Of a stretch of 64,000 nucleotides of DNA, positions 1-64,000 are shown piece by piece (the first letter of the stretch is position 1; every line of letters begins with the position of its first letter). The notes under the pieces were generated by a model. It made no database searches and was not told the DNA's origin. It saw only the letters and a program-made list of their open reading frames with translations. The stretch is from positions 1 through 64,000 of the forward strand of contig NZ_JAENIJ010000007.1 of NCBI RefSeq assembly GCF_016595435.1, read 5' to 3'. The stretch is from Luteolibacter pohnpeiensis (GTDB lineage: Bacteria > Verrucomicrobiota > Verrucomicrobiia > Verrucomicrobiales > Akkermansiaceae). The position numbers were made by a program, and so were the translations under genes.

Positions 1-11
1 GAACATCAAGC

Positions 12-192
12 GCCGAACAAGCCGCAGCACCCAACCACCTGACCCGCTCCGAGTCGGATTTTTCCCGTGATTAGAACCCTCAACCCACAGTCAACCCACA
101 GTCAACCCACAGTCAACCCACAGTCAACCCACAGTCAACCCACAGTCAACTCGCAGCTGCCGTCAGGCGGATGGTGTGCTCTGACGTTAGCC
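12..192 (+). repeat. attC-like recombination site, expanded loop
   Basis: R'' box GCCGAAC at 12-18, followed by AAGCCGCAGC; R' box GTTAGCC at 186-192 preceded by CTCTGAC. It belongs to the same sequence family as the site at 4034-4158 (shared CGCTCCGAGTC and CCGTCAGGCGG segments) but is longer because of an internal 11-bp tandem repeat. Bases 1-11 are the tail of a cassette lying to the left. Confidence 0.8.
81..146. repeat. Tandem repeat, six exact copies of an 11-bp unit
   Basis: Six perfect copies of CAACCCACAGT run from 81 to 146, followed by a partial degenerate copy. The related site at 4034-4158 has only one such element (around AATCCACAGTC). The array lies in the variable central part of the attC-like site. 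Confidence 0.95.
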
Positions 193-202
193 GAAGAAAA
201 TT

Positions 203-679
203 GTGCGCGACATCACCTACACAACAGGCGACGCGACCGCCCCAGTACGAGACGGTCACAAGATCATTGCCCACATCTGCAACGACATCGGCGGTTGGGG
301 CAAGGGCTTCGTAGTCGCAATCTCCCGGAGGTGGCCGGAACCAGAATCTGACTATCGGCAGTGGTATGCGGAGCGCGACCAAAACGATTTCGGATTGGGT
401 GCAGTTCGGGTCGTTGCCGTAGCAGGCGATCTCGCAGTCGCGAACATGATTGGGCAGCGGGACATCAGGAGGCGTAGCGGGACTCCTCCGATTCGTTATG
501 ATGCCGTTCGGAGCTGTATGGGCGCGCTGAGGGAGTCCGCCCTATCACTGGCGGCGACCATCCACATGCCGCGTATCGGTTGCGGACTTGCGGGCGGTGA
601 TTGGTCCGAGATTGAGCCGATTATTCATGATGAACTTTCCATGCACGACATTCCGGTCACCGTTTACGATTTTCCATGA
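203..679 (+). CDS. Macro-domain protein (Appr-1''-p processing family)
   Basis: 158 residues, read from a GTG at 203, eleven bases after the R' box. The N-terminus carries the macro-domain signature: GDAT near residues 9-12, then KIIAHICNDIGG (about 20-31) and a GWGKGF loop, and a later IGCGLAGGDW segment (about 124-133) that matches the second ADP-ribose-binding loop. Length fits a single macro domain. Family members bind or hydrolyse ADP-ribose derivatives in the cytoplasm; the exact substrate here is unknown. It is the first gene of a two-gene cassette (186-1041) and its stop overlaps the ATG of the next gene at 676, so the two are probably co-translated. Confidence 0.82.
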   Translation: MRDITYTTGDATAPVRDGHKIIAHICNDIGGWGKGFVVAISRRWPEPESDYRQWYAERDQNDFGLGAVRVVAVAGDLAVANMIGQRDIRRRSGTPPIRYDAVRSCMGALRESALSLAATIHMPRIGCGLAGGDWSEIEPIIHDELSMHDIPVTVYDFP

Positions 680-993
680 TTCACGAGGGACAGATTTGGG
701 AGGCTACCACCGAGGTGGACGTGATCGCCATGACGCAGTGGCGAGCGCCGTTCACTGGCGGCCACTTCCGTAAGCTCCCTGCTGGTGAGCAGTTTCGAGT
801 CTCGGTCAAGCCCCCCGCTGGCGCTACGGCGGCATGCTGTGATCCGCTGAACTACAAGGGGCTCCACAAATACTTCGTTCCGCGCAAAGATCGCTGGCAG
901 ATCCACATCTATTCCGGGTATTACCTCACGATCAATTTCGACGAGATCGAATCCAAGTGCCGACTCGTCACCCAAGAAATAACCAACGGCTAA
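676..993 (+). CDS. Hypothetical protein, second gene of the macro-domain cassette
   Basis: 105 residues starting at an ATG that overlaps the stop of the macro-domain gene (ATGATTCACG), a typical coupling arrangement. No signal peptide or membrane segment; the sequence mixes aromatic and charged residues (YKGLHKYFVPRKDRW in the middle). I do not recognise the family. The stop codon TAA (991-993) lies inside the R'' box of the attC site, which is common for cassette genes. Partnership with a macro-domain protein makes an ADP-ribose-related role conceivable, but nothing in the sequence proves it; it does not resemble DarT. Confidence 0.7.
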   Translation: MIHEGQIWEATTEVDVIAMTQWRAPFTGGHFRKLPAGEQFRVSVKPPAGATAACCDPLNYKGLHKYFVPRKDRWQIHIYSGYYLTINFDEIESKCRLVTQEITNG

Positions 994-1047
994 CAAGATG
1001 TCATAGGTAACGGGCACTCGCCCGTGCTTGGACATTGAACGTTCGAT
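988..1047 (+). repeat. attC-like site, short hairpin type
   Basis: GGCTAAC (988-994) pairs with GTTAGCC at the start of its own cassette (186-192), extended to 8/8 with C987. The centre holds the perfect inverted repeat ACGGGCACTCGCCCGTGC, and R' GTTCGAT (1041-1047) follows GGACATTGAAC. The same short type recurs at 2101-2184. Confidence 0.85.
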
Positions 1048-1051
1048 AAAA

Positions 1052-1480
1052 ATGAAACCAAGAATCATCGCCATCCTTCTGATTATCGCCCCAATGTTCG
1101 TTTGCGCGGAGGACGCAGATCAGATCAATCGCATCAAGTGGGAAGAGAGCAAAGATCACCCAACTACATGGCATGGGAAGATTGGTGATGATTGGGTTGT
1201 TTCAGCGTCGAGTCGCAACAAGGATGGTATTAGCGAGATCCAAATGATTACCCTACCCGGGATAAAGAGTAGGATTACAGTCTTCACAGACAGGAACAAA
1301 GAGACAAAGAAGTTCAATCACTCGGTTAGCATTCCAAAGGATTTTCCGTATCAGGTGAAGATTGAGCCTCGAAAGAAGAATGGAGGAATTGCGATTACAG
1401 TTACTCTCAATAACAACTCGTCTTGGATCATTTTTACCGACCCCGAGCTCAATCTGATAGGACTTAACCACTTTCCTTAA
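1052..1480 (+). CDS. Hypothetical secreted protein
   Basis: 142 residues from ATG 1052. An upstream in-frame TTG at 1028 lies inside the attC site and is rejected as start. A signal peptide is clear: two positive residues, a hydrophobic core IIAILLIIAPMF and a plausible cleavage after FVCA (about residue 19). The mature part is hydrophilic and beta-rich with alternating hydrophobic positions. No recognised family. Single-gene cassette between R' at 1041 and R'' at 1506. Confidence 0.75.
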   Translation: MKPRIIAILLIIAPMFVCAEDADQINRIKWEESKDHPTTWHGKIGDDWVVSASSRNKDGISEIQMITLPGIKSRITVFTDRNKETKKFNHSVSIPKDFPYQVKIEPRKKNGGIAITVTLNNNSSWIIFTDPELNLIGLNHFP

Positions 1481-1505
1481 CGATGCCACTTACCAAATGA
1501 AGAAG

Positions 1506-1634
1506 ATCGAACAAGCAGCGCCACGTAACCGCTAGGAGCCGTTTCGTTGAGATGATATTTCCCTTACCTGCAACCCCAAGCCCGTGAATGACACGCGCGC
1601 ACGCTCCTGGCGGCACGTGCGCTCTACGTTCGAC
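1506..1634 (+). repeat. attC-like site
   Basis: R'' ATCGAAC (1506-1512) is the exact complement of GTTCGAT at the start of its cassette (1041-1047). R' is GTTCGAC (1628-1634), preceded by GCGCTCTAC. Complementary arms are visible around CCGCTAGGAGCC and CTCCTGGCGGC. Confidence 0.82.
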
Positions 1635-1643
1635 ATAAGATTC

Positions 1644-1805
1644 ATGCAGGCCACTCAGCACATTAGCCGACGGCAGCTCGCTGAGATTGTGGAGGCCATC
1701 TTTGGACAAGGTGAGCTTGGAAGTTCTGGAAAAAATGAGTCCAACCAGCCGCTACTGGACAACGTCGCTAACGCGCCGTCTCTGATCTCTAACCCTCGCC
1801 CATAA
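1644..1805 (+). CDS. Truncated small cassette protein
   Basis: 53 residues from ATG 1644, just after the R' box at 1628. The N-terminal third (HISRRQLAEIVEAIFGQG) looks like a real amphipathic helix, but from about residue 32 the frame runs through the R'' box (GTCCAAC, 1739-1745) and the rest of the attC-like spacer, so the C-terminal part is probably spacer DNA read by chance. I interpret this as a cassette gene that lost its 3' part to a deletion joining it to attC. Function unknown. Confidence 0.4.
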   Translation: MQATQHISRRQLAEIVEAIFGQGELGSSGKNESNQPLLDNVANAPSLISNPRP

Positions 1806-1806
1806 A
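1739..1806 (+). repeat. Degenerate attC-like site
   Basis: R'' GTCCAAC (1739-1745) matches the complement of its cassette start GTTCGAC at 6 of 7 positions. The expected R' before the next gene is not canonical: TCTGATCTCTAACC stands where CTGACGTTAGCC is usual, so this junction may no longer recombine. Confidence 0.45.
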
Positions 1807-2106
1807 ATGATTTCCGAAATACATTCCGCCAAGCAAAGCAGCCGATTGCCATCGGTCTATCGTTATGGAATGCTGGTCATGTGTATCGCACTCTTAGGAA
1901 AATGGTTGCTATGGTTCCACGGGCTCCCTGCCGGCTACCCCCATGAGAAGTTCGGGCTCGGTGTTGTAGCGATCATGCTCATGCTTAATCACTTGGCCTT
2001 TCAGTTCTCACTTCGGGGACCTATCGCGAAAATTGCACAAGGAGTCGCGATCTGCTCGATGCTCTTCTCCTTATTCTACATCTCCTACTCGGGTGTTCGC
2101 CTCTAA
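1807..2106 (+). CDS. Small integral membrane protein, unknown
   Basis: 99 residues from ATG 1807. Three hydrophobic segments are visible: about 20-38 (GMLVMCIALLGKWLLWF), about 48-65 (FGLGVVAIMLMLNHLAFQF) and about 74-95 (IAQGVAICSMLFSLFYISY). The layout suggests a three-helix inner-membrane protein. No family recognised. Its stop at 2106 lies in the R'' box of the following attC-like site. Confidence 0.7.
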   Translation: MISEIHSAKQSSRLPSVYRYGMLVMCIALLGKWLLWFHGLPAGYPHEKFGLGVVAIMLMLNHLAFQFSLRGPIAKIAQGVAICSMLFSLFYISYSGVRL

Positions 2107-2184
2107 CCTTAAAGACCAAGAAAACGGCGAATAGATGCCGCAGGCGACAAGCCCTCGCGCATGCCTGGACATTGAACGTTAGCT
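2101..2184 (+). repeat. attC-like site
   Basis: R'' CTCTAAC (2101-2107), a GC-rich palindromic centre (GATGCCGCAGGCGAC and GCATGCCTGG), and R' GTTAGCT (2178-2184) after GGACATTGAAC, the same right end as the site at 988-1047. Confidence 0.7.
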
Positions 2185-2191
2185 CAATAAT

Positions 2192-2665
2192 ATGAAAACA
2201 CACATTACAATAATCGTCTCATTTATGCTCATTAGCTTAGCGACCTTATTCGGTGCACCTCCTGAGTCAGAGGTTCAGAACGAGAAACCAACTTACGAAC
2301 AGCTAGCTGAGGATTTTTACACGCATGTCTCGTCTCCCGGAGCATTGACTCTTTCAATCAATGATCAAGTGACATTGGATGAGGCTATCAGGAAGCTTAA
2401 GATCAGCGAAAAGCGAATTTCGCACCTTGCTAAAGAGTTCCAGAAGCTCCCTTTGCCATCTGATGCGGCGAGAAAAGCTGTCAATAAGATGATGGAGGAG
2501 AAGGAAGCAAAATCTCAAAAGGAGATTGGGGAGAGGTTTACTCAGCATCTCCAACAAATGCCGGAGGGACTGCGGAATATCTGGACTCCCCAGCTACGTG
2601 AGTTCTACAAGAACCTAGACAAAAACAAAGGCGTGTTTGACAAATATTTTGGATCACCAGAATAA
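2192..2665 (+). CDS. Hypothetical secreted helical protein
   Basis: 157 residues from ATG 2192, eight bases after the R' box. The N-terminus is a signal peptide (hydrophobic IIVSFMLISLATLF, probable cleavage after FGA near residue 22). The mature part is almost entirely charged amphipathic helix with heptad-like spacing (KKLKISEKRISHLAKEFQKL region), suggesting a periplasmic coiled-coil protein. No recognised domain. Cassette limits GTTAGCTC (2178) and GAGCTAAC (2674) are perfectly complementary, so this is a clean single-gene cassette. Confidence 0.75.
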   Translation: MKTHITIIVSFMLISLATLFGAPPESEVQNEKPTYEQLAEDFYTHVSSPGALTLSINDQVTLDEAIRKLKISEKRISHLAKEFQKLPLPSDAARKAVNKMMEEKEAKSQKEIGERFTQHLQQMPEGLRNIWTPQLREFYKNLDKNKGVFDKYFGSPE

Positions 2666-2673
2666 CAAAATAA

Positions 2674-2798
2674 GAGCTAACAAGGCAGAGCACACCAATC
2701 CACTACCCGTTCAGAGTCGAATTTTTCAGATGATTCCAACCCTTAATCCCGAAGTTGTAGCGCCCCCGACAGTGAATGGGTGTCTTATGACGTTCGCT
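2674..2798 (+). repeat. attC-like site
   Basis: R'' GAGCTAAC (2674-2681) is the 8/8 complement of the cassette start at 2178-2185. R' GTTCGCT (2792-2798) follows CTTATGAC. The centre contains CGTTCAGAGTCGAATTTTT, matching the CGCTCCGAGTC family seen at 12-192 and 4034-4158. Confidence 0.85.
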
Positions 2799-2806
2799 AG
2801 AAAATA

Positions 2807-3544
2807 ATGTCAACTAACGAGTCATTCAATCGTCGCAAATTTCTGCGAGGCTTCGGCCTTGTATCTGGTGGCACTGTCGGCGGTTTTTTATTGGGGCGGC
2901 TACCTCACGGTTCCTTTAATCGGAGGGAGAAGCTTGATGGCTCTGAGATTTTCAAGCGTTGCGTCGATTCCGTCGTTATCATCCACGTCCATTCCACCAA
3001 CTCTTTTGGGGCAGGCTTTTGCCTGGATCGGATACCGTTTGCGGGAAAGGACACCAGTTTTTTGGCAACCGCCGACCATGTCACCGGTAGGCAGAATCTT
3101 GCCAGCTACCGTCTCAATACGGAGGCGGTGACGGTAACTTCCCATACCGCAAAAACCGCTCCTATCGGTGCGGCGTATTCCCGTGACGAGCGAGTAGACA
3201 TGGCCGCCTTTTCTTGCGACCTCGATCTCAAGCCATTGCCCATCGCTAGTGAGCCACCGGCGATCGGCGAAAACATCTTCACATTGGGGCATCCACTGGG
3301 CGATGAGTTCACGCTCAGTTCAGGCATCGTTAGTGGATATCGTTACGACGACAGCCCACTCATGCAGATCACCGCACCAATTTCTCCGGGTTCAAGCGGT
3401 GGCCCGGTTCTGAACCAATGGGGCGAACTTGTTGGCTTGGTTTCAAGCTACAAGCCGGGTGCTCAAAACCTGAATCTTGTTGTTCCACTTTCAGAGCTTC
3501 TAGCCCTCAGGTCGCGCATCCATGGCCTTGCAAGGACCGTATGA
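2807..3544 (+). CDS. Tat-exported trypsin-like serine protease
   Basis: 245 residues. The N-terminus has a twin-arginine signal (NRRKFLRGFG, about residues 8-17) followed by a glycine-rich hydrophobic stretch, so export by the Tat route is likely. The chymotrypsin/HtrA-like catalytic triad is visible: His in TADHVTG (about 88-94), Asp in RVDMAAFS (about 129), and Ser in SPGSSGGPVLN (about 193-203). No PDZ domain follows, so it is a stand-alone S1-family protease domain of minimal size. Unusually large cargo for a cassette. Flanks: R' at 2792 and a weak R'' at 3557. Confidence 0.85.
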   Translation: MSTNESFNRRKFLRGFGLVSGGTVGGFLLGRLPHGSFNRREKLDGSEIFKRCVDSVVIIHVHSTNSFGAGFCLDRIPFAGKDTSFLATADHVTGRQNLASYRLNTEAVTVTSHTAKTAPIGAAYSRDERVDMAAFSCDLDLKPLPIASEPPAIGENIFTLGHPLGDEFTLSSGIVSGYRYDDSPLMQITAPISPGSSGGPVLNQWGELVGLVSSYKPGAQNLNLVVPLSELLALRSRIHGLARTV

Positions 3545-3556
3545 ATATAAACCGTG

Positions 3557-3689
3557 CTAGCCAAGTGCCTTCTCCTCAAGCACCCAACCAGAATATCCTC
3601 AGCTTACAAGATGTGACAGGCAACGGCGATCAGCTCGATAGCCGACTTTGTTGCTTCCATCCCGCCGCGGATTGCCTTATACATTCGCT
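3557..3689 (+). repeat. attC-like site, degenerate ends
   Basis: CTAGCCAAG (3557-3565) matches 7 of 9 bases of the complement of the cassette start at 2792. The right end ATTCGCT (3683-3689) has A where the recombining G is expected. The body (GGCGATCAGC, GACTTTG, CATCCCGCCGC) is clearly related to the site at 8712-8803, defining a second attC family. Confidence 0.65.
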
Positions 3690-3695
3690 ATCATA

Positions 3696-4034
3696 ATGAC
3701 TTATCCCGACGATGAGAACGGAGATGTGTTTCGGCGAATGGAGGCACACGGATTCGACTTCAGTAAAGAACACGTCGTCAATTTTCATGCGGTGATCGCA
3801 ACCGAGGAAGAGGCGGACAAGGTCGCTAGGATGTTTTTGGCGGATCACAAAGCAGGCCAGAAGCTTGAGAATATTGAGACAAAGCCTCACGAGATTGGAG
3901 GGATGTGTTTGGACCTTGCAAAAAAGATGATTGTCACCTATGAATCAGTGGCCGGATTCGAGGCCCTCCTGGCTGAGCGTGTTTCGCAGTTCGAGGGTTA
4001 CCTTGATGGCTGGGGCGTAATGCAACAAGACTAA
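3696..4034 (+). CDS. RraB-family (regulator of RNase E) protein
   Basis: 112 residues from ATG 3696. The start MTYPDDENGDVFRRMEAHG, the central FHAVIATEEEADKVA and the terminal GYLDGWG motif are characteristic of the RraB fold (ribonuclease E inhibitor RraB, Pfam family of that name). In Escherichia coli RraB binds RNase E and modulates mRNA decay; family members in other phyla are mostly uncharacterised, so I call only the family. The stop codon (4032-4034) touches the R'' box AGCGAAC, as in other intact cassettes here. Confidence 0.78.
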   Translation: MTYPDDENGDVFRRMEAHGFDFSKEHVVNFHAVIATEEEADKVARMFLADHKAGQKLENIETKPHEIGGMCLDLAKKMIVTYESVAGFEALLAERVSQFEGYLDGWGVMQQD

Positions 4035-4158
4035 GCGAACAAGCCGCAGCGCGACAACCGCCTGTCCCGCTCCGAGTCCAATTTTCATCGTGACTACAAC
4101 CTTCAATCCACAGTCGGCACGCAGCCGCCGTCAGGCGGTGTGTGCTTTGACGTTCGCT
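4034..4158 (+). repeat. attC-like site
   Basis: R'' AGCGAAC (4034-4040) followed by AAGCCGCAGC; R' GTTCGCT (4152-4158) preceded by CTTTGAC. Long imperfect palindrome with CGCTCCGAGTCC, one CCACAGTC element and CCGTCAGGCGG. Same family as 12-192, but without repeat expansion. Confidence 0.85.
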
Positions 4159-4167
4159 TGATATCAA

Positions 4168-4563
4168 ATGTTTCGTCGATCAACCACATGGCTCGTGACA
4201 GCAATGGCCCTTCTGCTGGCCATGTCAGCCTTTGGCTACTACCGCATGGTGATTTGGCCGCGAGAGAACTTCCGACAAGTCTGTGAAAATCCTGATTCTA
4301 CGGAGGATGAGCTTCGGGAGGCGATCCACCAGCTGATTGCCTGGAACCCAAATCACGAGGGCTTCATCCTCCTTAATAGTGTCGGCGATGACTCCTCAAT
4401 CCCACTATTAATCCGTAACATTCGGCGTGTCCCGGAAGCGGATGTTACGGCAGGTAAGGTCGAGTGCACCTGGGGCCACTGTCGCAAGGCATTGGTCGCG
4501 CTGACTGGCGAGGACTTCGGATACGACGCTGAAAAGTGGCAAGCCTGGTACGAAAATCGTTAG
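4168..4563 (+). CDS. Membrane-anchored protein, HEAT-like
   Basis: 131 residues from ATG 4168. An N-terminal hydrophobic segment (TTWLVTAMALLLAMSAFGYY, about residues 6-25) is an uncleaved anchor or signal. The soluble part has short helices and a segment LLNSVGDDSSIPLLIRNI (about 70-87) resembling one HEAT-repeat unit, followed by a cysteine/histidine stretch CTWGHCRKALVALTGEDFGYD and a WQAWYENR tail. This pattern (a HEAT unit plus GxxFGxDxxxWxxWW-like end) is common in planctomycete/verrucomicrobial secreted proteins. Function unknown. Confidence 0.65.
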   Translation: MFRRSTTWLVTAMALLLAMSAFGYYRMVIWPRENFRQVCENPDSTEDELREAIHQLIAWNPNHEGFILLNSVGDDSSIPLLIRNIRRVPEADVTAGKVECTWGHCRKALVALTGEDFGYDAEKWQAWYENR

Positions 4564-4676
4564 AGAGAATAAGCTCGGCTACCAAACCCCGTTCCAATTC
4601 GAGGCGAATATTCGCTGTCTTAACTAAACCAAAAACGGTTCAAAAATCCGTTGCATCACAGGGCTTTAAATTCGGT
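4564..4676 (+). repeat. Degenerate attC-like spacer
   Basis: AGAGAAT (4564-4570) keeps 5 of 7 bases of the R'' expected for the preceding cassette. ATTCGGT (4670-4676) is a possible R' before the next gene. The centre retains CCAAACCCCGTTCC and TTCGAGGCG but has lost obvious symmetry. Confidence 0.4.
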
Positions 4677-4694
4677 GAGAAAATTCCTCCTCAA

Positions 4695-4994
4695 ATGAAT
4701 CGTGTAATATTGTCACTCTATTTCCTCTGTATTCTGGCTTTTACGTTTAGCCTGTATGAGAATTCAATCTGCCGTGACGACCTTAATCGCGACTATGGTC
4801 GTATACAGGAGAGATTAAGCGCAGCCAAACGGGCAAATCAATCGATGGATGACATTGGATATATGGAGCGCCAGTTCGTGTCGATTGATCAACAGTTGGA
4901 CACAGCCAATCGCGGCAGAGCTTGGAACACGGTGGGAATCGCCATCATTGGTTTAGGAATGGCGTTTGCTAAAAGATCTAATATGGGGAAGTAG
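4695..4994 (+). CDS. Small membrane protein with coiled-coil middle
   Basis: 99 residues from ATG 4695; the longer frame from 4536 reads through spacer and is rejected. Hydrophobic segment at about 4-20 (VILSLYFLCILAFTFSL), a charged helical middle (about 27-68, GRIQERLSAAKRANQ), and a second short hydrophobic stretch near 78-92 (TVGIAIIGLGMAFA). Unknown family. R'' ACAGAAC (4998-5004) follows directly. Confidence 0.6.
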   Translation: MNRVILSLYFLCILAFTFSLYENSICRDDLNRDYGRIQERLSAAKRANQSMDDIGYMERQFVSIDQQLDTANRGRAWNTVGIAIIGLGMAFAKRSNMGK

Positions 4995-4997
4995 ATA

Positions 4998-5091
4998 ACA
5001 GAACAAGCGTGTGTGGCAACGGCGGACAAGCTCGGTAGTTCGCTTCGCTCTGGATGCTCAACACCGCCTTGCCACCACTCTAACGTTCATC
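4998..5091 (+). repeat. attC-like site
   Basis: R'' ACAGAAC (4998-5004) followed by AAGCG; R' GTTCATC (5085-5091). Symmetric arms TGTGGCAACGGCG and CGCCTTGCCAC give a long hairpin, with GGTAGTTCGCTTCGCTCTGG inside, a segment shared with 6553-6616. Confidence 0.75.
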
Positions 5092-5093
5092 CA

Positions 5094-5768
5094 ATGAATA
5101 TGCATTCTCTCATCATTGTCCTGCTTACAGTATTCTCCATTGTCGCGAGAGCCGATGATGATCTTCGATCCGGAGCTCCGAAAGACTGTTATCTTTATTC
5201 GTGGGGCAAGGGGCCGAATTGGACGGCAAAAGTTTCTACCGAGTTTCGACTGTCCCTGCTGAATCGTCAGATGCCACATGTTGACGATCAGTTTTCCAAG
5301 CCGACAGAGAAGGCACTCACATGGATCGACCGACAGAAAGAGCCGACTGTCACGACCATTGCCACCGTCGAAGGCCGTAAGGTCATTCAAGTTGTGTATA
5401 CCGAAGAGGGAAGTTTTGGGAAAATCATCGGGACTATTCTTCTCGCTATCGAGACCGCTCATGATTCGGAGTGGTTTTCTCCTTTCTTTGGAGCTCAGCC
5501 TGAGCTTTATCGCGGGCAGTTCGTGAGTGGCAAAGATGTGGCCTTTGGCTATGTGGCAACGTTGGAGTGGTCTGGCACTGGAGCCATGCGGTCACACTAC
5601 TTATTTGACCTCCGGAAACAGTATCCCGAGATCGTCGCAACCATTAGTGCGGGACGGGTAACACAGATTGAGTTTAAGACTGAGGCAGAGTATAACGAAG
5701 CTTTGAAGATTTTTGACCGAGAGGCAGATCTGCTTTCAGGCGTCATTCCCAGCCAGAAGATGCAATGA
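5094..5768 (+). CDS. Hypothetical secreted protein
   Basis: 224 residues from ATG 5094 (a second ATG lies at 5100); the frame from 5013 begins inside attC. Clear signal peptide (SLIIVLLTVFSIVARA, probable cleavage after ARA near residue 19). The mature domain is about 200 residues of mixed alpha/beta character with no motif I recognise. The cassette start GTTCATCC and the R'' GGCTGAAC (5805-5812) pair at 7 of 8 bases, so gene and site belong together. Confidence 0.72.
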   Translation: MNMHSLIIVLLTVFSIVARADDDLRSGAPKDCYLYSWGKGPNWTAKVSTEFRLSLLNRQMPHVDDQFSKPTEKALTWIDRQKEPTVTTIATVEGRKVIQVVYTEEGSFGKIIGTILLAIETAHDSEWFSPFFGAQPELYRGQFVSGKDVAFGYVATLEWSGTGAMRSHYLFDLRKQYPEIVATISAGRVTQIEFKTEAEYNEALKIFDREADLLSGVIPSQKMQ

Positions 5769-5804
5769 CCTGCGACCGCGAGCAACCAAAGGCGAACCAG
5801 GCGC

Positions 5805-5837
5805 GGCTGAACAACCGCTGGGGCTGCTCTGTCGACC
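5805..5837 (+). repeat. Shortened attC-like site
   Basis: R'' GGCTGAAC (5805-5812), a few central bases (CCGCTGGGGCTGCTCTG), then GTCGACC (5831-5837) where GTTRRRY is expected. At 33 bp it is much shorter than the others and probably carries an internal deletion. Confidence 0.5.
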
Positions 5838-6194
5838 ATGGTCTCCGATGTAGATGAAGATGACCTCCATTGCTATGGATCGGAACAGCGCGCGGCTTCA
5901 ATGGCGGCTATTGCTAGCGTCCTCGGTATTGATGCGGACCAATCGACGGAGACTGCGCTGAACTATGATTCATCCGGTGACGTTGACATCCTTGTTTCGG
6001 ATGCATGGAGCATCACAGCTCAGGTCACGTGGTCATCGTCAAAGCATGGCATCCTTGAGTCTTGTCATTGTGGGCTATTTTGTTTTGTTACTAGTCGACC
6101 CGTGCGATGGCTCTTGCGGATTAACCCGTGCCCACCGTCGAAGCCTCGCCCAAGGTCAGGCGTAGGAGGACTCGACATTGGACTGAAATATCAG
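5838..6194 (+). other. Probable cassette remnant without a convincing gene
   Basis: 357 bp between two junctions. An open frame continues from ATG 5838 into the membrane-protein gene at 6195, and another (5965-6165) contains a hydrophobic run (ASLSLVIVGYFVLLLV), but neither shows convincing coding character. The right end GACTCGACATTGGACTGAAA resembles the GGACATTGAACGTTNG right end of other attC-like sites, so this may be a decayed gene plus decayed site. Confidence 0.4.
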
Positions 6195-6542
6195 ATGCTG
6201 AAACGAGATAAGATTACCGAACTTCTAGGCACAGCCGCCACGATTGTAGCGCTCGGTTGCATTGTGTTCCTCGCAAGCGCCATAGGAGCTAGAGGCCTTT
6301 CTGAGATTTACAATGGCACGGACTCATTTGGATCTATGACCATGTTTGCGATTACTGCGTTTCGATGGACTCCTTTTCTATTCGGCGGGCTATTGCTGTC
6401 GTTCATCTGGATCCATGTCCGGCACGGTGAATGTCGCTGGGCATCTTGGTGCGCTTTGATCGTCGCGGGACTTACTACTGGCTTGGTTCTCTACGGAATG
6501 GTTTTGCCGTTTGCATCCACCACATTCAGAATGGGCAACTGA
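6195..6542 (+). CDS. Integral membrane protein, unknown
   Basis: 115 residues from ATG 6195, chosen because it follows an attC-like right end and is followed by membrane-protein sequence; a longer frame from 5838 is possible. Three hydrophobic segments: about 10-32 (ELLGTAATIVALGCIVFLAS), about 48-72 (FAITAFRWTPFLFGGLLLSF) and about 85-105 (WCALIVAGLTTGLVLYGMVL). Family not recognised. The following R'' GCCCAAC (6553-6559) matches the region around 6174-6180 only partly. Confidence 0.6.
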   Translation: MLKRDKITELLGTAATIVALGCIVFLASAIGARGLSEIYNGTDSFGSMTMFAITAFRWTPFLFGGLLLSFIWIHVRHGECRWASWCALIVAGLTTGLVLYGMVLPFASTTFRMGN

Positions 6543-6552
6543 AATGGAATTT

Positions 6553-6616
6553 GCCCAACAAGCCGTGGTAGGCAACCGCGACAACGCTGCTAGTTCGCTG
6601 CGCTCTGACGTTAGGC
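6553..6616 (+). repeat. attC-like site
   Basis: R'' GCCCAAC (6553-6559) followed by AAGCCG; R' GTTAGGC (6610-6616) preceded by CGCTCTGAC. Arms CGTGGTAGGCAACCGC and the internal GCTAGTTCGCTGCGCTCTG resemble the site at 4998-5091. Confidence 0.82.
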
Positions 6617-6620
6617 CACT

Positions 6621-7085
6621 ATGACCGCACCTCTCACAGACGACCTGCCAACCCCACCAGAAACTTTGTCTTTGGGCGAGGTCACGCTGCGGCTTGCCCG
6701 GGTTGTGTCCGGCGAGCCATCTCGCGGGTTCGTTCCCTATTTCCATTTCCGCATAATTGCCGCCGACGGATCAGATGTCGGACACATCAATTTTCGTGTC
6801 GGAGATACGGAGCACGTTCGGGTTTGTGCCGGTCACGTCGGGTTTGAGATTGCCGAGAGCTTTCGAGGTCATGGCTACGCATTACAGGCATGTCGAGCTA
6901 TTGCGCCTTTTGTTCGCTCGGTTTGCGAGGCCGTCACAATTACCTGCGACCCCGATAATCTTGCGTCCAGGCGCACAATCGAGCGTTTGGACGCTCAGTT
7001 TGTTGATGAGGTTGCAGTGCCCGCCCACGACCCGCATTATCAGCGAGGGTCGCGCACCAAGAGACGTTACAGGTGGACACCATGA
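6621..7085 (+). CDS. GNAT-family N-acetyltransferase
   Basis: 154 residues from ATG 6621. The GNAT core is seen as GHINFRVGD (beta4 region, about 54-62), then HVGFEIAESFRGHGYALQA (about 72-90), which holds the acetyl-CoA pyrophosphate-binding RGHGYA motif, and VTITCDPDNLASRRTIERL (about 112-130), the typical beta6 CDPDNxAS/R helix. This resembles ribosomal-protein-type or small-molecule GNATs, but the acceptor cannot be deduced. Cytoplasmic. The cassette ends GTTAGGCCAC (6610-6619) and GTGGCCTAAC (7087-7096) pair 10 of 10. Confidence 0.85.
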   Translation: MTAPLTDDLPTPPETLSLGEVTLRLARVVSGEPSRGFVPYFHFRIIAADGSDVGHINFRVGDTEHVRVCAGHVGFEIAESFRGHGYALQACRAIAPFVRSVCEAVTITCDPDNLASRRTIERLDAQFVDEVAVPAHDPHYQRGSRTKRRYRWTP

Positions 7086-7089
7086 CGTG

Positions 7090-7210
7090 GCCTAACCATG
7101 CGCTGCAGCCAACAGCCGACAAGCTCTGCATTTTACATTGATGGATAACTTGAACACAACATTGCGAGTCAAGCTCATCGCCCGGTGTCGCTGAGTTTGG
7201 GTCGTTCGCG
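7090..7210 (+). repeat. attC-like site
   Basis: R'' GCCTAAC (7090-7096) is the exact complement of its cassette start. R' is GTTCGCG (7204-7210). The middle carries CAGCCAACAGCCGACAAGC and GAGTCAAGCTCATCGCCCGG, the latter echoed at 11202-11221. Confidence 0.85.
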
Positions 7211-7221
7211 AGAAATATACA

Positions 7222-7761
7222 ATGCATAGGGTAAGGAAGGCCGAAACTGGTGATGGCAAGCGCATCGCCGAGATTCAGGTAGGAGGTTGGCAAAGTGCTT
7301 ATCGGGGAATCATCCCGGATGACTACCTGAATGCCCTGAATCCTGAAAAACGAGTCACGTTCTGGTCTCAGCAGGCCGATAACGAATCCAGTGATCTGTT
7401 CGTCACTATCCTGGGGGCAACCGTCACTGGTTTTTGCCACTTGATTCCCTCGAGAGATGATGACGGGACCGGTGTGGCTGAGATCGCTGCGATATACGTT
7501 GATCCATGCGCGTGGCGTCAGGGATGTGGTAGGCAACTCTGCGAGGCTGCCTTCGAAGCAGCTCGTAGGCGCGGTGCTTCGTCGGTAACGCTCTGGGTGC
7601 TTGAGGCGAATTTGTTAGGACGGAGCTTTTATGAGGCCATCGGTTTTCGGACTGATGGATCGACTAAATCGGAGGAGAGGCCGGGATTCTTGCTTGAAGA
7701 AGTGCGCTACCGAATCGACCCAAGCAAACGCGAACAGGATGTTACAGGTGACGGGCATTAA
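7222..7761 (+). CDS. GNAT-family N-acetyltransferase (second copy, unrelated type)
   Basis: 179 residues from ATG 7222. N-terminal motif RKAETGDGKRIAEIQVGGWQ with YRGIIPDDYL is typical of PhnO/RimI-like GNATs. The central IAAIYVDPCAWRQGCGRQL (about 92-110) contains the acetyl-CoA-binding RQGCGR loop, followed by VTLWVLEANLLGRSFYEAIGF (about 126-146), the conserved WVLexN..a..FYe..GF end. The last ~11 residues are encoded by the attC site: R'' CGCGAAC starts at 7729 within the frame and the stop is at 7759-7761. The native stop was probably lost in the same deletion that shortened the site. Confidence 0.85.
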   Translation: MHRVRKAETGDGKRIAEIQVGGWQSAYRGIIPDDYLNALNPEKRVTFWSQQADNESSDLFVTILGATVTGFCHLIPSRDDDGTGVAEIAAIYVDPCAWRQGCGRQLCEAAFEAARRRGASSVTLWVLEANLLGRSFYEAIGFRTDGSTKSEERPGFLLEEVRYRIDPSKREQDVTGDGH

Positions 7762-7770
7762 ACGTCCGCC
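7729..7770 (+). repeat. Internally deleted attC-like site
   Basis: R'' CGCGAAC (7729-7735) pairs exactly with the cassette start GTTCGCG (7204-7210). The body AGGATGTTACAGGTGACGGGC parallels the site at 988-1047 but lacks the second arm, and the right end is GTCCGCC (7764-7770) instead of GTTRRRY. Confidence 0.6.
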
Positions 7771-7776
7771 AGAAAG

Positions 7777-8190
7777 ATGGAGCCGTTCAGTGTAAGTTTC
7801 AGTTTCACTGATCACAACCGTTATCGAGCGGCACCACAGGCATTCGGGCGGATCAAGCACTGCATGGATTTTCAAGCATGGCCGGAGAATGAGGATGAGT
7901 GGCGAGGCTACTTTGATCTGCGCGCGTTGGATCATTTTTGGTGGCCGACCGCATCTGAACTTGAGGATTGGAAGAGACTTTATTTCGCCGCCCCCGTGGA
8001 CAAACGCCAAACGCCCCCCCGGTTGCAACATCCCTGGGATTTCATGTCGATGCCCGACGCTTTCAAGAATGGCGATGATGTGCTTGTTAACTTTGAAGAA
8101 AACGGAGAGCGAGGCGGGAGGTCGACCTTCGACCCACACGGTGATCCCTACAGCGACTGGGTGCATGCTTGCGATCATCGAAGCCTTTGA
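7777..8190 (+). CDS. Hypothetical cytosolic protein, probably frameshifted near its end
   Basis: 137 residues from ATG 7777, rich in Trp/Phe and acidic residues; no family recognised. The last residues (ACDHRSL) look out of frame. Removing one T near 8169-8171 would continue as AAIIEAFDMEITEVNE and stop at 8216-8218, exactly before the R'' box GGCGAAC (8219-8225), which is where intact cassette genes in this array end. I therefore regard the annotated stop as the result of a one-base insertion or a sequencing error. A 45-bp piece of this gene (7946-7990) is repeated at 9315-9359. Confidence 0.65.
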   Translation: MEPFSVSFSFTDHNRYRAAPQAFGRIKHCMDFQAWPENEDEWRGYFDLRALDHFWWPTASELEDWKRLYFAAPVDKRQTPPRLQHPWDFMSMPDAFKNGDDVLVNFEENGERGGRSTFDPHGDPYSDWVHACDHRSL

Positions 8191-8218
8191 CATGGAGATC
8201 ACCGAAGTGAATGAGTAG

Positions 8219-8238
8219 GGCGAACAAGGCAGTTAACA
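8219..8238 (+). repeat. Minimal attC-like remnant
   Basis: GGCGAAC (8219-8225) and GTTAACA (8232-8238) are separated by only six bases. The first matches 6 of 7 bases of the complement of the cassette start GTCCGCC (7764-7770). The hairpin body is gone, so the site is probably inactive. Confidence 0.5.
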
Positions 8239-8244
8239 AAAACA

Positions 8245-8706
8245 ATGAAGACATTCCTCCTCGCATGGATCGCGGCTGCTTCAGTCGCGAGTGCCGCAAT
8301 CATCGCCGACGGAAGAGGATTTTTTCCAGTGATGGTGCAGGTCGTTGACCCCAATTCTGGCACTCCCATCAAAGGCGCAAAGGTGCGACTAGAGGACGCG
8401 GGAACCTACAGAGAATTTGAGCTCGATCCGAAGCGCCAGACCAAGCTGCTGCCGGATTCCCTTGGTAAGCCTGTCGATACCAACGCTGAGGGAGTGGCAG
8501 TCGTCTTTTACTTCGGTGGGTTCTCCAGCTCCACAGTTGACGGGAAGTCGATTTATTCGAGAACCTTAGCTGGGACGATTGTCGTCGAGCTGGATGGCAA
8601 GGAGATCTACCGTTCGACGCTGAAGGATTGGGCGGAGAAAAAGAGGTTTAGGGCGGATTCAAGCTCAGTGCCGTGGATCGTCGTCTCGCCAACCAACGCG
8701 CAATAA
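8245..8706 (+). CDS. Secreted protein with Ig-like/carboxypeptidase-regulatory-like fold
   Basis: 153 residues from ATG 8245. Signal peptide (TFLLAWIAAASVASA, cleavage after ASA near residue 17). The mature sequence begins VMVQVVDPNSGTPIKGAKV, the classic start of a carboxypeptidase-regulatory-like or CnaB-type beta sandwich, and continues with DTNAEGVAVVFYFGG, the usual TDxxGxa strand. The protein is a single such domain, possibly binding at the cell surface. No catalytic part is seen. Confidence 0.65.
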   Translation: MKTFLLAWIAAASVASAAIIADGRGFFPVMVQVVDPNSGTPIKGAKVRLEDAGTYREFELDPKRQTKLLPDSLGKPVDTNAEGVAVVFYFGGFSSSTVDGKSIYSRTLAGTIVVELDGKEIYRSTLKDWAEKKRFRADSSSVPWIVVSPTNAQ

Positions 8707-8711
8707 TTCAA

Positions 8712-8803
8712 GTCCAACAAAGTCGAGGTGCCAAACCGGCGATCAGCCCGATAATTGACTTTGAAGCTTCCCTCCCGCCGCAGATGGCCTCATATGTTCA
8801 GCT
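8712..8803 (+). repeat. attC-like site, second family
   Basis: R'' GTCCAAC (8712-8718), body GGCGATCAGCCCGATAATTG, ACTTTGAAGCTTCC and CTCCCGCCGC, and R' GTTCAGC (8797-8803). The body aligns with 3557-3689. Confidence 0.7.
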
Positions 8804-8809
8804 AAATAC

Positions 8810-9259
8810 ATGACACCACATCAACGCTCATTGATTCAAGAGGTCCTAGGGTCTGACCAAGCAACATTCAGAATCTTGGATCAAGACAAGGCGAGATTCG
8901 CCGACTGGGAATACACGGATTGGGAAAAGGATCGAGCGCGAGACGAAGCCGATTGGACGGAAACCAGGAAGCGTTATGAGCAATTGAAGGACGAAGCTCT
9001 CCAAATCATATCGGACGAACTCGGTCCTTGTGCAGCAAATAAGGATGGCTGGGATGAAGCCACCCCATGCTGGGCGTCAGGGGGACTCTTTGCCTTGTGG
9101 AAGGTCCAAGAGAGATTTGTCTCTGTATTTCTGAGCTGGGATAATCCTGAAGATCCGTCGTTTTTGATCGTGGCGTGTGCAAGTCAGGATCAGTTCGCAT
9201 TAGGTCCGGCTTCCGCCGATCCATGGGAGACCGCGTGGATGGAATTCGGTGAATGGTAA
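8810..9259 (+). CDS. Hypothetical cytosolic acidic protein
   Basis: 149 residues from ATG 8810, six bases after R' (8797-8803). No signal peptide. The N-terminal half is helical and very acidic (EYTDWEKDRARDEADW), the C-terminal half beta-rich with FVSVFLSWDNPEDPSFL and ends in TAWMEFGEW. No recognised family. The R'' GCCGAAC (9267-9273) matches 6 of 7 bases of the complement of the cassette start. Confidence 0.62.
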   Translation: MTPHQRSLIQEVLGSDQATFRILDQDKARFADWEYTDWEKDRARDEADWTETRKRYEQLKDEALQIISDELGPCAANKDGWDEATPCWASGGLFALWKVQERFVSVFLSWDNPEDPSFLIVACASQDQFALGPASADPWETAWMEFGEW

Positions 9260-9266
9260 TTCTGCG

Positions 9267-9480
9267 GCCGAACACGCCGTGACAGGCAACCCTACGGGCT
9301 GGACTGCTCCAATTCGACCGCATTTGAACTTGAGGATTGGAAGAGACTTTATTTCGACGAGCCGTGAGAACGAAAAACCTAAGAAGAACAAGTTGAGCCA
9401 CCGAACCAGCGAAAATGTCCTTCTTTGAATTCCTGCTTCCTTTCCGCCGGTCCCATACTCTAAATCTTTCGCTACAAAAA
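9267..9480 (+). repeat. Mosaic of two attC-like sites around a gene fragment
   Basis: The left element starts with GCCGAAC (9267-9273) and ACGCCGTGACAGGCAACC. The right element runs from about 9388 (AGAACAAGTTGAGCCACCG) to TTTCGCT (9467-9473) and resembles the family of 3557-3689 and 8712-8803 (CTGCTTCCTTTCCGCCGG). Between them lies 9315-9359, copied from the gene at 7777. Confidence 0.55.
9315..9359 (+). pseudogene. 45-bp fragment of the 7777-8190 gene
   Basis: Positions 9315-9359 match 7946-7990 almost perfectly: I see two mismatches, C to T at the fourth codon and C to A near the end. It codes for the TASELEDWKRLYF segment of the parent gene but is flanked by attC-like DNA on both sides, so it is a relic of a second copy of that cassette. 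Confidence 0.85.
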
Positions 9481-9482
9481 CC

Positions 9483-9959
9483 ATGAAAACACTAATCACA
9501 TTCATGACATCAGTACTGATGGCATTGCCATCTTTTGGTTCCACATCAGACGGCATGCAGGAGTTTCTACGAGTGCTGGCATTTAATGCTGACGGCGGCC
9601 ATGTAGTGGACCATCAGGGGGAGTTGCATTTCCCACCCACCCTGGCAAAACAACCCGATAAATTTGAAGGAAAGGTAGAGGTTGCCACTATCAACACGGA
9701 ATGGGATCCAAGTATGTGGGAGAAATTCTCGGCCTCACGGGGATTTGCCTATGCTACCCCTCCGACCCTGATCGATGACGTGCCCCTCACCGCTAAGCTC
9801 TTTGCCACCGAACCGAAAAAGCTTTGCCGGACCCTTGATCTCCCCCGGCTGGGTCGATTGGACTTGGTCGCAGAGGTGAAGCCTGGGCAAGAGGGTAAGA
9901 CCATGGTGACGATCACTGTAGTCCAGCGCACACAATTTTTCGTCGCCTCCATAAAATAA
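9483..9959 (+). CDS. Hypothetical secreted protein
   Basis: 158 residues from ATG 9483. Signal peptide (LITFMTSVLMALPSFGS, cleavage near residue 20). The mature part contains a FEGKVEVATINTEWDPSMW segment and two likely beta strands at the end (MVTITVVQRTQFFVASI). No known family. The signal-peptide region starts MKTLITF, similar in style to other cassette proteins here, but the bodies are unrelated. Confidence 0.68.
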   Translation: MKTLITFMTSVLMALPSFGSTSDGMQEFLRVLAFNADGGHVVDHQGELHFPPTLAKQPDKFEGKVEVATINTEWDPSMWEKFSASRGFAYATPPTLIDDVPLTAKLFATEPKKLCRTLDLPRLGRLDLVAEVKPGQEGKTMVTITVVQRTQFFVASIK

Positions 9960-9962
9960 AGC

Positions 9963-10010
9963 CGCGGCATGACAACCGTCTAACCAGCTCCGTGTTGAAC
10001 TTTCAAATGC
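9963..10010 (+). repeat. Truncated attC-like site
   Basis: Bases after 9961 (GCCGCGGCATGACAACCGTC, then TAACCAGCTCCGTG) match the left half of the family at 12-192 and 4034-4158 (AAGCCGCAGC, GACAACCGCCTG, CGCTCCGAGTC). The right half, including a clear R', is absent before ATG 10011. Confidence 0.5.
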
Positions 10011-10409
10011 ATGAAGATTTTCGCTCTAGCATGGTTGGCCGTGACATCCATTCCTGGCTTCACACAGCAAGATGATTCAATATTGAAGTCTGAATCTCCC
10101 GATCATGCCTTTTTCACGGCCACTTGGCGCATTCCTGAATCAGACTATATTTGGCAACCGGATCTTGATGATTTCAGTTTGGTCGTCTTCCCATGGGTTG
10201 GTAAAAATGAATTAGGAGATTTAGACTTCTCACACGATTTCACTGGAAGGCTCCCCTCCCAGCTTCAATGGAGCACGGACTCTAAATCTATTGTTGTTAC
10301 GACTATCAGTTCTGGAGGTCATTCTCCCTGGCACTACAAGACCTATGTTTTCAGCGTGGCAGACAAAAGGCTTGTTGATGCAGATGATCTTATCGGCTTA
10401 GTCGTATGA
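10011..10409 (+). CDS. Hypothetical secreted protein
   Basis: 132 residues from ATG 10011. Signal peptide (IFALAWLAVTSIPGFTQ, cleavage near residue 19). The mature sequence has beta-strand pairs such as FFTATWRIPE and SKSIVVTTISSGGH and resembles one blade of a beta-propeller-like exported protein: QWSTDSKSIVVTT then YVFSVADKRLV is the WSPDGKxl...iwdv pattern of WD40/TolB-like repeats. One blade alone cannot fold as a propeller, so the resemblance may be superficial. Function unknown. Confidence 0.65.
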   Translation: MKIFALAWLAVTSIPGFTQQDDSILKSESPDHAFFTATWRIPESDYIWQPDLDDFSLVVFPWVGKNELGDLDFSHDFTGRLPSQLQWSTDSKSIVVTTISSGGHSPWHYKTYVFSVADKRLVDADDLIGLVV

Positions 10410-10581
10410 TCTGATTTTTGTATCGCCGCTCCCCATACGGCCGTTTTCCAAATTGCAAATGAAGATTTTGAACATCCCGTTAGTCGCACAGTTGATTTAT
10501 CATCACTCTTCAAAACCAACTGACACCGCGAACATACGCATTCAGCCAGCCGTCTACTGACACTATTTGATTGGCAGAAAC
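10410..10581 (+). other. Spacer with a decayed gene start
   Basis: 172 bp before the SRPBCC gene. A small frame from ATG 10459 to 10560 (33 residues) starts MKIL, like the gene at 10011 (ATGAAGATTTT in both), but has no further similarity and no signal peptide. I see no clean R'' or R' box; ACACCGCGAACATACG at 10523-10538 may be a relic. Confidence 0.35.
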
Positions 10582-11007
10582 ATGTCCATATTTGAACATC
10601 ACATTGAGGTTCCAGTCACTCCTGCGGAAGTATTCGGAGCATTTGAAGATTCGGAAAAGTATGCGACCTGGTGGGGACCGGATGGGTTCAGCAATACATT
10701 TGAAATCTTCGAATTTCGCACTGGCGGTAAATGGAAATACATCATGCACGGACCAGACGGTAGGGATTACCCGAATGAGTCGGAGTTTGTTGAGATCATT
10801 CCCGATGCACGGGTCCATATCCGCCATACATCTTTACCCCGATACGATCTGAAGATTTCACTCGATCGCACCGAGTGCGGAACTCTTGTGTCTTGGCATG
10901 CGGTCTTTGAGAACGAGACCTTCGCCGAAAAGATGAGGGATTTTCTGGAAGGTGCGAATGAACAAAACCTACGTCGGCTAGCTGGGGTCGTGACACCTTC
11001 GATCTAA
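10582..11007 (+). CDS. AHSA1-type SRPBCC-domain protein
   Basis: 141 residues from ATG 10582 (an in-frame TTG at 10567 is less likely). The start FEHHIEVPVTPAEVFGAFED, the WWGPDGFSNT motif (about 32-41), GGKWKYIMHGPDG (about 51-63) and the final FLEGANEQNLRRLAGV helix are typical of the activator-of-Hsp90-ATPase-1-like (AHSA1, START-like) family. These are ligand-binding helix-grip folds; the ligand here is unknown. Cytoplasmic. It is followed directly by an attC-like site. Confidence 0.85.
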   Translation: MSIFEHHIEVPVTPAEVFGAFEDSEKYATWWGPDGFSNTFEIFEFRTGGKWKYIMHGPDGRDYPNESEFVEIIPDARVHIRHTSLPRYDLKISLDRTECGTLVSWHAVFENETFAEKMRDFLEGANEQNLRRLAGVVTPSI

Positions 11008-11076
11008 GGCCAAAGAAGTAGGTAGGAAATGGCAACTGGCTGCACAGGTTCCATCTCCTGCGCTTTGACGTTCGAA
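11008..11076 (+). repeat. attC-like site
   Basis: GGCCAAAG (11008-11015) stands in for R''. The right end is GTTCGAA (11070-11076) preceded by CTGCGCTTTGAC, the usual right end in this array. Complementary segments TGGCAACTGGCTGC are visible inside. Confidence 0.6.
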
Positions 11077-11252
11077 CAAAACGAATCCGATGCTCGCATC
11101 CCCAAGTAAACTGACGGATCTTGGCTCGAAGCAACTATCGCGACCCGGCTTGATGTCATACTCATCTATAACCAAGTTATGAAAGCCCTTACAGCCAACA
11201 GGTGAGTCAAGCTTTCGCCCGCACTTGAAAATCAATCGTTCTGCAAGTAATT
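11077..11252 (+). repeat. Empty mini-cassette ending in an attC-like site
   Basis: From R' at 11070 to the next R' GTTCTGC (11238-11244) there is no usable gene, only about 115 bp plus an attC-like element starting at GCCAACAGG (11194) with GAGTCAAGCTTTCGCCCG, which matches the site at 7090-7210. This is either a promoter-type or gene-less cassette or a deletion product. Confidence 0.5.
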
Positions 11253-11253
11253 C

Positions 11254-11742
11254 ATGAAACGCAACGGGCTTCACAACACACTCATTATTGCGGGTTCTGC
11301 CGTGTTTGGTGGTGTAATTCTTTGGCAGGTCTGGGTCGGACATCCCATCCAAGTATTAGTCATTTCCTGTGCGATCTATGCTGGATTTTTGGTTCTGACT
11401 TATCTAATCGCACTAGTATTAGTTCCACGTTCCATTCGCACGGCTCCGCAAATGCCATACGAATTCAGATCTCTGGCACTTGGGAAAATAACTTCCGAAA
11501 TTGCGACTCTTTTGTTGAGCGCGACATCAGTTGAGGAGCGTTCTTCAGGAGGAATCACGCATTACTTATATCGGTTGACTCAGGAAATGCCCAACGGTTT
11601 GTGGATTTGCGAAATTGAAACTGCACAAGATTCGATCATTGCTCTGAAAAGGAAATTCGAGTCCGGTGCTAGCCAGTTATTCGACACCGGGAATCAAGTT
11701 GGCGAGGGGATATTCATTTATGATCAGATCATAGGCGGTTAA
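11254..11742 (+). CDS. Membrane protein, unknown; last cassette gene
   Basis: 162 residues from ATG 11254. Two transmembrane segments: about 10-30 (LIIAGSAVFGGVILWQVWVG) and about 33-57 (VLVISCAIYAGFLVLTYLIAL). A soluble C-terminal domain of about 100 residues follows with no recognised motif. No R'' box complementary to its start (GTTCTGC) follows the stop, so the array ends here or the terminal attC is lost. Confidence 0.65.
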   Translation: MKRNGLHNTLIIAGSAVFGGVILWQVWVGHPIQVLVISCAIYAGFLVLTYLIALVLVPRSIRTAPQMPYEFRSLALGKITSEIATLLLSATSVEERSSGGITHYLYRLTQEMPNGLWICEIETAQDSIIALKRKFESGASQLFDTGNQVGEGIFIYDQIIGG

Positions 11743-12067
11743 TTCCTACTTTCTGCTTCCCTCTAGCGGCACGGCTCGAAACACCGCAGGCATTTCCTAA
11801 ATTTCCTCCCGATATCATTGGGGAAAGACCGCAAGAAGCGGTCCGACTGATCATCTCTAAGGAAAAACCCAAAAACCTAGGAGCGCATCAGTCGGACCAC
11901 CTTTGTCTTGCGACAGGGAGCAATACGTTGGGGGTTTTCTCGCTCGATCACTTTTTTTATTAAATTTTTCATTCGCAGGTTTTTTCCGGTCTTTGAGCAA
12001 CATTGTCCGGATTTTTACAGACAAAATCGTCTGCAGCGCACATTTACTCATTGGTCAATCAACCATC
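11743..12067. other. Boundary between cassette array and MoxR operon
   Basis: 325 bp without a gene. It holds the two overlapping hairpins at 11827-11898 and then an AT-rich segment (CACTTTTTTTATTAAATTTT, 11952-11971) that is the most likely place for the promoter of the downstream operon. I cannot assign -35 and -10 boxes with confidence. Confidence 0.6.
11827..11898 (+). promoter_or_regulatory. Two mutually exclusive hairpins upstream of the MoxR operon
   Basis: Hairpin A pairs GACCGC (11827-11832) with GCGGTC (11838-11843) around a five-base loop. Hairpin B pairs GGTCCGACTGAT (11840-11851) with ATCAGTCGGACC (11887-11898), 12 of 12. The bases GGTC at 11840-11843 belong to both, so only one can form at a time. 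No T-run follows hairpin B. This could be an attenuator-like leader, an array-end terminator or a protein-binding palindrome. Confidence 0.5.
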
Positions 12068-13060
12068 ATGATTACTGCGAATATCCCCTTCCCCGATGTC
12101 AGCCGATACGTTCAGGAAATCCGAAGCCGCGTCGGCCAGATCGTCGTGGGTCAGGATGTTGTCGTGGAGCGGATGCTGATCGCGCTGCTGACCAGCGGGC
12201 ACTTGCTGTTGGAAGGCATGCCTGGCCTCGCGAAAACCCTGTTGGTCAACACTTTGGCGCAAGCCATGCACCTTCAGTTCCGGCGGATTCAGTTTACCAT
12301 CGATCTTCTGCCTTCCGATATTCTCGGTTCGGAAATCCTGGATGAACGCACCGGCAATTTCCGCACCCATCGTGGCCCTGCCTTTACCAACCTTTTGCTG
12401 GCGGACGAAATCAACCGCGCAGCCCCGAAAGTTCAGGGCGCCTTGTTGGAAGCGATGCAGGAGCGGAAAGTGACGATCGGTAGCGAGTCGCATGCCCTAC
12501 CAACACCTTTCCTGGTGATCGCGACCCAGAACCCGATCGAACAAAGCGGAACATTCGAGCTGCCGGAAGCCCAGCTCGACCGATTCATGCTCTGCCATCG
12601 GCTCGGCTACCCGACCGCCAGCGAGGAGGAAGAAATTCTCCGCCGCAACCTCAAGCTCGGCGTGAAACGGGAAGGTTCCGGTGCCGTGGCCCGATCTGAG
12701 TTCGACATGATCGAAAAGAAAGCGATCGGCACCGAAGCGGATCTCATCGCGGCAATGGAAGCTGCCAACGAAATCCACGTGAGTGATGTTTTCCTGAAAC
12801 ATGTCGTCGACATCATCGAACGGACCCGCCACCACCGTGAGCTTGAAGTTGGCTGCAGCCCGCGTGCTGGCATTTCGCTTCTGAAAGCGTCGCGCGCACG
12901 CGCGTTGCTGCAAGGTCGCGACTACGTCATCCCCGAAGATCTTTTCGCCTTGGCCGAGGACGTCATTCTGCACCGCATCCGTCTTACCTACGAGGCACTT
13001 GCCGAAGGCCGCACTGGTGCAGCAGTGTTGCAGGACATTTTGGAAGAATCGATCTCCTGA
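12068..13060 (+). CDS. moxR: MoxR-family AAA+ ATPase
   Basis: 330 residues from ATG 12068; longer upstream frames lack coding character. AAA+ motifs: Walker A GMPGLAKT (50-57), Walker B LLLADEIN (109-116), sensor 1 IATQNPIEQSGTF (151-163), and the MoxR-specific LPEAQLDRF (about 166-174). A C-terminal lid domain ends at DILEES. MoxR ATPases act as chaperone-like partners of VWA-domain proteins, and this gene heads an operon with a DUF58 protein and two VWA proteins, the usual arrangement. Only four bases separate its stop from the next ATG (13065). Confidence 0.93.
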   Translation: MITANIPFPDVSRYVQEIRSRVGQIVVGQDVVVERMLIALLTSGHLLLEGMPGLAKTLLVNTLAQAMHLQFRRIQFTIDLLPSDILGSEILDERTGNFRTHRGPAFTNLLLADEINRAAPKVQGALLEAMQERKVTIGSESHALPTPFLVIATQNPIEQSGTFELPEAQLDRFMLCHRLGYPTASEEEEILRRNLKLGVKREGSGAVARSEFDMIEKKAIGTEADLIAAMEAANEIHVSDVFLKHVVDIIERTRHHRELEVGCSPRAGISLLKASRARALLQGRDYVIPEDLFALAEDVILHRIRLTYEALAEGRTGAAVLQDILEESIS

Positions 13061-13064
13061 CCCG

Positions 13065-13931
13065 ATGGATGCCCGGCTTGAAAACGCGGATCCATTGGAT
13101 AGCCGCCAATTTCTACTGGCGGTCAAACGTCTGGCGGACAGCCTTAGCTACGGAACAGATCGTAGTCCGTTCCTTGGGCAAGGTTTGGAGTATGTGCAAT
13201 CCCGTCGCTACGAAGCGGGCGATCCCGTGAAATCGATTGATTGGCGCGTCACAGCACGCACCGGGAAGACGCATGTGAAGCAATTCGAAACTCCCAAACA
13301 AATGCCGGTTTGGCTGGTGATCGACACTTCCGCATCGATGGCACTTTCGACTCACCCGCCCGGGAAATACGGACTGGCCGTGCAGGTTGCCGGCGGACTT
13401 GCGCTTGCTTGTCTGGATCGCGTCAGCCCGGTCGGTGTGCTCGGCGCAGGAGGTAGAGATCTGATTGTTCAGCCCAGCCTCTCGCGCGATGTGCTGTTGC
13501 AGTGGCTGCATCAACTTCGGAATTATCATTTTGATGAACCGACGACTCTCGGGAAGCGCTTGGTTTCGCTGGAGCCTTCGCTCGGTCAACGCTCCCTGGT
13601 GATCGTGCTCAGTGACTTTCATGATCCGGATGCCATGCCAGCGCTAAAATTGATCAATTCCCGGCACGACTGCATCTGCCTGGCATTTCGTGACCCTGCC
13701 GAAGATCAGCTAACTGGCGCAGGATTCTTCCGCGCGCGTGAAGTCGAGTCCGGTCGAGAATTTCTAACTCACGGCCGCAGTCTGCTTTCCACCAGTGATC
13801 GCCTGGTCGAATCTTTCAAAAAGGCTTCGATCGATCATTTCCTCATTGAGCTTGGCACACCGTTCCTTGCCTCCTTCCGTCATTTTCTCCGTTCCCGGGG
13901 CGGCCTTGTCCGCCGCAATTCAGCCTCCTGA
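13065..13931 (+). CDS. DUF58 protein (MoxR-associated)
   Basis: 288 residues from ATG 13065. The DUF58 hallmark YEAGDPVKSIDWRVTARTG lies at about residues 49-67, followed by a VWA-like fold with DTSASM (87-92) as a probable metal-ion-dependent adhesion site. Cytosolic. DUF58 proteins invariably accompany MoxR ATPases and are thought to bridge the ATPase to membrane VWA proteins. It sits between moxR and a gene beginning four bases after its stop. Confidence 0.9.
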   Translation: MDARLENADPLDSRQFLLAVKRLADSLSYGTDRSPFLGQGLEYVQSRRYEAGDPVKSIDWRVTARTGKTHVKQFETPKQMPVWLVIDTSASMALSTHPPGKYGLAVQVAGGLALACLDRVSPVGVLGAGGRDLIVQPSLSRDVLLQWLHQLRNYHFDEPTTLGKRLVSLEPSLGQRSLVIVLSDFHDPDAMPALKLINSRHDCICLAFRDPAEDQLTGAGFFRAREVESGREFLTHGRSLLSTSDRLVESFKKASIDHFLIELGTPFLASFRHFLRSRGGLVRRNSAS

Positions 13932-13935
13932 CCGC

Positions 13936-14748
13936 ATGCGATTCCTTTGTCTTTTTCTCGCACTCATCGCCACTGTGTCTGCGGCGGTGCCATCCCAACG
14001 GATCGGCCAACCACTGACGCTGCAGGATATTTACATTCCTGGAGGTGAGGCGAAACCGGCACCGCGTCGCGATCGCGAACCGCCATTGGTGGTTCGCCTG
14101 CTGGAATTGAAACCCGCCAAAGATGGATTCCGCTACGATTTCGAAATTCAGGGCCTTGAGGCAGGCACCTACAACTTGGCCGATTTCCTGGTACCGGTAA
14201 ATTCAGCAGAACCACCGACATTTCCAGAAATTCCACTGGAGATCACCAGCCAACTTCCTCCCGGCATCGAACTTCCCAAGGTCAAACCTAGTGAGCAAAT
14301 GCCGACACTCGGTGGCTACCGGACGACCATGATCACGCTTTGCTGCGTCTGGTTCATCGGGTTGATCGCCATCATTCTCTGGAAGAAGAAAAAGCCCGCG
14401 GCATCGAACGAATCCGAAGCACCAGCCAGCCTGGCGGATCGTCTCAAGCCATTGCTCGATGCTGCATCCAACGGAAAAATCGACGATGCTGGCCGTGCCA
14501 AGTTGGAACGTCTGATCCTTGGTCACTGGCGCGAGCGCTTGCCCGAAATTGCAGATGCCCCGACCTCGGAAGCAATGGTCAAGCTGCGTCAACATCCGGA
14601 AGCCTCGCCGTTGATTCTCGCTCTGGAACGCTGGCTGCATGCACGCAACCCGGAAACCTCCGAGGCTGAAATCCAGAAACTACTTGCGCCTTATCAACCC
14701 ACGGCGGCTGCTGCGGTTGCCGAGCCCAGCGTGAAAACCGAAGCCTGA
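13936..14748 (+). CDS. Membrane-anchored periplasmic protein of the Bat-like operon
   Basis: 270 residues from ATG 13936. Signal peptide at 1-17 (FLCLFLALIATVSA), a beta-rich periplasmic domain of about 110 residues, one transmembrane helix at 132-149 (MITLCCVWFIGLIAIILW) followed by KKKK, and a cytoplasmic helical tail. The layout matches the DUF4381/BatD-tail type proteins found at this position in MoxR-DUF58-VWA operons. Specific function unknown. Confidence 0.75.
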   Translation: MRFLCLFLALIATVSAAVPSQRIGQPLTLQDIYIPGGEAKPAPRRDREPPLVVRLLELKPAKDGFRYDFEIQGLEAGTYNLADFLVPVNSAEPPTFPEIPLEITSQLPPGIELPKVKPSEQMPTLGGYRTTMITLCCVWFIGLIAIILWKKKKPAASNESEAPASLADRLKPLLDAASNGKIDDAGRAKLERLILGHWRERLPEIADAPTSEAMVKLRQHPEASPLILALERWLHARNPETSEAEIQKLLAPYQPTAAAAVAEPSVKTEA

Positions 14749-14765
14749 AATCTGACTCGATCCCT

Positions 14766-15680
14766 TTGAACTTCGCCCATCCATCATTCCTGGTCCTGCT
14801 GGTCATTCCCATCGCACTGGCGATTTACCTGCGCAAGCGCGGTGGAAGGCGCATCCCCCTGCCCTTCGATCATCAGCCCTTGCCCCGCCGTCGGTTGCTA
14901 GGCTTTTGCCTGCGCTGTGCAGACCTGCTGCCGATTCTCCTGCTCGTCGTCGGCATTTGCATCATCGCAGGTCCGCGCCGCTACGAGCAACCGCGCGATG
15001 AACGGGAAATGACAAACATCCAGTTCTGTCTGGATGTTTCGGGATCGATGATGGCCAATTACGGCTCAGCCACGCGTTATGACGCGGCGATGGATTCGGT
15101 CAATCAGTTCATATCCTATCGTAAGGGTGATGCGTTTGGCCTGACGATTTTCGGCAGCGCGGTTCTCAACTGGATTCCGCTTACCTCGGATGTCTCGGCA
15201 TTCAAATGTGCGCCTCCATTTTTGCGGCCGGAGAAGCTACCGCCCTGGTTCGGCGGAACGATGATCGGCATGGCGCTGAAATCGGCGGAAAAAGTTCTGA
15301 TTTCCCGGGAAAAAGGAGACCGGATGATTGTCCTGATCACCGACGGAGCGAGCTTTGACCTGAGCAATGGCCAGGACGTGGCGATCGCCGAAAGCCTGAA
15401 AGCCAATGACATCTCGGTCTACGTCATCCATATCGCCGAAGGGTCACCATCAGACGAAGTTGCGGTCATCGCGAACATCACCGGCGGTGAGGTTTTCGGT
15501 GCCAACGATCCCAAGGCACTCGGCGCGGTTTTTGCCAAGATCGATGAAATGAACAAGGCACCGCTCAAGCGCGTGAAACCGGATCCTGTCGATTATTACC
15601 AACCCTTCTCGCTCGCCGGTCTTTCGATTGGCGCGCTTTATCTGCTCACCCTTTTCGGCTTGCGCCACACGCCATGGTAA
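14766..15680 (+). CDS. batA: BatA-like VWA-domain membrane protein
   Basis: 304 residues from TTG 14766 (no better start in frame). Two N-terminal membrane helices (about 6-21 and 53-69) with an arginine-rich loop between them, then a periplasmic or cytosol-facing VWA domain with MIDAS DVSGSM (90-95) and LITDGAS (about 194-200), and a last hydrophobic helix near 280-297 (FSLAGLSIGALYLLTLFGL). This is the BatA layout (Bacteroides aerotolerance operon). Its 3' end overlaps the next gene by seven bases. Confidence 0.85.
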   Translation: MNFAHPSFLVLLVIPIALAIYLRKRGGRRIPLPFDHQPLPRRRLLGFCLRCADLLPILLLVVGICIIAGPRRYEQPRDEREMTNIQFCLDVSGSMMANYGSATRYDAAMDSVNQFISYRKGDAFGLTIFGSAVLNWIPLTSDVSAFKCAPPFLRPEKLPPWFGGTMIGMALKSAEKVLISREKGDRMIVLITDGASFDLSNGQDVAIAESLKANDISVYVIHIAEGSPSDEVAVIANITGGEVFGANDPKALGAVFAKIDEMNKAPLKRVKPDPVDYYQPFSLAGLSIGALYLLTLFGLRHTPW

Positions 15681-16690
15681 AACTTCCCATTCTGCTCGCG
15701 CTGGCGGCACTGATCCTGGCGACTGGCGCCGAGTGGTTGCACACGGGGCGCATCCGCCGGGTGGGTCCGCTGGCATTCGGCCCCGGAAAAAAGCCGGGAC
15801 TGCCGGGAAAACTCGCACCGTTTTTGCGAGTCGCCGCCTTGACCGCAATGGTTTGGGGATTGGCCATGTTGCTGGTGCTGCCACCTGTTGCCCATCGTGG
15901 TGTGCCCAAGGAAATCGATCCGGCGCATCGCGAACACCTGCTGATCCTGCTCGATGTTTCTCCCAGCATGCGCATTCAGGATTCCGGAAAATCCGGCAAG
16001 GAAAGCCGGACGCATCGCGCGCGCGAAGTGATGGATTCAGTCTTTGCACGCATCGCCAGCGATCGTCTTTTTACCACGGTGATCGCAGTTTATAACGGAG
16101 CAAAGCCGGTTGTTGAACAAACTCGGGACATGGAGGTTTTACATAACTTGATGAACGATCTCCCGATGCACTACGCGTTCCCATCCGGACAGACCAAGCT
16201 ATTGGACGGACTGGAGGAAGCGGCGCGCATCGCCAAACCGTGGCCACGGGGTTCTACGACATTGATGGTGGTGAGCGATGGCGACAGCGTGCCTCCCACC
16301 GGCATGCCAACCATGCCGCCATCCATCCGTGGAGTGCTCGTCATTGGCGTCGGCGATCCCGGGACGGGAACTTTCATCAACGGTCACAATTCGCGTCAGG
16401 ACAGCTCCACCCTGCGCCAGATCGCGACACGGATCGGCGGGGTTTACCACGATGCCAATTTGAAATTTGTGCCGACCGATACGCTCAGCAAGTTGGGTTC
16501 ACTGGCAAGCGATGACTCGAACCGTCCCGCATCATATAGAGAACTGGCGATCACCGCCACAGTCCTCGGAACCTTGGTACTTTCACTGCTGCCCATTTTG
16601 CTTCACTTTGCCGGTTCCGCCTGGAATCCAGGGCCGAAAACTCGCGACTTCCATTTTCCTGCTGCATCCCGTAATTTCATGACTGACTGA
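15674..16690 (+). CDS. batB: BatB-like VWA-domain membrane protein
   Basis: 338 residues; ATG 15674 overlaps the end of the preceding gene, implying coupled translation. N-terminal helix 3-20, a second at about 51-72, VWA domain with MIDAS DVSPSM (94-99) and VVSDGDS (about 199-205), and a C-terminal hydrophobic segment near 292-316. Paired VWA proteins with complementary MIDAS sites are typical of Bat operons and of MoxR targets. Confidence 0.85.
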   Translation: MVKLPILLALAALILATGAEWLHTGRIRRVGPLAFGPGKKPGLPGKLAPFLRVAALTAMVWGLAMLLVLPPVAHRGVPKEIDPAHREHLLILLDVSPSMRIQDSGKSGKESRTHRAREVMDSVFARIASDRLFTTVIAVYNGAKPVVEQTRDMEVLHNLMNDLPMHYAFPSGQTKLLDGLEEAARIAKPWPRGSTTLMVVSDGDSVPPTGMPTMPPSIRGVLVIGVGDPGTGTFINGHNSRQDSSTLRQIATRIGGVYHDANLKFVPTDTLSKLGSLASDDSNRPASYRELAITATVLGTLVLSLLPILLHFAGSAWNPGPKTRDFHFPAASRNFMTD

Positions 16691-16697
16691 AACGCTT

Positions 16698-17402
16698 ATG
16701 AAAATCCTATTCCTTACCCTCTGGTGCCTTGTCCCGCTGGGACTCGTCGCATTCCACTACGGCCCGGGTCAAACCGGTGTCGCACTTGATCAAACCGCCA
16801 CTCACCTCGCGGACGCACAACGTTATGCCAATGAGGCCGCTTGGCCTGCTGCGGTTGACGCCTACGAACTCTCGCTCGCCTCGCTGCCGAAAGAACGCGT
16901 GGCCGAGTCACGTGAAATCCGGCTCGAACTGGCGAAAGCCAAGATGCAATCCTCCGGCCTGCCTGAAGCACGGACCGAACTTGAGGCTCTGTCGAACGAA
17001 TTGGAAGCCGATCCCAAGGCCGATCCAAAAGTTCGCGACGGCACCATGGCCGCGCTGGCGTCTTCACGCTTCTACATGACCTACCTCATGAAACTCGAAG
17101 GTCTGCCAGACACGGAGTGGGAGCCGGAAATCGAAGCAGCCCGCCAAGAGCGCAAGCTTCTCGTTGAGCGCGCTCAGGCAGCAGGCGACACCAAAGCCGC
17201 TGCCGTTCATGCGGACGATCTGGAATCCGCCATTCGTCTCGAAAGAGCGGACCCGGCTGAGCTTTACGGGCTTCCAATTCCGAAGCCATGCAATTGCAAA
17301 TCAGGCAAATGCAACAAACCCAGCCCCAAGATGGGCAAGAAAAAGAGCGAAGACTCCCGCGGAGCCAGCGCCGGACCCCCAATCGATGGCGAAGGTTCCT
17401 GA
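16698..17402 (+). CDS. Secreted or anchored helical (TPR-like) protein with Cys cluster
   Basis: 234 residues from ATG 16698. N-terminal hydrophobic segment 3-19 (ILFLTLWCLVPLGLVAF). Residues about 35-170 form helical hairpins resembling TPR units (AAWPAAVDAYELSLASLP is the clearest), as in BatC/BatE. Near the C-terminus a cysteine group PCNCKSGKCNK (about 195-205) could bind metal or form disulfides, followed by a Lys/Ser-rich disordered tail. Position in the operon supports a role with the VWA proteins. Confidence 0.65.
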   Translation: MKILFLTLWCLVPLGLVAFHYGPGQTGVALDQTATHLADAQRYANEAAWPAAVDAYELSLASLPKERVAESREIRLELAKAKMQSSGLPEARTELEALSNELEADPKADPKVRDGTMAALASSRFYMTYLMKLEGLPDTEWEPEIEAARQERKLLVERAQAAGDTKAAAVHADDLESAIRLERADPAELYGLPIPKPCNCKSGKCNKPSPKMGKKKSEDSRGASAGPPIDGEGS

Positions 17403-17443
17403 GTTCTTCGCATTGATCTGATTCAAGCATTTTCCCCTATCCC

Positions 17444-20400
17444 ATGAACTATCGCATTCCTGCCGCTTCGTTGCTCCTCTGCGCCAACCTGGCAAACGCC
17501 CAAACTACCCCACAAGCGACCACACGGATGAGAGTGGTCGCCGCCGTCGGGCAGATCGCGGGTGCCGCTGGCCAGCCAGCCGAAGCCTCCGTAGAGCAAG
17601 CACAAGCGGCAGGAGCAGCCTCCCAGGAAGCGCCGATTGATTTCGAGAAACTCCGGACCCTGCTGAACCAAAGTCGCGGGCAAAAAAAGGTGACGCCGGA
17701 GCAGCAGAAAATGGGGATTTTGAGTCAGATGCAAATCGACCGCAGCCCTTCGGGAATTCTCGCGGCGAAGATGTTGGAAGCCCGGTTACCGGAAGACTCA
17801 CAAGCCACCCCAAATCCTGCCCCCCCTGCGGTTCCAGAAGCTCCAGTAAACCCGGCCGCGCCTGAGAATCCAGCAGCACCGGAAAATCAATCGACGGCAG
17901 ACAACGCCACTTCCGATAACCCGGCAACAACCAGTCCTGCGAATCCTGCACCTGCACCTGCGTCTGCGGACCAGAATCAGGAAATGGAGGAATTCAGCAA
18001 GAAGGTCGAAGTTTTCCGTCGCGACATCATTTTGAGTCGTTGGGATCAAGTGGCGGCTTTCATGGCGGAGTTGCCGGAATCCCTACAGCCTCAGGTTTAT
18101 CAGTTGGTGGTTGCCAAAACTGCAGCTCCCACGCCTGTCAATCCGCCGCCTGAGATCGCTGCACAAGGTGCCAAACCTTATGCGGATCCATCATTTTTGC
18201 CACCTCTCGATTGGTTGGGCCTCGCTTCCGCTTCGCCGAAGCCACCGGAACCGGACACCCTCAAGATTCTTTCAAGTCTGCTGCCGGCCGATCCCAAACC
18301 GACGAAGGAATTTTTCAGCAAGCTCGACGCCGGCATCCGCCACTTCGGGGGAAAATCGCAGGACGATCGTTCCAGAGCCGCGCTGGTGTTGATCGAATCC
18401 GGCCTGGTCCAAGAAGCGACCGCATTTTTACCGGATTTAGCCGAGGCGCGCAAAAGCTCCGACTACAAAGCGCTAAACCTGATTGCCCGGCATCGCGCGA
18501 CCCTTGCGCAAACCGATCCCAAGGCAGCGGGAAAAGACGCGCTGCCACTGGCTTGGGAAATTTCAACTTCCTTCCTGACCGATTCCAAAGCCCCTGCCGA
18601 CGCCCGCTCCGAAGCCTTGTTCCGAGCGCTCTCACTGATCCCTGAACTCGACGATAGCAGAGGCCAGCAATGGCTTGAGAAAACTTTTGCGAATCCAAAG
18701 GCAGAGGGCCTCGAATTGTTAGGAACTCTCGGCACCCTGACTTCGCTGAGTCGGGAAAACCCGGACGCATCGGTTCGGCTGGAGCAACTCCGCACGCAAC
18801 ATGCCGCCGTGAAATCGCTCCTTTCCACCAAGAGCGCGGACCCGGAGAAATGGGCGGAAATTCTCACGCTCTTCGCCCGGCAATGGCGATATGAAGCCGA
18901 AGTCACCCGGGTCAAAGATCAGAACGATTCACGCCGCCGAATCCCCCAGTATGACCCGTTCGGGAATGTTTTCTACACCCAGCAACAAGCGGTTTATAAC
19001 GGCCAGGGCACTCGCCCGATCGCGACTGGCGACATGATCGATTGCCAGCCGGATGCCGCATGGTTGTCCCATGTGGAAGCAACCACCCGCAATGAGTGCC
19101 TCGCGGATGAAGCCAGATTGTTCCTGAAAGTGAAGGAGGAGGAAGCCGCGTTGCCGTTGATCCGTCAAATCGCCGCAAACAACCAAGAAGAAGGAATTTC
19201 TCTCGTTCGCGAATTGATTTCCGTTTGGTCGGACAATCACAACCCGAACAAGGAGCAGTCTTATCGCCAGCAATACATGTATTACTATGGCTATAATAGT
19301 CAGGCTGGCGCCATCCCCCTCACCCGGTCGCAGCAGGAGCGGAATCTGGTTGCGCTTGCGAGCTTGGTGAAAGGCATCCGCGCCTTGAACCTCGGCGAAT
19401 CTTTCCACGAAGAGCTGACAGATGCCTTCATCAATTGCCACAGCCAGGCGGAAGTCTGGCGGGTGGAATCCATCGAAACGGTTTTCGGCTCAACCGATGT
19501 ATTGGACTCCACGACCTTGGCGGCACTTGTCAGTCGCATGCGGGTGAATTTGGCCGGGCTGTGGCCAAATCCAAAAGTGCAGCAGGCTTACAAAACCAAC
19601 CGCAAGGACAAGGAACTGCAGGAACAGGTTCTCAATGGCTACGCTGCAGCAGCCAGTGTGCTGCAAAATGCGATCGCAAAGAAACCGGCCGATCTTTGGA
19701 AGCTGAATTACCAGCTCGCCGCGCTCAAATTCGAAGAGAGCAACTATGCCAGCACCCTCGCTCGGGATAATTCACACAGTGCGGTAAAGCGTGCCGCACT
19801 GGATGCGATTGCGAAAGCAGCCGCGGATTATGTCGCAACTCTTCCATTGGCGGATGAAAGCAAAGAAACCAACGAGGTTTTCGAAACCTGGATCTACGCC
19901 GCATTGGGTTCGCCGATTCTTGAAGCGCTGAAAAACGATCAAATGCCATCGCTGGACGAGTTCCCGAAAATCAAGGCGATGATCGACAAAATCCCCGGCG
20001 AAGCCAAGGAGCGGCATCTGAAGAAACTCGCGACAACCCTCAACACCCGCCTCGCCAATGTCTCTCCCGACCTCAAATTGCGCTACCTCGAATCGGTTTC
20101 GCAGATTGTCGGTGATCGCAAGGAAATGTCCGATGCCATGGATGTGCTTGCCTACTACCGGGATCTGGTCACGGAGATCGAATTGAGTGCCAGCATTGAT
20201 GGTCCGGATCAGATTGATCCAACCACCCCATTTGGTCTGAAAATCAACCTGCGCCACACCAAGGAAATCGAGCGGGAAGCCGGTGGCTTTCAACGCTACC
20301 TTCAAAATCAGACGGGGGCTCAGTATGCCTGGAACTACGGTCGCCCCCCGGAAGATTACCGCGACAAGTTCGAAAAAGCGGCACGCGCTGCCCTGGAGGA

Positions 20401-21346
20401 ACATTTCGAAGTGGTGTCGCTCACCTTCCATTCGGAAAAAGTAGAATCCCGCACCGATGCGGAAATTGGATGGCGCCTCACGCCATACGCTTACTTTTTG
20501 CTGAAACCGAAAGGCCCTGAAGTCGATCGCATCCCGCCCTTGAAGATCGATCTCGATTTCATGGATACCTCCGGTTACGTCGTGCTGCCAATCACTTCAG
20601 CGGAAATTCCCGTCGGCAACGGTGGCAAGGCTCAACCCCGCCCATTCCGCGATGTTCGCATCACCGAGACTTTGGATGAGCGCAGCGAAAAAGAAAACGG
20701 CAGCGTGTTCCTGGAAGTCAAAGCGACCGCCCATGGCCTGGTCCCTAGTCTGGAAAACTTGATGCCTACGAAGTTTGATGGATTCGATGTCGTCCGTCTG
20801 GGCGATCAAGGCCTCCGGGTTTCGGAACTTGATGCTGACACGGATGACCTGGCTCCGGTATCGGAGCGGGAGTGGCGGGTGGAATTGAAGCCGACTTCCG
20901 GGCAAATGCCGGTTGCATTTCATTTCCCAAAACCTGACGTGGAAACGCTGACTGATGGTGGTCTGATCTATCAACGCTACGAGGATGTGGATCTCCTGCC
21001 AGTCGCGGCAACGGTGCCGCTTGAAGGAAAAACTCAGCACGTCTCCGCATGGTGGTTTGCCTTGTTGCTGATTCCACTCGGCTGGCTCGGCTGGAAGTTC
21101 ACCCGACCTAAAGCGCCAGCTCCTGTGTCACGTCTGATTCCCCTGCCAACTCAGTTCACGCCAGTCACGGTCCTCGGGTTCCTGCGGCGCCTGCGCGATG
21201 ATCCAACGCTGCGCACGGAGCAACGGGCGGAAATCGAGCGCGAAATTGATCTACTGGAAACCCAGTATTTCGGCCGCTCCGCACCTTCTCCTGATGAGAA
21301 GAAGCTGGAGGAAATCGCAACCCGCTGGCAGCAGGAAGCGGCTTGA
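17444..21346 (+). CDS. Very large secreted, C-terminally anchored protein of the Bat-like operon
   Basis: 1300 residues from ATG 17444. Signal peptide at 1-19 (ASLLLCANLANA). A Pro/Ala/Asn-rich linker with PAAPEN repeats spans about 125-175. Residues ~180-900 are predominantly alpha-helical, like an alpha-solenoid. A beta-rich part follows (~900-1180) with a cysteine-free core. One transmembrane helix sits near 1200-1217 (WWFALLLIPLGWLGWKF) and a cytoplasmic tail of about 80 residues is mostly helical. Its position matches BatD, but it is about twice the usual BatD length and I cannot align it to a known domain. Probably a periplasmic scaffold partner of the VWA proteins. Confidence 0.75.
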   Translation: MNYRIPAASLLLCANLANAQTTPQATTRMRVVAAVGQIAGAAGQPAEASVEQAQAAGAASQEAPIDFEKLRTLLNQSRGQKKVTPEQQKMGILSQMQIDRSPSGILAAKMLEARLPEDSQATPNPAPPAVPEAPVNPAAPENPAAPENQSTADNATSDNPATTSPANPAPAPASADQNQEMEEFSKKVEVFRRDIILSRWDQVAAFMAELPESLQPQVYQLVVAKTAAPTPVNPPPEIAAQGAKPYADPSFLPPLDWLGLASASPKPPEPDTLKILSSLLPADPKPTKEFFSKLDAGIRHFGGKSQDDRSRAALVLIESGLVQEATAFLPDLAEARKSSDYKALNLIARHRATLAQTDPKAAGKDALPLAWEISTSFLTDSKAPADARSEALFRALSLIPELDDSRGQQWLEKTFANPKAEGLELLGTLGTLTSLSRENPDASVRLEQLRTQHAAVKSLLSTKSADPEKWAEILTLFARQWRYEAEVTRVKDQNDSRRRIPQYDPFGNVFYTQQQAVYNGQGTRPIATGDMIDCQPDAAWLSHVEATTRNECLADEARLFLKVKEEEAALPLIRQIAANNQEEGISLVRELISVWSDNHNPNKEQSYRQQYMYYYGYNSQAGAIPLTRSQQERNLVALASLVKGIRALNLGESFHEELTDAFINCHSQAEVWRVESIETVFGSTDVLDSTTLAALVSRMRVNLAGLWPNPKVQQAYKTNRKDKELQEQVLNGYAAAASVLQNAIAKKPADLWKLNYQLAALKFEESNYASTLARDNSHSAVKRAALDAIAKAAADYVATLPLADESKETNEVFETWIYAALGSPILEALKNDQMPSLDEFPKIKAMIDKIPGEAKERHLKKLATTLNTRLANVSPDLKLRYLESVSQIVGDRKEMSDAMDVLAYYRDLVTEIELSASIDGPDQIDPTTPFGLKINLRHTKEIEREAGGFQRYLQNQTGAQYAWNYGRPPEDYRDKFEKAARAALEEHFEVVSLTFHSEKVESRTDAEIGWRLTPYAYFLLKPKGPEVDRIPPLKIDLDFMDTSGYVVLPITSAEIPVGNGGKAQPRPFRDVRITETLDERSEKENGSVFLEVKATAHGLVPSLENLMPTKFDGFDVVRLGDQGLRVSELDADTDDLAPVSEREWRVELKPTSGQMPVAFHFPKPDVETLTDGGLIYQRYEDVDLLPVAATVPLEGKTQHVSAWWFALLLIPLGWLGWKFTRPKAPAPVSRLIPLPTQFTPVTVLGFLRRLRDDPTLRTEQRAEIEREIDLLETQYFGRSAPSPDEKKLEEIATRWQQEAA

Positions 21347-21367
21347 GGTTGAGAAACGCGAATCCGG

Positions 21368-21841
21368 TTACTCGCCCTGCAGATGGCGCAGGGCCTCCCG
21401 GATCGCGGGGATCACCAGCGGCAGGCATTCGCCGATGGCCTTTGGATTGCCGGGCAAATTCACAATGAGCGTTTTGCCCCGCGTTCCAGCGGTCGAGCGG
21501 GAAAGAATCGCCGTCGGAACCAGCGGAAAAGTTTGCACCCGCATGATTTCTCCGAAGCCGGGCAATTCACGCTCGAGCACCGCTTTGGTCGCCTCTGGCG
21601 TCACATCGCGCGGCGACGGGCCGGTCCCGCCGGTGGTCAGAATCAAATCGCAAGCTTCGACATCGGCGAGCTCGCGCAGCAACGACTCAATCCCCGTCTG
21701 CTCATCCGGAATCACATGCCGGACCCATTCCGCCACTTCCACGCCGGAGTCGGCAAAAACCCGCTCAATCTCGGGTCCGCTGAGGTCCTTGTAAACTCCC
21801 GCGCTCGCGCGATCGCTCAGGGTAAGACGGGCGACTTTCAT
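21368..21841 (-). CDS. mog: Molybdopterin adenylyltransferase (MogA/MoaB family)
   Basis: 157 residues. The family signature TTGGTGPSPRDVTPEAT is at about residues 69-85, preceded by VIPDEQTGIESLL, and the end has LPGNPKAIGECL (about 127-138), the conserved GxPxa loop. The enzyme adenylates molybdopterin before metal insertion. It is the last gene of a minus-strand moeA-moaC-mog group; its ATG (21839-21841) overlaps the stop of moaC. Confidence 0.92.
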   Translation of the reverse strand: MKVARLTLSDRASAGVYKDLSGPEIERVFADSGVEVAEWVRHVIPDEQTGIESLLRELADVEACDLILTTGGTGPSPRDVTPEATKAVLERELPGFGEIMRVQTFPLVPTAILSRSTAGTRGKTLIVNLPGNPKAIGECLPLVIPAIREALRHLQGE

Positions 21842-22290
21842 TCCTTGATTTTTTCGGTGACGCGGATCGAACCAATGACCATCGCTTTATCGACTGCCTT
21901 GCACATGTCGTAAATGGTCAGTGCGGCTACTGAAACGGCGGTGAGCGATTCCATCTCCACTCCGGTTTTGGCGGACGTGATGGAAGTCGCGCGGATGGCG
22001 ACCCCGCTTTCTTGGATTTCGAAATCGAGATCGATCTGATCCAGCGGCAGCCCGTGGCAAAGCGGTATCAGATCGTCGGTTTTTTTCGCCGCCTGAATTG
22101 CCGCGATTCGGGCGACGGTGAGCACGTCACCTTTCGGAATTTTTTGATCCCTGAGCGCCTGGATCGTTTCCGTGGAGCATGCAATGAAGCCTTCAGCTTT
22201 GGCGATTCGGCGTTGCACGGGCTTGGCGCTGACATCAACCATGCGCGCGGTGCCATCGGCATCCAGGTGGGAAAATGCGGGAGAGGACAT
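21838..22290 (-). CDS. moaC: Cyclic pyranopterin monophosphate synthase MoaC
   Basis: 150 residues from ATG 22290 (an upstream frame from 22353 is not conserved). Signatures: MVDVSAKPVQRRIAKAEG near the N-terminus, IPLCHGLPLDQIDLDF (about 74-89) with the catalytic His region, TGVEMESLTAVSVAALTIYDM (about 109-129), and the final KAVDKAMVIGSIRVTEK. Converts the MoaA product to cyclic pyranopterin monophosphate. No moaA, moaD or moaE is present in this window. Confidence 0.95.
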   Translation of the reverse strand: MSSPAFSHLDADGTARMVDVSAKPVQRRIAKAEGFIACSTETIQALRDQKIPKGDVLTVARIAAIQAAKKTDDLIPLCHGLPLDQIDLDFEIQESGVAIRATSITSAKTGVEMESLTAVSVAALTIYDMCKAVDKAMVIGSIRVTEKIKE

Positions 22291-22306
22291 GACTGGGAAA
22301 AACTTG

Positions 22307-23488
22307 TCAGGCGATCCCCGGCAAGTCGAGCAACAGGGTTTGCGCGACGCCATTTGCTGGGTTGTGTTGATTCACCCGCACCAAGGCATTGGTTCCGCTC
22401 AGGGAAAAGGTGTCGCCGGAACTCGACCAGTTCTTCGGTGAAACCTGAAGCCGTCCCTCGACGATGGTGACTTCGGCAGGCCAGTAGGTTTCCCGTGGGT
22501 CGGGCTTGAGTGCATCAGCGTCCGTCAGTTCGATGTCGACGAAACCCCGATGGCCAGCGCGACCGCAAAATCGCTCTGCGGCGAATTTCACCACCGAGTG
22601 GAAGCAAACAAAATGGGAAACCGGATTTCCGGGTAAGATGAAGGCCGCCTGCCGTCCCTTGGTGGCAAAGGTCAGGGGCTTGCCAGGGCGCAGATTGACC
22701 CGATCAAAGTGGATGGTGAAACCCAAACGGCGCAGGGTTTCCGCACCGAAGTCGAAATCGCCTGCCCCCGCGCCACCTGAAATCAGCAGCAAGTCGGCGG
22801 GTTCCGAAGCGAGTTCGATCATCCGCTCAAGATCGTCACTGCATCGAGTTGTGTGAAATTCCTCGATCCCTAACTGCTGGAAAAGCGCGGCTAGAAGGCT
22901 CGAATTGGTATCGCGAATCTGTCCTGCAGCTGGAGTTTCCTGCGGGGCTACGATTTCGTTTCCGGTCGCCAAATGCCGAACGATGGGTTGCCGGATCACC
23001 TTGGGAGTTGCCGCACCCACCTGCGCAAGGATCGCGAGCTCGGTAGGTCCAAGGAGCATTCCCGGCGCCAAAAGCTCCTGACCGGGACTGGCTTCACCGC
23101 CTTTCCGACGGATGAAATCCTTTTCCGGGAATTCCGTAATTTTCACCATACTATCCACTTTTTCAGCGCATTCCTGCATGATGACCCGATCACCGTTCGC
23201 AGGGATCAAGGCTCCGGTGAAAATTCGTGCTGCCTGGCCTTTTTCCAGTGGAAGCTGCGGAACCATTCCTGCCTGAATGACCTCAGAAATCTGGAATTCG
23301 CCAGGCGTTTCATCATTTCGAATCACGTAGCCATCCATCATCGACCGATCACCAGCCGGGTAAAAGGCATCGGCTACGATCGGCTCTGCCAGAACTTTTC
23401 CCAAGCACGCATCGAGATGGGTTTCGACCGCTTCCAGGGGTTCAATCAAGCGGCTGACCAATGCGCGGGCTTCATCGACTGAAATCAT
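22307..23488 (-). CDS. moeA: Molybdopterin molybdenumtransferase MoeA
   Basis: 393 residues from ATG 23488. MoeA motifs: SMMDGYVIRND near residue 50 (family AMDGYA), GARIFTGA-like QAARIFTGALIPANGDRVI (about 83-101), LLISGGAGAGDFD (about 206-218; the family has TTGGvSvGdyD), and LPGNPVSHFVCF near 270. Inserts molybdate into adenylated molybdopterin. The C-terminal beta barrel is present. Sixteen bases separate its stop from the moaC start, so the three moco genes form one unit. Confidence 0.93.
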   Translation of the reverse strand: MISVDEARALVSRLIEPLEAVETHLDACLGKVLAEPIVADAFYPAGDRSMMDGYVIRNDETPGEFQISEVIQAGMVPQLPLEKGQAARIFTGALIPANGDRVIMQECAEKVDSMVKITEFPEKDFIRRKGGEASPGQELLAPGMLLGPTELAILAQVGAATPKVIRQPIVRHLATGNEIVAPQETPAAGQIRDTNSSLLAALFQQLGIEEFHTTRCSDDLERMIELASEPADLLLISGGAGAGDFDFGAETLRRLGFTIHFDRVNLRPGKPLTFATKGRQAAFILPGNPVSHFVCFHSVVKFAAERFCGRAGHRGFVDIELTDADALKPDPRETYWPAEVTIVEGRLQVSPKNWSSSGDTFSLSGTNALVRVNQHNPANGVAQTLLLDLPGIA

Positions 23489-23508
23489 ACGCACTCAGTT
23501 TCGCGGCT

Positions 23509-24111
23509 TTAAGGGGCGGCTGGCAAGCGTATCTGCCCGCTTACAATCCCTGACAAGACCTCTACCAAGAACGTATGCTCGCGTTGCAAAACTCGGGCAG
23601 AGAGCGAAGCGGCGTCATCTTCGGGAAATACTGGAACCTCGGTTTGGGCCAGAATCTGGCCGTGATCGTATTCCTCATCGACCAGATGAACCGTGACTCC
23701 AGTAATCGTTTCTTTGGCCGCAATCACAGCCTGATGCACGAAAGCTCCATACATCCCCTGCCCGCCGAATTTGGGCAGCAGGGCTGGATGAATGTTCAGA
23801 ATCCGATTCCGGTAGCGAGCGATGACGCGCGGACCGAGATGCTTCATGTAGCCAGCTAAAACAATCAGTTCGGCGTGGTGCTCCAGCAGTTCGTGGAGCA
23901 TGGCCGCATCCCGTTCATCTGGATCGGGATGGGTCACACGGTTGATCACACGGATTGGCAATGCTTCTGTCACGGCGCGTTCGATCGCGAGGCATTTGCG
24001 GTTGTTGCTGATCAGCAGAACCGGCTTTGCCGTTAAATTCCCAGCCGAACAGGCATCGAGCACCGCCTGCATGTTGCTCCCACCGTGCGAGGCGAAGAAG
24101 GCGAGGTTCAT
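23509..24111 (-). CDS. purN: Phosphoribosylglycinamide formyltransferase PurN
   Basis: 200 residues from ATG 24111. N-terminal FFASHGGSNMQAVLD (family vLaSGxGSNlqai), catalytic region RNRILNIHPALLPKFGGQGMYG with the HPALLP-F-G signature (about 103-124), the catalytic Asp in EEYDHGQILAQ (about 143-153), and the Asn/His pair. Transfers a formyl group from formyltetrahydrofolate to GAR in purine synthesis. The start overlaps the stop of the upstream M20 hydrolase (ATGA), which links the two genes translationally. Confidence 0.9.
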   Translation of the reverse strand: MNLAFFASHGGSNMQAVLDACSAGNLTAKPVLLISNNRKCLAIERAVTEALPIRVINRVTHPDPDERDAAMLHELLEHHAELIVLAGYMKHLGPRVIARYRNRILNIHPALLPKFGGQGMYGAFVHQAVIAAKETITGVTVHLVDEEYDHGQILAQTEVPVFPEDDAASLSARVLQREHTFLVEVLSGIVSGQIRLPAAP

Positions 24112-25358
24112 TTCACCTTTCGGTTTTCGACCATCCAATGAATCGTTTTCTCCGCCAAGGCATCGAAGGCTTTGACGCACAGTTCCAAATGGTCTTCGCG
24201 GGTGTCTTCGATCTTGTTGTGGCTGATGCCGTGGAGGCTTTGCACAAACATCATGACCGTCGGAATTCCCGCGCGTGCCACCTCAGCCGCGTCATGCAAG
24301 GGACCCGACGGCAAGCGGTGTGAAACTCCGCAAGTTTCCTGAATCGCCGTGTCGCAGAAATTCACCAACGTTTCATCGAAAATCACCGGTTCAATCTGCC
24401 ACAAACGTTCCCACTCCACGGTCACGCCCCCTTCTGCGGCGAAGCGTTCGCTCGCGGATTTTGCCTCGGCAAGCATCGCCGCGAGCGAATCCGCGTCCAG
24501 ATGCCGCTGATCCAAGGTCAGGCGGCATTCGGCGACCACACTGGTGACGATACCTGGTTTGGTGGTGCAGGAGCCGATGGTGCAGACGCCGCCGTGGCGG
24601 TCGGTGATCTGATAGATTTCCGGGGCCATTTTTGCAGCGGCCAGAAATGCATCCTTACGGCGATTCATCGGCGTGCTGCCGGAATGCGCTGCCTGACCGC
24701 GAAAAACGATGGCATGACGCTCGACCCCAAAAGTTCCAAGAACGGCACCCAACGGCAGTTCCATATCGAGCAAAACCGGGCCTTGCTCGATATGCAACTC
24801 CAAATAAGCATCAGCATGTTGCGCGAATTTTCCCGAATTTTTCACATACTCGAAATCGATACCGTATTTGGCCACTGCTTCGGGTAAATGGATGCCGTTT
24901 GCATCGACCAAGGCCCGCGCCTCGTCCATATCGAGATTGCCCGAGAAGGCCGATGAGCCGAACAGGCTCTTGCCGAAACGCGCGCCTTCTTCATCCGCCC
25001 AATCGACCAATTTCACAGTAACCGGCGGTTTGCCCTCATACTGCGCGTGGATCCGGCGCATGGTTTCGACGCCCGCCATCAGGTTCAGGCAGCCATCGAG
25101 CCAGCCTCCATTTGGCACGGAATCGATATGGCCGCCGATCAGCAAGGATGACTCCGAGTCGCCGCGCAGGGTGAACCAAAGGTTGCCAGCAGCATCCATT
25201 TCGGTTTCGACCGGCAACTCCTGCATTTTGAATTTCAGCCACTCCCGTGCCTTGGCCCAAATCGGCGTGAAGGCAACGCGCTGTGCGCCGTCTTCATCTC
25301 CAGTCAAAGAACGAAGTTCCTTCAGCTCTTCCACCGTTCGTTTCAGATTCAAAAACAT
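24108..25358 (-). CDS. M20-family amidohydrolase (N-carbamoyl-amino-acid hydrolase/allantoate amidohydrolase type)
   Basis: 416 residues from ATG 25358 (an in-frame TTG lies at 25370). Metal-ligand motifs: GGHIDSVPNGGWLDG (about 74-88), WADEEGARFGKS (about 114-125), LHIEQGPVLLD (about 188-198), HAIVFRGQAAHSGSTPMNRRKD (about 212-233, shown as motif range) and the SLHGISHNKIEDTREDHL end near 375-392. These are diagnostic of the ureidopropionase/carbamoylase branch (AllC, HyuC, beta-ureidopropionase). The substrate cannot be fixed; coupling to purN suggests a purine or ureide nitrogen link. Confidence 0.85.
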   Translation of the reverse strand: MFLNLKRTVEELKELRSLTGDEDGAQRVAFTPIWAKAREWLKFKMQELPVETEMDAAGNLWFTLRGDSESSLLIGGHIDSVPNGGWLDGCLNLMAGVETMRRIHAQYEGKPPVTVKLVDWADEEGARFGKSLFGSSAFSGNLDMDEARALVDANGIHLPEAVAKYGIDFEYVKNSGKFAQHADAYLELHIEQGPVLLDMELPLGAVLGTFGVERHAIVFRGQAAHSGSTPMNRRKDAFLAAAKMAPEIYQITDRHGGVCTIGSCTTKPGIVTSVVAECRLTLDQRHLDADSLAAMLAEAKSASERFAAEGGVTVEWERLWQIEPVIFDETLVNFCDTAIQETCGVSHRLPSGPLHDAAEVARAGIPTVMMFVQSLHGISHNKIEDTREDHLELCVKAFDALAEKTIHWMVENRKVK

Positions 25359-25395
25359 ACGCTTGATCAAAGATCAAACTGGATGATGTGAAAAG

Positions 25396-25866
25396 TCAAT
25401 TGCTGCGGCACCAGCGGCGGACTTCGAAGGATTCGAACGATTCCAGAACCTCGCCTTTTGGGAATTGATCCTCAAATTCCGGAAAAATAGTATCGCCTGA
25501 ATGATCCTCAAAGACATGACTGATCAAAAGATCGTCCAATCGCGGAAGAAAGGCCGAGTAGATCTCCGAACCGCCGATGATGAAAACCGTGCCTTCCAGG
25601 CCAGGCAGATTCGCTAACTCGGATGGATGGTGAATCGTTTCAACACTCTCCGCAGTCCAAGAATGATCCCGTGTGAGGACGATGTTGCGCCTTTTGGGCA
25701 AGGGACGCCCGATCGACTCGAAGGTTTTTCTCCCCATCACGATGGGATGGCCTGAGGTGGTTCGTTTGAAAAATGCCAAGTCTTCGGGCAGATGCCACGG
25801 CAACTTCCCATCTTTCCCGATCACCCGATTAGGAGTCATCGCCACCACAGCCGTCAAATGAAGCAT
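25396..25866 (-). CDS. folA: Dihydrofolate reductase
   Basis: 156 residues. DHFR signatures: VAMTPNRVIGKDGKLPWHLPEDLAFFKRTT is present at about 8-37 (key residues W23, E27-type acid at PEDL), IVMGRKTFESIGRPLP (about 42-57), and FIIGGSEIYSAFLP (about 94-107) for NADPH binding. Reduces dihydrofolate, regenerating the cofactor used by thymidylate synthase, which is encoded 43 bases upstream on the same strand. Confidence 0.95.
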   Translation of the reverse strand: MLHLTAVVAMTPNRVIGKDGKLPWHLPEDLAFFKRTTSGHPIVMGRKTFESIGRPLPKRRNIVLTRDHSWTAESVETIHHPSELANLPGLEGTVFIIGGSEIYSAFLPRLDDLLISHVFEDHSGDTIFPEFEDQFPKGEVLESFESFEVRRWCRSN

Positions 25867-25909
25867 CGCTTGGAGTGTAATTGCTTGATTTCAATGATCG
25901 CCACCCTTC

Positions 25910-26722
25910 TCAAACCGCGACGGGGGCCTTGATGTGCGGATGCGGATCGTAATCCTCCAGTCGGATGTCTTCAAAGGTGAACCCATCGATCTCTTTCACA
26001 TTGGGATTAAGCCAGATACGAGGTAATTTTCTCGGTTCTCTGGAAAGCTGAAGTTCAGTTTGTTCGAGGTGGTTGGTGTAAAGATGGAGATCGCCAAACG
26101 TATGCACGAAGTCGCGTGCTTCGTAGCCGCACACGTGGGCAACCATTTCCGTCAACAAGGCGTAGGAAGCAATGTTGAACGGAACCCCGAGAAACAAATC
26201 CGCGCTGCGTTGATAGAGCTGGCACGAAAGTCCGGGTCGTCCTCCCTCGGGAGCTTCGTGGACGTAGAACTGGAACAGCAAATGGCACGGAGGCAGCGCC
26301 ATCTGGCCAATTTGCCCGACATTCCAAGCTGAGACAATGTGGCGCCGGGATTCGGGATTTCCTTTAAGACCGTCGATGAGCATCTGGATCTGATCGATGG
26401 ATCGACCTTCGGGCGTGGGCCAGGAGCGCCATTGCTTGCCATAAACCGGACCGAGCTCCCCTTCTGCATCTGCCCATTCGTCCCAAATCGTGACGCCGTT
26501 TTCGGTGAGGTAGCGGACATTGGTTTCGCCTTTCAGAAACCAGAGAAGTTCGTGAATGATCGAGCGGAGATGCAGTTTCTTCGTCGTCAGGCAGGGAAAG
26601 CCTTCGCGCAGATCATACCGGGCCTGACGTCCAAAAACGGAGACGGTGCCGGTGCCAGTGCGGTCCGCACGGGTTTCCCCGTTCGCCAGCACGTCTCTCA
26701 TCAGGTCCAGGTAGGCTTTCAT
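25910..26722 (-). CDS. thyA: Thymidylate synthase ThyA
   Basis: 270 residues. Clear Thy[15 protein letters not shown] (about 18-31), the active-site [13 protein letters not shown] (about 144-156, Cys nucleophile), [25 protein letters not shown] (positions about 167-191), and [11 protein letters not shown] near 213-223. Near the standard length (E. coli 264). Forms dTMP from dUMP with methylenetetrahydrofolate. Paired with folA as in many bacteria. Confidence 0.96.
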
Positions 26723-26787
26723 CGTCCGCCACGCTAGCGAGAGGACTGTCCGGATTGGAAGATCGTTTTCTGCCGATACTTAGATGC

Positions 26788-27084
26788 TTAATGACCATCC
26801 CCGCGGGCCAGCAATTCCGCCTCCTCTTCGTGGGAATGAATTTGCAGGCTCACCTGAACTCCTGCGCGCTCCGCCGCGGCTTTCAGAACATTGCGGATCG
26901 CCGAAGCAGTAAATCCGTTCCGACCGATCAACATCGCCACATCCGCTTGAGCGAGAACGAGTTTGAATCGAAGTTTTTTGGGACTCAATTCCGCGACTTT
27001 GAGCTGCGCCTGTGATGGGTCATCGATCAGTTTGATCGCGACAAACTGGAGGAAATTCCGCAATCGTTCTGTTACAGGCTGCAT
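26788..27084 (-). CDS. khpA: KH-domain RNA-binding protein (KhpA-like)
   Basis: 98 residues from ATG 27084, chosen because the longer frame has no conserved N-terminal extension. One KH domain: the loop MLIGRNGFTASAIRNVLKAA (family LIGknGrTakAIRtll) is at about 50-69, preceded by an alpha-beta segment starting RLRNFLQFVAIKLIDDP. KhpA proteins bind many small RNAs and mRNAs with KhpB/Jag. The normal neighbour (rpsP/rimM cluster) is not here. Confidence 0.85.
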   Translation of the reverse strand: MQPVTERLRNFLQFVAIKLIDDPSQAQLKVAELSPKKLRFKLVLAQADVAMLIGRNGFTASAIRNVLKAAAERAGVQVSLQIHSHEEEAELLARGDGH

Positions 27085-27242
27085 GATCCCTATCGTGTAC
27101 CTGCTTTCCACCTGTCGCAAGCTCACACTCTCCGATCTGGCGAACAAATTTGGAAAAAATGCGGAATCCACCATGAAACCGGATTGGCAATAAACTCCGC
27201 ATTTTCCCTTTCATCCGCAGGGAGCCGGGTTAGCATCGTCAG

Positions 27243-28202
27243 ATGAGTGCCAATCAACTCGAACAACTCAAGAAATTCACCGTCGTCGTCGCCGATACTG
27301 GAGACTTCGAATCCATGAAGGAATACCAGCCACGGGATGCCACCACCAACCCGTCGCTGATTCTCCAAGCAGTCGGCAAGGAGGAATACAAGCACCTGAT
27401 TCAGAAAGCCGTCGAGGACCTGAAAAGCTCAGATCTCAAGGGGCCGGATCTTACCAAGGCAATTATCGACCGGATTCTCATCCTGTTCGGCTTGGAAATT
27501 CTGAAGATCGTCCCTGGTCGCGTTTCGACCGAAGTGGATGCCCGGCTTTCCTTTGATACCGATGGAACCGTTGCCAAAGCTCGTGAACTGATCGCCGCTT
27601 ACGAAAAAGAAGGGATTTCCCGCGAGCGGGTCTTGATCAAAATCGCCTCCACCTGGGAAGGCATCAAAGCCGCCGAGATTCTGGAAACTGAAGGGATTCA
27701 CTGCAACTTGACGCTGTTGTTCTCATTTGCCCAAGCCGTTGCGTGCGCCGAAGCCAAGGTCACCCTCATTTCCCCATTCGTCGGACGAATTCTCGACTGG
27801 CATAAAAAGGAAACGGGCAAGGATTTCCACGGCGATGAAGATCCGGGCGTGATCTCGGTGAAGGAAATTTACAACTACTACAAAAAATTCGGGTACAAAA
27901 CCGAGGTCATGGGCGCTTCGTTCCGAAACACTGGCGAAATCGTGGCACTTGCAGGCTGCGATCTGCTGACCATCGGGCCCAGCTTGCTCGGTGAGCTGCA
28001 GCAATCCACCGAACCGTTGGAAGAACGCCTCTCGCCGGAAATCGCCGCAGCGTCAGATTTGGAGAAAATTTCACTCGATGAGAAATCGTTCCGCTTGATG
28101 TTCAACGAAGACGCCATGGCGGTGGACAAAACTGCGGAAGGCATTCGCAAGTTCTCAGCCGATATTGTGAAGCTTGAGAAATTGATCGAAGAGCTGCTCT
28201 GA
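27243..28202 (+). CDS. tal: Transaldolase
   Basis: 319 residues. TalB-type: [21 protein letters not shown] (about 21-41, positions only), VDARLSFDT (about 98-106), the Schiff-base lysine in [12 protein letters not shown] (about 127-138) and [11 protein letters not shown] (about 177-187) are all present. Catalyses dihydroxyacetone transfer in the non-oxidative pentose phosphate pathway. Full length with its own terminator downstream (28231-28264). Confidence 0.96.
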
Positions 28203-28230
28203 TCGGCCAATCTGGCTTTCCGGATCCATG

Positions 28231-28264
28231 AACGGGTGAACCGAATGGGGTTCACTCGTTTTTT
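28231..28264 (+). terminator. Rho-independent terminator after tal
   Basis: AACGGGTGAACC (28231-28242) pairs with GGTTCACTCGTT (28249-28260) with one G-T mismatch and a six-base loop, followed by a T tract continuing to 28264. Confidence 0.85.
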
Positions 28265-28320
28265 GTGGCTAAGCACGAGCTTCTCCGCAACTTTAGTGGC
28301 TGTGGTCGGTTTCAGAATGC

Positions 28321-28962
28321 ATGTTCAGCGCCGGAATCGCCGCGACACCCCTTTACCTTCCTATGGAGGCCGAGCCTACCCCTGCGCACACCGATGAAAA
28401 TGCCCGCGACATCGCATTGATGTCCCGCATCGGTCAGGGAGATCACGCCGCTTTCCGGGAACTGGTGTTGCGACATCAGAATGCGGTGATTGGCACCGTT
28501 GCCAAGATGTTAGGCAATGGCTCTGAAGCGGAAGACATTGCCCAACAGGTCTTTTTGCGGGTCTGGCGTCACGCGAAACGCTATCGCCCGGAAGCGAAGT
28601 TCACGACCTACCTTTTCACCATCACCCGGAATCTGGTTTTCAACGAATCCAGGCGAAAAAAGCGTCGCAATGAGGTTTCATCCGATGCGCGCGAAGAAAA
28701 CTCCCACGCGCTGGTGCCTGACGATATTTCCCGCCAGCCTGACTCGGAGATTCTGCAGGCGGAATTGCAAGCGGCGGTTGATGCCGCCATCGCCGCACTA
28801 CCGGAACAACAACGCATGGCGGTGATATTGCGTCGTTATGAACAAATGCCTTACGAGGAAATCGGTGAAGTCCTGAATCTGACCCTTCCTGCGGTGAAAA
28901 GTCTGCTGTTCCGTGCGCGGACGACTTTGCGTGATTCGCTGAACAAGTATTTGGAACCGTAA
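28321..28962 (+). CDS. ECF-type RNA polymerase sigma factor
   Basis: 213 residues from ATG 28321 (a second possible start at 28363). Region 2: FRELVLRHQNAVIGTVAKML with DIAQQVFLRVWRHA (about 81-94). Region 4: LPEQQRMAVILRRYEQMPYEEIGEVL (about 160-185, motif range) and LPAVKSLLFRARTTLRD, the helix-turn-helix that reads the -35 box. No anti-sigma gene is adjacent, so how it is controlled cannot be seen. Confidence 0.92.
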   Translation: MFSAGIAATPLYLPMEAEPTPAHTDENARDIALMSRIGQGDHAAFRELVLRHQNAVIGTVAKMLGNGSEAEDIAQQVFLRVWRHAKRYRPEAKFTTYLFTITRNLVFNESRRKKRRNEVSSDAREENSHALVPDDISRQPDSEILQAELQAAVDAAIAALPEQQRMAVILRRYEQMPYEEIGEVLNLTLPAVKSLLFRARTTLRDSLNKYLEP

Positions 28963-29058
28963 GAATTCCCCCATTCCACTCAAGCCAGGACGTGGCTTGG
29001 GTTGATGGAAATCATCGCCACGAAAGCCAAGCGATAGGTTCCCCTTGATTCCGAATCG

Positions 29059-30219
29059 ATGCACCCGCATGGTTCGCCCGCGATGTCATTTTCGGAAGTT
29101 TTCCCGCAGCTCATGTCAAATCCGACACCTCTCATGCGGCGGTTGTCGCGCATGATTTCGGATGAAACCGCTCCTCCTTTGGAAGAAATGGCGCGGAAAA
29201 GCCAGCAACTCACCCGCCGCCATTTTGGCAACACGATGCGACTTTTCGCGCCGCTGTATGTCTCAAACGAGTGCGTGAACAATTGCTCTTATTGTGGATT
29301 TTCCCGAGATGCTGGCATCCTTCGAACCACGCTCACAATCGATCAGGTGGTGCAAGAAGCAAAGCATCTGCACGGGCTGGGGTTTCGAAATATTTTGTTG
29401 GTGGCAGGCGAGCACCCGAAATTTGTTTCCGAGGGTTACCTTCAGGACTGCCTTGATGCCTTGAAGTCATTCATCCCGACGCTTGGTCTGGAAGTCGGGC
29501 CGATGGAGGACGATCAGTATGCTGATATCGTAAACCACGGCGCTGAAGGTCTGGTGGTCTATCAGGAAAGTTATCACCGGGAGACCTACGAGATCCTCCA
29601 TACTGCCGGGCCGAAAAAGAAATTCAACTGGCGCCTGGATTGCCCCGAACGTGCTTACATGGGTGGATTTCGGAGGATCGGAATCGGCGCCCTGTTCGGC
29701 CTCGCCAATTGGAAGCATGAAGCCCTCGCTCTGGCAGCACACCTTGAGTATCTCTACAAGCACTGCTGGAAGGCGCAGTTCACAGTGGCGTTCCCACGCA
29801 TGCGCCCTTACGCAGGAAACTATCAATACGAAACGGATCCGGCATTGTTCCTCCCGGATGCTGCGTTTGTTAGATTGATCACCGCGTTCCGAATTCTATT
29901 TCCTCAGGTTGGAATCGTCCTTTCGACTCGTGAACCCGCGGCACTGCGCGATGCAGTTTCCACGCTTGGAATCACCCAGATGTCAGCCGGTGCGCGCACC
30001 GAACCTGGCGGATACACCGGCGCCGGCCACGACGATGTGCACCTCACAGTCAAAGGCCGCCGGGTCGAACTGGAACAGAAATCCGGCTGCGAGCGTGCGA
30101 CCGAGCAATTCAAAATCACCGATACCCGCAGCCCTGCTGAAGTCGCTGCAATGTTGAAGTCAAAGAAGCTTGATCCTGTCTGGAAAGACTGGGAGGAATC
30201 GCTACTCGCCACCTGCTGA
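29059..30219 (+). CDS. thiH: ThiH-like radical SAM enzyme (2-iminoacetate synthase family)
   Basis: 386 residues from ATG 29059; ATG 29083 (MSFSEV) is an alternative start. The radical SAM cluster motif CVNNCSYCGF is at 72-81 (Cys72, Cys76, Cys79). Downstream VAGEHPKF, EVGPMEDDQY, RIGIGALFGL and SAGARTEPGGY (about 311-321) are typical of ThiH, which cleaves tyrosine to dehydroglycine for thiazole formation. No thiG, thiS or thiF is adjacent, so a ThiH paralog cannot be excluded. Confidence 0.85.
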   Translation: MHPHGSPAMSFSEVFPQLMSNPTPLMRRLSRMISDETAPPLEEMARKSQQLTRRHFGNTMRLFAPLYVSNECVNNCSYCGFSRDAGILRTTLTIDQVVQEAKHLHGLGFRNILLVAGEHPKFVSEGYLQDCLDALKSFIPTLGLEVGPMEDDQYADIVNHGAEGLVVYQESYHRETYEILHTAGPKKKFNWRLDCPERAYMGGFRRIGIGALFGLANWKHEALALAAHLEYLYKHCWKAQFTVAFPRMRPYAGNYQYETDPALFLPDAAFVRLITAFRILFPQVGIVLSTREPAALRDAVSTLGITQMSAGARTEPGGYTGAGHDDVHLTVKGRRVELEQKSGCERATEQFKITDTRSPAEVAAMLKSKKLDPVWKDWEESLLATC

Positions 30220-30249
30220 GAACGATCGAACAACCGCAATGGCCATCGG

Positions 30250-30579
30250 TTAGAAGTGGTTGGCACAGCGCTTTTCCAACAAGTCGATCAGCGCTGGCTC
30301 CATGAAGTCGTATTGATCGGGTATATTGAGCACCGCGATTTTTTTGCCGCGCAGATATTTTCCAAAGTTCCGGTTCAGTCGGGATCGGTGAATTTTTTCC
30401 ATCACCAGAATCAAATCCGCCCACTCCAGCTGTTCCCTCGATAGCGGCACTTCGGCATCTTTGCTCAATCCGGCTGAATCCACTTCTACTTCCGGATGAT
30501 TCGAAAAAATCGCTTCGGCAGTCGGACTCCGCAATCGATTGCGGGAGCAAATAAACAAGACGCGTCTTTTCTCAATCAC
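30250..30579 (-). CDS. Small low-molecular-weight-phosphatase-like protein
   Basis: 109 residues from GTG 30579. It opens VLFICSRNRLRSPTAEAIF, which contains the P-loop C-x5-R-S of low-molecular-weight protein tyrosine phosphatases. The protein is shorter than typical LMW-PTPs (about 150 residues); the expected DP acid motif near the end is represented by NIPDQYDFM. It overlaps the stop of the upstream DUF4336 gene (GTGA at 30576-30579). Family members of this short type are annotated as phosphotyrosine phosphatase-like; activity is unproven. Confidence 0.75.
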   Translation of the reverse strand: MIEKRRVLFICSRNRLRSPTAEAIFSNHPEVEVDSAGLSKDAEVPLSREQLEWADLILVMEKIHRSRLNRNFGKYLRGKKIAVLNIPDQYDFMEPALIDLLEKRCANHF

Positions 30580-31277
30580 TGCACAGGATATCCGGCATCC
30601 ATGAAGACTTTGGCAAGAAGTCGTTTTCCATTGGACTCGATTCGATCTCCATGGCCGATGATGATGCGATCGAAATCCCACTCTAACAATTTACGGATCG
30701 ATTGGATAAAAGCTGCCCGATCCTGAATGGCATTCTGAAATGGTTTTGTCATTCCCGGATGGGATTTGCCGCCGACCGAGCCTAGCTTGAGAAATTGCTT
30801 TTGAATCCAGCTGCTCTCATGCGGGAAATTGATGATGAGATCGCAAACCACCAAGGTTTTCGAAGCGACATGAAGCATCACAATCTCTCCAAAATCGGGG
30901 GCACCATCGATGGATAAAACTTCGATCTCCCCACTCCATTCCGCAGGTGGTTGGAGTAAATTCTCCGTCGTCACCTCTGCCTCTTGATCAAATCCAGGAG
31001 GAGCCAAATACCGAGCATCGGGAAACGCTTTCACACCCTCTCGAGCAAACGTGGAATGCCGGAGAAGCGCGTCGACCAACCAAGTCGGATTGCCCAAACT
31101 GGTAATATCCTGTATATCCTGCTCGCTGAATGGTGCCGTAGAATGAATCACCAACTGATCATTCTTCAGCCTCAGGACGGCAACATTTCGCTGAATATCC
31201 ATGCCCAGTATTTTCAGCGGAAATGATTTCATCCAGAGATCAGGTGCCAGCTGTTGAAAGCGATGGGTGGAGTTCAC
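30576..31277 (-). CDS. DUF4336 protein (metallo-beta-lactamase-like fold)
   Basis: 233 residues. Features: NVAVLRLKNDQLVIHSTAPFS, GNPTWLVDALLRHSTFAREGVKAFPDA, YLAPPGF, DLIINFPHES and IIIGHGDRIESNGK (about 206-219), all typical of DUF4336, a group related to metallo-beta-lactamases but with an incomplete HxHxDH site. Function unknown. Probably one operon with the overlapping phosphatase-like gene. Confidence 0.78.
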   Translation of the reverse strand: MNSTHRFQQLAPDLWMKSFPLKILGMDIQRNVAVLRLKNDQLVIHSTAPFSEQDIQDITSLGNPTWLVDALLRHSTFAREGVKAFPDARYLAPPGFDQEAEVTTENLLQPPAEWSGEIEVLSIDGAPDFGEIVMLHVASKTLVVCDLIINFPHESSWIQKQFLKLGSVGGKSHPGMTKPFQNAIQDRAAFIQSIRKLLEWDFDRIIIGHGDRIESNGKRLLAKVFMDAGYPVQ

Positions 31278-31382
31278 ATCGATAGATTACCGCAGATTGT
31301 TTGTTGCGCGATTTCTTTCCATCCATGAGCGACTTTACCTGAATTCAGCCCCTCTGGCTGGTCTTGACGATCAGCGGGCGGC

Positions 31383-33155
31383 GTGGATAGCATAGCGCCC
31401 TTGAGACTGAGCACGGATGATGCAGAGGGCCATCCTCTGATTTTGGATTTTGTGGCATTCCTGCTCGGAACCGGAGCAGCCGCGCTCCTCGTTTGGGAAA
31501 TCGGATGGCCACTCACTTCAGGTGATCGCAAAATCGCGACGATCATTTCACTGGTCCTCGCAGTCGCGGTCGTGGTGATGGAACTCTATCGACTGATCAC
31601 CATCCGCGAGGAACGCAAAAAGTGGCGACGCGCGATCATTTTCATCGTGGTCCCTGTCTTTGCGATCATTCAAATCTACCTCTCCCGGCGTTGGGGATTT
31701 TGGCATCAGCAGGAAGAATTCGCAGTTCGCGGAGTAGGACTTACATTACTCACCGCGAGCCAACTTACGTTGGTGGTCCCGGGCTTGCTGCGATTGTTAG
31801 ACCTGACCCGCAGCGAGTGGTTCAAAAAAATTCCGCCCGGCATGTTGGTCGTCGGGAGCTTTGTCGTCGTTATCTTGATTGGCACTGGATTGCTGAAAAC
31901 TCCGAACGCAACGAATACCGGAATCAGTTGGCTCGATGCGCTGTTTACTTCCACCAGCGCGGTGTGTGTGACTGGATTGATCGTCAAGGACACCGCTCTG
32001 GATTTCACTCTGGCGGGCCAAGGCATCATCCTTGGCCTGATCCAAGTCGGCGGACTTGGCGTAATGACCCTCGCCTATTTCATCGCGTTGATGAGTGGCC
32101 AGGGCATTTCCCTGCGCGACAGGGTGTTCCTCAATGAGATGTTTTCGACGACAAACGTGCGGGCCGTGACCCACTTTGTTAGAACAATTGTGCTAACCAC
32201 GTTGTTGATCGAGGGGATTGGAGCCGCAGGGCTTTACTATCAATGGCGCGATCTTGAACACGGTTTATGGCATGCCTCGTTCCATTCGATTTCCGCGTTC
32301 TGCAATGCCGGCTTTTCGACCTTCTCCACCGGCCTGATGGACAGTGCGGCGAGGGAATCGTATGGCATTCAATCGATCATCATGATCTTGATCATCGTCG
32401 GTGGATTGGGCTTCGTCGTTACCGGACAATTGCCAGGGCTTACCTTTGCACCGGTCCTGCGAAAAATCACCTCGATGATGAGACGGCGGCGACCGTATGT
32501 TTGGGTGCCGGTGCATTCGAAACTGGTGCTGGTAACCACGGCTTTACTGGTGGTGTTCGGCATGCTCGGTTTCTGGTTGCTGGAATTCGAAGGTGGATAC
32601 GGACACCCATGGGTCGCCCTATTCAACAGCGTGACGGCTAGAACTGCAGGCTTCAATGTGTCAGATTTGAGCCAGCTTTCGATCCCTTCGGTCATCTTCA
32701 TGTGTTTCCTGATGGTGATTGGTGGAAGCCCGGGAGGTACTGCAGGCGGCCTGAAGACGACCACCTTTGCATTGGGCATGCTGGAACTGCGGCGGATTCT
32801 GTTAGGCCGTAGTGATGTGAATGTGTTCGGCAGGAGAATTTCCCGCGATGTTCTGGATCGATGTCACGTGACTTTGGTGCTATCGCTGCTTTGGATTCTG
32901 GCCTCCACGACGGCGGTCAGCCTCGCGAATCCTGAATTCAAATTGGACGATGTATTGTTCGAATGCGTGAGTGCATTCGCCACTGTCGGAGTCAGCCGTG
33001 GCATCACGGCGGATCTAGTACCTTTTTCAAAATGCGTGATCATTCTCACCATGTTGGTGGGTCGGATCGGTATCCTTACTTTTGCTCTGACCATGGCGGG
33101 GCGTCCACGCCCGCGGCACTTCCAATATCCGGAAGCACGGCTTCCTCTGAACTGA
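31383..33155 (+). CDS. ktrB: KtrB/TrkH-type potassium channel subunit with N-terminal extension
   Basis: 590 residues from GTG 31383. Four pore-loop elements with the selectivity glycine are visible: TSAVCVTGL (about 197), SAFCNAGF (about 308), TARTAGFN (about 420) and FATVGVSRG (about 536). KtrB proteins are usually about 450 residues; here some 120 extra N-terminal residues hold about four membrane helices. Inner-membrane sodium-dependent potassium uptake, gated by the KtrA subunit encoded seven bases downstream. Confidence 0.92.
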   Translation: MDSIAPLRLSTDDAEGHPLILDFVAFLLGTGAAALLVWEIGWPLTSGDRKIATIISLVLAVAVVVMELYRLITIREERKKWRRAIIFIVVPVFAIIQIYLSRRWGFWHQQEEFAVRGVGLTLLTASQLTLVVPGLLRLLDLTRSEWFKKIPPGMLVVGSFVVVILIGTGLLKTPNATNTGISWLDALFTSTSAVCVTGLIVKDTALDFTLAGQGIILGLIQVGGLGVMTLAYFIALMSGQGISLRDRVFLNEMFSTTNVRAVTHFVRTIVLTTLLIEGIGAAGLYYQWRDLEHGLWHASFHSISAFCNAGFSTFSTGLMDSAARESYGIQSIIMILIIVGGLGFVVTGQLPGLTFAPVLRKITSMMRRRRPYVWVPVHSKLVLVTTALLVVFGMLGFWLLEFEGGYGHPWVALFNSVTARTAGFNVSDLSQLSIPSVIFMCFLMVIGGSPGGTAGGLKTTTFALGMLELRRILLGRSDVNVFGRRISRDVLDRCHVTLVLSLLWILASTTAVSLANPEFKLDDVLFECVSAFATVGVSRGITADLVPFSKCVIILTMLVGRIGILTFALTMAGRPRPRHFQYPEARLPLN

Positions 33156-33162
33156 AGTTATT

Positions 33163-33840
33163 ATGAAATATGGAGTCATCGGCCTGGGTAATTTCGGGCG
33201 CAATCTAGTCATCGAATTGTCCGAACTCGGACATGAAGTCGTCGCAGTTGATATTTCGGAAGCTGCGGTCGAAAAGGTGAAGAATCATGCCACCCTCGCC
33301 GTCGTGGCCGATGCTTCGAATCTAACTGTTATCGATGAGTTGGGACTCACCTCTCTCGACATGGTGGTGGTAGCGATTGGCAAACATTTCGAATCCAGCG
33401 TTCTGGTCACGACCTGCCTCGTTCGTTCCGGACAGCACAAGCTCTTCGTTCGAATCGTGAACGACCTTCACAGCCATCTGTTAGAAATGGCAGGTGTCGA
33501 AGGCACGATTCAAGTGGAATCTCTCGCTGCAGCGCAGTTCGCGCGGCGTCTCGATAACCAAAGCTTGATCCGACATTTCAGTGTCGATGACACGCACGCG
33601 ATCGCCGAGCTGAAGGTTCCTGCTTCGTTCATCGGCAAAGCTCTGCGGGATGTGAACTTGCGCCAAAAGCATCACTTGAATCTCATCACAGTTCGGCGCC
33701 CGCATGGAAAAGGTGAGGATGTCGAGCCGACGGCGATCGATGAAATCCCAACACCGGATTTCATTTTCAAAGAGAATGACTTGCTGATCATTTACGGGCA
33801 TGAACGCGCCGTCCGAATTTTCTCTGAGGACTTCAGCTGA
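33163..33840 (+). CDS. ktrA: KtrA-type RCK regulatory subunit
   Basis: 225 residues. RCK-N Rossmann domain with GVIGLGNFGRNL (4-15) and the acid at VVAVDIS (about 26-32) for nucleotide binding; RCK-C domain from about 140 (HAIAELKVPASFIGKALRDV) to the end. Forms the octameric ring that gates KtrB. Starts seven bases after ktrB. Confidence 0.93.
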   Translation: MKYGVIGLGNFGRNLVIELSELGHEVVAVDISEAAVEKVKNHATLAVVADASNLTVIDELGLTSLDMVVVAIGKHFESSVLVTTCLVRSGQHKLFVRIVNDLHSHLLEMAGVEGTIQVESLAAAQFARRLDNQSLIRHFSVDDTHAIAELKVPASFIGKALRDVNLRQKHHLNLITVRRPHGKGEDVEPTAIDEIPTPDFIFKENDLLIIYGHERAVRIFSEDFS

Positions 33841-33926
33841 AGCAAAAATGGGATCTGCCGTTTGACCTGACTCGATTGCGCGCGATGGTGTGTTTGATTC
33901 GCTAACAGAACAACCCATCGATAGCC

Positions 33927-34289
33927 ATGTATCAGATTTTACCAGAAACCAAAGGCTCACTGATCGCACTACGTCTCTCCGGAAAGTTAGACAAAGAAGA
34001 TTACAAAGCATTCCTCCCCGTCATCTCCGAAGCCATCAAACTCCATGGCAAGGTGCAGCTTTACTGGGAGATGGATCAATTCGACGGCTGGACGCCTGGC
34101 GGGCTTGGAACCGACGCTGGCTTCGGTTTGGAGCACATGAATGATTTTTCCAAAATTGCCATAGTCGGGGAGAAAACCTGGCATGACTGGATGACCAAAT
34201 TGATGAAACCATTTACTTCGGCCGAGGTGAAATACTTTGAGTTGTCTCAACGTTCCGAAGCCATGGCTTGGTGCCAGGCCACGGCATAA
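33927..34289 (+). CDS. SpoIIAA-like (STAS-fold) protein
   Basis: 120 residues. The pattern of IALRLSGKLDKEDYKAFLPVI (about 11-31, range given), LYWEMDQFDGWTP and KIAIVGEKTWHDWM (about 75-88) with a final VKYFELSQRSEAMAWC is that of the SpoIIAA-like family (a STAS-like fold found widely outside sporulation). Role unknown. It stands alone between the potassium and zinc transporters. Confidence 0.8.
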   Translation: MYQILPETKGSLIALRLSGKLDKEDYKAFLPVISEAIKLHGKVQLYWEMDQFDGWTPGGLGTDAGFGLEHMNDFSKIAIVGEKTWHDWMTKLMKPFTSAEVKYFELSQRSEAMAWCQATA

Positions 34290-34308
34290 ATCTCCAGTCG
34301 CCACGCTC

Positions 34309-35220
34309 ATGTCTCACGATCATTCCCACTCCCATGCAGGGCATCTCCATGGGCATGATCACGCGAGTTCGGATAATCTGAAGGTCGCCTTTTTTCTCAA
34401 TGTCGCCTTTACCATTCTCGAAATTTTCGGCGGCATCTGGACCAACAGCATCGCCATCATCACCGATGCGCTCCATGACCTCGGCGATTCCGCGTCACTT
34501 GGATTAGCCTGGTATTTCGAGCATCTATCCAAGAAGGGACGAACCAGTCGCCACACCTACGGATTCAAACGTTACCGGCTTCTCGGCGGTTTGATCACCG
34601 GTCTCTTTCTGGTAGCAGGTCTGGCGGTCGTTCTGTGGAAGGCAACCACCCGCTTATTCCATCCTGAAAGCGTCAATGCCCCTGGCATGATTGCGCTAGC
34701 TGTAGTCGGGATTGTTTTCAACGGCGCGGCGGTTCTGCGGATGAAAGGTGCCTCCTCGCTAACCGAACGGATCGTTAGTTGGCACTTGTTAGAAGACACC
34801 CTTGGGTGGTTCGCGGTTCTGTTAGGAGCAGCGGCGATGTCCATTTGGGATGTTCCGATCATTGATCCGCTGCTCTCCATTGCGTTGTCCCTGTTTGTGC
34901 TTTGGAACGTGGCGAGGAATCTCAAGAAAGTCATGGTGGTGTTTCTTCAAAGCACTCCGGAGAGCTTTGATCTGAAGGCTTTCGAAGCAGAAATCCATGC
35001 GCTGCCAAATGTTGAATCGTCGCACCACATCCATGGTTGGTCACTGGATGGCGAGAGCCATGTTCTCTCGATTCATTTGGTGATGAATGAAACGGCGACT
35101 CGCGAACAAATTGTTCAAACCAAGCAGTTGGTGCGCAACCGGCTCGAGCCGGAATTCAAGCATGTCACCATCGATATCGAACTGGCAGGTGAGCCATGCA
35201 TCTGCCCATCTGCTGAATGA
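34309..35220 (+). CDS. Cation diffusion facilitator (zinc/cobalt exporter)
   Basis: 303 residues from ATG 34309. His-rich N-terminus (HDHSHSHAGHLHGHDH). CDF membrane motifs: IITDALHDLGDSASLGLAW (TM2 zinc-site D and H/D, about 46-64) and SWHLLEDTLGWFAVLLGA (TM5 site, about 157-174). The C-terminal cytoplasmic domain from about 215 contains SSHHIHGWSLDG and ends ELAGEPCICPS with a Cys pair. Exports Zn2+ in exchange for protons. Confidence 0.92.
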   Translation: MSHDHSHSHAGHLHGHDHASSDNLKVAFFLNVAFTILEIFGGIWTNSIAIITDALHDLGDSASLGLAWYFEHLSKKGRTSRHTYGFKRYRLLGGLITGLFLVAGLAVVLWKATTRLFHPESVNAPGMIALAVVGIVFNGAAVLRMKGASSLTERIVSWHLLEDTLGWFAVLLGAAAMSIWDVPIIDPLLSIALSLFVLWNVARNLKKVMVVFLQSTPESFDLKAFEAEIHALPNVESSHHIHGWSLDGESHVLSIHLVMNETATREQIVQTKQLVRNRLEPEFKHVTIDIELAGEPCICPSAE

Positions 35221-35244
35221 ACGGGTGATACTGAAAACACCTTA

Positions 35245-35280
35245 CAAAAAAAGCCCGTCCAGATTCTGGACGGGCTTTCC
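35245..35280. terminator. Bidirectional terminator between CDF exporter and sodC
   Basis: AGCCCGTCCAGA pairs with TCTGGACGGGCT (35252-35276), flanked by a seven-base A run on the left (35246-35252) and by TTTCC on the right, so it can serve both converging genes. Confidence 0.9.
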
Positions 35281-35298
35281 AGCATCTATCAAAATTTG

Positions 35299-35889
35299 TT
35301 ATTTGGAATCTTTGGAGATTCCAATCACACCAGCTCCAATGCGGGCACCGGCGTTTCCTGTTGGTTGGCCGCCATCATCTTCCTTGGCGTGAACGATCAC
35401 GGCACGACCAAGAATGCCGTCCTTGCCGTGACCCAGAGTGATGTTATCGACGACGATGGTTTTCTTCGCTACACCATTGGCGTCGGCATCAAGGTTGCCC
35501 AAATCACCAGCGTGACGCATTTCCTTGTCTGGCATCGCGTGGTCGTGACCTTCCGGATTGAAGTGGCCACCAGCGCTGGTGCCGTCTTCCGAGCCGAGAT
35601 CGCCAAATTCGTGAACGTGGATGGCGTGCTTTTGATTCGGATTCAATCCGCCGATTTCAGCGGTGACTTTAACGCCGCCTTCGACTTTTTCGAAAACCAC
35701 GGTGCCTTTGACTTTGCTGTCACCCAGTCCGTGGATGACGGCGATGAGCTTGGTAGGCTCGGCAGGCATGTGCATGTGCTCCATTTTGCCGGTCGTTTCC
35801 GTTTTTTCCTGGGCATTGACGGAGGTCATGCTGGCAGCAATTGCGATCGCGGTAAGTCCGCACAAGGGAAAGTTCAGGTATCTCTTCAT
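35299..35889 (-). CDS. sodC: Periplasmic Cu/Zn superoxide dismutase
   Basis: 196 residues. Signal peptide at 1-26 (GLTAIAIAASMTSVNA), then a His/Met-rich stretch (MEHMHMPAEP). Metal ligands: HAIHVHEFGD (about 88-97), SAGGHFNPEGHDH (about 105-117), MRHAGDLGN (about 123-131) and GRAVIVHAKEDDGG (about 161-174). All Cu and Zn His ligands are visible. Dismutates superoxide in the periplasm. Confidence 0.95.
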   Translation of the reverse strand: MKRYLNFPLCGLTAIAIAASMTSVNAQEKTETTGKMEHMHMPAEPTKLIAVIHGLGDSKVKGTVVFEKVEGGVKVTAEIGGLNPNQKHAIHVHEFGDLGSEDGTSAGGHFNPEGHDHAMPDKEMRHAGDLGNLDADANGVAKKTIVVDNITLGHGKDGILGRAVIVHAKEDDGGQPTGNAGARIGAGVIGISKDSK

Positions 35890-36086
35890 AGCGGAATCAC
35901 TCCTCGTTCAAGATCCGTTGTTAGGCAAGTGATCTTCTGAAAACTCAGCGATTAATTCAGACGCCATCGACGGTTTTACGCGGTTTCCATGCACCTCGCG
36001 GTCATGCGAAAATCTGCGAATTTTTTTCTCGTCCAGCGTGATTCCGAGCAGCAGATTCTGCGCTCTTCAACGATCAGAACGCCGCC

Positions 36087-36695
36087 GTGAGCAATCATCG
36101 CCCTATTATTGATGACATTCACCGGCAAGGCTGGTCGGTGACCCGCGATTATCTTTCCAGTGCTGAATCCCACGGCCTGAGCGATGAGGTGCGTGCCGCA
36201 TGGCAAGAAGGCGAATTCCGTCGCGCGGGGGTTGGTCGTGGAAAAGATCTGAAAATCCGTGAGGACGTGCGGAAGGATCACGTGATGTGGCTTCAGGAAA
36301 GTGAAATCACCAACTGCCAGAACGCCTACCTCAAGCGCCTGGATCGCTTGCGCCAGGACATCAACCAATCGCTGTTTCTCGGCCTGCTCGATTTTGAAGG
36401 ACACTTCGCCATTTATCCTGAAGGGGCATTTTACAAACCCCATCTGGATCGGCACCGGCTGTCGATGGACCGGCTGATGACCGTCATCCTTTATCTCAAT
36501 CCGGACTGGCAGCCAGGCGATGGTGGTGAGCTGAAAATCCGCACCACACCTGGTTGTGAAGATGGTCCTTTTGAGCTGATCGAGCCCCGATTGGGCACCA
36601 TGGTGTGCTTCTTATCGGGCGACTTCTGGCATGAAGTGCTGCCGGCCAAGAAAACCCGGGCCAGCATTACCGGATGGTTCCGCGGCCGTCCTTAA
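36087..36695 (+). CDS. 2-oxoglutarate/Fe(II) oxygenase (prolyl-hydroxylase-like)
   Basis: 202 residues from GTG 36087. The facial triad is visible as FYKPHLDRH (about 112-120, HxD) and FWHEVLPAKKTRASITGWFR (about 179-198, His and the Arg that binds 2-oxoglutarate). The VILYLNPDWQPGDGGELKI segment is the conserved DSBH strand pair. Close to the bacterial P4H/Ofd1-like group; the substrate is unknown, possibly a protein proline or lysine. Confidence 0.85.
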   Translation: MSNHRPIIDDIHRQGWSVTRDYLSSAESHGLSDEVRAAWQEGEFRRAGVGRGKDLKIREDVRKDHVMWLQESEITNCQNAYLKRLDRLRQDINQSLFLGLLDFEGHFAIYPEGAFYKPHLDRHRLSMDRLMTVILYLNPDWQPGDGGELKIRTTPGCEDGPFELIEPRLGTMVCFLSGDFWHEVLPAKKTRASITGWFRGRP

Positions 36696-36720
36696 CCCCC
36701 TTCATCCCTGGACAAAGGGG
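36696..36720. terminator. Possible weak terminator between converging genes
   Basis: CCCCCTT (36696-36702) pairs with AAAGGGG (36714-36720) around an 11-base loop in the gap between the oxygenase and the helicase. No strong T run, so the call is tentative. Confidence 0.4.
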
Positions 36721-36751
36721 CTATTTCGGGCGACCACGGTTTCGTTGATCC

Positions 36752-38032
36752 TTAGCGGGTTCTCGCAGGGCGGCGGCGCCGGTTGCGACGACCTCCCCCG
36801 CCGTTTCCGCCGGATTTAGGCTGATGGTTGCTGCGGGAGCGCAGATTTTTTTCGCGCAGGTGCTTCTCAGCGAGTTCAGCATTGTGCCAGCCATGATCTT
36901 CCCAGGTCGGAACCTGCATGCGGATCACTTTTTCGATTTCACGCAGATATTCCAATTCGTCTTCGGTGCAGAACGATACCGCACTGCCATCCGCTCCTGC
37001 ACGGCCAGTCCGGCCGATGCGATGCACGTAGGCTTCTGGTTCGTTTGGAAGGTCGAAATTGACCACGAGGCCCACTTCTTTCACGTCCACACCGCGTGCG
37101 GCGACGTCGGTAGCAACCAAGGTCGGGACAATTCCTTTTTTGAAGCGTTCCAGAGCTTTTTCGCGCTGCGCCTGAGACTTGTTTCCATGGATGGCATCCG
37201 CAGGAAATCCGGCTGCACACAAACTCTTGGCAAGCTTGTTCGCGCCGTGCTTGGTGCGGGAGAAAATGATGGTGAGCTTCTGGCTGTCCGATTGATCCTG
37301 TCTTTTCAGGAGTTTCTCAAGAAGTGGCCGTTTGCTTTCGCGATTCACAAAGCAGACTTGTTGTTCAATCCGCTCGGCCGTGGTCGACTCAGGAGCAATC
37401 GTCACCGAAGCTGGATTGTGCAAGATAGTCTCGGCCAACTGAACGATGTTCGGAGCAAGCGTCGCCGAGAAAAAGAGCGATTGCCGACGAGGGGAGATCA
37501 GGCTGACCACACGCTTCACATCGCGTAAAAAGCCCATGTCCAACATGCGATCGACCTCATCCAGCACGAAAAATTCGACTTGTGAGAGGTCGAGATGCCG
37601 TTGATCCACCAAGTCCAGAAGGCGTCCTGGAGTTGCTACCAGAACATCCACACCGCTGCGCAGCGCATTGACCTGGGGAACCTGGCCAACACCACCGTAG
37701 ACGAGGGTTTGGCGGAATTTGACGTATTTGCCGTAGGTCGCGAAGCTTTTGCCGACCTGACCTGCCAGCTCACGCGTCGGAGTAAGCACCAAGGCACGTG
37801 GGCATTTCGGCTTCAGCCGGGTCGGCTTTTCGTGCAGTGCGTTCAGGATGGGCAATGCAAAGCTTGCGGTTTTGCCGGTGCCGGTCTGAGCGCAGCCGAG
37901 AAGATCGCGGCCTTGCAGGAGTAATGGGATCGCCTGGGCCTGGATTGGCGATGGCGTATGGTATTCGAGTTCGAGTAGAACGCGCTGAAGGGGCGCAGCC
38001 AGTGGCAACGCCTCGAAGGAGTCTGGAGTCAT
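36752..38032 (-). CDS. rhlE: DEAD-box-family ATP-dependent RNA helicase (RhlE-like, DEVD variant)
   Basis: 426 residues. Helicase motifs in order: Q motif TPSPIQAQAIP (about 26-36), I AQTGTGKT (48-55), Ia PTRELAGQ (about 88-95), Ib ATPGRLLD (about 134-141), II DEVD (about 157-160; normally DEAD), III SAT, IV IIFSRTKHGAN, V ATDVAARGVD, VI HRIGRTGRAG (about 341-350). The tail is basic and glycine-rich (GGNGGGGRRNRRRR), as in RNA-chaperone helicases. The Val in motif II is unusual but conservative. Confidence 0.92.
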   Translation of the reverse strand: MTPDSFEALPLAAPLQRVLLELEYHTPSPIQAQAIPLLLQGRDLLGCAQTGTGKTASFALPILNALHEKPTRLKPKCPRALVLTPTRELAGQVGKSFATYGKYVKFRQTLVYGGVGQVPQVNALRSGVDVLVATPGRLLDLVDQRHLDLSQVEFFVLDEVDRMLDMGFLRDVKRVVSLISPRRQSLFFSATLAPNIVQLAETILHNPASVTIAPESTTAERIEQQVCFVNRESKRPLLEKLLKRQDQSDSQKLTIIFSRTKHGANKLAKSLCAAGFPADAIHGNKSQAQREKALERFKKGIVPTLVATDVAARGVDVKEVGLVVNFDLPNEPEAYVHRIGRTGRAGADGSAVSFCTEDELEYLREIEKVIRMQVPTWEDHGWHNAELAEKHLREKNLRSRSNHQPKSGGNGGGGRRNRRRRPARTR

Positions 38033-38280
38033 TCAATTTTGGGCCTGCCCGTCCGGTTTCGGTGGCTGGCGGTGTCGATGAGAGTAGGAGAAATCCTGGA
38101 CTATCTCTCATCGATGAAGACAGAAAAAGGATGGAAACCACCAGGCTTCCGACCGGTCAAAAAGTCACCGGACGCGCGCTACATAATCGAAGCCACGGCA
38201 AATGCAAGTTTTATGATTTTGCCGATATACTTCAGGATTGCTGGACAGTTTTAAAGATTCCTTCTAATGACAGCCGCGTC

Positions 38281-39492
38281 ATGCGGCCTATTATCCTTCT
38301 GCTTCTTTCCTGTTCTCTCGTTTTGGCCGCTGAGCCTCGGACTTGGACGGATTCCCAAGACCGCAAAGTTGAGGCTACACTTGTGCGTTTGGACGGTAGC
38401 AACGTGATCCTAAAATTGGCAAATGGTCGGGAAGTACCCTACCCACTCGAAAAGTTATCTGCCGAGGATCAGAAATACGTTCAAAATCTGCACATTGAAC
38501 AACCGGAAAACGGAGAAGCCGCCGACACTTCGGATGGCAAAGAGGTTGTCACCACGGAACCCGTCAACTTTGACAGTCCGTGGCCGGAAAGGGTGAATTT
38601 CAAAGAAGACCCGGAAATCCAGGTGGTTGAGGAAGATGCCGATGCCAAGCGTTTCGTGTATGAGAGCCAAAACTATCAATACGTCTGCGATGTTAGGCTC
38701 TCCCAATCGGTCGTGAAAGGATTTGCCGTGATGTTCGAAGCGACGAATCTTTACTGCACGATGTTGCCGATCGGTCTGAATGGCGGGCACCCGACAACAG
38801 GCAAAAATAAGATCCTGTTATTCGAGCACAAAAAGGACTATGTCAAAGCCGGAGCCCCACCGAGCAGCGCTGGTGTTTTCATGCCGAGATTGGGACTGGT
38901 AATGGTGCCTTTAGAAAGCCTGGGAGTTAAACCTGTGGGCAGCAGTTACATGCTGGATCGCAGCAAGGATAACTCAACGCTCTGCCACGAACTGACGCAC
39001 CAATTAACACCGGAACCTTATGATGCTCCGGGATCCTTGGGATGGTTCACAGAAGGGCTTGCCGAATATGTGGCAAACACTCCCTACCGGAATGGATCGT
39101 TCGATGTTCGCTTCAACCTCAAGAGCATCATCCAAACGGCCACCGCTTACGGCAGTGATGATGTCAGCGGCAGAGCGCTCGGCGAGGACATCACTCTCCC
39201 GGACATGAAAACCTACATGATGCAGACTTATCCGGAATTCCTATCCACGCCACAGCTCAGCTATGGCACGGGAATGCTCATGGCCACTTACTTCTTCCAA
39301 ATGGATGGTGATGGCGATGCCAAACGGATCAAGGCATTCCTGAAAGCCCTCCGCAGCGGCAAGGAAGGCGAGGATGCATTGGCAGTTCTGTTAGATGGTA
39401 GAACTTACAAACAACTTGAAGACGATATCACCCGTGCCTGGAGCAAAAAGGGCATCAAGTTCACCTTCAAGCCGGCACCAGAGACGGATTGA
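38281..39492 (+). CDS. Secreted SHD1-domain metallopeptidase-like protein
   Basis: 403 residues from ATG 38281. Signal peptide (IILLLLSCSLVLAAEP, cleavage near 17). An SHD1 (Sla1 homology) domain follows: RTWTDSQDRKVEATLVRLDG to LEKLSAEDQKYV (about 19-63), a fold frequent in Planctomycetes/Verrucomicrobia. A second domain has HELTHQL (about 239-245, HExxH) and, 20 residues on, GWFTEGLAEYVA, in which the Glu of EGLAE is the expected third zinc ligand of gluzincin peptidases. Probably a periplasmic protease; substrate unknown. Confidence 0.75.
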   Translation: MRPIILLLLSCSLVLAAEPRTWTDSQDRKVEATLVRLDGSNVILKLANGREVPYPLEKLSAEDQKYVQNLHIEQPENGEAADTSDGKEVVTTEPVNFDSPWPERVNFKEDPEIQVVEEDADAKRFVYESQNYQYVCDVRLSQSVVKGFAVMFEATNLYCTMLPIGLNGGHPTTGKNKILLFEHKKDYVKAGAPPSSAGVFMPRLGLVMVPLESLGVKPVGSSYMLDRSKDNSTLCHELTHQLTPEPYDAPGSLGWFTEGLAEYVANTPYRNGSFDVRFNLKSIIQTATAYGSDDVSGRALGEDITLPDMKTYMMQTYPEFLSTPQLSYGTGMLMATYFFQMDGDGDAKRIKAFLKALRSGKEGEDALAVLLDGRTYKQLEDDITRAWSKKGIKFTFKPAPETD

Positions 39493-39499
39493 GATTTTC

Positions 39500-40618
39500 T
39501 TAGGGAATCAATCCGACCCGCTGCAAGGTCCAGTAGCAGCCGATGAGTGAGATGCCGATGCAAATCCCGATCCGGGCGTAGTGGTATGCTTTGCTTTTCC
39601 ACCACCGGATGGTGAGAATCCATGCGGTGATCAACAAGGTCGCCTGGGCAGCCTCCACGCCGAGGTTAGCGAGCAGCAGCGACGGCAAAAATCCTTGGCC
39701 TGGTTTCAGCCAGGTTGAAAGCGCACCGGCGAAGCCCAGGCCGTGTATCAGCCCGAAGCCAAAAACCACCAGCAGGCGAACTTTTTTCTCCGGGCCGTCT
39801 TCCCTGCCCCGGAACACATTTTCCAAGGCAACTGCGACAATGCTGACCGCAATTGCTGGCTCCACCCAATTGCCGGAAATTTTCACAATCCCAGCCGCAG
39901 CTAGCCCGAGTGTCACGGTATGAGCCGCAGTAAATGCCAGCGATTGTCCGAGAAGCGGGCGCAATTTTCTGCGGTAAAAAAATAGTCCAAGCACAAACAA
40001 AACGTGATCCCAACCTTCCGGAATCACGTGATGATATCCCTGCAGGAAGGACGTTAGCAGAGCTCCGCGCTTCTCCGTCTTCTGCGGTTGATCGATGTGA
40101 ATGACTTTCGTATCGCCGGGGTCAAGCGTCAGATAATCATCCTCATCGCCCGGGAAATCCAAAATCAAGGTCGGCTGCGTTCCCTTGTTCCAGGTCAATT
40201 CCACCGATCCTTCCGGCATGCGGGTCGGACGAATCACGGTCATGAAATAGGCACCGTCATTCAACAAAATCGGAAAATCCGGTGGCGATTTCTCAAAATC
40301 AGGAAACGACACCTGCCAATCCACCTTCTGGCCAGCGGAGCGAATTTCCAAGGACTCACGCAAATAACGCTCTGCCTCCTTGCGCATTTCACTCCACCGG
40401 GCCTCGCCCAAGCCAACCAGCCAGGACCGGCTGGGCGCCATCGCTTTCGGGTCGTCACGAATCTCTGGTGCCGCGTATCCCGCCTCAAACTGGATACGCA
40501 TTTCCCAGGAACCCTCTTTTTGCGGAACCCATTCGCCATACAACTGGCTGACCACATGGGCCTGCAGGGAAACCGTGAGGATCAACAGAGCCCCGAATAC
40601 CAATCGCAGCGTTCTCAA
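39500..40618 (-). CDS. HupE/UreJ-like membrane protein
   Basis: 372 residues. Signal peptide (VFGALLILTVSLQA), a periplasmic beta-rich N-terminal half up to about residue 190, then HupE/UreJ-2 signatures: GYHHVIPEGWDHVLFVLGLFF (about 192-212), FTAAHTVTLGLA (about 228-239), GFGLIHGLGFAGAL (about 287-300). His-rich motifs in these helices are thought to bind Ni/Co in the family. No hydrogenase or urease genes are near, so a general metal-import role is only inferred. Confidence 0.8.
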   Translation of the reverse strand: MRTLRLVFGALLILTVSLQAHVVSQLYGEWVPQKEGSWEMRIQFEAGYAAPEIRDDPKAMAPSRSWLVGLGEARWSEMRKEAERYLRESLEIRSAGQKVDWQVSFPDFEKSPPDFPILLNDGAYFMTVIRPTRMPEGSVELTWNKGTQPTLILDFPGDEDDYLTLDPGDTKVIHIDQPQKTEKRGALLTSFLQGYHHVIPEGWDHVLFVLGLFFYRRKLRPLLGQSLAFTAAHTVTLGLAAAGIVKISGNWVEPAIAVSIVAVALENVFRGREDGPEKKVRLLVVFGFGLIHGLGFAGALSTWLKPGQGFLPSLLLANLGVEAAQATLLITAWILTIRWWKSKAYHYARIGICIGISLIGCYWTLQRVGLIP

Positions 40619-40645
40619 CTTGAGGGGAATTTTGGGGTGCTGAAA

Positions 40646-41941
40646 TTACGATCCTGCAACGATCGTGATGGTGTGCTCAAGCGGCCGGAATGCCTTGGCG
40701 ACTTGATCAGCCAGCGGAGCACGTGCTTTTTCGCTCAAGTCAAAGGTCTCATCGATATCTGCCGAGCCTTCAGGACCGTGAGCAAGATCCTTGATCTGGC
40801 GGGTTTCGTAAGCCTGTTTCCGGGCTACCGCTTCCTCGATTTTGTTAAACGGACCAACCATCGGATTGGCATCAAATTCCTTCGGCAGATTGATCCCTGA
40901 CTTCATTTCAGCTGCGCTGAAGCTTTTGGTCTGGTCGCCCCAGGTGACCTGATAGCTGGCGGCTTTGGGTGACGGGATTTGCAGGATAAAGCGGTTCAAA
41001 TCGTCATCAAACGCCACTAATTCCATGCCGGTTTGGATCGAGTCAAACTTATCCAACGGACCAGGCCCGGGGCAAAACGCCAGCTTGTTGCTGCGCAGGG
41101 TGATTTTGCCATCGGTTGTGGAGAGCACTTCGTGGCCACCCGTTGCGGTCGCAGTTCCTTTGGAATCGTCATAGGTGATGGTGCCGAGATTTCCATCGAA
41201 ACCGAGGCCCTTCAGAAACGCGTAAGCCATGACCACGTGCCCAGCCCAATCCGGGTGAACGCCATCGTTGCCGGAAGTTTTGAAATCAGGACTGATTTTG
41301 GTCTTCGCGGTGTAATCCGCCAGCAACATCGGGGTGTAAACGTCCGCAAACGGAACTTGTTCCTCCCCGGCAATGTCGACGTCGATGTTGCGGAATCGGC
41401 TCAAGCTCAGATTCAGTTCTTTTTGGGTAACGACTGAGTTTTTCACCCACGGCGGCACGGAATCGATGATGCCAGGCGATCCCAAAACGACTTTGCAGCC
41501 AGCATCCTTGAACATCTTGACCACCGACTCTTGGTTTTTCCGGTATTCAGCGGCGATGTCATCCTGATAAGCCACATATCTGAAATCATTCATGCCGTAG
41601 CAAGTGGTGGCGACGTCCGGCTTGAAGCGCAGGACATCGCTTTTCATCCGGCCGAGAAATCCATCTGCCTTCTCGCCGCTCCAGCCATACTGGCGGCAGC
41701 GGATTTGCAGCTCAGGCAAACAAGCGGCGATGTAAGTTTCCATGAGCACCGAATAACGGCGTTGCTCGGTGATGGAATCGCCGCAGATCGCCAGCAGATC
41801 GCCTTTTTTCAGCAGCAACTTCGAGGTTTCAGGAGCAACATCCAGGGCGTAATCGGACAGTCCGGACGGGACCGGAACCAGCTCTTTGGCAGCCAGTGGA
41901 AGCAAACAGGCGGAAAAGATCAAACAGCCGAGTCTTATCAT
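40646..41941 (-). CDS. Secreted SGNH/GDSL hydrolase
   Basis: 431 residues. Signal peptide (CLIFSACLLPLAA, cleavage near 19). SGNH blocks: CGDSITEQ (about 53-60, nucleophile Ser), YGMNDF (about 119-124), and NDGVHPDWAGH (about 225-235) with the catalytic Asp/His. C-terminal part of about 180 residues is beta-rich and of unknown role. Such proteins are usually esterases acting on acylated polysaccharides; substrate unknown. Confidence 0.85.
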   Translation of the reverse strand: MIRLGCLIFSACLLPLAAKELVPVPSGLSDYALDVAPETSKLLLKKGDLLAICGDSITEQRRYSVLMETYIAACLPELQIRCRQYGWSGEKADGFLGRMKSDVLRFKPDVATTCYGMNDFRYVAYQDDIAAEYRKNQESVVKMFKDAGCKVVLGSPGIIDSVPPWVKNSVVTQKELNLSLSRFRNIDVDIAGEEQVPFADVYTPMLLADYTAKTKISPDFKTSGNDGVHPDWAGHVVMAYAFLKGLGFDGNLGTITYDDSKGTATATGGHEVLSTTDGKITLRSNKLAFCPGPGPLDKFDSIQTGMELVAFDDDLNRFILQIPSPKAASYQVTWGDQTKSFSAAEMKSGINLPKEFDANPMVGPFNKIEEAVARKQAYETRQIKDLAHGPEGSADIDETFDLSEKARAPLADQVAKAFRPLEHTITIVAGS

Positions 41942-42085
41942 GACTACAAACCACAGGCCGAAACTCCCAACGAATCAAGCCGCCAGATCGAATGCTGGCA
42001 GATTTCGCAAGATCCGCGCATTAGCAGAAAACCGGGCAGCATTCCACTTGAATCTTTTTGACAGACCTTAGAAGCTGCGCCTCCC

Positions 42086-43402
42086 ATGTCCGCCGACCTC
42101 CAGCATACACTCGCAGGCTCAGCCACTCTCGAAGGCACTTCCCTCCACACTGGAGCCAAAGTCACCCTGACCCTCAAGCCTGCCCCTGAAGGCCACGGAT
42201 TCAAGTTCCGCCGCATCGACCTGCCTGACCAACCGTTCATTTCCGCAGATGCGGACAAAGTCCAAACGGTGGAGCGCGCGACCACACTGGCGGAAGGTTC
42301 GGTGAAGGTTCACACGGTCGAGCACGTTCTTTCCGCCCTCACCGGCATGGGCATCGACAATGCGATCATTGAAATGGATGCGAACGAGCCGCCGATCGGC
42401 GATGGCTCCTCCCGTCCGTTTGTCGAGCTCATCAAGTCCGCCGGAATCGTCGCGCAAAAGGAATTGCGCAAAACCTGGGAAATTCGCGAGCCGATCCACA
42501 TGGAAACCGGTGATGGCACCTTGATCACCATCGTCCCGAGCAAAACCTTCCGCGTTTCGGTCACGAACGTCGGCCCCGAGGGTCGCTTTACCCAATATTT
42601 CTCCACCATCGTCACCCCGGAAACCTACGAAAAGGAAATCGCGGCAGCCCGGACCTTCGTTTACTACGAAGACGTCAAGCCGTTGCTTGAGAAGGGCCTG
42701 ATCAAAGGCGGATCGATCGAAAGCGCAGTCGTCATCCGCGGTGGCGAAGTCCTTTCCAAAGAGCCAATGCGGTTCACCAATGAGTTCGCACGCCACAAGG
42801 CCCTGGATCTCATCGGCGATCTGATGCTTTCAGGAAAACGCTTCCTCGGTCACGTGATCGCAATCAAACCCGGTCACGGCCCGAACACCAAAATGGCAGC
42901 CCAGCTCAAATCCGAATACAACCGGATGCGCGCCATGGTTCCTGCCCCGATGGCCATCCCGAAAGGCGAAAGCGTTCTCAACATCAACGATGTTCTCAAG
43001 ATCCTGCCTCACCGTTATCCGTTCCTCATGGTCGACCGCATCGTCGGCATCGAGGGCGATACCAAGTGCATCTGCATCAAGAACGTCACCATCAACGAGC
43101 CTTACTTCATCGGCCACTTCCCGGGCCATCCGATCATGCCGGGAGTGTTGCAGCTGGAGGCCATGGCTCAGGTTTCCTCGATCCTGATGCTGCGCATCCC
43201 AGAAAACGCCGGCAAGATCGGCTACTTCATGAGCGCGGATAAAGTGAAATGGCGCCGCCCGGTCCTCCCTGGCGACACCCTCTTCATCGAGGCTGAAACC
43301 CTGAAAATCCGTGGCTCCATCGGCCAAACCCGTTGCCGCTGCCTCGTAAACGGCGAAATCGTTTCCGAAGCCGAACTGAAATTCGCCCTGCTGGATCACT
43401 AA
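42086..43402 (+). CDS. lpxC: LpxC-FabZ fusion (UDP-acyl-GlcNAc deacetylase / 3-hydroxyacyl-ACP dehydratase)
   Basis: 438 residues from ATG 42086. LpxC part (1 to about 290): TLAGSATLEGTSLHTGAKV, TVEHVLSALTGMGIDNAII (zinc His), and FARHKALDLIGDLML with the zinc His and Asp. FabZ part (from about 293): ILPHRYPFLMVDRIVGIEG and HFPGHPIMPGVLQLEAMAQ, with the catalytic His in HFPGHP and the Glu in LEAMAQ. The fusion combines lipid A deacetylation with fatty-acid dehydration and is known from Bacteroidetes and relatives. It is followed 45 bases later by thrS. Confidence 0.95.
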   Translation: MSADLQHTLAGSATLEGTSLHTGAKVTLTLKPAPEGHGFKFRRIDLPDQPFISADADKVQTVERATTLAEGSVKVHTVEHVLSALTGMGIDNAIIEMDANEPPIGDGSSRPFVELIKSAGIVAQKELRKTWEIREPIHMETGDGTLITIVPSKTFRVSVTNVGPEGRFTQYFSTIVTPETYEKEIAAARTFVYYEDVKPLLEKGLIKGGSIESAVVIRGGEVLSKEPMRFTNEFARHKALDLIGDLMLSGKRFLGHVIAIKPGHGPNTKMAAQLKSEYNRMRAMVPAPMAIPKGESVLNINDVLKILPHRYPFLMVDRIVGIEGDTKCICIKNVTINEPYFIGHFPGHPIMPGVLQLEAMAQVSSILMLRIPENAGKIGYFMSADKVKWRRPVLPGDTLFIEAETLKIRGSIGQTRCRCLVNGEIVSEAELKFALLDH

Positions 43403-43447
43403 TTCGCATCCAGCGCTTCCCCGCTTCCAACCCATCCCATTTTTCTC

Positions 43448-45322
43448 ATGTCCGAACGCAAAACTCTCGACGAACGCCAACAAATGACTGACCTGGAGCG
43501 GCTCCGCCACTCCACCGCTCACGTCATGGCGACCGCGATCCTCCGCCTGTGGCCGGATGCGCAATTTGCTTACGGCCCGCCGCTCGAAAACGGCTTTTAC
43601 TACGATTTCGACATGAAGCACCGGATCACCCCGGATGACTTCGAGAAAATCGAAGCGGAAATGCGCAAGGTGGCGAAGGAAAACCAACGCTTTGAACGCA
43701 AAGTCATCAGCCGCGAAGAAGCGAAGGCTCTGGCCGAAAGCGGTCGGCTTGGCGGCTTGTCCGAGCGCCCCGGAAATCCCAGCAAATTCAAGCTGGATCT
43801 GATCGATAAAATCCCGGAAGGCGAAGAAATCTCCTGCTTCCAAAATGGCGATTTTATCGACCTTTGCGCGGGCCCGCACGTCGGCTCCACTGCGAAAACC
43901 AAACACTCCAAATTGATGAGCGTTTCGTCGTCATTCTACATGGGCGATGAGTCCAAAGGACAACTCCAGCGTCTCTACGGCACGGCATTCCCGACCAAGG
44001 AAGAGCTGGACCAACACCTGGTCCGCCTGGAGGAAGCGAAAAAGCGTGATCACCGCCGCCTCGGCCGCGAGCTTCATCTTTTCCACATCGACGAAGCTGT
44101 CGGTCAGGGACTGATTTTGTGGAAGCCGAAAGGTGCCTTGGTTCGCCGCGCCCTGCAGGATTTCATCACGCAGGAACTCGACAAGCAGGGCTATTCCCAA
44201 GTGTTCACCCCACACATCGGCAAGCTCGATCTTTACCGCACCAGCGGCCACTTCCCGTATTACCAGGAAAGCCAGTATCCGCCGATTCCTGAGCGCGATA
44301 TTTTGGAAAAACTGGCCGATGAGGACACCAGCTGCGCAACGCTGGTGAACGGACTGAACGAGGGCACCTACGAGGGCTACATGCTCAAGCCGATGAACTG
44401 CCCGCATCACATCAAGATCTTCGCCAGCGAGCATCGCTCCTATCGGGATCTTCCGGTGCGCCTCGCCGAATTCGGCACGGTTTACCGCTGGGAACAATCC
44501 GGCGAACTTGGCGGCATGACCCGCGTCCGCGGTTTCACCCAGGATGATGCCCACTTGTTCTGCACCCCGGACCAGGTTGCCAAGGAACTGATCGGCTGCC
44601 TTAGCCTCGTGAAAACCGTGCTGACGACTCTCGGCATGCATGACTACCGGGTACGGGTCGGTCTGCGCGATCCGGACGACAGCAAATTCACCGGCGATCC
44701 CGAAAAATGGGATCAAGCGGAGGCCGCCTGCCGCGCCGCTGCGGCAACCCTGGATGTGCCATTCACCGAAGAAGCCGGCGAAGCTGCGTTCTACGGTCCG
44801 AAAATCGATTTCGTGGTCAAGGATGTGATCGGTCGCGATTGGCAACTCGGCACGGTCCAGGTCGATTACGTGCTCCCTGAGCGATTCAATCTCAGCTACA
44901 TCGGAACCGACAACGCACAGCATCGCCCGGTGATGATCCACCGCGCTCCATTCGGATCGCTGGAACGCTTCACCGGTCTGTTGATCGAGCATTTCGAAGG
45001 AAAATTCCCGACCTGGCTGGCTCCGGAACAGGTCCGCGTGTTGCCAATTTCCGATAAGACTCTCGAAGCAGCGGAGGAAATCGTCGCCAAACTCGCCAAT
45101 GCTGGCGTGCGCGTCGCAATCGACCGCTCCCCGGACAAGATCGGCGCCAAGATCCGCAACACCCGGCTTGAGCGCGTGCCTTACATGCTGGTGCTGGGCG
45201 CCCGCGAAGTCGAGGAAGGCACGGTTTCCGTGCGCCATCGGGATCGCGAGGAACTCGCCACCATGAGCGTGGACCAGTTCATCACCGAAATCACCGAGGA
45301 GATCAAAAACCGCTGCTTGTGA
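43448..45322 (+). CDS. thrS: Threonyl-tRNA synthetase without TGS domain
   Basis: 624 residues from ATG 43448. It starts directly in the N2 editing domain (LRHSTAHVMATAIL, matching residue ~65 of the E. coli enzyme), so the N-terminal TGS domain is absent. Editing-domain FIDLCAGPHV is present; class II catalytic motifs: LKPMNCPHHIKIFASEHRSY (zinc Cys, positions only) and FTQDDAHLFCTPDQV (motif 2 region). An insertion of about 30 residues (PPIPERDILEKLADEDTSCA) precedes the KPMNCP motif. The anticodon-binding domain ends the protein. Its stop overlaps the next gene's GTG. Confidence 0.95.
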   Translation: MSERKTLDERQQMTDLERLRHSTAHVMATAILRLWPDAQFAYGPPLENGFYYDFDMKHRITPDDFEKIEAEMRKVAKENQRFERKVISREEAKALAESGRLGGLSERPGNPSKFKLDLIDKIPEGEEISCFQNGDFIDLCAGPHVGSTAKTKHSKLMSVSSSFYMGDESKGQLQRLYGTAFPTKEELDQHLVRLEEAKKRDHRRLGRELHLFHIDEAVGQGLILWKPKGALVRRALQDFITQELDKQGYSQVFTPHIGKLDLYRTSGHFPYYQESQYPPIPERDILEKLADEDTSCATLVNGLNEGTYEGYMLKPMNCPHHIKIFASEHRSYRDLPVRLAEFGTVYRWEQSGELGGMTRVRGFTQDDAHLFCTPDQVAKELIGCLSLVKTVLTTLGMHDYRVRVGLRDPDDSKFTGDPEKWDQAEAACRAAAATLDVPFTEEAGEAAFYGPKIDFVVKDVIGRDWQLGTVQVDYVLPERFNLSYIGTDNAQHRPVMIHRAPFGSLERFTGLLIEHFEGKFPTWLAPEQVRVLPISDKTLEAAEEIVAKLANAGVRVAIDRSPDKIGAKIRNTRLERVPYMLVLGAREVEEGTVSVRHRDREELATMSVDQFITEITEEIKNRCL

Positions 45323-46167
45323 GCTCGGTCTCGATTTCCAATCCAACTCTTGATTCCCCATCGTCCCCTCCTCAACCTGCCGCCGTGATGCGATTTGCGG
45401 TGCTGGGCAGTGGTAGTGGCGGCAATGCCGCGATCATCGAATGTGGTGATCTGCGGCTAATGGTGGACGCCGGGCTCAGCGCGAAGCAGTTGAGCACCAG
45501 AATCCGGCTGCTTGGCCTCGAACCGAGCCAGCTGGACGGCATTTTACTAACTCACGAGCACGGCGATCACGTGCGCGGACTGAGGGTTTTCCTAAAGCAA
45601 TTCCAGGTCCCGGTTTACGCAACCCCTGCGACAGCCCGGGTGGTCAAGGAAACCGGGATTGCAGGAGGAACCTGGAAATTGTTCGAAGCCGGAAACCCAT
45701 TTGCCATCGGCGACGCGGTCATTGAGTCCTTCGCCATCCAGCACGATGCAGTCGATCCAGTCGGCTTCGTCATCGGCCACCGCGAACGACGCCTTGGTTT
45801 GCTTTCGGATGCCGGGTTCGTCACGCGCAGCATGTCCGCTCAGCTGAAGGGATTGAACTCCCTGTTTGTCGAAGCCAATTACGACGACGATTTACTTGAG
45901 GCCGATACCAAACGCCCCTGGTCCATCAAACAACGCATCAGCTCCCGCCATGGGCATCTCTCCAATGCTCAGGTCCGCGATCTGATTCAGGAAATCGCGC
46001 ACCCGGGACTCGTCCGTGTGGTGTTGGGGCATCTTAGCTCGGACTGCAATTCCCCTGAAGTGGTTCTGCGTCACCTGCGGGAGTGCCTGGACGGGCTTGG
46101 GCACGGGCTAACTCAACTCCACTGCGCCCGCCAGGATGAGCCTTCGCAGTGGTTCGGAATTGATTGA
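45319..46167 (+). CDS. Metallo-beta-lactamase-fold hydrolase (YycJ/WalJ-like)
   Basis: 282 residues if read from GTG 45319, which overlaps the thrS stop; ATG 45388 (MRFAVLGSGSGGNAA) is the alternative, and family members start at that point. Motifs: SGSGGNAAII near residue 30, HEHGDHVRGL (about 79-88, HxHxDH zinc site), FVIGHRERRLGLLSDAG, FVEANYDDDLL (about 179-189), and VVLGHLSSDCNSPE near 236-249. YycJ-type enzymes are double-strand-specific exonucleases or cell-division-linked regulators. Confidence 0.85.
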   Translation: MSSVSISNPTLDSPSSPPQPAAVMRFAVLGSGSGGNAAIIECGDLRLMVDAGLSAKQLSTRIRLLGLEPSQLDGILLTHEHGDHVRGLRVFLKQFQVPVYATPATARVVKETGIAGGTWKLFEAGNPFAIGDAVIESFAIQHDAVDPVGFVIGHRERRLGLLSDAGFVTRSMSAQLKGLNSLFVEANYDDDLLEADTKRPWSIKQRISSRHGHLSNAQVRDLIQEIAHPGLVRVVLGHLSSDCNSPEVVLRHLRECLDGLGHGLTQLHCARQDEPSQWFGID

Positions 46168-46174
46168 TGGTTCC

Positions 46175-46915
46175 TCACTCTTTGAACACCGGGAATCCAG
46201 CTGAAGGATCGAGTTCGGTAGGAGGATTGATCAGAAACTCGCTATATTTCCCGACTTTATAAGGTCCGTAGACGATCGGAATGACAGTGAGAAGCAAAGC
46301 TGGCTCATCATTCTCAACGACTTTCGCGACGTGGATCACGGCAGCGCAGTTGGGAATTTTTTGAATTTCCATCAAGTCCCCGGGCTTGAGCGTGTTCACC
46401 GCATTCGCGTCGTCCGTGGGAAATAGATACTCAATCCACACAGGATAAGGGGCAGGCGCGGTAAAATCATCCGGCTTGACCATGGCCTGCGCTTGCACGG
46501 CGATGCCCTTATTCAGGAAATCCGACTTCGATAAAACTTTCAGCCGATTGATTCGGTAATTCCCCTCGATATAGGTGAGCATCAGCGGCCGCTCGAAATT
46601 GGTGATGTAATTCCGGAGCAACAGGGAGTTCATCCGCCCCAACTGATCATTCTCGACACCAAAATACTTTCGATACAGCTCCTTGGGAGGCAGTGCGGGA
46701 GCCGCCGGTGCTTTCAAGGAATTGTAATTTTCCAGTTCAGGAAGGCGGCCCAGCCTCTTCAGGATTTTATAGTTCGTCGGCCGTTCTGGATTTTTGAAAA
46801 CCGTAAGGCATGCTTCCCAGGAGATCACGGCAAAGCACAAAGCGAGCGCGTTCGCAAGCAACCACCAGAAGTATGGCGGACGTTTCGGTGCGGGTTCCTC
46901 GACTGGGCGTGGCAC
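46175..46915 (-). CDS. Hypothetical membrane-anchored protein
   Basis: 246 residues. One N-terminal transmembrane helix (YFWWLLANALALCFAVISW, about 15-33), then a soluble domain ending in PIVYGPYKVGKYSEFLINPPTELD. It contains LKPGDLMEIQKIPNCAAVIHVAKVVENDEP, suggestive of a beta-barrel or OB-like segment. No family recognised; this is likely a clade-specific verrucomicrobial protein. Nineteen bases separate it from the Fe-S carrier gene, so they may be co-transcribed. Confidence 0.65.
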   Translation of the reverse strand: MPRPVEEPAPKRPPYFWWLLANALALCFAVISWEACLTVFKNPERPTNYKILKRLGRLPELENYNSLKAPAAPALPPKELYRKYFGVENDQLGRMNSLLLRNYITNFERPLMLTYIEGNYRINRLKVLSKSDFLNKGIAVQAQAMVKPDDFTAPAPYPVWIEYLFPTDDANAVNTLKPGDLMEIQKIPNCAAVIHVAKVVENDEPALLLTVIPIVYGPYKVGKYSEFLINPPTELDPSAGFPVFKE

Positions 46916-46934
46916 TTAGTTCGGAAAATGAGGT

Positions 46935-47315
46935 TCAGGGAGTTCCGCAGGCTTCACCATCCGGGACAGCGTGAGCGCCTGGTGGTTCATTCGCCACCTC
47001 GAAGGAAGTTCCGCATCCACAAGAACGGGCAGCTTGAGGGTTGTTAATTTTGAAACCCGCATCGGTGAGATCATCGGAAAAATCGATTTCGCAGCCTTCC
47101 AACTTTGAAATGCTATCTGCCGCTACGATTACGCGAGCCGCTCCCTCTTCCACCACCACATCACCGTTTTCAGGATCAGCAACTTGCATCTCATACTGCC
47201 AACCAGCGCAGCCTCCTCGGCGGACGGCAAGACGGAGACCGGATTGCGGAGATTTTGCACGCGCTTGCAGCATCGTGCCCAACTCGGCGGCGGCTTTGGG
47301 TGTGAGTGTAATCAT
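46935..47315 (-). CDS. A-type iron-sulfur carrier (ErpA/IscA family)
   Basis: 126 residues from ATG 47315 (GTG 47324 is an upstream alternative). Conserved cysteines: RRGGCAGWQYEM (about 34-45, first Cys) and ARSCGCGTSFEV (about 96-107, CxC pair), the usual A-type carrier arrangement, with DFSDDLTDAGFKINNP just before it. Receives and passes on Fe-S clusters. The C-terminal extension (PPGAHAVPDGEACGTP) is a little longer than usual. Confidence 0.9.
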   Translation of the reverse strand: MITLTPKAAAELGTMLQARAKSPQSGLRLAVRRGGCAGWQYEMQVADPENGDVVVEEGAARVIVAADSISKLEGCEIDFSDDLTDAGFKINNPQAARSCGCGTSFEVANEPPGAHAVPDGEACGTP

Positions 47316-47579
47316 GACCGCCACTACTTTGGCGCGGACCGGGCGGATTTGAAATCGAAATTCTCGGAATCTTTTGGAGAATTGAATTTCTGACCATCCT
47401 CAGCGTCCGGGATTGAATGCGGAATTAGAGCGCGAGGAGCGCGCATCGAATTTTCGGTTCTCCACCGCAGATAACTCTCTTACCATTTCTTCACAATTTC
47501 ACGATTGCATGCTTTCGAATAAAGCCCCATAAACATCGACAGACTGTTTCCGCTCCCCCGAAAACATCAAAAAACTAAA

Positions 47580-49226
47580 ATGAAATCCGCGATTTTCGCT
47601 AGATCCTATCTGGCGTCCATTGTCTCATTGGTTTTGGTGGGGAACGCCTCAGCGCTCGATGAGACCCCCTCCACCACCGAAGGGCCTTACTACACCATGA
47701 GTTCGCAAAACACCGTGCTGAACTCGAGCAGCTCGAATTACGCGCCGCACCTGCAAACCACCGAGGGAACGGATAATGATCTGATCCACATCTATTCCAC
47801 CAGCTCGCAAGCCACCGGGACGGTCACCAAGCTCTCTGGCACTTTGGTGAATACATCAGGCACAGCGATCTCCGGCGCTCTGATTGAGCTTTGGGAGGCT
47901 GACAATGGAGGGATATATTGGTATTCATCCTCTTCCAGCAGCACCAATAACTATGCAAATCGGGATAAAAATTTCCAAGGTTATGGCACCTGCACCACCG
48001 ATTCTTCAGGTGCTTGGTCTTTCCTAACCATCAAACCCGGACTTTATACCGGCCGAATCCGGCATTTTCACCTCAAGGTCCGGGTGAACGGAACCGAGTA
48101 TGTGACTTCGCAGTTGATGCCGTCAGACGAGGTAACGGCCACTCCCAGTGACAACGTGGTATCTAGTTTAAAATCAACTTATGGATCATCAGGACTCGCC
48201 CGCTGCGTTTACACTCCTACCAGCGGGACGATCACCTGGGACAACGAAACCTACACAGGGCAACTGGTTGAAGACCGCCAGCTCGTCATCAACTATACCC
48301 CTTCGACTACCGCACCTACGATTACCACTGAACCCACATCGGTAACCGTGACAGAGGGCGAAAGCGCCACTTTTTCCGTCGTCGCCACTGGAACTTCTCC
48401 ACTCACCTATCAGTGGTATGAAGTCGACAGTGGAGCCATCACCGATGCAACGAGCGACACCTACACGATTTCCAGCACCACCACTGCTGACGCTGGGAGC
48501 TACTATTGCATCGTGTCCAACACTGCCGGATCTGATACCAGCGAAACGGTCACGCTAACAGTCAATGCAGCCAGCACTGCTCCGACCATTACTGATGATC
48601 CGGATTCGGCAACGGTCGACATCGGGGATTCAGTTGATTTTACCGTGGTTGCAGATGGCACATCTCCGTTAACCTATCAGTGGTACAAAGGTGAATCCAC
48701 CATCTCAGGTGCCAACAGTGAAACTTACAGCATTGATTCAGTTGCCCTGGCGGATGCGGGAAGCTACTACGTTATTGTTTCCAATTCGGCGGGAACAGAC
48801 ACGAGTGACAGCGCCTTATTGAGTGTCAACCAGCCATTCACAACCTTTCTTAATTACTACGAAATTAGTAGTGAATCCGCAACGGACGATCACGATAGTG
48901 ATGGCATCCCCAATATTTTGGAGTTTCTGCTTGGCGGAGACCCAACCACTCCTGACTCAAGCATCCAACCCGCCAGTGAATTCCAAACGGTAGATGGCTC
49001 CAACGTTCTGGTCTATTCATTCTACGTGGTTAGCGAAACGGGAAGCACCAGCTGGAATATCGAATACTCCACGGAATTGACCGAGTGGACCACGGCTACC
49101 GACGGCACCAACGGCGTGAGCATCGTCACCGAGGAAACTGAAACAGAAGGATTGAATCACGTAACCGTGACCATCCCTGCCACAGACACCCGCTTCTTCG
49201 CCCGCCTGCGTGTGACAACGCCTTGA
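47580..49226 (+). CDS. Secreted intradiol-dioxygenase-like protein with Ig domains
   Basis: 548 residues from ATG 47580. Signal peptide 1-25. An intradiol ring-cleavage dioxygenase-like domain spans about 28-240: GTLVNTSGTAISGALIELWEAD (about 85-106), GYGTCTTDSSGAWSFLTIKPG, and the ligand region YTGRIRHFHLKV with the His-x-His and a Tyr. Two Ig-like repeats follow (each with SPLTYQWY and DAGSYY, about 250-420), then DHDSDGIPNILEFLLGGDP, a calcium-binding thrombospondin-3-like loop, and a beta-rich tail. Probably cell-surface aromatic or lignin-related chemistry; substrate unproven. Confidence 0.8.
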   Translation: MKSAIFARSYLASIVSLVLVGNASALDETPSTTEGPYYTMSSQNTVLNSSSSNYAPHLQTTEGTDNDLIHIYSTSSQATGTVTKLSGTLVNTSGTAISGALIELWEADNGGIYWYSSSSSSTNNYANRDKNFQGYGTCTTDSSGAWSFLTIKPGLYTGRIRHFHLKVRVNGTEYVTSQLMPSDEVTATPSDNVVSSLKSTYGSSGLARCVYTPTSGTITWDNETYTGQLVEDRQLVINYTPSTTAPTITTEPTSVTVTEGESATFSVVATGTSPLTYQWYEVDSGAITDATSDTYTISSTTTADAGSYYCIVSNTAGSDTSETVTLTVNAASTAPTITDDPDSATVDIGDSVDFTVVADGTSPLTYQWYKGESTISGANSETYSIDSVALADAGSYYVIVSNSAGTDTSDSALLSVNQPFTTFLNYYEISSESATDDHDSDGIPNILEFLLGGDPTTPDSSIQPASEFQTVDGSNVLVYSFYVVSETGSTSWNIEYSTELTEWTTATDGTNGVSIVTEETETEGLNHVTVTIPATDTRFFARLRVTTP

Positions 49227-49238
49227 TGTCGTTGTCAC
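49212..49238. terminator. Hairpin at the 3' end of the intradiol gene
   Basis: GTGACAACG (49212-49220) pairs perfectly with CGTTGTCAC (49230-49238) across the stop codon at 49224-49226. No T run follows, so termination is only inferred. Confidence 0.45.
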
Positions 49239-49252
49239 CGACGGATCTCGAT

Positions 49253-49296
49253 TTGGCGGAAATTGTGTAAGCTGCACGTTTCTCAATTTCCGCCAA
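49253..49296. promoter_or_regulatory. 13-bp inverted repeat upstream of the SPFH operon
   Basis: TTGGCGGAAATTG (49253-49265) and CAATTTCCGCCAA (49284-49296) are perfectly complementary with an 18-base spacer, 28 bases before the first gene of the SPFH operon. It may be an operator, or a terminator arm combined with the hairpin at 49212-49238. Confidence 0.5.
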
Positions 49297-49324
49297 GCTC
49301 GTCTTCTGAGTAGAATCACCGTTC

Positions 49325-51082
49325 ATGGAATCATCTTCTCCACCCCGAGCGTTGCTCAGCTGTTATGCCATCGCATTCACTGCCTGCGCCATTGGCGGGG
49401 AGTATCTAGCACAATCCGCCGGGCTGGCCTTTTTCCGCACCCTGGCGATGCTGTTGGGCTGGATCAGTTTGGTTGCGATATCCAGTTTGATTCCCCCATT
49501 ACGCTTTCGTTTACGACCTCTACTTCTTGCATTGGGGACCATCGCGGTGGTGGCAGTTCCTGGACGATTCTATTTCCCCAGATGGGGCATTATCGCTGGA
49601 GTATCGGACGAACGACTGAAACTCATCGCCGTCGTTCTGGCGGTGATCACCTTCATATTGCACTTTCTGGCAACTTACGGTTCACATAGTAGAAAAGAAT
49701 CCCCGCATATCGCCCTCGATACTCTGGTTCCACTCGCCCGATTGGCAGCGGCTGCCCTAGCGGTGGCGATCGTAGTAATCGTCGCTCTGTTGTTTTTTCA
49801 AAAGCTCTGGATCCGCCAGGCTGAAATCCTTTTTGGCGCACTAACTTTCATCCTGATCACGGAAGAAATTGTTCGAGCGATTGCCCGCCTGTATCTCCCG
49901 AAACGCTTGCGGCGGGCAGCTATATTTGGTCATGGTTTAGTCTTACCCTCATTGTTTGGTCAAGCGGGACCGCTAGCATCCCTTTCCGCAAGTATGGAAA
50001 GCGCATTCGGCGTAAAGTTGGGCGACACCTGGCTTATCCATTTGGCGAAGAAGCTGGCGGCTCCTCTTATCCTACTAACCATTCTCGGATTGTGGGCAGG
50101 CACCGGCGTTACCCGCATTGCCGTCGATAGCCAGGGAGTGCTATCTACCAACGGATTCTTCCAGCCACTGCCTCTAAAACCCGGTCTCCATTTCCATGCT
50201 CCTTGGCCGTGGGGCCAAGTTACACCTGTTGTCACCGGTAAAATCGAAGAGATTTCGCTCGGCTTCGAACGTGATCTCTCCGGCCCCATTCTGTGGGCAG
50301 AAAAGCATTTCGAGGGAGAACAAAATCTACTCGTCGGAGGTGGCGAGGAACTTCTTACGGTCAACGTCCCGGTTCACTATCGCATCCGCGATGCCGTGTC
50401 CTATTTGACGACAGGCGGCGATCCACGCACCGCTCTTACAACACTTGGATACCACGAACTCCTCCGCCTGACTCCTGCTTATTCCGCTTTCGATTTGATG
50501 ACTTCCCGACGTGAGGAAGTTGCTTCCTTACTCAAGGCGAGACTGCAAACCGAGGTGGATCGCCTGGGGTTGGGAATAGAAATTGTCTTTGTGGGGTTCA
50601 AAGATGTTCATCCCCCGGTTGAAGTTGCCCCCGCTTACCAGGACGTGGTCAGCGCGGAGGAACAGCGGCTATCACTGATCGACCAAGCGCATACGGCCTC
50701 GGTCACCAACCTTTCCGAGGCTCACATCAGCGCTCTCCAAGCGACGATTACCTCGCAAGCATTGGCCGAGGAACGGGTTGCGCGGGCCGAGGGTGAGTCT
50801 TCCAGATTTCTTGCCCCCGCGGCAGTCTGGCAAGAACAGCCGGAAGTTTACGCCACCCGGCTCCGATTGGAGGCTATTGAAAATGCATTAAGTGGTATCC
50901 ACCAGCTCTATCTACTCCCAGCTGGGGTTCATCAACACAGCACCTTCCTTTTTGGAAATACCAGTGCCCTAGCGCCTACGACCACAGGGAGAAATTCCAA
51001 CATTCCGGCTCCTGTAATCCGTCCAGCGAATCCGGTGATTAAGCGAACCGTTACTTCTAAACGAGCAGCAGCGAAACCCTAA
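49325..51082 (+). CDS. HflK-like SPFH protein with polytopic N-terminal domain
   Basis: 585 residues from ATG 49325. Residues 1-260 contain about seven hydrophobic segments (e.g. LAMLLGWISLVAISSLI, LIAVVLAVITFILHFLA, AAAALAVAIVVIVALLFF), unlike normal HflK, which has one. From about 262 an SPFH/band-7 domain starts: DSQGVLSTNGFFQPLPLKPGLHFHAPWPWG, then VHYRIRDAVSYL and a helical coiled-coil tail with AEERVARAEGESSRF. First gene of a four-gene unit, 11 bases before the next. SPFH proteins form large membrane cages; the client here is presumably the linked P-type ATPase. Confidence 0.85.
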   Translation: MESSSPPRALLSCYAIAFTACAIGGEYLAQSAGLAFFRTLAMLLGWISLVAISSLIPPLRFRLRPLLLALGTIAVVAVPGRFYFPRWGIIAGVSDERLKLIAVVLAVITFILHFLATYGSHSRKESPHIALDTLVPLARLAAAALAVAIVVIVALLFFQKLWIRQAEILFGALTFILITEEIVRAIARLYLPKRLRRAAIFGHGLVLPSLFGQAGPLASLSASMESAFGVKLGDTWLIHLAKKLAAPLILLTILGLWAGTGVTRIAVDSQGVLSTNGFFQPLPLKPGLHFHAPWPWGQVTPVVTGKIEEISLGFERDLSGPILWAEKHFEGEQNLLVGGGEELLTVNVPVHYRIRDAVSYLTTGGDPRTALTTLGYHELLRLTPAYSAFDLMTSRREEVASLLKARLQTEVDRLGLGIEIVFVGFKDVHPPVEVAPAYQDVVSAEEQRLSLIDQAHTASVTNLSEAHISALQATITSQALAEERVARAEGESSRFLAPAAVWQEQPEVYATRLRLEAIENALSGIHQLYLLPAGVHQHSTFLFGNTSALAPTTTGRNSNIPAPVIRPANPVIKRTVTSKRAAAKP

Positions 51083-51093
51083 CTTTATTTTCC

Positions 51094-52032
51094 ATGTCCC
51101 GTTTGCAAACTTTAGTCCGAATTCTCATCGCGCTAGCCGTTGCCGCGTTTCTCGGTTTCGTCATGTGCGGCTTTCAGGTTTCATCAAATGAATGTGCTGT
51201 GCTGACACGTTTCGGGTCTCCTGTCCGAACTTTCACTACGCCTGGGTTGCATCTGAAATATCCATGGCCCATCGATCATGTCACTCGATTCGACCGCAGG
51301 CTTCGATTTTACGACACGCGTGTGTCCGAAGCTCTCACCCGCGACAAACGCAATGTCATTCTACCAGTCTTCATCGCTTGGAGAATCGAAGATCCTTTAA
51401 AATTTCTCCAAGCGCTCGGCACACCGGAAGCCGCCCCCTCCAAGCTCGACTCACTCGCAACCTCAGCACGAAACGCCTTGTTGGGTGGCTATGATTTCCA
51501 GCAACTCGTCGCCACCGATCCAGGCAACCTTAAGCTTACCGAGATCGAAACTCGTTTGACGAACATGATCGCTCCGCAAGCGCTCGATGCTTTCGGGATC
51601 GTCATCGAACAATCCGGGTTCCAACGCATCGCCCTCCCGGAAGCAAACACCACCTACGTGTTCGATCGCATGCGTGCTGAACGTGGTCAATATGCTGCCA
51701 AGTATCGCGCAGAAGGTCGCCAGGAAGCAGAAGAACTCCGAGCCAGAACCGATGCCGAAAAAACCGTTTTGCTCGCTGAGGCTGCAAAACTTGCCGAGGA
51801 GACCCGAGGTAAAGCTGAGGCCGAAGCCGCACACATATACGCTGAAGCCCATGCAAAATACCCAGATTTCTACCGGTTTACCCGCGAACTCGAGTCCTTG
51901 CGCAAAGTCACTCAATCCAACACCACGCTGATTCTCGATACCGACACCTCCCCGTTTGACCTGCTCAAATCCAGCCCTCTCCCTGTCACCCCCGAGCAGT
52001 CCGGAAGTGACGATTCAAATCCGAATCGCTGA
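51094..52032 (+). CDS. hflC: HflC-like SPFH protein
   Basis: 312 residues from ATG 51094. One membrane helix (IALAVAAFLGFVMCGF, about 12-27), then the SPFH core: NECAVLTRFGSPVRTFTTPGLHLKYPWP (about 33-60, range only), RDKRNVILPVFIAWRIEDP (about 83-101), a Glu/Ala-rich coiled coil (EGRQEAEELRARTDAEKTVL) and DFYRFTRELESL, the conserved HflC end, followed by TTLILDTDTSPFDLL. This is the canonical HflC layout. No ftsH is in the window. Confidence 0.9.
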   Translation: MSRLQTLVRILIALAVAAFLGFVMCGFQVSSNECAVLTRFGSPVRTFTTPGLHLKYPWPIDHVTRFDRRLRFYDTRVSEALTRDKRNVILPVFIAWRIEDPLKFLQALGTPEAAPSKLDSLATSARNALLGGYDFQQLVATDPGNLKLTEIETRLTNMIAPQALDAFGIVIEQSGFQRIALPEANTTYVFDRMRAERGQYAAKYRAEGRQEAEELRARTDAEKTVLLAEAAKLAEETRGKAEAEAAHIYAEAHAKYPDFYRFTRELESLRKVTQSNTTLILDTDTSPFDLLKSSPLPVTPEQSGSDDSNPNR

Positions 52033-52038
52033 AGTCCC

Positions 52039-53142
52039 ATGTCACAACGCCGCCGTAATGCCCGTGTCCGCTCCGGACACGCTCTCTTCAGTGCCTTTGC
52101 CTCCACCATTGGATTGCTTCGCTGGCTGCTCGCGGGCTTGGGCGTGTTTTATTTCTGCTCCGGGATCACCCGCGTCGCCCCGCATGAAGACGCCGTCATT
52201 TATCGCTTCGGGCGTCTAATTCCAGACGTTCATCCCCCGGGTCTGCTTTTTGCTCTTCCAGAGCCTATTGACCGCGTGGTCCGGATACCCACGCGCACCC
52301 AGCATGAAGTTTTCCTTCGGGCTTGGGCACCTGATGAAGAGAGTGTGGTAATATCAGCCGGTGGCATGCCGTCAGCCCCACTTCGGCCCGGAATGATCAT
52401 CAGCGGGGTAAGCACCGCGACTATGAATTCCGATATGGCTGCGGCAGCAGATTTCCCCATCCCGCCGGGTCCTGGGCTTCACCCCTACACCCGTGGCTAC
52501 ACGCTTACCGGTGACGTCAATTTGGTCCAGGCTCGCTTCATTGCCCGCTATCGCATCACCGACCCGATTTCTTGGTTGAGTCACTCGTCAACAGCCGATG
52601 CCGCCAAGTTCATCGACGCCTCCTTCTTCGATGCAGCCACCCGCGTTCTCGCAGGAATGTCCGTCGATGATGCACTCGGGGCCGGAATGGAATCCTTCCG
52701 TACAAAAGTTCTGACACTCGCTCAGGAGCGGCTCGATGCACTCAAACTCGGTGTCACTCTGGTTGCGTTTGAGGTGAATACGCTCACACCGCCTGAAGCA
52801 ACAGTTGCTGCTTTTGCCGAAGTTACCAGTGCCCGAGTGGAGTCACGAACTCTCGTGGAAAACGCCAGGACGTATCGTGCCCGCGTCATTCCCCGTGCGA
52901 AATCAGACTCCTATCGTCTGCGTAGCGATGCGGAGGCAGCCGCAAGCCAGCTGCTCTCCCGTGCCAGTGCCGAAGCCGCTTCATTTCTAGCACTTGCAAA
53001 CGAACACACCGCTGCCCCTCTCCTCCTCGAGTCTCGTCTCAAGGCAGAAACCCTTGAAGCCGTGTTCCCTCAAATCAAAACCTCCACCATTCTACCATCG
53101 GATGGTGGATCGATCGATCTCCTCCTCCCCGGCAACCCATGA
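52039..53142 (+). CDS. Second HflK-like SPFH protein
   Basis: 367 residues from ATG 52039, six bases after the hflC-like stop. Single hydrophobic helix near 24-46 (LLRWLLAGLGVFYFCSGI), band-7 domain with EDAVIYRFGRLIPDVHPPGL (about 53-72) and ARFIARYRITDPISWL, and a C-terminal coiled coil with YRARVIPRAKSDSYRLRSDAEA. It carries an insertion of about 60 residues (RAWAPDEESVVISAGGMPS onward) between the first strands of the domain. Its stop overlaps the ATPase start (ATGA, 53139-53142). Confidence 0.85.
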   Translation: MSQRRRNARVRSGHALFSAFASTIGLLRWLLAGLGVFYFCSGITRVAPHEDAVIYRFGRLIPDVHPPGLLFALPEPIDRVVRIPTRTQHEVFLRAWAPDEESVVISAGGMPSAPLRPGMIISGVSTATMNSDMAAAADFPIPPGPGLHPYTRGYTLTGDVNLVQARFIARYRITDPISWLSHSSTADAAKFIDASFFDAATRVLAGMSVDDALGAGMESFRTKVLTLAQERLDALKLGVTLVAFEVNTLTPPEATVAAFAEVTSARVESRTLVENARTYRARVIPRAKSDSYRLRSDAEAAASQLLSRASAEAASFLALANEHTAAPLLLESRLKAETLEAVFPQIKTSTILPSDGGSIDLLLPGNP

Positions 53143-55040
53143 ACCAATCTCAAGCCGCAAGTCCGACACCTGTAGAAGCGCTCCCCGAGCCAGCAGTCCC
53201 CCTTTTCTCCGGCATCCACCTGCGCGCGACGCTTGTTGCCATCGGCGTGGTCTGTTTTCTCATCTCCTTGTTGTTGAAGTGGATGAGACCCGATCAACAA
53301 GAGCTCTCCTCACTCTGGGCGATGGCTGGTCTCGCCCTATCCGCTCTTCCCGTTTTTTATGATAGCCTCACCTCATTGAAGTCAGACGGGTTTGAAGCCA
53401 CCCGTTACTACATGGACCAATTTGTCGCCCTGGCCATTCTTGCCTGCTTTGCGACCAGCCAATATGCGACCGGCATTGTTGTCGCAGCCATTTTAATCAT
53501 CGGGCAGATCCTTGAAGAACGAGCCACACTTGGGGTTGAGGAAGCCATCCAGTCGCTGACTCGACTCACACGCGTCAAAGCTCGACGCGTGTGTGAAGAC
53601 GGGAGCGAAGAAACAGTCGACTCTTCACTGCTGCAGCCGGGTAATACCATCCGACTGCGTCCAGGAGACACAGTCGGTGCCGACGCGGAGATCCTGACAG
53701 GCCACACCACTCTCGACCAAGCCTCCATCACCGGTGAATCACTGCCAGTGGATGCAGCACCCGGTACCCGAATCTACGCAGGAACCACAAACCTCACCGG
53801 TTCGGTCGATGCCCGGGTTCTTCTAACCGGCGGTGACACGGTATTGGGTCACGTCGCCGCCATCGTTGAAGAAGCAAAAACTTCCCGCGCGCCTGTCATG
53901 CGCCTCATTGATGACTACACCCGCTACTACATGCCCGTGGTCCTCATTCTCGTCGGCTTCGTTCTCTTTTTCACTCGTGATGTGCAGCGCGCCATCTCCG
54001 TCATCATCGTCGCGATGCCGTGTGCCTTTGTCCTTGCCAGTCCGGCAGCTATGGTTGCAGCACTCGCAGTGGCATCCCGGATGGGAGTGCTTGTCAAAAG
54101 TTCCCGCTCATTCGAAGTTGCACAAGGCATCGACACCGTTGTTTTTGACAAGACCGGCACCCTTACCACTGGCCGACTCGCCGTCACAGCGATTCATCCC
54201 TCTGCCTCCATCACGGAAAGTGAACTGCTGACCTTGGCAGCCTCTTTGGAAGCAGGTTCGACGCATCCAATCGCCCGAGCCATCATCACTGCCACCGAGG
54301 AAAGAAATCTTTCCTATCAACAACTGCCCGACATCACTGAGGTCCCTGGCCAAGGCATCCACAGCGGCCCATTCGCCATTGGCCGTAGGGAATTTCTCAG
54401 TTCCCGAGGCATCGAGACCCCGGACACCGCAGATACTGACTCCGCACTCCATCTAGCCGGACATGGCGTCTGGCTTGGATCCATTCAATTCATCGACACC
54501 CTACGCACCGAAGCCAAAGAAACAGTTGAGGCATTGCGACAGCTCGGCATCGAAGAATGCCTCATGCTAACCGGAGACCGCCCAGCAGTCGCTCGGGAAA
54601 TCTCCGATCTCGCCGGACTCGACCGCTATGTGGCATCTTGCTTGCCCCAAGAAAAACTGGAAGAAGTTCTCTCTCTGAAGGAAGCGGGCCGCAGTGTTCT
54701 GGTCATCGGTGACGGGGTAAACGATGCCCCGGCACTAGCTGCGGGAGATCTTGGAGTCGCCATGGGAGCTTTGGGTAGTGATGTTGCCATAAAAACATCG
54801 GACATTGCACTCATGGGTAACGATTTACGCCATCTGTCTCACTTCCTTGCTCTCAGCGACAGGACGCTGAGCATCATCAATCAAAACCTGCTATGGGGAT
54901 TTCTCCTGATCGTGCTCTTCATCATCATCTCCGCCCTAGGCCTCGTCAGTCCCATCATCGCCGCTTGCTTACACGAATTTTCCGCATTCTTCGTCATTTT
55001 CAACAGCGCCAGACTTCTGCGGTTTGATGAAGCCAGCTAA
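53139..55040 (+). CDS. P1B-like heavy-metal-type P-type ATPase with MPC motif
   Basis: 633 residues from ATG 53139. No N-terminal metal-binding (HMA) domain. A-domain ITGES (about 202-206), P-domain DKTGTLTTG (about 337-345), N-domain HP motif STHPIARAI (about 374-382), hinge GDGVNDAPALA (about 524-534). The ion-site motif in TM6 reads IIVAMPCAFVLASPAAM: MPC where P1B pumps have CPC, SPC, TPC or APC. The last helices carry CLHEFSAFFVIFNSARLL, resembling the HExxS/T element of P1B-4/5 groups. Overlap with the upstream SPFH gene implies a joint complex. The transported ion is unclear (Co, Zn, Ni or Fe are candidates). Confidence 0.9.
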   Translation: MNQSQAASPTPVEALPEPAVPLFSGIHLRATLVAIGVVCFLISLLLKWMRPDQQELSSLWAMAGLALSALPVFYDSLTSLKSDGFEATRYYMDQFVALAILACFATSQYATGIVVAAILIIGQILEERATLGVEEAIQSLTRLTRVKARRVCEDGSEETVDSSLLQPGNTIRLRPGDTVGADAEILTGHTTLDQASITGESLPVDAAPGTRIYAGTTNLTGSVDARVLLTGGDTVLGHVAAIVEEAKTSRAPVMRLIDDYTRYYMPVVLILVGFVLFFTRDVQRAISVIIVAMPCAFVLASPAAMVAALAVASRMGVLVKSSRSFEVAQGIDTVVFDKTGTLTTGRLAVTAIHPSASITESELLTLAASLEAGSTHPIARAIITATEERNLSYQQLPDITEVPGQGIHSGPFAIGRREFLSSRGIETPDTADTDSALHLAGHGVWLGSIQFIDTLRTEAKETVEALRQLGIEECLMLTGDRPAVAREISDLAGLDRYVASCLPQEKLEEVLSLKEAGRSVLVIGDGVNDAPALAAGDLGVAMGALGSDVAIKTSDIALMGNDLRHLSHFLALSDRTLSIINQNLLWGFLLIVLFIIISALGLVSPIIAACLHEFSAFFVIFNSARLLRFDEAS

Positions 55041-55274
55041 AGCTGGTCTGGCAATAAGCCTACTTCTTGTTCGTGCTACCAAACTCGATCAACGGCCTAG
55101 GCTGAGATTGCTAAATTTCCCAGTCCACGATGGGGATATTTCAGATTTTGGAGTTTTCGCACTCGCACTATTGCATCGTGTTTGGACGAGTGATTTTCGA
55201 TTCATCAGTCGAATCTTCTTTAATTCTGATAGAAAATCCGCAATATGGCTCGAAATGGTAGCCATCGATTTTCT

Positions 55275-56810
55275 ATGACATTGACCCTCATCGATTGGCT
55301 CATTGTCGGTATCTATTTAGTCGGATGTATGACGGTCGGATTGATGATGCGTCGATATGTCAAAGGCGTGGAGGATTTCGCTGTAGCGGGTCGCGAAATG
55401 GATGTGAATCTCGGCATTGCCTCATTGGCGGCAACAGAGTTGGGATTGGTGACCATCATGTACACCGCCCAGCTTGGATTCGAAAATGGTCTGGCTGGCG
55501 CCACCGTTGGCGTTCTGATGTGCCTGGCCATGTGGATCGTCGGTAAAACGGGGTTTGTGATCGAGCCACTCCGTGATGCTGGCGTAATGACCATTCCCGA
55601 GCTTTTCGAAAAGCGCTTCAGCGTTCGCGTCCGATGGCTGGCAGGACTTTTCGTGGTGCTTGGCGGCCTGCTCAACATGGGAGTATTTCTCAATCTGGGT
55701 GGAAAGTTTTTAGTCTGGTCGACCGGGATGCCTCCAGAATGGCTGAAGTGGGTGATGACCGCTTTGCTCGGACTGGTGCTCCTTTATACCGCGCTCGGAG
55801 GCATGCTCTCCGTTCTGGTCACCGATTACCTGCAATTCCTGGTAATGGGAGTCGGCTTGGTCATCACCACCGTGCTCGTCCTTCATGCAAACGGTAACGG
55901 TTTCGGTTTAGTGGCCGATTTGAAGGCCGCTTGGACTGGAAAGGCGGGGATGAAAATGACCTCGGATCCCTTCAACCCGTTTCTCTCCGACAAAATGGGC
56001 TGGGGCTATGTGCTGTGGATGTTTGTTTTCCAAATGGCGGTGGTCACCACCTGGCAAACCACCATCAGCCGGGTGCTATCCGCGCGCGACTCAGCGACGG
56101 CCAAATCCATGTATCAACGGACCGCATTTTACTTCGTCGGCCGATTCCTTTTGCCGGTGCTCTGGGGTGCTGCGGCTTTTGTCTACTTTTCCAAAAACGG
56201 CGGACTTCCGGAGGGGATCGACTCTCAAACCGCGATGCCCCGCTATCTATCGACGATTTTACCAGCCGGCATCATTGGCATTGTCATCGCCGCCATGCTT
56301 GCAGCGGAAATGTCCACCGATAGCGGATATCTGCTCACCTGGGCAACCGTGATCTACAACGATATCATCTCCCCCTGCCTGAAAAAACCGTTGTCCAAAG
56401 CCGGACGCCTTTTGCTTACCCGATCCATTGTGATCGGTATCGGCATTTTTCTCCTGTTCTACGGCCTATGGTATCAACTTCCCGGAAATGCATGGGATTA
56501 CATGGCTGTAACTGGCAGTATCTACCTTTCCAGTGTGTTCACGCTGCTGGTGGCGGGCCTTTACTGGCCGCGGGCTAATGAAGTAGGTGCCATCAGCGCC
56601 TTGATTCTCGGAGCAATCGGACCCATCACCTTCCTGATCGTGGAGCAAATCTGGACCGCGCATCCGGAAATCTTCCAATCCAGGGGTTTAGCAAACGTGA
56701 TCCCAGTTATTCTTAAGCCAGCTGTGGCAGGATTTTCATCCTTTGGACTAGCCGCTCTGGGCATGCTGATCGGCTCCCTCAGTAAATCAAACAACACGAA
56801 CCCAATTTGA
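55275..56810 (+). CDS. Sodium/solute symporter (SSS family)
   Basis: 511 residues from ATG 55275; an upstream frame from 55245 is less likely. SSS features: thirteen-ish hydrophobic helices, an early DWLIVGIYLVGCMTVGLMMRRY segment followed by DFAVAGREM (about 28-36, the conserved aGR), TALGGMLSVLVTDYLQFLVM (about 174-193, the SSS signature GG..av..td..Q), and WQTTISRVLSARDSATAK near 267-284. Moves an unknown organic solute with Na+. Two bases separate it from the small gene at 56813. Confidence 0.9.
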   Translation: MTLTLIDWLIVGIYLVGCMTVGLMMRRYVKGVEDFAVAGREMDVNLGIASLAATELGLVTIMYTAQLGFENGLAGATVGVLMCLAMWIVGKTGFVIEPLRDAGVMTIPELFEKRFSVRVRWLAGLFVVLGGLLNMGVFLNLGGKFLVWSTGMPPEWLKWVMTALLGLVLLYTALGGMLSVLVTDYLQFLVMGVGLVITTVLVLHANGNGFGLVADLKAAWTGKAGMKMTSDPFNPFLSDKMGWGYVLWMFVFQMAVVTTWQTTISRVLSARDSATAKSMYQRTAFYFVGRFLLPVLWGAAAFVYFSKNGGLPEGIDSQTAMPRYLSTILPAGIIGIVIAAMLAAEMSTDSGYLLTWATVIYNDIISPCLKKPLSKAGRLLLTRSIVIGIGIFLLFYGLWYQLPGNAWDYMAVTGSIYLSSVFTLLVAGLYWPRANEVGAISALILGAIGPITFLIVEQIWTAHPEIFQSRGLANVIPVILKPAVAGFSSFGLAALGMLIGSLSKSNNTNPI

Positions 56811-56812
56811 TC

Positions 56813-56962
56813 ATGAGCGACCCATTTGTTCTGTTTTGGATGCTGTTGGCAGCCGCATCGATTCTCTGGTACGCATTTCTCGTATTCTATGTCGGCATCA
56901 AAGCGGGCAAAGAGATCCTCATCATGCGCAAAACACTGACCAAAGAGAAGATCACCGAATAA
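56813..56962 (+). CDS. Small membrane protein, likely symporter partner
   Basis: 49 residues from ATG 56813, two bases after the symporter stop. One transmembrane helix (FVLFWMLLAAASILWYAFLVF, about 5-25) followed by YVGIKAGKEILIMRKTL and a charged tail. A tiny helix-plus-KxGKEIL-like protein directly after an SSS transporter recalls the small subunits seen in several SSS loci. No database name can be given from sequence alone. Confidence 0.75.
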   Translation: MSDPFVLFWMLLAAASILWYAFLVFYVGIKAGKEILIMRKTLTKEKITE

Positions 56963-57373
56963 ACACGTGATTTTCGCAATCGATGAAGGGTCAATCTATG
57001 AGCATTTCAGCATGAATTTGATTCATCTTCAAGATGCATGCAATGCGGCTCCAAAGTGGTGAAAAAACTCGCCATTGGCCTCTGTTGTCGCATTACAAAA
57101 AGTTGGCACGCCGAAATAAAAAAATAAAATCAAGTGTATCAATCAATCATCTGTTGCATTTTCAATCGAATATATGTCACTGATCTTTATTGGTTTACAG
57201 ATTTAAAACAGATCGCCCTACATGATCGCGGAATGCTGTTATGGCCGAAAATGGGATACTAGTCTTTGCGTTGCCGCGACAGTTCTTCCCCCCGAGTTCT
57301 GCGATGGTGATAAATTCCCCCCGAGCAAATCCGGTGGGTGCTGAGAGAACGTTCTCGGCACCCACCGATTTGT
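56963..57373. other. 411-bp intergenic region, AT-rich with a terminal hairpin
   Basis: No gene seen. The left part is AT-rich (AAAAAATAAAATCAAG near 57118). Near 57282-57323 the element TTCCCCCCGAG appears twice. The right end contains the long hairpin at 57332-57367. Confidence 0.6.
57332..57367 (-). terminator. Strong hairpin after the 57374 gene
   Basis: CGGTGGGTGCTGAGA (57332-57346) pairs with TCTCGGCACCCACCG (57353-57367), 15 pairs with one G-T, loop GAACGT. It stands just beyond the stop codon of the minus-strand gene ending at 57374. No long T run on either side. Confidence 0.6.
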
Positions 57374-57946
57374 CTAATGAGACATAGACTCGTTTGCGCG
57401 ATAATTTACGGATGTGTGCATCGCTTTCTCCGCATAGCAGTATTCGGCAGGCCAGCCTGATTTGCGCAATTCCCAGAGTGACCTCTCCCAGCTGGGAATC
57501 CACAAACCCTCCCGTGCCAATTGGATGCCATCGCGCGGATAGCCGTGATCCAGCCACTTCGACGCGAGGTGGAAGCACACCCAGGCCCTCCAGCTTCGGA
57601 CTTCAGCTCGCGGGCCACTCATCCGGCTCGCGAGGTGCTGGAAATGCCTGACAGGATTCCCCATAAATCCTGATTCTCCCCGTTTTGAGTTCTCCATGAT
57701 CCACACCAGCGCCTGATAGGGAGGCTGGAACTGAGGATCTGGCTCGTCTGCCATCCACGATTTGTTCAGCTGCAGAATCGCTTGTGCCGGCTTGCCTTCA
57801 AGCCATTGAAATTGCGCGAACTGCAGTGCAGCCAGATAGAAAGCGGCATCCTTTTCGACCTGCTTTGGGCGATTTTTCCATGGTTTCTCGCGGGAATGAA
57901 CTTCTGGCAACCACGGACAAAGCGGCTTTTTCAGGTGGATTTGCAT
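57374..57946 (-). CDS. Conserved-looking hypothetical protein
   Basis: 190 residues from ATG 57946, since the longer frame lacks plausible sequence before it. Helical, with the segments WLEGKPAQAILQLNKSWMAD and WRAWVCFHLASKWLDHGYP, suggesting two TPR-like hairpins and Trp-rich helices. No signal peptide. Divergent from the PPi-phosphofructokinase at 58038, sharing a 91-bp intergenic region. Not recognised. Confidence 0.6.
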   Translation of the reverse strand: MQIHLKKPLCPWLPEVHSREKPWKNRPKQVEKDAAFYLAALQFAQFQWLEGKPAQAILQLNKSWMADEPDPQFQPPYQALVWIMENSKRGESGFMGNPVRHFQHLASRMSGPRAEVRSWRAWVCFHLASKWLDHGYPRDGIQLAREGLWIPSWERSLWELRKSGWPAEYCYAEKAMHTSVNYRANESMSH

Positions 57947-58037
57947 GCAAGTCTGAATCCTAGCATTTGCGGCAAGCCGCTGGTGGTCATTTTTCAAGGC
58001 TTGCTTCTCTCTGAAGATTATCGATTCTCGCGGCCCC

Positions 58038-59261
58038 ATGAGTCGTTTAGTAGGAAAAGTCCTCGTTGCCCAAGGCGGCGGCCCCACCCCGGTTATCAAC
58101 CAAAGCGTTGTCGGTGTCGCCCTCGAAGCCCGAAAATTCACCCAGGTTACTTCCGTTTATGGCGCTGTGCACGGCGTCCGCGGCATCATTGACGAAAATT
58201 TCGTCGATCTGACCCGCGAGACCACCCACAACCTCGAACAAGTCTCCAACACCCCATCTTCCGGTCTGCTCTCGACCCGCGACAAGCCGGACGAAGAATA
58301 CTGCGAGCGCATGTTCAAGGTCATGCAAGCCCATGACATTCGCTACTTCTTCTACGTCGGCGGCAACGATTCCTCGGACACCGTCCGCATCGTGAACGAG
58401 CAGGCAAAAGCCGCCAACTACGAGCTGCGCGCGATCCACATTCCAAAAACGATCGACAACGACCTTGAGGAAAACGACCACTGCCCGGGATTCGGCTCCG
58501 CCGCCCGCTTCGTGGCTCAAGCCTTCGGCGGCATCAACCTCGACAACCGTGCCCTCCGTGGCGTCTACATCGGTGTCGTGATGGGTCGCCACGCCGGCTT
58601 CCTCACCGCATCCTCCGCCCTCGCTCGCAAGTATGTCGACGACGGCCCACACTTGATCTATCTGCCTGAGCGTGCGTTCGATACGGACAAATTCCTGGCC
58701 GATGTGGACCGCATTTACAAGCAACACGGTCTCGTCACCATCGCCGTTTCGGAAGGGATTTCCGACGCATCCGGCACTCCGATGATCACCAAGCTCCTCG
58801 GCAAGGAAGAGCGCGACTCCCACGGCAACATCCAGCTTTCCGGCACCGGCGCCCTCGGCGACCTGCTCGCCAACACCGTCCGCGACGGCCTCGGCATCAA
58901 GCGCGTCCGTTCCGACACCTTCGGCTACCTGCAACGCTCCTTCATGGGAGTCGTTTCAGATCGTGACGCCCGTGAAGCACGCGAAGTCGGCGAAAAGGCC
59001 GTTCAATTCGCCATGTGGGACGACGTTGACGGATCGGTCGCCATCAAGCGTCCAGTGCTTGATTACAGCGTCGATTACCAGCTGGTGCCAATCGGTAACG
59101 TCGCAGGCAAGACCCGCCACATGCCAGACAACTTCATCAATGCGGAAGGCAACGGTGTGACTCAAGAGTTCCACGCCTACTGCCGCCCACTGCTTGGCTC
59201 CGGCATGCCAGAATCCCATCGTCTGCGCGCTCCTAGCGTGGCGAAAATTCTGCACGTCTGA
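58038..59261 (+). CDS. pfp: PPi-dependent 6-phosphofructokinase
   Basis: 407 residues from ATG 58038. GGGPTPVINQSVVG near residue 14 (family GGxxPgiN), YVGGNDSSDT (about 106-115), and HIPKTIDNDLEE (about 134-145), where Lys in PKTIDND marks the pyrophosphate-dependent type rather than PGTIDND of ATP-PFKs. GVVMGRHAGFLTA (about 181-193) and YLPERAFD are present. Catalyses reversible fructose-6-phosphate phosphorylation with PPi in glycolysis. Confidence 0.92.
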   Translation: MSRLVGKVLVAQGGGPTPVINQSVVGVALEARKFTQVTSVYGAVHGVRGIIDENFVDLTRETTHNLEQVSNTPSSGLLSTRDKPDEEYCERMFKVMQAHDIRYFFYVGGNDSSDTVRIVNEQAKAANYELRAIHIPKTIDNDLEENDHCPGFGSAARFVAQAFGGINLDNRALRGVYIGVVMGRHAGFLTASSALARKYVDDGPHLIYLPERAFDTDKFLADVDRIYKQHGLVTIAVSEGISDASGTPMITKLLGKEERDSHGNIQLSGTGALGDLLANTVRDGLGIKRVRSDTFGYLQRSFMGVVSDRDAREAREVGEKAVQFAMWDDVDGSVAIKRPVLDYSVDYQLVPIGNVAGKTRHMPDNFINAEGNGVTQEFHAYCRPLLGSGMPESHRLRAPSVAKILHV

Positions 59262-59288
59262 GTTATTTTTAAGCTCTAACACTCAAAG

Positions 59289-59323
59289 CGGCCGGGAAGG
59301 ATATCTTTTCCCGGCCGTTTTTG
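59289..59323 (+). terminator. Rho-independent terminator after pfp
   Basis: CGGCCGGGAA (59289-59298) pairs with TTCCCGGCCG (59308-59317), nine-base loop, followed by TTTTT (59318-59322). Confidence 0.92.
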
Positions 59324-59792
59324 TATCCAGATCCACTTCGCCTTCTTGGTGGCGCAATTTACTTTCTAATGGTCGGCGCGTCGCAATGCGGTTGGATCTC
59401 TTGGCGATTGCCCCATGCCTCGTAATACCCGGTGGACCGGGGCAGCCCCCCCAAGACTTCCCCAGCCATCGCAACCCAACCTTCAGGAGTACGATGTCAG
59501 CCGCACGAAAGTACGATCAGAGCATGGGAATTCGATGATTCTAATTCGGCAACGAGATACGATGAAAGCTCGGCTCAAACAACCAAGAAAAAGCACTGGT
59601 GACAAAAAACATGCAAGAACCGCGAAGGCCAAGCCGACCAGCAAGCGAGTAACTTCATCAAGCAGGTCTTCCAGCAGGCCCTTCGATTTTTACGCAGCTG
59701 ACTCTATCAAGAAGCTCCCTGGACTAAAACCTAGCCCGCTTATCCATATCTAGACATGCTAAAGGACAAAGTTTTCTACACCGTTCCATGAG
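59324..59792. other. 469-bp region without a convincing gene
   Basis: A + strand frame (59415-59753) encodes a Lys/Arg/Ser-rich sequence (KARLKQPRKSTGDKKHARTA) with no hydrophobic core; I do not trust it as a gene. The right end contains copy A of a short repeat (59745-59792) shared with three other places in this region. Confidence 0.5.
59745..59792 (+). repeat. Dispersed short repeat, copy A
   Basis: The core GACAAAGTTTTCTACACCGT (59764-59783) resembles copy B at 60317-60364 (about 38 of 48 positions). It lies just beyond the stop of the minus-strand gene at 59793. Confidence 0.7.
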
Positions 59793-60254
59793 CTACTCAA
59801 TTGTCCTTACATACAACTTAAGATTAGTTACCGGAATCCGAAAGTCATCAGCCACCAGATTGACCCGCTTAACTGTTTTGTATTCTTGAGGTAATTTATT
59901 CACATCCACGACATCCCGCGACACAAAAGGAGAAACAATAAACCACCCCGTCAATCTAAAGGACGAATCAACAATATTGTATTCACCTCTCAAAAATATT
60001 TTAGTCCCATCTGAATTCGGGTAAATTACATTATATCTTAGAGCCATTAAAGTATTTACAGACTCCATATTAGAGTCCAAGGCAAATCTCCGGATCGGCT
60101 TTATGGATTTATCACATATTGTAAATTTATTATCCCCAGTCGACTCTGCAAAAATATAGGGATATATACGATCAACCTTCACTTCTTCCGCCACACCAAA
60201 AGAAGAAAGGATGAATGCAATAATCATCAATTTAAAGATATTGATAACTTTCAT
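59793..60254 (-). CDS. Hypothetical secreted protein of the Rhs-remnant region
   Basis: 153 residues. Signal peptide (IFKLMIIAFILSSFGVAEE, cleavage near 22). AT-rich, with the charged motif DRIYPYIFAESTGD near the N-terminus and VVDVNKLPQEYKTVKRVNLV near the end. Unlike the GC-rich neighbours left of 59.3 kb. I do not recognise the family; exported orphan immunity protein is one possibility given the adjacent toxin remnants. Confidence 0.6.
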   Translation of the reverse strand: MKVINIFKLMIIAFILSSFGVAEEVKVDRIYPYIFAESTGDNKFTICDKSIKPIRRFALDSNMESVNTLMALRYNVIYPNSDGTKIFLRGEYNIVDSSFRLTGWFIVSPFVSRDVVDVNKLPQEYKTVKRVNLVADDFRIPVTNLKLYVRTIE

Positions 60255-60316
60255 GGCGTTGTGTAATTATGACAAAAGGGCTACCTCTCTATGGTGAATC
60301 CTTGACTCGTTTAACC

Positions 60317-60379
60317 CATATCAGGAACTACTAAAAGACAAAATTTTCTACACCGATCCAAATGTCCCTTTGTCATGCA
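60317..60379 (+). repeat. Dispersed short repeat, copy B
   Basis: GACAAAATTTTCTACACCGA (60337-60356) is the copy of the A core. The right half, ATGTCCCTTTGTCATGCA (60362-60379), matches ATGTCCTTTTGTCATGCA at 61112-61129. Copy B lies after the stop of the minus-strand gene at 60397. Confidence 0.7.
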
Positions 60380-60396
60380 AAATTTCAGTCTTCACT

Positions 60397-60820
60397 TCAC
60401 TTGGAAGCCTTCTCGATTACCTTTCTTGAAGGCGAATACTCATCCAGCTTCTCATGCAACCAGCCAGTATTATCAAAGAGATTCTTTCGCCCCTTAAATG
60501 AGCCCTTCCAAACATACACTACTCCTTGAACATTCTTCTTTTCATCCAACTTTTCCCCCACAATCAGGCTTCCGTCTGGTGCGACCAATTCTCCACGAAT
60601 ACCTTCGGATCGGGTGCCTAACATGATATACCAAATCCTCCAAGTGGAGCCGTCCTTTAACTTTGATTCCACATGCGGTTTTTGATCCTTGATGCTACCA
60701 AAACGCCGATGCTCTCCACTTGAGCTTAAAAATATCATAAGTTTCTTCTGAGTGTATGCTCATTACACAAGAAAAGAAAAATAAACAGAACCAAAAAGGT
60801 GCAAACAGTATATTTCTCAT
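60397..60820 (-). pseudogene. Small secreted-protein gene broken by a one-base frameshift
   Basis: Two frames fit one gene. From ATG 60820 a perfect signal peptide (NILFAPFWFCLFFFSCVMS) runs into SEETYDIF and stops at 60695-60697. The frame 60738-60397 continues with SSSGEHRRFGSIKDQKPHV to the end, but has no signal peptide of its own. Removing one base from the five-T run (60728-60732 on +) joins them as YDILSSSGEHRR. The start overlaps the stop of an upstream minus-strand frame (ATGA). Either a recent pseudogene or a sequencing error. Function unknown. Confidence 0.6.
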
Positions 60821-61090
60821 GATTTCGATAGGTATGATGTCCAACTTGCTCCTGTTCCATGAGGGACAGTCGGCCCCACTTGATTGCGGCTAGAATCGAA
60901 AACGAAGTCGTTGGGTTCTCTGCTGCGTACTGATCCATCACAATAACATGTAGAGTTCCATAGGCAGTAGAACCTTTCCGCAAAACACTTCTGACGAACC
61001 CTCCGCCATCGAGGTGGAACCGCAGAATGTAAAGCGTGTCATAAGAGGCCTGTCGCGAATGGTACGGGAGATCGGTGTAGAAAACTCCAC
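60818..61090 (-). pseudogene. Possible Rhs toxin-tail remnant
   Basis: In minus orientation one frame reads CDGSVRSREPNDFVFDSSRN then QVGPTVPHGTGASWTSYLSKS and stops with a TGA that overlaps the ATG of the next gene (60820). This stop/start overlap and style (surface or YD-protein-like tail) fit a toxin C-terminus followed by its immunity gene. Upstream frames are broken. I cannot confirm RHS repeats within it, so the call is an inference from layout. Confidence 0.4.
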
Positions 61091-61129
61091 CGATCCAAGT
61101 ATCACGTTACCATGTCCTTTTGTCATGCA
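61088..61129. repeat. Dispersed short repeat, copy C (imperfect palindrome)
   Basis: GATCGGTGTAGAAAACTCCA (61071-61090) leads into CACCGATCC, so copy C includes both orientations of the element. The tail ATGTCCTTTTGTCATGCA (61112-61129) is shared with copy B. It lies beyond the stop of the gene ending at 61140. Confidence 0.6.
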
Positions 61130-61139
61130 CCTGTTCATG

Positions 61140-61523
61140 CTAATCCGATACTACAAGGAACTGATGAAGTTTTGACTCAGGATCAATTCGTTCCCCGACC
61201 AATTTTCCGAAGTCTAATTTTCCCTTAATTGATATTCCCTCACCAATCTTTTCTTCGCTTACTTGGAATAAATGAAAACCATCTTCTTTTCTTCGGACCA
61301 ATAAAACCTCATTAATCGTTATATTTCTACATTGACGATCACTCAAACCTTCCGGGAACTCTTTCAAATTTATAACTTTCCCATATCTCACTTTGGTTGA
61401 ATCAGAAACAAACCCATTCCAAGTGTAATATTTTGACTTTGAATAAATCAAATCACCCTGCATGAGCGAACACGAAAGCATGAAAACCGAAAGAAAAACT
61501 AATATTAATGGGCTGATTTTCAT
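61140..61523 (-). CDS. Putative lipoprotein of the Rhs-remnant region
   Basis: 127 residues from ATG 61523. Lipoprotein signal with lipobox LSCS (hydrophobic PLILVFLSVFMLSCS, Cys near residue 18). The mature part is hydrophilic with GISIKGKLDFGKLVGERIDP near 95-114. The ATG lies inside a 31-bp block (61521-61551) nearly identical to RHS-coding DNA at 63257-63287, so the gene begins right at a former Rhs recombination point. Not recognised; possibly an orphan immunity or accessory protein. Confidence 0.65.
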   Translation of the reverse strand: MKISPLILVFLSVFMLSCSLMQGDLIYSKSKYYTWNGFVSDSTKVRYGKVINLKEFPEGLSDRQCRNITINEVLLVRRKEDGFHLFQVSEEKIGEGISIKGKLDFGKLVGERIDPESKLHQFLVVSD

Positions 61524-61551
61524 AGTTCCAGCGGTTGCCTGATGTCAAGTT
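61521..61551 (-). repeat. 31-bp RHS-derived DNA block
   Basis: Matches 63257-63287 at 28 of 31 bases. In the RHS remnant it codes for NLTSDSRWNY; here the same phase gives NLTSGNRWNY and runs into the start of the 61140 gene. It shows that this junction was once within an RHS core. Confidence 0.85.
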
Positions 61552-61638
61552 CCGATTCAGATTAGAGACTTGCCTATTATCAAGTTCTACCATCTCGCAA
61601 AATTCGGCAAGCGCAGTTCTTACTATTACGCCAGTCCC

Positions 61639-61682
61639 TTAGTCCTTTCAGATCGGTGCAGAAAACTTTGCATTTTAGCAGG
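61639..61682 (-). repeat. Dispersed short repeat, copy D (inverted)
   Basis: GATCGGTGCAGAAAACTTTG (61651-61670) is the reverse complement of the core of copy A (CAAAGTTTTCTACACCG). It extends through TTTTAGCAGGTC, matching TTTAGCATGTC in the complement of copy A. It stands just beyond the stop of the gene at 61683. Confidence 0.65.
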
Positions 61683-62330
61683 TCATGGCTTTGTAGGCTG
61701 TGGTGGGATATCCTTTGCGGCGCTATCACCTTCTGCTCGATCCGCAGCACTGATTACCCTCAATTCAATTTCGTTATCGAAATCACGTATCTGCAACATT
61801 CGCTGCAAGTAGCTCTCGCTTACCCTCCCGCGTGGCACGTCTATATTGACGAGCACATCAACTAACTTGTCGGAATCTGGTTCAGCGACTCCAATGGTTA
61901 GAACCTCTCCAGACTTCCACTTATCAAAGCGGACTCCGATTTTAAATGTCGATTTATGATCTCTTGGAGTTCGCGCAAAAAATTGAAACGAGCGTTCCAC
62001 CTTTCGATCTACCACGTCCTTAATGGTTGAGCTAGTATTAACGATCAGGAGCGTCCCTCCTTTGGTTGGTAAAGCCAACTTCGAGCCATCCGGTGAGATC
62101 AGCCGTTCGAGAGGCACTTCTTGTATAACCAGAGAGGCACGGCTGCTTCCGTCAAAAAATTCAAGCGTTGCATTGCCAGTTCCATCAGTGCTCTTGTGGA
62201 TGAGCTTTAGAGTGAGCTTGCCAAAGTTCTGTGAACTCTCATTGCCAGTTGCGAACGAACACGATACCAACGCCGCAAGAAGTATGCTGGCCGTACCGAG
62301 ACGCCGCCAAAAATCAAAGATCGTATTCAT
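61683..62330 (-). CDS. Hypothetical exported protein
   Basis: 215 residues from ATG 62330 (a longer frame from 62414 has an implausible start). Signal/lipobox-like N-terminus (LLAALVSCSFATG, Cys near 23). The mature domain has LTLKLIHKSTDGTGNATLEFFDG, SPDGSKLALPTKGGTLLIVN and the final DFDNEIELRVISAADRAEGD, a beta-rich protein. Function unknown. Better codon composition (GC-richer) than the other small genes here. Confidence 0.65.
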   Translation of the reverse strand: MNTIFDFWRRLGTASILLAALVSCSFATGNESSQNFGKLTLKLIHKSTDGTGNATLEFFDGSSRASLVIQEVPLERLISPDGSKLALPTKGGTLLIVNTSSTIKDVVDRKVERSFQFFARTPRDHKSTFKIGVRFDKWKSGEVLTIGVAEPDSDKLVDVLVNIDVPRGRVSESYLQRMLQIRDFDNEIELRVISAADRAEGDSAAKDIPPQPTKP

Positions 62331-62410
62331 CGCATTCCTGGGGCTGGGCCAAGCTTGCAACATGAGACTACGCTTACGGCATTCATTAGGAGGGCATTTT
62401 TTAGGGCCAT

Positions 62411-62968
62411 TCATTCTATTTTGCTAATAATACTTGATCCAAAAGGATTAACAACTGAATCAACAGTCTCAACCTTAACTTCATTTTCATCCCTTTCTTT
62501 CGAGTACAAGTTCCATTTACCAGTTAAGTCGCCCATCGAGACACACCGCCCTCTTGATGCGAATGAACTCGAGACAAAATCAAACCAAACTTCGTCACGA
62601 GAATTAAATGCATAATGCTTACTTTCGTTAATCACACTCGCTCCACACGCAAAAAAAATTCTGTACAAAGGTGATTCTTCAGATCTTGATTCAGGATCCG
62701 CCCTTAGAACAAGAACTCTTATTCTCGAAAGAGATATCATCTTCCCTGAGTCAACAATTAACGAATCTGGGACGATGTAAGTCTCTCCCCCCTTAGTGAA
62801 CGAAATTTGGGCAAGACTCCCATTATTTTTCAGCTCAACTTGAAGTTTGATACCTAAATCCGAATTAGATATAATTGCAACATCAGAATCAACCTCGTGA
62901 AGATCAGACGCCCATATCGGGGAAAATGTTAATCCCAAAACCAGCAAAAAACATAAAATATATTTCAT
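62411..62968 (-). CDS. Secreted protein, immunity candidate for the Rhs tail
   Basis: 185 residues from ATG 62968, two bases after the TAA that ends a toxin-tail-like frame (62971). Signal peptide (ILCFLLVLGLTFSPIWA, cleavage near 20). The mature domain is beta-rich (DLGIKLQVELKNNGSLAQI, VLVLRADPESRSEESP) and AT-rich. The arrangement, an Rhs-fragment reading frame followed immediately by a small secreted-protein gene, suggests a cognate immunity protein, but no family supports this directly. Confidence 0.62.
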   Translation of the reverse strand: MKYILCFLLVLGLTFSPIWASDLHEVDSDVAIISNSDLGIKLQVELKNNGSLAQISFTKGGETYIVPDSLIVDSGKMISLSRIRVLVLRADPESRSEESPLYRIFFACGASVINESKHYAFNSRDEVWFDFVSSSFASRGRCVSMGDLTGKWNLYSKERDENEVKVETVDSVVNPFGSSIISKIE

Positions 62969-62970
62969 TG

Positions 62971-63404
62971 TTAACTCCAATCTTCTATTTTGTCCCAATA
63001 TTGAGGTCTACGAAGCCGCTCCCCGAGCAATCTTCTCGCCCTATTTTCTTCCTTAACGGCTTCATCACCTCGGTCCCACAATTTTTGGGCTTTAGCTCCT
63101 TTAATGGAGTCAAGACTGATGCACGATTGAATACCTGTTTCCGCACCCGACGACCGATCCAATCGTAACTGAACGATAATTCCTGATATGACACACCTTG
63201 GCCAAGGGCGGTAGAAGTCGATGTCATCATGATGAGCTGATTTACAGTGTTCCATACATAGTTCCAGCGACTGTCTGATGTCAAGTTACCATTTGCATCG
63301 TGTCCCAGGGAGGTAAATGGCAGACCTGATCTATTCATGACTGGCAATCTTACTACCCCGTCAGAAAGCGCAACGCTTTGCCAAACTGCTTGGATAAAAG
63401 TCAA
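62971..63404 (-). pseudogene. RHS/YD-repeat toxin fragment with a frameshift and separate C-terminal tail
   Basis: The frame 63404-62985 encodes RHS repeats: GHDANGNLTSDSRWNYVWNT (positions 63305 down to 63246) and LSFSYDWIGRRVRKQVF near 63170-63129. A second frame (63255-62971) takes over near 63125 with KGAKAQKLWDRGDEAVKEEN and ends RRPQYWDKIEDWS just two bases before the next gene's ATG. The usual RHS-core terminus (PxxxxDPxG) between them is missing. This is a truncated, frameshifted remainder of a polymorphic toxin. Confidence 0.75.
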
Positions 63405-63470
63405 TTTTCACACTTCCTGCATCCAATAAATACATTTATACATTCTATTCATACCCATACATAAAAATCC

Positions 63471-64000
63471 ATGAATGTAAAACCAACCAAAACTATTTTT
63501 CATTTTCTAGTCGCATCAGGCATCGCGTTTTCAACTGGGGAGCTCAAGGGACAAGAAAAAACCCAGCAGGATACAAGCATTTCGGTTCACAAAAAGGCAA
63601 CAGAACTGGATGGGGTCAGAACTGACTTCAGAGAAGCCACGATCCGATCGACCAAGCCAGGTTACGTGCACCTATGGCACTACGTTGGTGACAAGCCCTT
63701 GGTTGCGCCCTTGGTCGCGGATGAGGATGGCAAGGGCTATCACAAAACCATCAGTTATTGGGCGCAAGACCTGAATGGAGGTGTTTTCAATTATCAGATT
63801 TCACCCGAAGGTGAAGAGACTCCACTTTCGGTGAAAGTAGAGCTTTGGAATCATCGGCATTTAAGTTACTCGGAATTTGTTGAAAACATCGATGCTACAG
63901 AAGATCCGTCAGGAGAAGTTCTGCGCGGCATCCCACTCGATCTTGTGCCGATGCAAGAGGGCGCATTGTTGCTGGCAATCACGGATGAACCAGACTTAAC
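63471..64000 (+). CDS. Secreted protein, incomplete at the right edge
   Basis: At least 176 residues from ATG 63471; the frame is open to the end of the window. Signal peptide (TIFHFLVASGIAFSTGELKG, cleavage near 27). The mature region has VRTDFREATIRSTKPGYVHL, YWAQDLNGGVFNYQISPEGE and RGIPLDLVPMQEGALLLAIT. The sequence style (Asp/Glu-rich, extended strands) suggests an extracellular beta protein, perhaps the start of a YD-repeat-type protein, but no domain is recognisable yet. AT-rich DNA (63430-63465) in front may contain its promoter. Confidence 0.7.
   Translation, partial: MNVKPTKTIFHFLVASGIAFSTGELKGQEKTQQDTSISVHKKATELDGVRTDFREATIRSTKPGYVHLWHYVGDKPLVAPLVADEDGKGYHKTISYWAQDLNGGVFNYQISPEGEETPLSVKVELWNHRHLSYSEFVENIDATEDPSGEVLRGIPLDLVPMQEGALLLAITDEPDL

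Follow-up and report, generated by a model that had tools for sequence, protein, structure and literature searches.

The metal pump HmtA of Pseudomonas aeruginosa is reportedly an importer of zinc and copper, while other P1B-type pumps export. Its locus (PA2434-PA2439) contains a P1B-type ATPase and three genes annotated as HflC family, HflC or HflK family, with PA2439 as the first gene (PMC4542158, PMC8531726, PMC11761036; here and below, the accessible portions of the cited papers are meant). In a znuA mutant, the expression of PA2435, PA2437, PA2438 and PA2439 was up 5.6-14.4 fold (PMC4542158, Table 2), and the PA2439 promoter was shifted by Zur in vitro (PMC8531726). In one study, which proposed copper, hmtA mRNA was unresponsive to zinc (PMC8531726), and a review lists hmtA as an exception to the genes bound by Zur (PMC10393844). 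For the HflC/HflK proteins of this locus, the sole role suggested in PMC11761036 is an interaction with the metalloprotease HflB. Deletion of three operon-encoded SPFH proteins of P. aeruginosa (PaFlo5-7) allowed normal growth in LB, with about 20% of the biofilm lost (PMC13086221).

SPFH proteins are known to surround membrane proteins in other systems. The E. coli system HflK-HflC-FtsH (7wi3, 9cz2; PMC13220708) assembles in the periplasm around a membrane client, and human stomatin forms an SPFH ring encapsulating a transport protein, aquaporin-1 or UT-B (PMC12407830; 9zd2). The stomatin complexes are, however, eukaryotic, enclose channels instead of a metal pump, and involve neither gene linkage nor fusion.

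We analyzed a 64,000-nucleotide stretch of Luteolibacter pohnpeiensis DNA (hereafter, the window), in which three SPFH genes stand beside a P1B-type ATPase gene, as in PA2435 and PA2437-PA2439 (PMC4542158). Gene order and annotation suggest a kinship of the two loci. A sequence-only reading of the window had described a band-7 cage around a metal pump as not an established system. This holds in part, since the hmtA locus is published as zinc-responsive with HflC/HflK-annotated genes; in the accessible portions of these papers HmtA alone is treated as the transporter, and the CDF-fold domain and the fusions reported below are absent. Neither is described in the titles and abstract openings listed by searches of an open-licence library. 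With the E. coli assembly the block shares the arrangement of one transmembrane (TM) helix, SPFH domain and coiled coil, but it has three SPFH proteins instead of two, no adjacent FtsH, a CDF-fold domain on one subunit (S1) and, as the proposed client, a P-type ATPase.

Organization of the four-gene block

All four genes start with ATG and lie where the sequence-only reading had placed them, with gaps of 11, 6 and -4 bases in the ORF list, the last being an ATGA overlap (Table 1). Pfam detected Band_7 in the first three products, S1, S2 and S3 (53, 82 and 59 bits, respectively, against a cut-off of 23.6), indicating membership of the SPFH superfamily, and, in the fourth, both E1-E2_ATPase and a HAD hydrolase.

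Table 1. Positions of the genes and sequence features of the block in the window
Feature	Position	Strand	Description or basis
S1, 585 aa	49325..51082	+	CDF-fold six-helix domain (~2-196, predicted), TM7 (~236-262), SPFH, coiled coil
CDF-fold domain of S1 (predicted), pseudo-transporter	49325..49912	+	YiiP match; metal site not conserved
W324-x3-H328 insertion, S1 SPFH domain	50294..50308	+	counts across S1 classes
H429-P-P motif, S1 SPFH/coiled-coil junction	50609..50617	+	counts across S1 classes
S2, HflC-like SPFH protein, one N-terminal TM helix	51094..52032	+	TIGR01932, tree, topology
S3, HflK-like SPFH protein, one N-terminal TM helix	52039..53142	+	TIGR01933 below cut-off, tree, topology
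P1B-type ATPase, 633 aa	53139..55040	+	profile and catalytic motifs
M293-P-C, M4 ion-site motif, first Cys replaced	54015..54023	+	alignment
H612-E613, near C-terminal end of membrane domain	54972..54977	+	84-row alignment

Two HflK-like proteins and one HflC-like protein had been proposed. The HflC assignment was borne out for S2 (175 bits against NCBIfam TIGR01932, cut-off 134), the rows of which cluster with HflC in the SPFH tree. For the HflK model TIGR01933, S1 (100 bits) and S3 (116 bits) stayed below the cut-off of 159, and S1 has the predicted CDF-fold N-terminus in addition. S3 matched E. coli HflK at 1.7e-20 in phmmer, and its rows form a single group separate from HflK. On the tree, S2 and S3 are each confined to one side of a branch, whichever transporter accompanies them, and the five labels need 4 changes in total, which is the minimum; this tree came from a quick search with 37 of its 107 inner branches weak, and S1 needs 3 changes and may not be one clade. 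As had been noted, FtsH is missing beside the block: the only FtsH-type peptidase match of the genome is on another contig (C210), and the canonical hflK-hflC pair sits elsewhere as well (C177). With FtsH remote, the canonical pair elsewhere and both S1 and S3 short of the HflK cut-off, a standard HflKC system is excluded.

The fourth gene was correctly recognized as a P1B-type ATPase (NCBIfam TIGR01525, 512 bits over 346). It shares with this family the profile match and the catalytic motifs DKTGT, TGE, HP and GDGxND, all present, and differs from it in the SPFH neighbours, in the ion site (MPC...HE) and in the N-terminal metal-binding domain, which was not found. In the 84-row alignment, Cys293 without Glu613 was seen in 72 rows, Glu613 without Cys293 in 7, neither in 5 and both in 0, indicating that Glu613 is found only where Cys293 is lost; one control row carries SPC and HEGG. 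The MPC...HE of the window ATPase presumably resembles the SPC/HE set of P1B-4 pumps. P1B pumps are defined by Cys-Pro-x or x-Pro-Cys, x being Cys, Ser or His (PMC8456098); Met-Pro-Cys at 293-295 fits x-Pro-Cys, with Met outside the list given in the accessible part of that paper. A classic copper or cadmium exporter is unsupported, the first Cys of CPC being lost and Glu613 gained.

The N-terminus of S1 and the SPFH-transporter fusions

CDF transporters such as YiiP and ZnT consist of a six-helix domain followed by a CDF C-terminal domain. The first 200 or so residues of S1, with six TM helices, are predicted to adopt this CDF zinc-transporter fold with the metal site lost, and a TM helix and the SPFH domain (Band_7 at residues 270-457) replace the CDF C-terminal domain. 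The fold is taken from AlphaFold models: the AlphaFold2 model of S1 (pLDDT 83.6) matched YiiP with Z 15.8 and rmsd 3.5 over 192 residues, and a second, separately predicted S1 protein with Z 18.4, Z values of helical bundles being inflated. In profile comparison the N-terminus matched CDF with Prob 77-95 against 0.03-4.3 for the controls. The same comparison left ArsP or P1B domains unsupported as its source, although these domains differ in helix layout and are non-ideal controls. Pfam Cation_efflux was not detected in the window S1 at E 0.01, and among 105 S1 sequences D, E or H made up at most 28% of the letters in any TM2 or TM5 column. A crude hydropathy and charge count predicted seven TM helices for S1, with the N-terminus inside and the SPFH domain outside; the charge rule put S2 on the opposite side (1 versus 2 charges), and likewise 2 of the 6 fusion proteins tried.

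Two short motifs characterize the SPFH part of S1. For W-x3-H, W is present in 115/116 and H in 109/116 of the S1 proteins with a separate ATPase, and both residues in 9/9 P1B fusions and 16/17 CDF fusions; the motif was detected in 0/6 ArsP fusions, 0/7 canonical HflK and 0/3 other paired HflK. The His of HPP is conserved in 113/116 S1 proteins with a separate ATPase and in 9/9 P1B, 16/17 CDF and 6/6 ArsP fusions, and is shared by 1/7 canonical HflK (that of this genome) and 1/3 other paired HflK.

SPFH domains joined to transporters were detected in related loci. A P1B ATPase and an SPFH protein form a single ORF at 9 loci, three of them scanned by Pfam. The CDF-SPFH class includes 17 proteins, of which all 8 scanned match Cation_efflux and the rest were assigned by size and similarity, and 6 ArsP_1-SPFH proteins, plus 2 more, were identified. 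One SPFH protein of 1022 aa has an N-terminus without a Pfam name, and the S1 proteins of two loci (L337 and L310) showed no Pfam match to a transporter. The fusions occupy the S1 slot of related SPFH triplets, bringing in an intact CDF, an ArsP permease or a P1B ATPase, and the Pfam-named partners are transporters in every case. The entry of three unrelated transporter families into the same slot argues for a physical complex. The sequence-only reading, which considered all four proteins as probably one complex, missed the CDF-fold domain of S1 and the CDF and ArsP fusions; its proposal is well supported by co-conservation and by the single-ORF P1B-SPFH fusions, on a genetic rather than a biochemical basis.

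Co-conservation of the block and a possible link to zinc

The four-gene block is strongly co-conserved across several bacterial phyla. Within Verrucomicrobiota the full block was present at 70 of 81 loci of ATPase relatives, a count that, like the other locus counts, includes near relatives and five contigs counted twice; the block was incomplete at the other 11, one of which (L052) had no SPFH gene within 7 kb. At more distant P1B loci, chosen among a larger set of P1B matches with lower scores, the triplet was found at 0/16 and a single SPFH gene at one, and two further loci of that set (L124, L125) proved to be fusions. A chance cluster, and with it the lack of co-conservation envisaged in the earlier reading, is excluded by 70/81 against 0/16.

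With S1 as the query, 42 Planctomycetota matches reached the S1 N-terminus; 36 loci were counted, 4 left out, and the other 2 (L164, L165) both carry the ATPase. The ATPase was identified at 22 of the 36, while 14 had none in the stretch examined, at least 4 of them with an ABC transporter gene instead, suggesting that the scaffold is not bound to one pump. Four cultured genera, Rhizobium, Paraburkholderia, Burkholderia and Klebsiella, have the same block on plasmids; in the plasmid search with S1, 0/50 records covered 80% of the query (10 of the 50 matches listed). The Pseudomonadota group searched, around L218, comprised 9 genomes, and the scan of the wider collection covered the best 80 of 543 matches. 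The Planctomycetota loci and the plasmid copies exclude a system restricted to Verrucomicrobiota.

ZnuA was encoded in the vicinity of 10 of 125 loci (9 of the 120 distinct ones), at three of them (L147, L151, L162) immediately downstream of the pump gene, and in Paraburkholderia zinc ABC genes adjoin the block. Pfam detected zinc genes at 0/4 of the neighbouring genes scanned in the window. Both the ZnuABC genes in the vicinity and the hmtA locus as published suggest zinc as the metal.

A candidate SPFH enclosure for a P1B-type pump

We propose, as the reading that is probably correct, that the block encodes one membrane complex, in which a dedicated SPFH hetero-oligomer houses a P1B pump for zinc or another transition metal under a periplasmic dome. 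Like HflK and HflC, S1, S2 and S3 would together build a hetero-oligomeric dome over the periplasmic side of the inner membrane; the stomatin ring is on the cytoplasmic side. The presumably inactive CDF-fold domain of S1 may serve for docking or seeding, and the ATPase would be kept in the membrane patch enclosed by the dome. The pump would carry zinc or a similar transition metal for metal homeostasis, most likely in the response to zinc limitation, and the dome may confine or gate its periplasmic side.

Alternatively, the SPFH triplet could be a generic membrane-microdomain or quality-control module, only co-regulated with the pump and forming no stable complex with it. The variety of partners (P1B, CDF, ArsP, ABC) and the 14 Planctomycetota S1 loci where the ATPase was not seen agree with such a module, but it would not be expected to fuse in the same slot with three transporter families, with every Pfam-named partner a transporter, or to carry the S1-type motifs, which canonical HflK has rarely or not at all, and we consider it unlikely. 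A still less likely role is the recruitment or restraint of FtsH so that the pump is degraded under metal-replete conditions, in the way HflKC acts for FtsH clients. The likeness of S2 to HflC and of S3 to HflK, the binding of FtsH by HflKC (PMC13220708) and the HflB link indicated in PMC11761036 are in line with this role. Of the 221 loci scanned, however, a single one contained an FtsH-type peptidase ORF; in this genome the only such match maps to a different contig and a canonical hflKC pair is present as well, and the fusions bind SPFH to the pump and not to a protease.

The least probable of these readings takes S1 as a working CDF-type antiporter with a changed site, the P1B ATPase being a second, independent pump of the same operon. 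Besides the CDF fold itself, HxxxD kept in both places by 14/15 N-termini of the related CDF-SPFH fusions and a near-invariant E180 in TM6 among S1 proteins speak for transport; the TM2 and TM5 helices without conserved D, E or H across the 105 S1 sequences make an active CDF unlikely.

Beyond the enclosed pump proposed here, we tentatively suggest that SPFH-caged metal transporters form a general class, in which one ancient triplet may have repeatedly captured CDF, ArsP, P1B and perhaps ABC transporters, unrelated carriers of metals or metalloids, as fusions or operon partners. Its dome might be a metal-handling chamber, where the pump and periplasmic carriers hand metal to each other without releasing it, the S1-type His 328 and 429 lying on this path. 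The CDF captured in the lineage of the window might have died and become a dock, the P1B pump taking over.

If the enclosed-pump model is true, it would represent a new, testable bacterial way to organize zinc-type metal transport, and bacterial SPFH proteins would gain a concrete client class besides FtsH. The fusions and the cultured carriers (Paraburkholderia, Rhizobium) are tractable material for structure determination. The model would also suggest a role for the hmtA-locus genes that resemble HflC and HflK, and the claim of import by HmtA would become testable with its natural partners present.

Conservation of the four-gene block

The block consists of four head-to-tail genes, three for proteins with Band_7/SPFH domains (S1, S2 and S3) and one for a P1B-type ATPase of 633 aa. 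The intergenic gaps measured in the window sequence (11, 6 and −4 bases) were the same as those given by the sequence-only reading. The ATPase retained the catalytic motifs DKTGT, TGE, HP and GDGxND, and no N-terminal metal-binding domain was found in it. Absence of FtsH from the block, also part of that reading, agrees with the genome (98.8% complete), in which the sole FtsH-type match and the canonical hflK-hflC pair are located on other contigs.

Features of the window and of related loci (L-numbers) in other genomes
Feature	Position	Strand	Remark
Upstream gene	47580-49226		intradiol-dioxygenase domain and Ig domains; relatives near the block also in L144, L145, L146 and L148
Inverted repeat	49253-49265 / 49284-49296		perfect, 13 bases, between upstream gene and S1; terminator-like, no clear T run (by eye)
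Block	49325-55040	+	
S1	49325-51082	+	
S2	51094-52032	+	
S3	52039-53142	+	
ATPase	53139-55040	+	
ABC transporter ATPase	L108:8879-10111		begins four bases past the pump gene
FtsH-type peptidase	L065:10709-11674		only such ORF near a block, 221 loci scanned
ZIP zinc transporter	L219:7091-7804		after an ArsP-SPFH triplet
FeoB	L338:7673-9499		divergent, beside a triplet whose S1 fitted the CDF-SPFH profile
1022-aa protein	L335:1942-5007		SPFH terminal; about 700 residues without Pfam recognition

When 194 genomes of the phylum were searched with the ATPase, 81 matches scored above 376 bits, its own genome excluded. The surroundings of all 81 were fetched, together with those of two lower-scoring loci that proved to be fusions and of a further 16 P1B loci of lower score, which served as controls. 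The four-gene unit proposed from the sequence was found again in these genomes: profile searches detected the full block in 70 of the 81 loci, against an SPFH triplet in none of the 16 controls, one of which (L126) carried a single SPFH gene 4.6 kb from the P1B ATPase. The order was S1-S2-S3-ATPase in 67 of the 70 (one with S1 split over two frames) and ATPase first in three. Among the 11 incomplete loci, three were at contig ends (L080, L083 and L123), six (L106, L108, L110, L111, L113 and L114) showed S2-S3-ATPase with S1 not recognised by the profiles, being either lost or too diverged, L119 had S3 as the sole SPFH gene beside the ATPase, and L052 had no SPFH gene within 7 kb on each side.

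In Planctomycetota, 66 of 149 genomes contained an S1 match with an E-value of 1e-40 or lower, many only to the SPFH part. The ATPase was present in 22 of the 36 loci whose match extends into the S1 N-terminus; of the other 14, two are truncated by a contig end, and four have an ABC transporter ATPase at most 46 bases after S3 (by eye; one Pfam-confirmed), the ABC gene occupying the place of the pump. ABC transporter ATPases occur near the block at 59 loci, as one single-linkage cluster that may mix types, and an ABC-2 permease-like membrane protein (by eye) recurs at 42.

Transporters fused to the first SPFH gene

The S2 family was scanned in one genome for each of 84,980 species, and the best 80 of 543 confirmed places were sorted by profile and Pfam for the occupant of the S1 slot. 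Within these 80, S1 with a separate ATPase was found in Verrucomicrobiota, Kiritimatiellota, Lentisphaerae, Planctomycetota and one Fermentibacteria MAG. Seven loci (in one, the ORF is truncated by the start of the contig), besides L124 and L125, carried P1B ATPase and SPFH as a single ORF of about 1000 aa (Pfam run on three), followed by S2 and, in all loci but one, also by S3. Cation_efflux (CDF) and SPFH were joined in eight Pfam-confirmed proteins, from sources including Eisenbacteria, Effluviviaceae, Zixibacteria, Spirochaetes, Desulfobacteraceae, Hydrogenedentota and a delta symbiont of Olavius, and ArsP_1 permease and SPFH in six, five of them from Planctomycetota or Phycisphaerae; two further ArsP_1-SPFH proteins came from the genome group of the Desulfobacteraceae MAG just named. 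Chance or assembly error explains these fusions poorly, since three unrelated transporter families occupy the same SPFH slot with the same SPFH genes after it. The genome of L218 (G200) bears a Pseudomonadota label that may be wrong, since its phylum-level group in the set used comprises nine genomes and five of them showed SPFH matches in 749-1052-aa frames.

By crude hydropathy and charge count, the window S1 begins with six helices, which a basic loop of about 57 residues separates from a seventh, and the SPFH domain that follows is placed outside, the same plan as that of the CDF-SPFH fusions. The charge rule put S2 on the opposite side, and likewise one of the two fusions tried from each of the P1B and ArsP classes, so that this topology is tentative. 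Profile comparison of S1 with CDF-SPFH N-termini gave a probability of 85-95 with the seventh-helix region and 77-78 without it, in contrast to 0.03-4.3 for ArsP and P1B. The top match of the AlphaFold2 model of the window S1 (pLDDT 83.6) was YiiP (Z 15.8, rmsd 3.5, 192 residues); ZnT3, ZnT7 and SLC30A10 were also among the matches listed, where the best unrelated helical bundle reached 9.9. Foldseek alone ranked HflK and other SPFH structures first. The distant-lineage S1 of L172 (pLDDT 79.9) matched YiiP with Z 18.4 over 201 residues. Both HxxxD sites were retained in 14 of 15 CDF-SPFH N-termini, and no column of TM2 or TM5 had D, E or H in more than 28% of 105 S1 sequences. From the predicted fold together with this absence, the best interpretation of S1 is that of a dead CDF joined to an SPFH domain, with a live P-type pump next to it.

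A tree built from 110 SPFH domains placed S2 with HflC; S3 formed one group (support 91), and canonical and paired HflK formed another (98). The five labels required four changes, the minimum, and the S1 label alone three; clade status of S1 was not supported by this tree. S1 is set apart from canonical HflK by two marks. The W of a W-x3-H insertion was found in 115/116 S1 with a separate ATPase and in 9/9 P1B, 16/17 CDF and 0/6 ArsP fusions, the insertion occurring in 0/7 HflK and 0/3 other paired HflK. The His before PP was found, in the same order, in 113/116, 9/9, 16/17, 6/6, 1/7 and 1/3. As a guess, these residues might be metal ligands.

The block is also carried on plasmids of Rhizobium tumorigenes, Paraburkholderia sprentiae, Burkholderia ubonensis and Klebsiella aerogenes, annotated as HflK/HflC or SPFH/P-type ATPase. 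In the first three, of which one locus apiece was compared, the profiles matched in the right slots (S1 233-265, S2 237-249, S3 134-146 and ATPase 542-583 bits), and S1 kept W-x3-H and HPP; the Klebsiella block is assigned from annotation and an ATPase match.

Ion site and possible link to zinc

Most ATPase relatives carry CPC, against MPC in the window ATPase. Glu at 613 was found in 7 of the 12 rows that lack Cys at 293 and in 0 of the 72 that have it; this pattern, which may come from a single lineage and so does not amount to a statistical test, suggests a changed ion site. The combination of x-PC with HE, found at 27 of 133 loci (some duplicates), resembles that of P1B-4 pumps.

ZnuA was found in the fetched flanks of 10/125 loci of the ATPase or block (9/120 with twice-fetched contigs removed) and of 0/16 control P1B loci, the chance expectation for flanks of that length being about 0.7, as estimated from some 75 ZnuA matches in 59 genomes. 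One of these loci, L052, is that without SPFH. At L147, L151 and L162, the ZnuA gene comes next after the ATPase, overlapping it or starting a few bases on, with ABC-3 permease genes next (Pfam for L147). The block of Paraburkholderia is preceded by zinc ABC genes together with a gene for a PCu(A)C chaperone. None of the four window neighbours scanned was a zinc gene.

In Pseudomonas aeruginosa, a znuA mutant showed 5.6-14.4 fold higher expression of PA2435 (HmtA) and PA2437-PA2439 (annotated HflC/HflK family) (PMC4542158), their proteins were elevated, not all significantly, under zinc depletion (PMC11761036), and the PA2439 promoter was shifted by Zur (PMC8531726). Against zinc, however, hmtA mRNA was unresponsive to zinc addition (PMC8531726), and a review names hmtA as an exception among the genes that Zur binds and regards the import claim as needing confirmation (PMC10393844).

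A proposed dome around the pump

SPFH domes are already known, as are P1B pumps and CDF transporters. For hard-wired SPFH-metal-transporter fusions, a dead-CDF subunit or transporter swapping, no description was found among the open-licence papers listed in the literature searches; subscription papers could hold one. The main text on the three-SPFH operon PaFlo5-7 of P. aeruginosa, which we infer to be PA2437-PA2439, does not contain the terms hmtA, P-type or ATPase (PMC13086221).

The HflK/C dome houses FtsH (PMC13220708), and AQP1 and UT-B are encapsulated by a stomatin dome (PMC12407830). By analogy, S1-S3 would be expected to build a dome on the periplasmic side that encloses the membrane patch holding the pump, the client here being a P-type pump. 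Such enclosure might serve metal confinement, access gating or pump stabilisation. That the dome is itself a metal-handling chamber seems doubtful to us; that the SPFH proteins and the pump form a complex with a role in metal is, on balance, probable.
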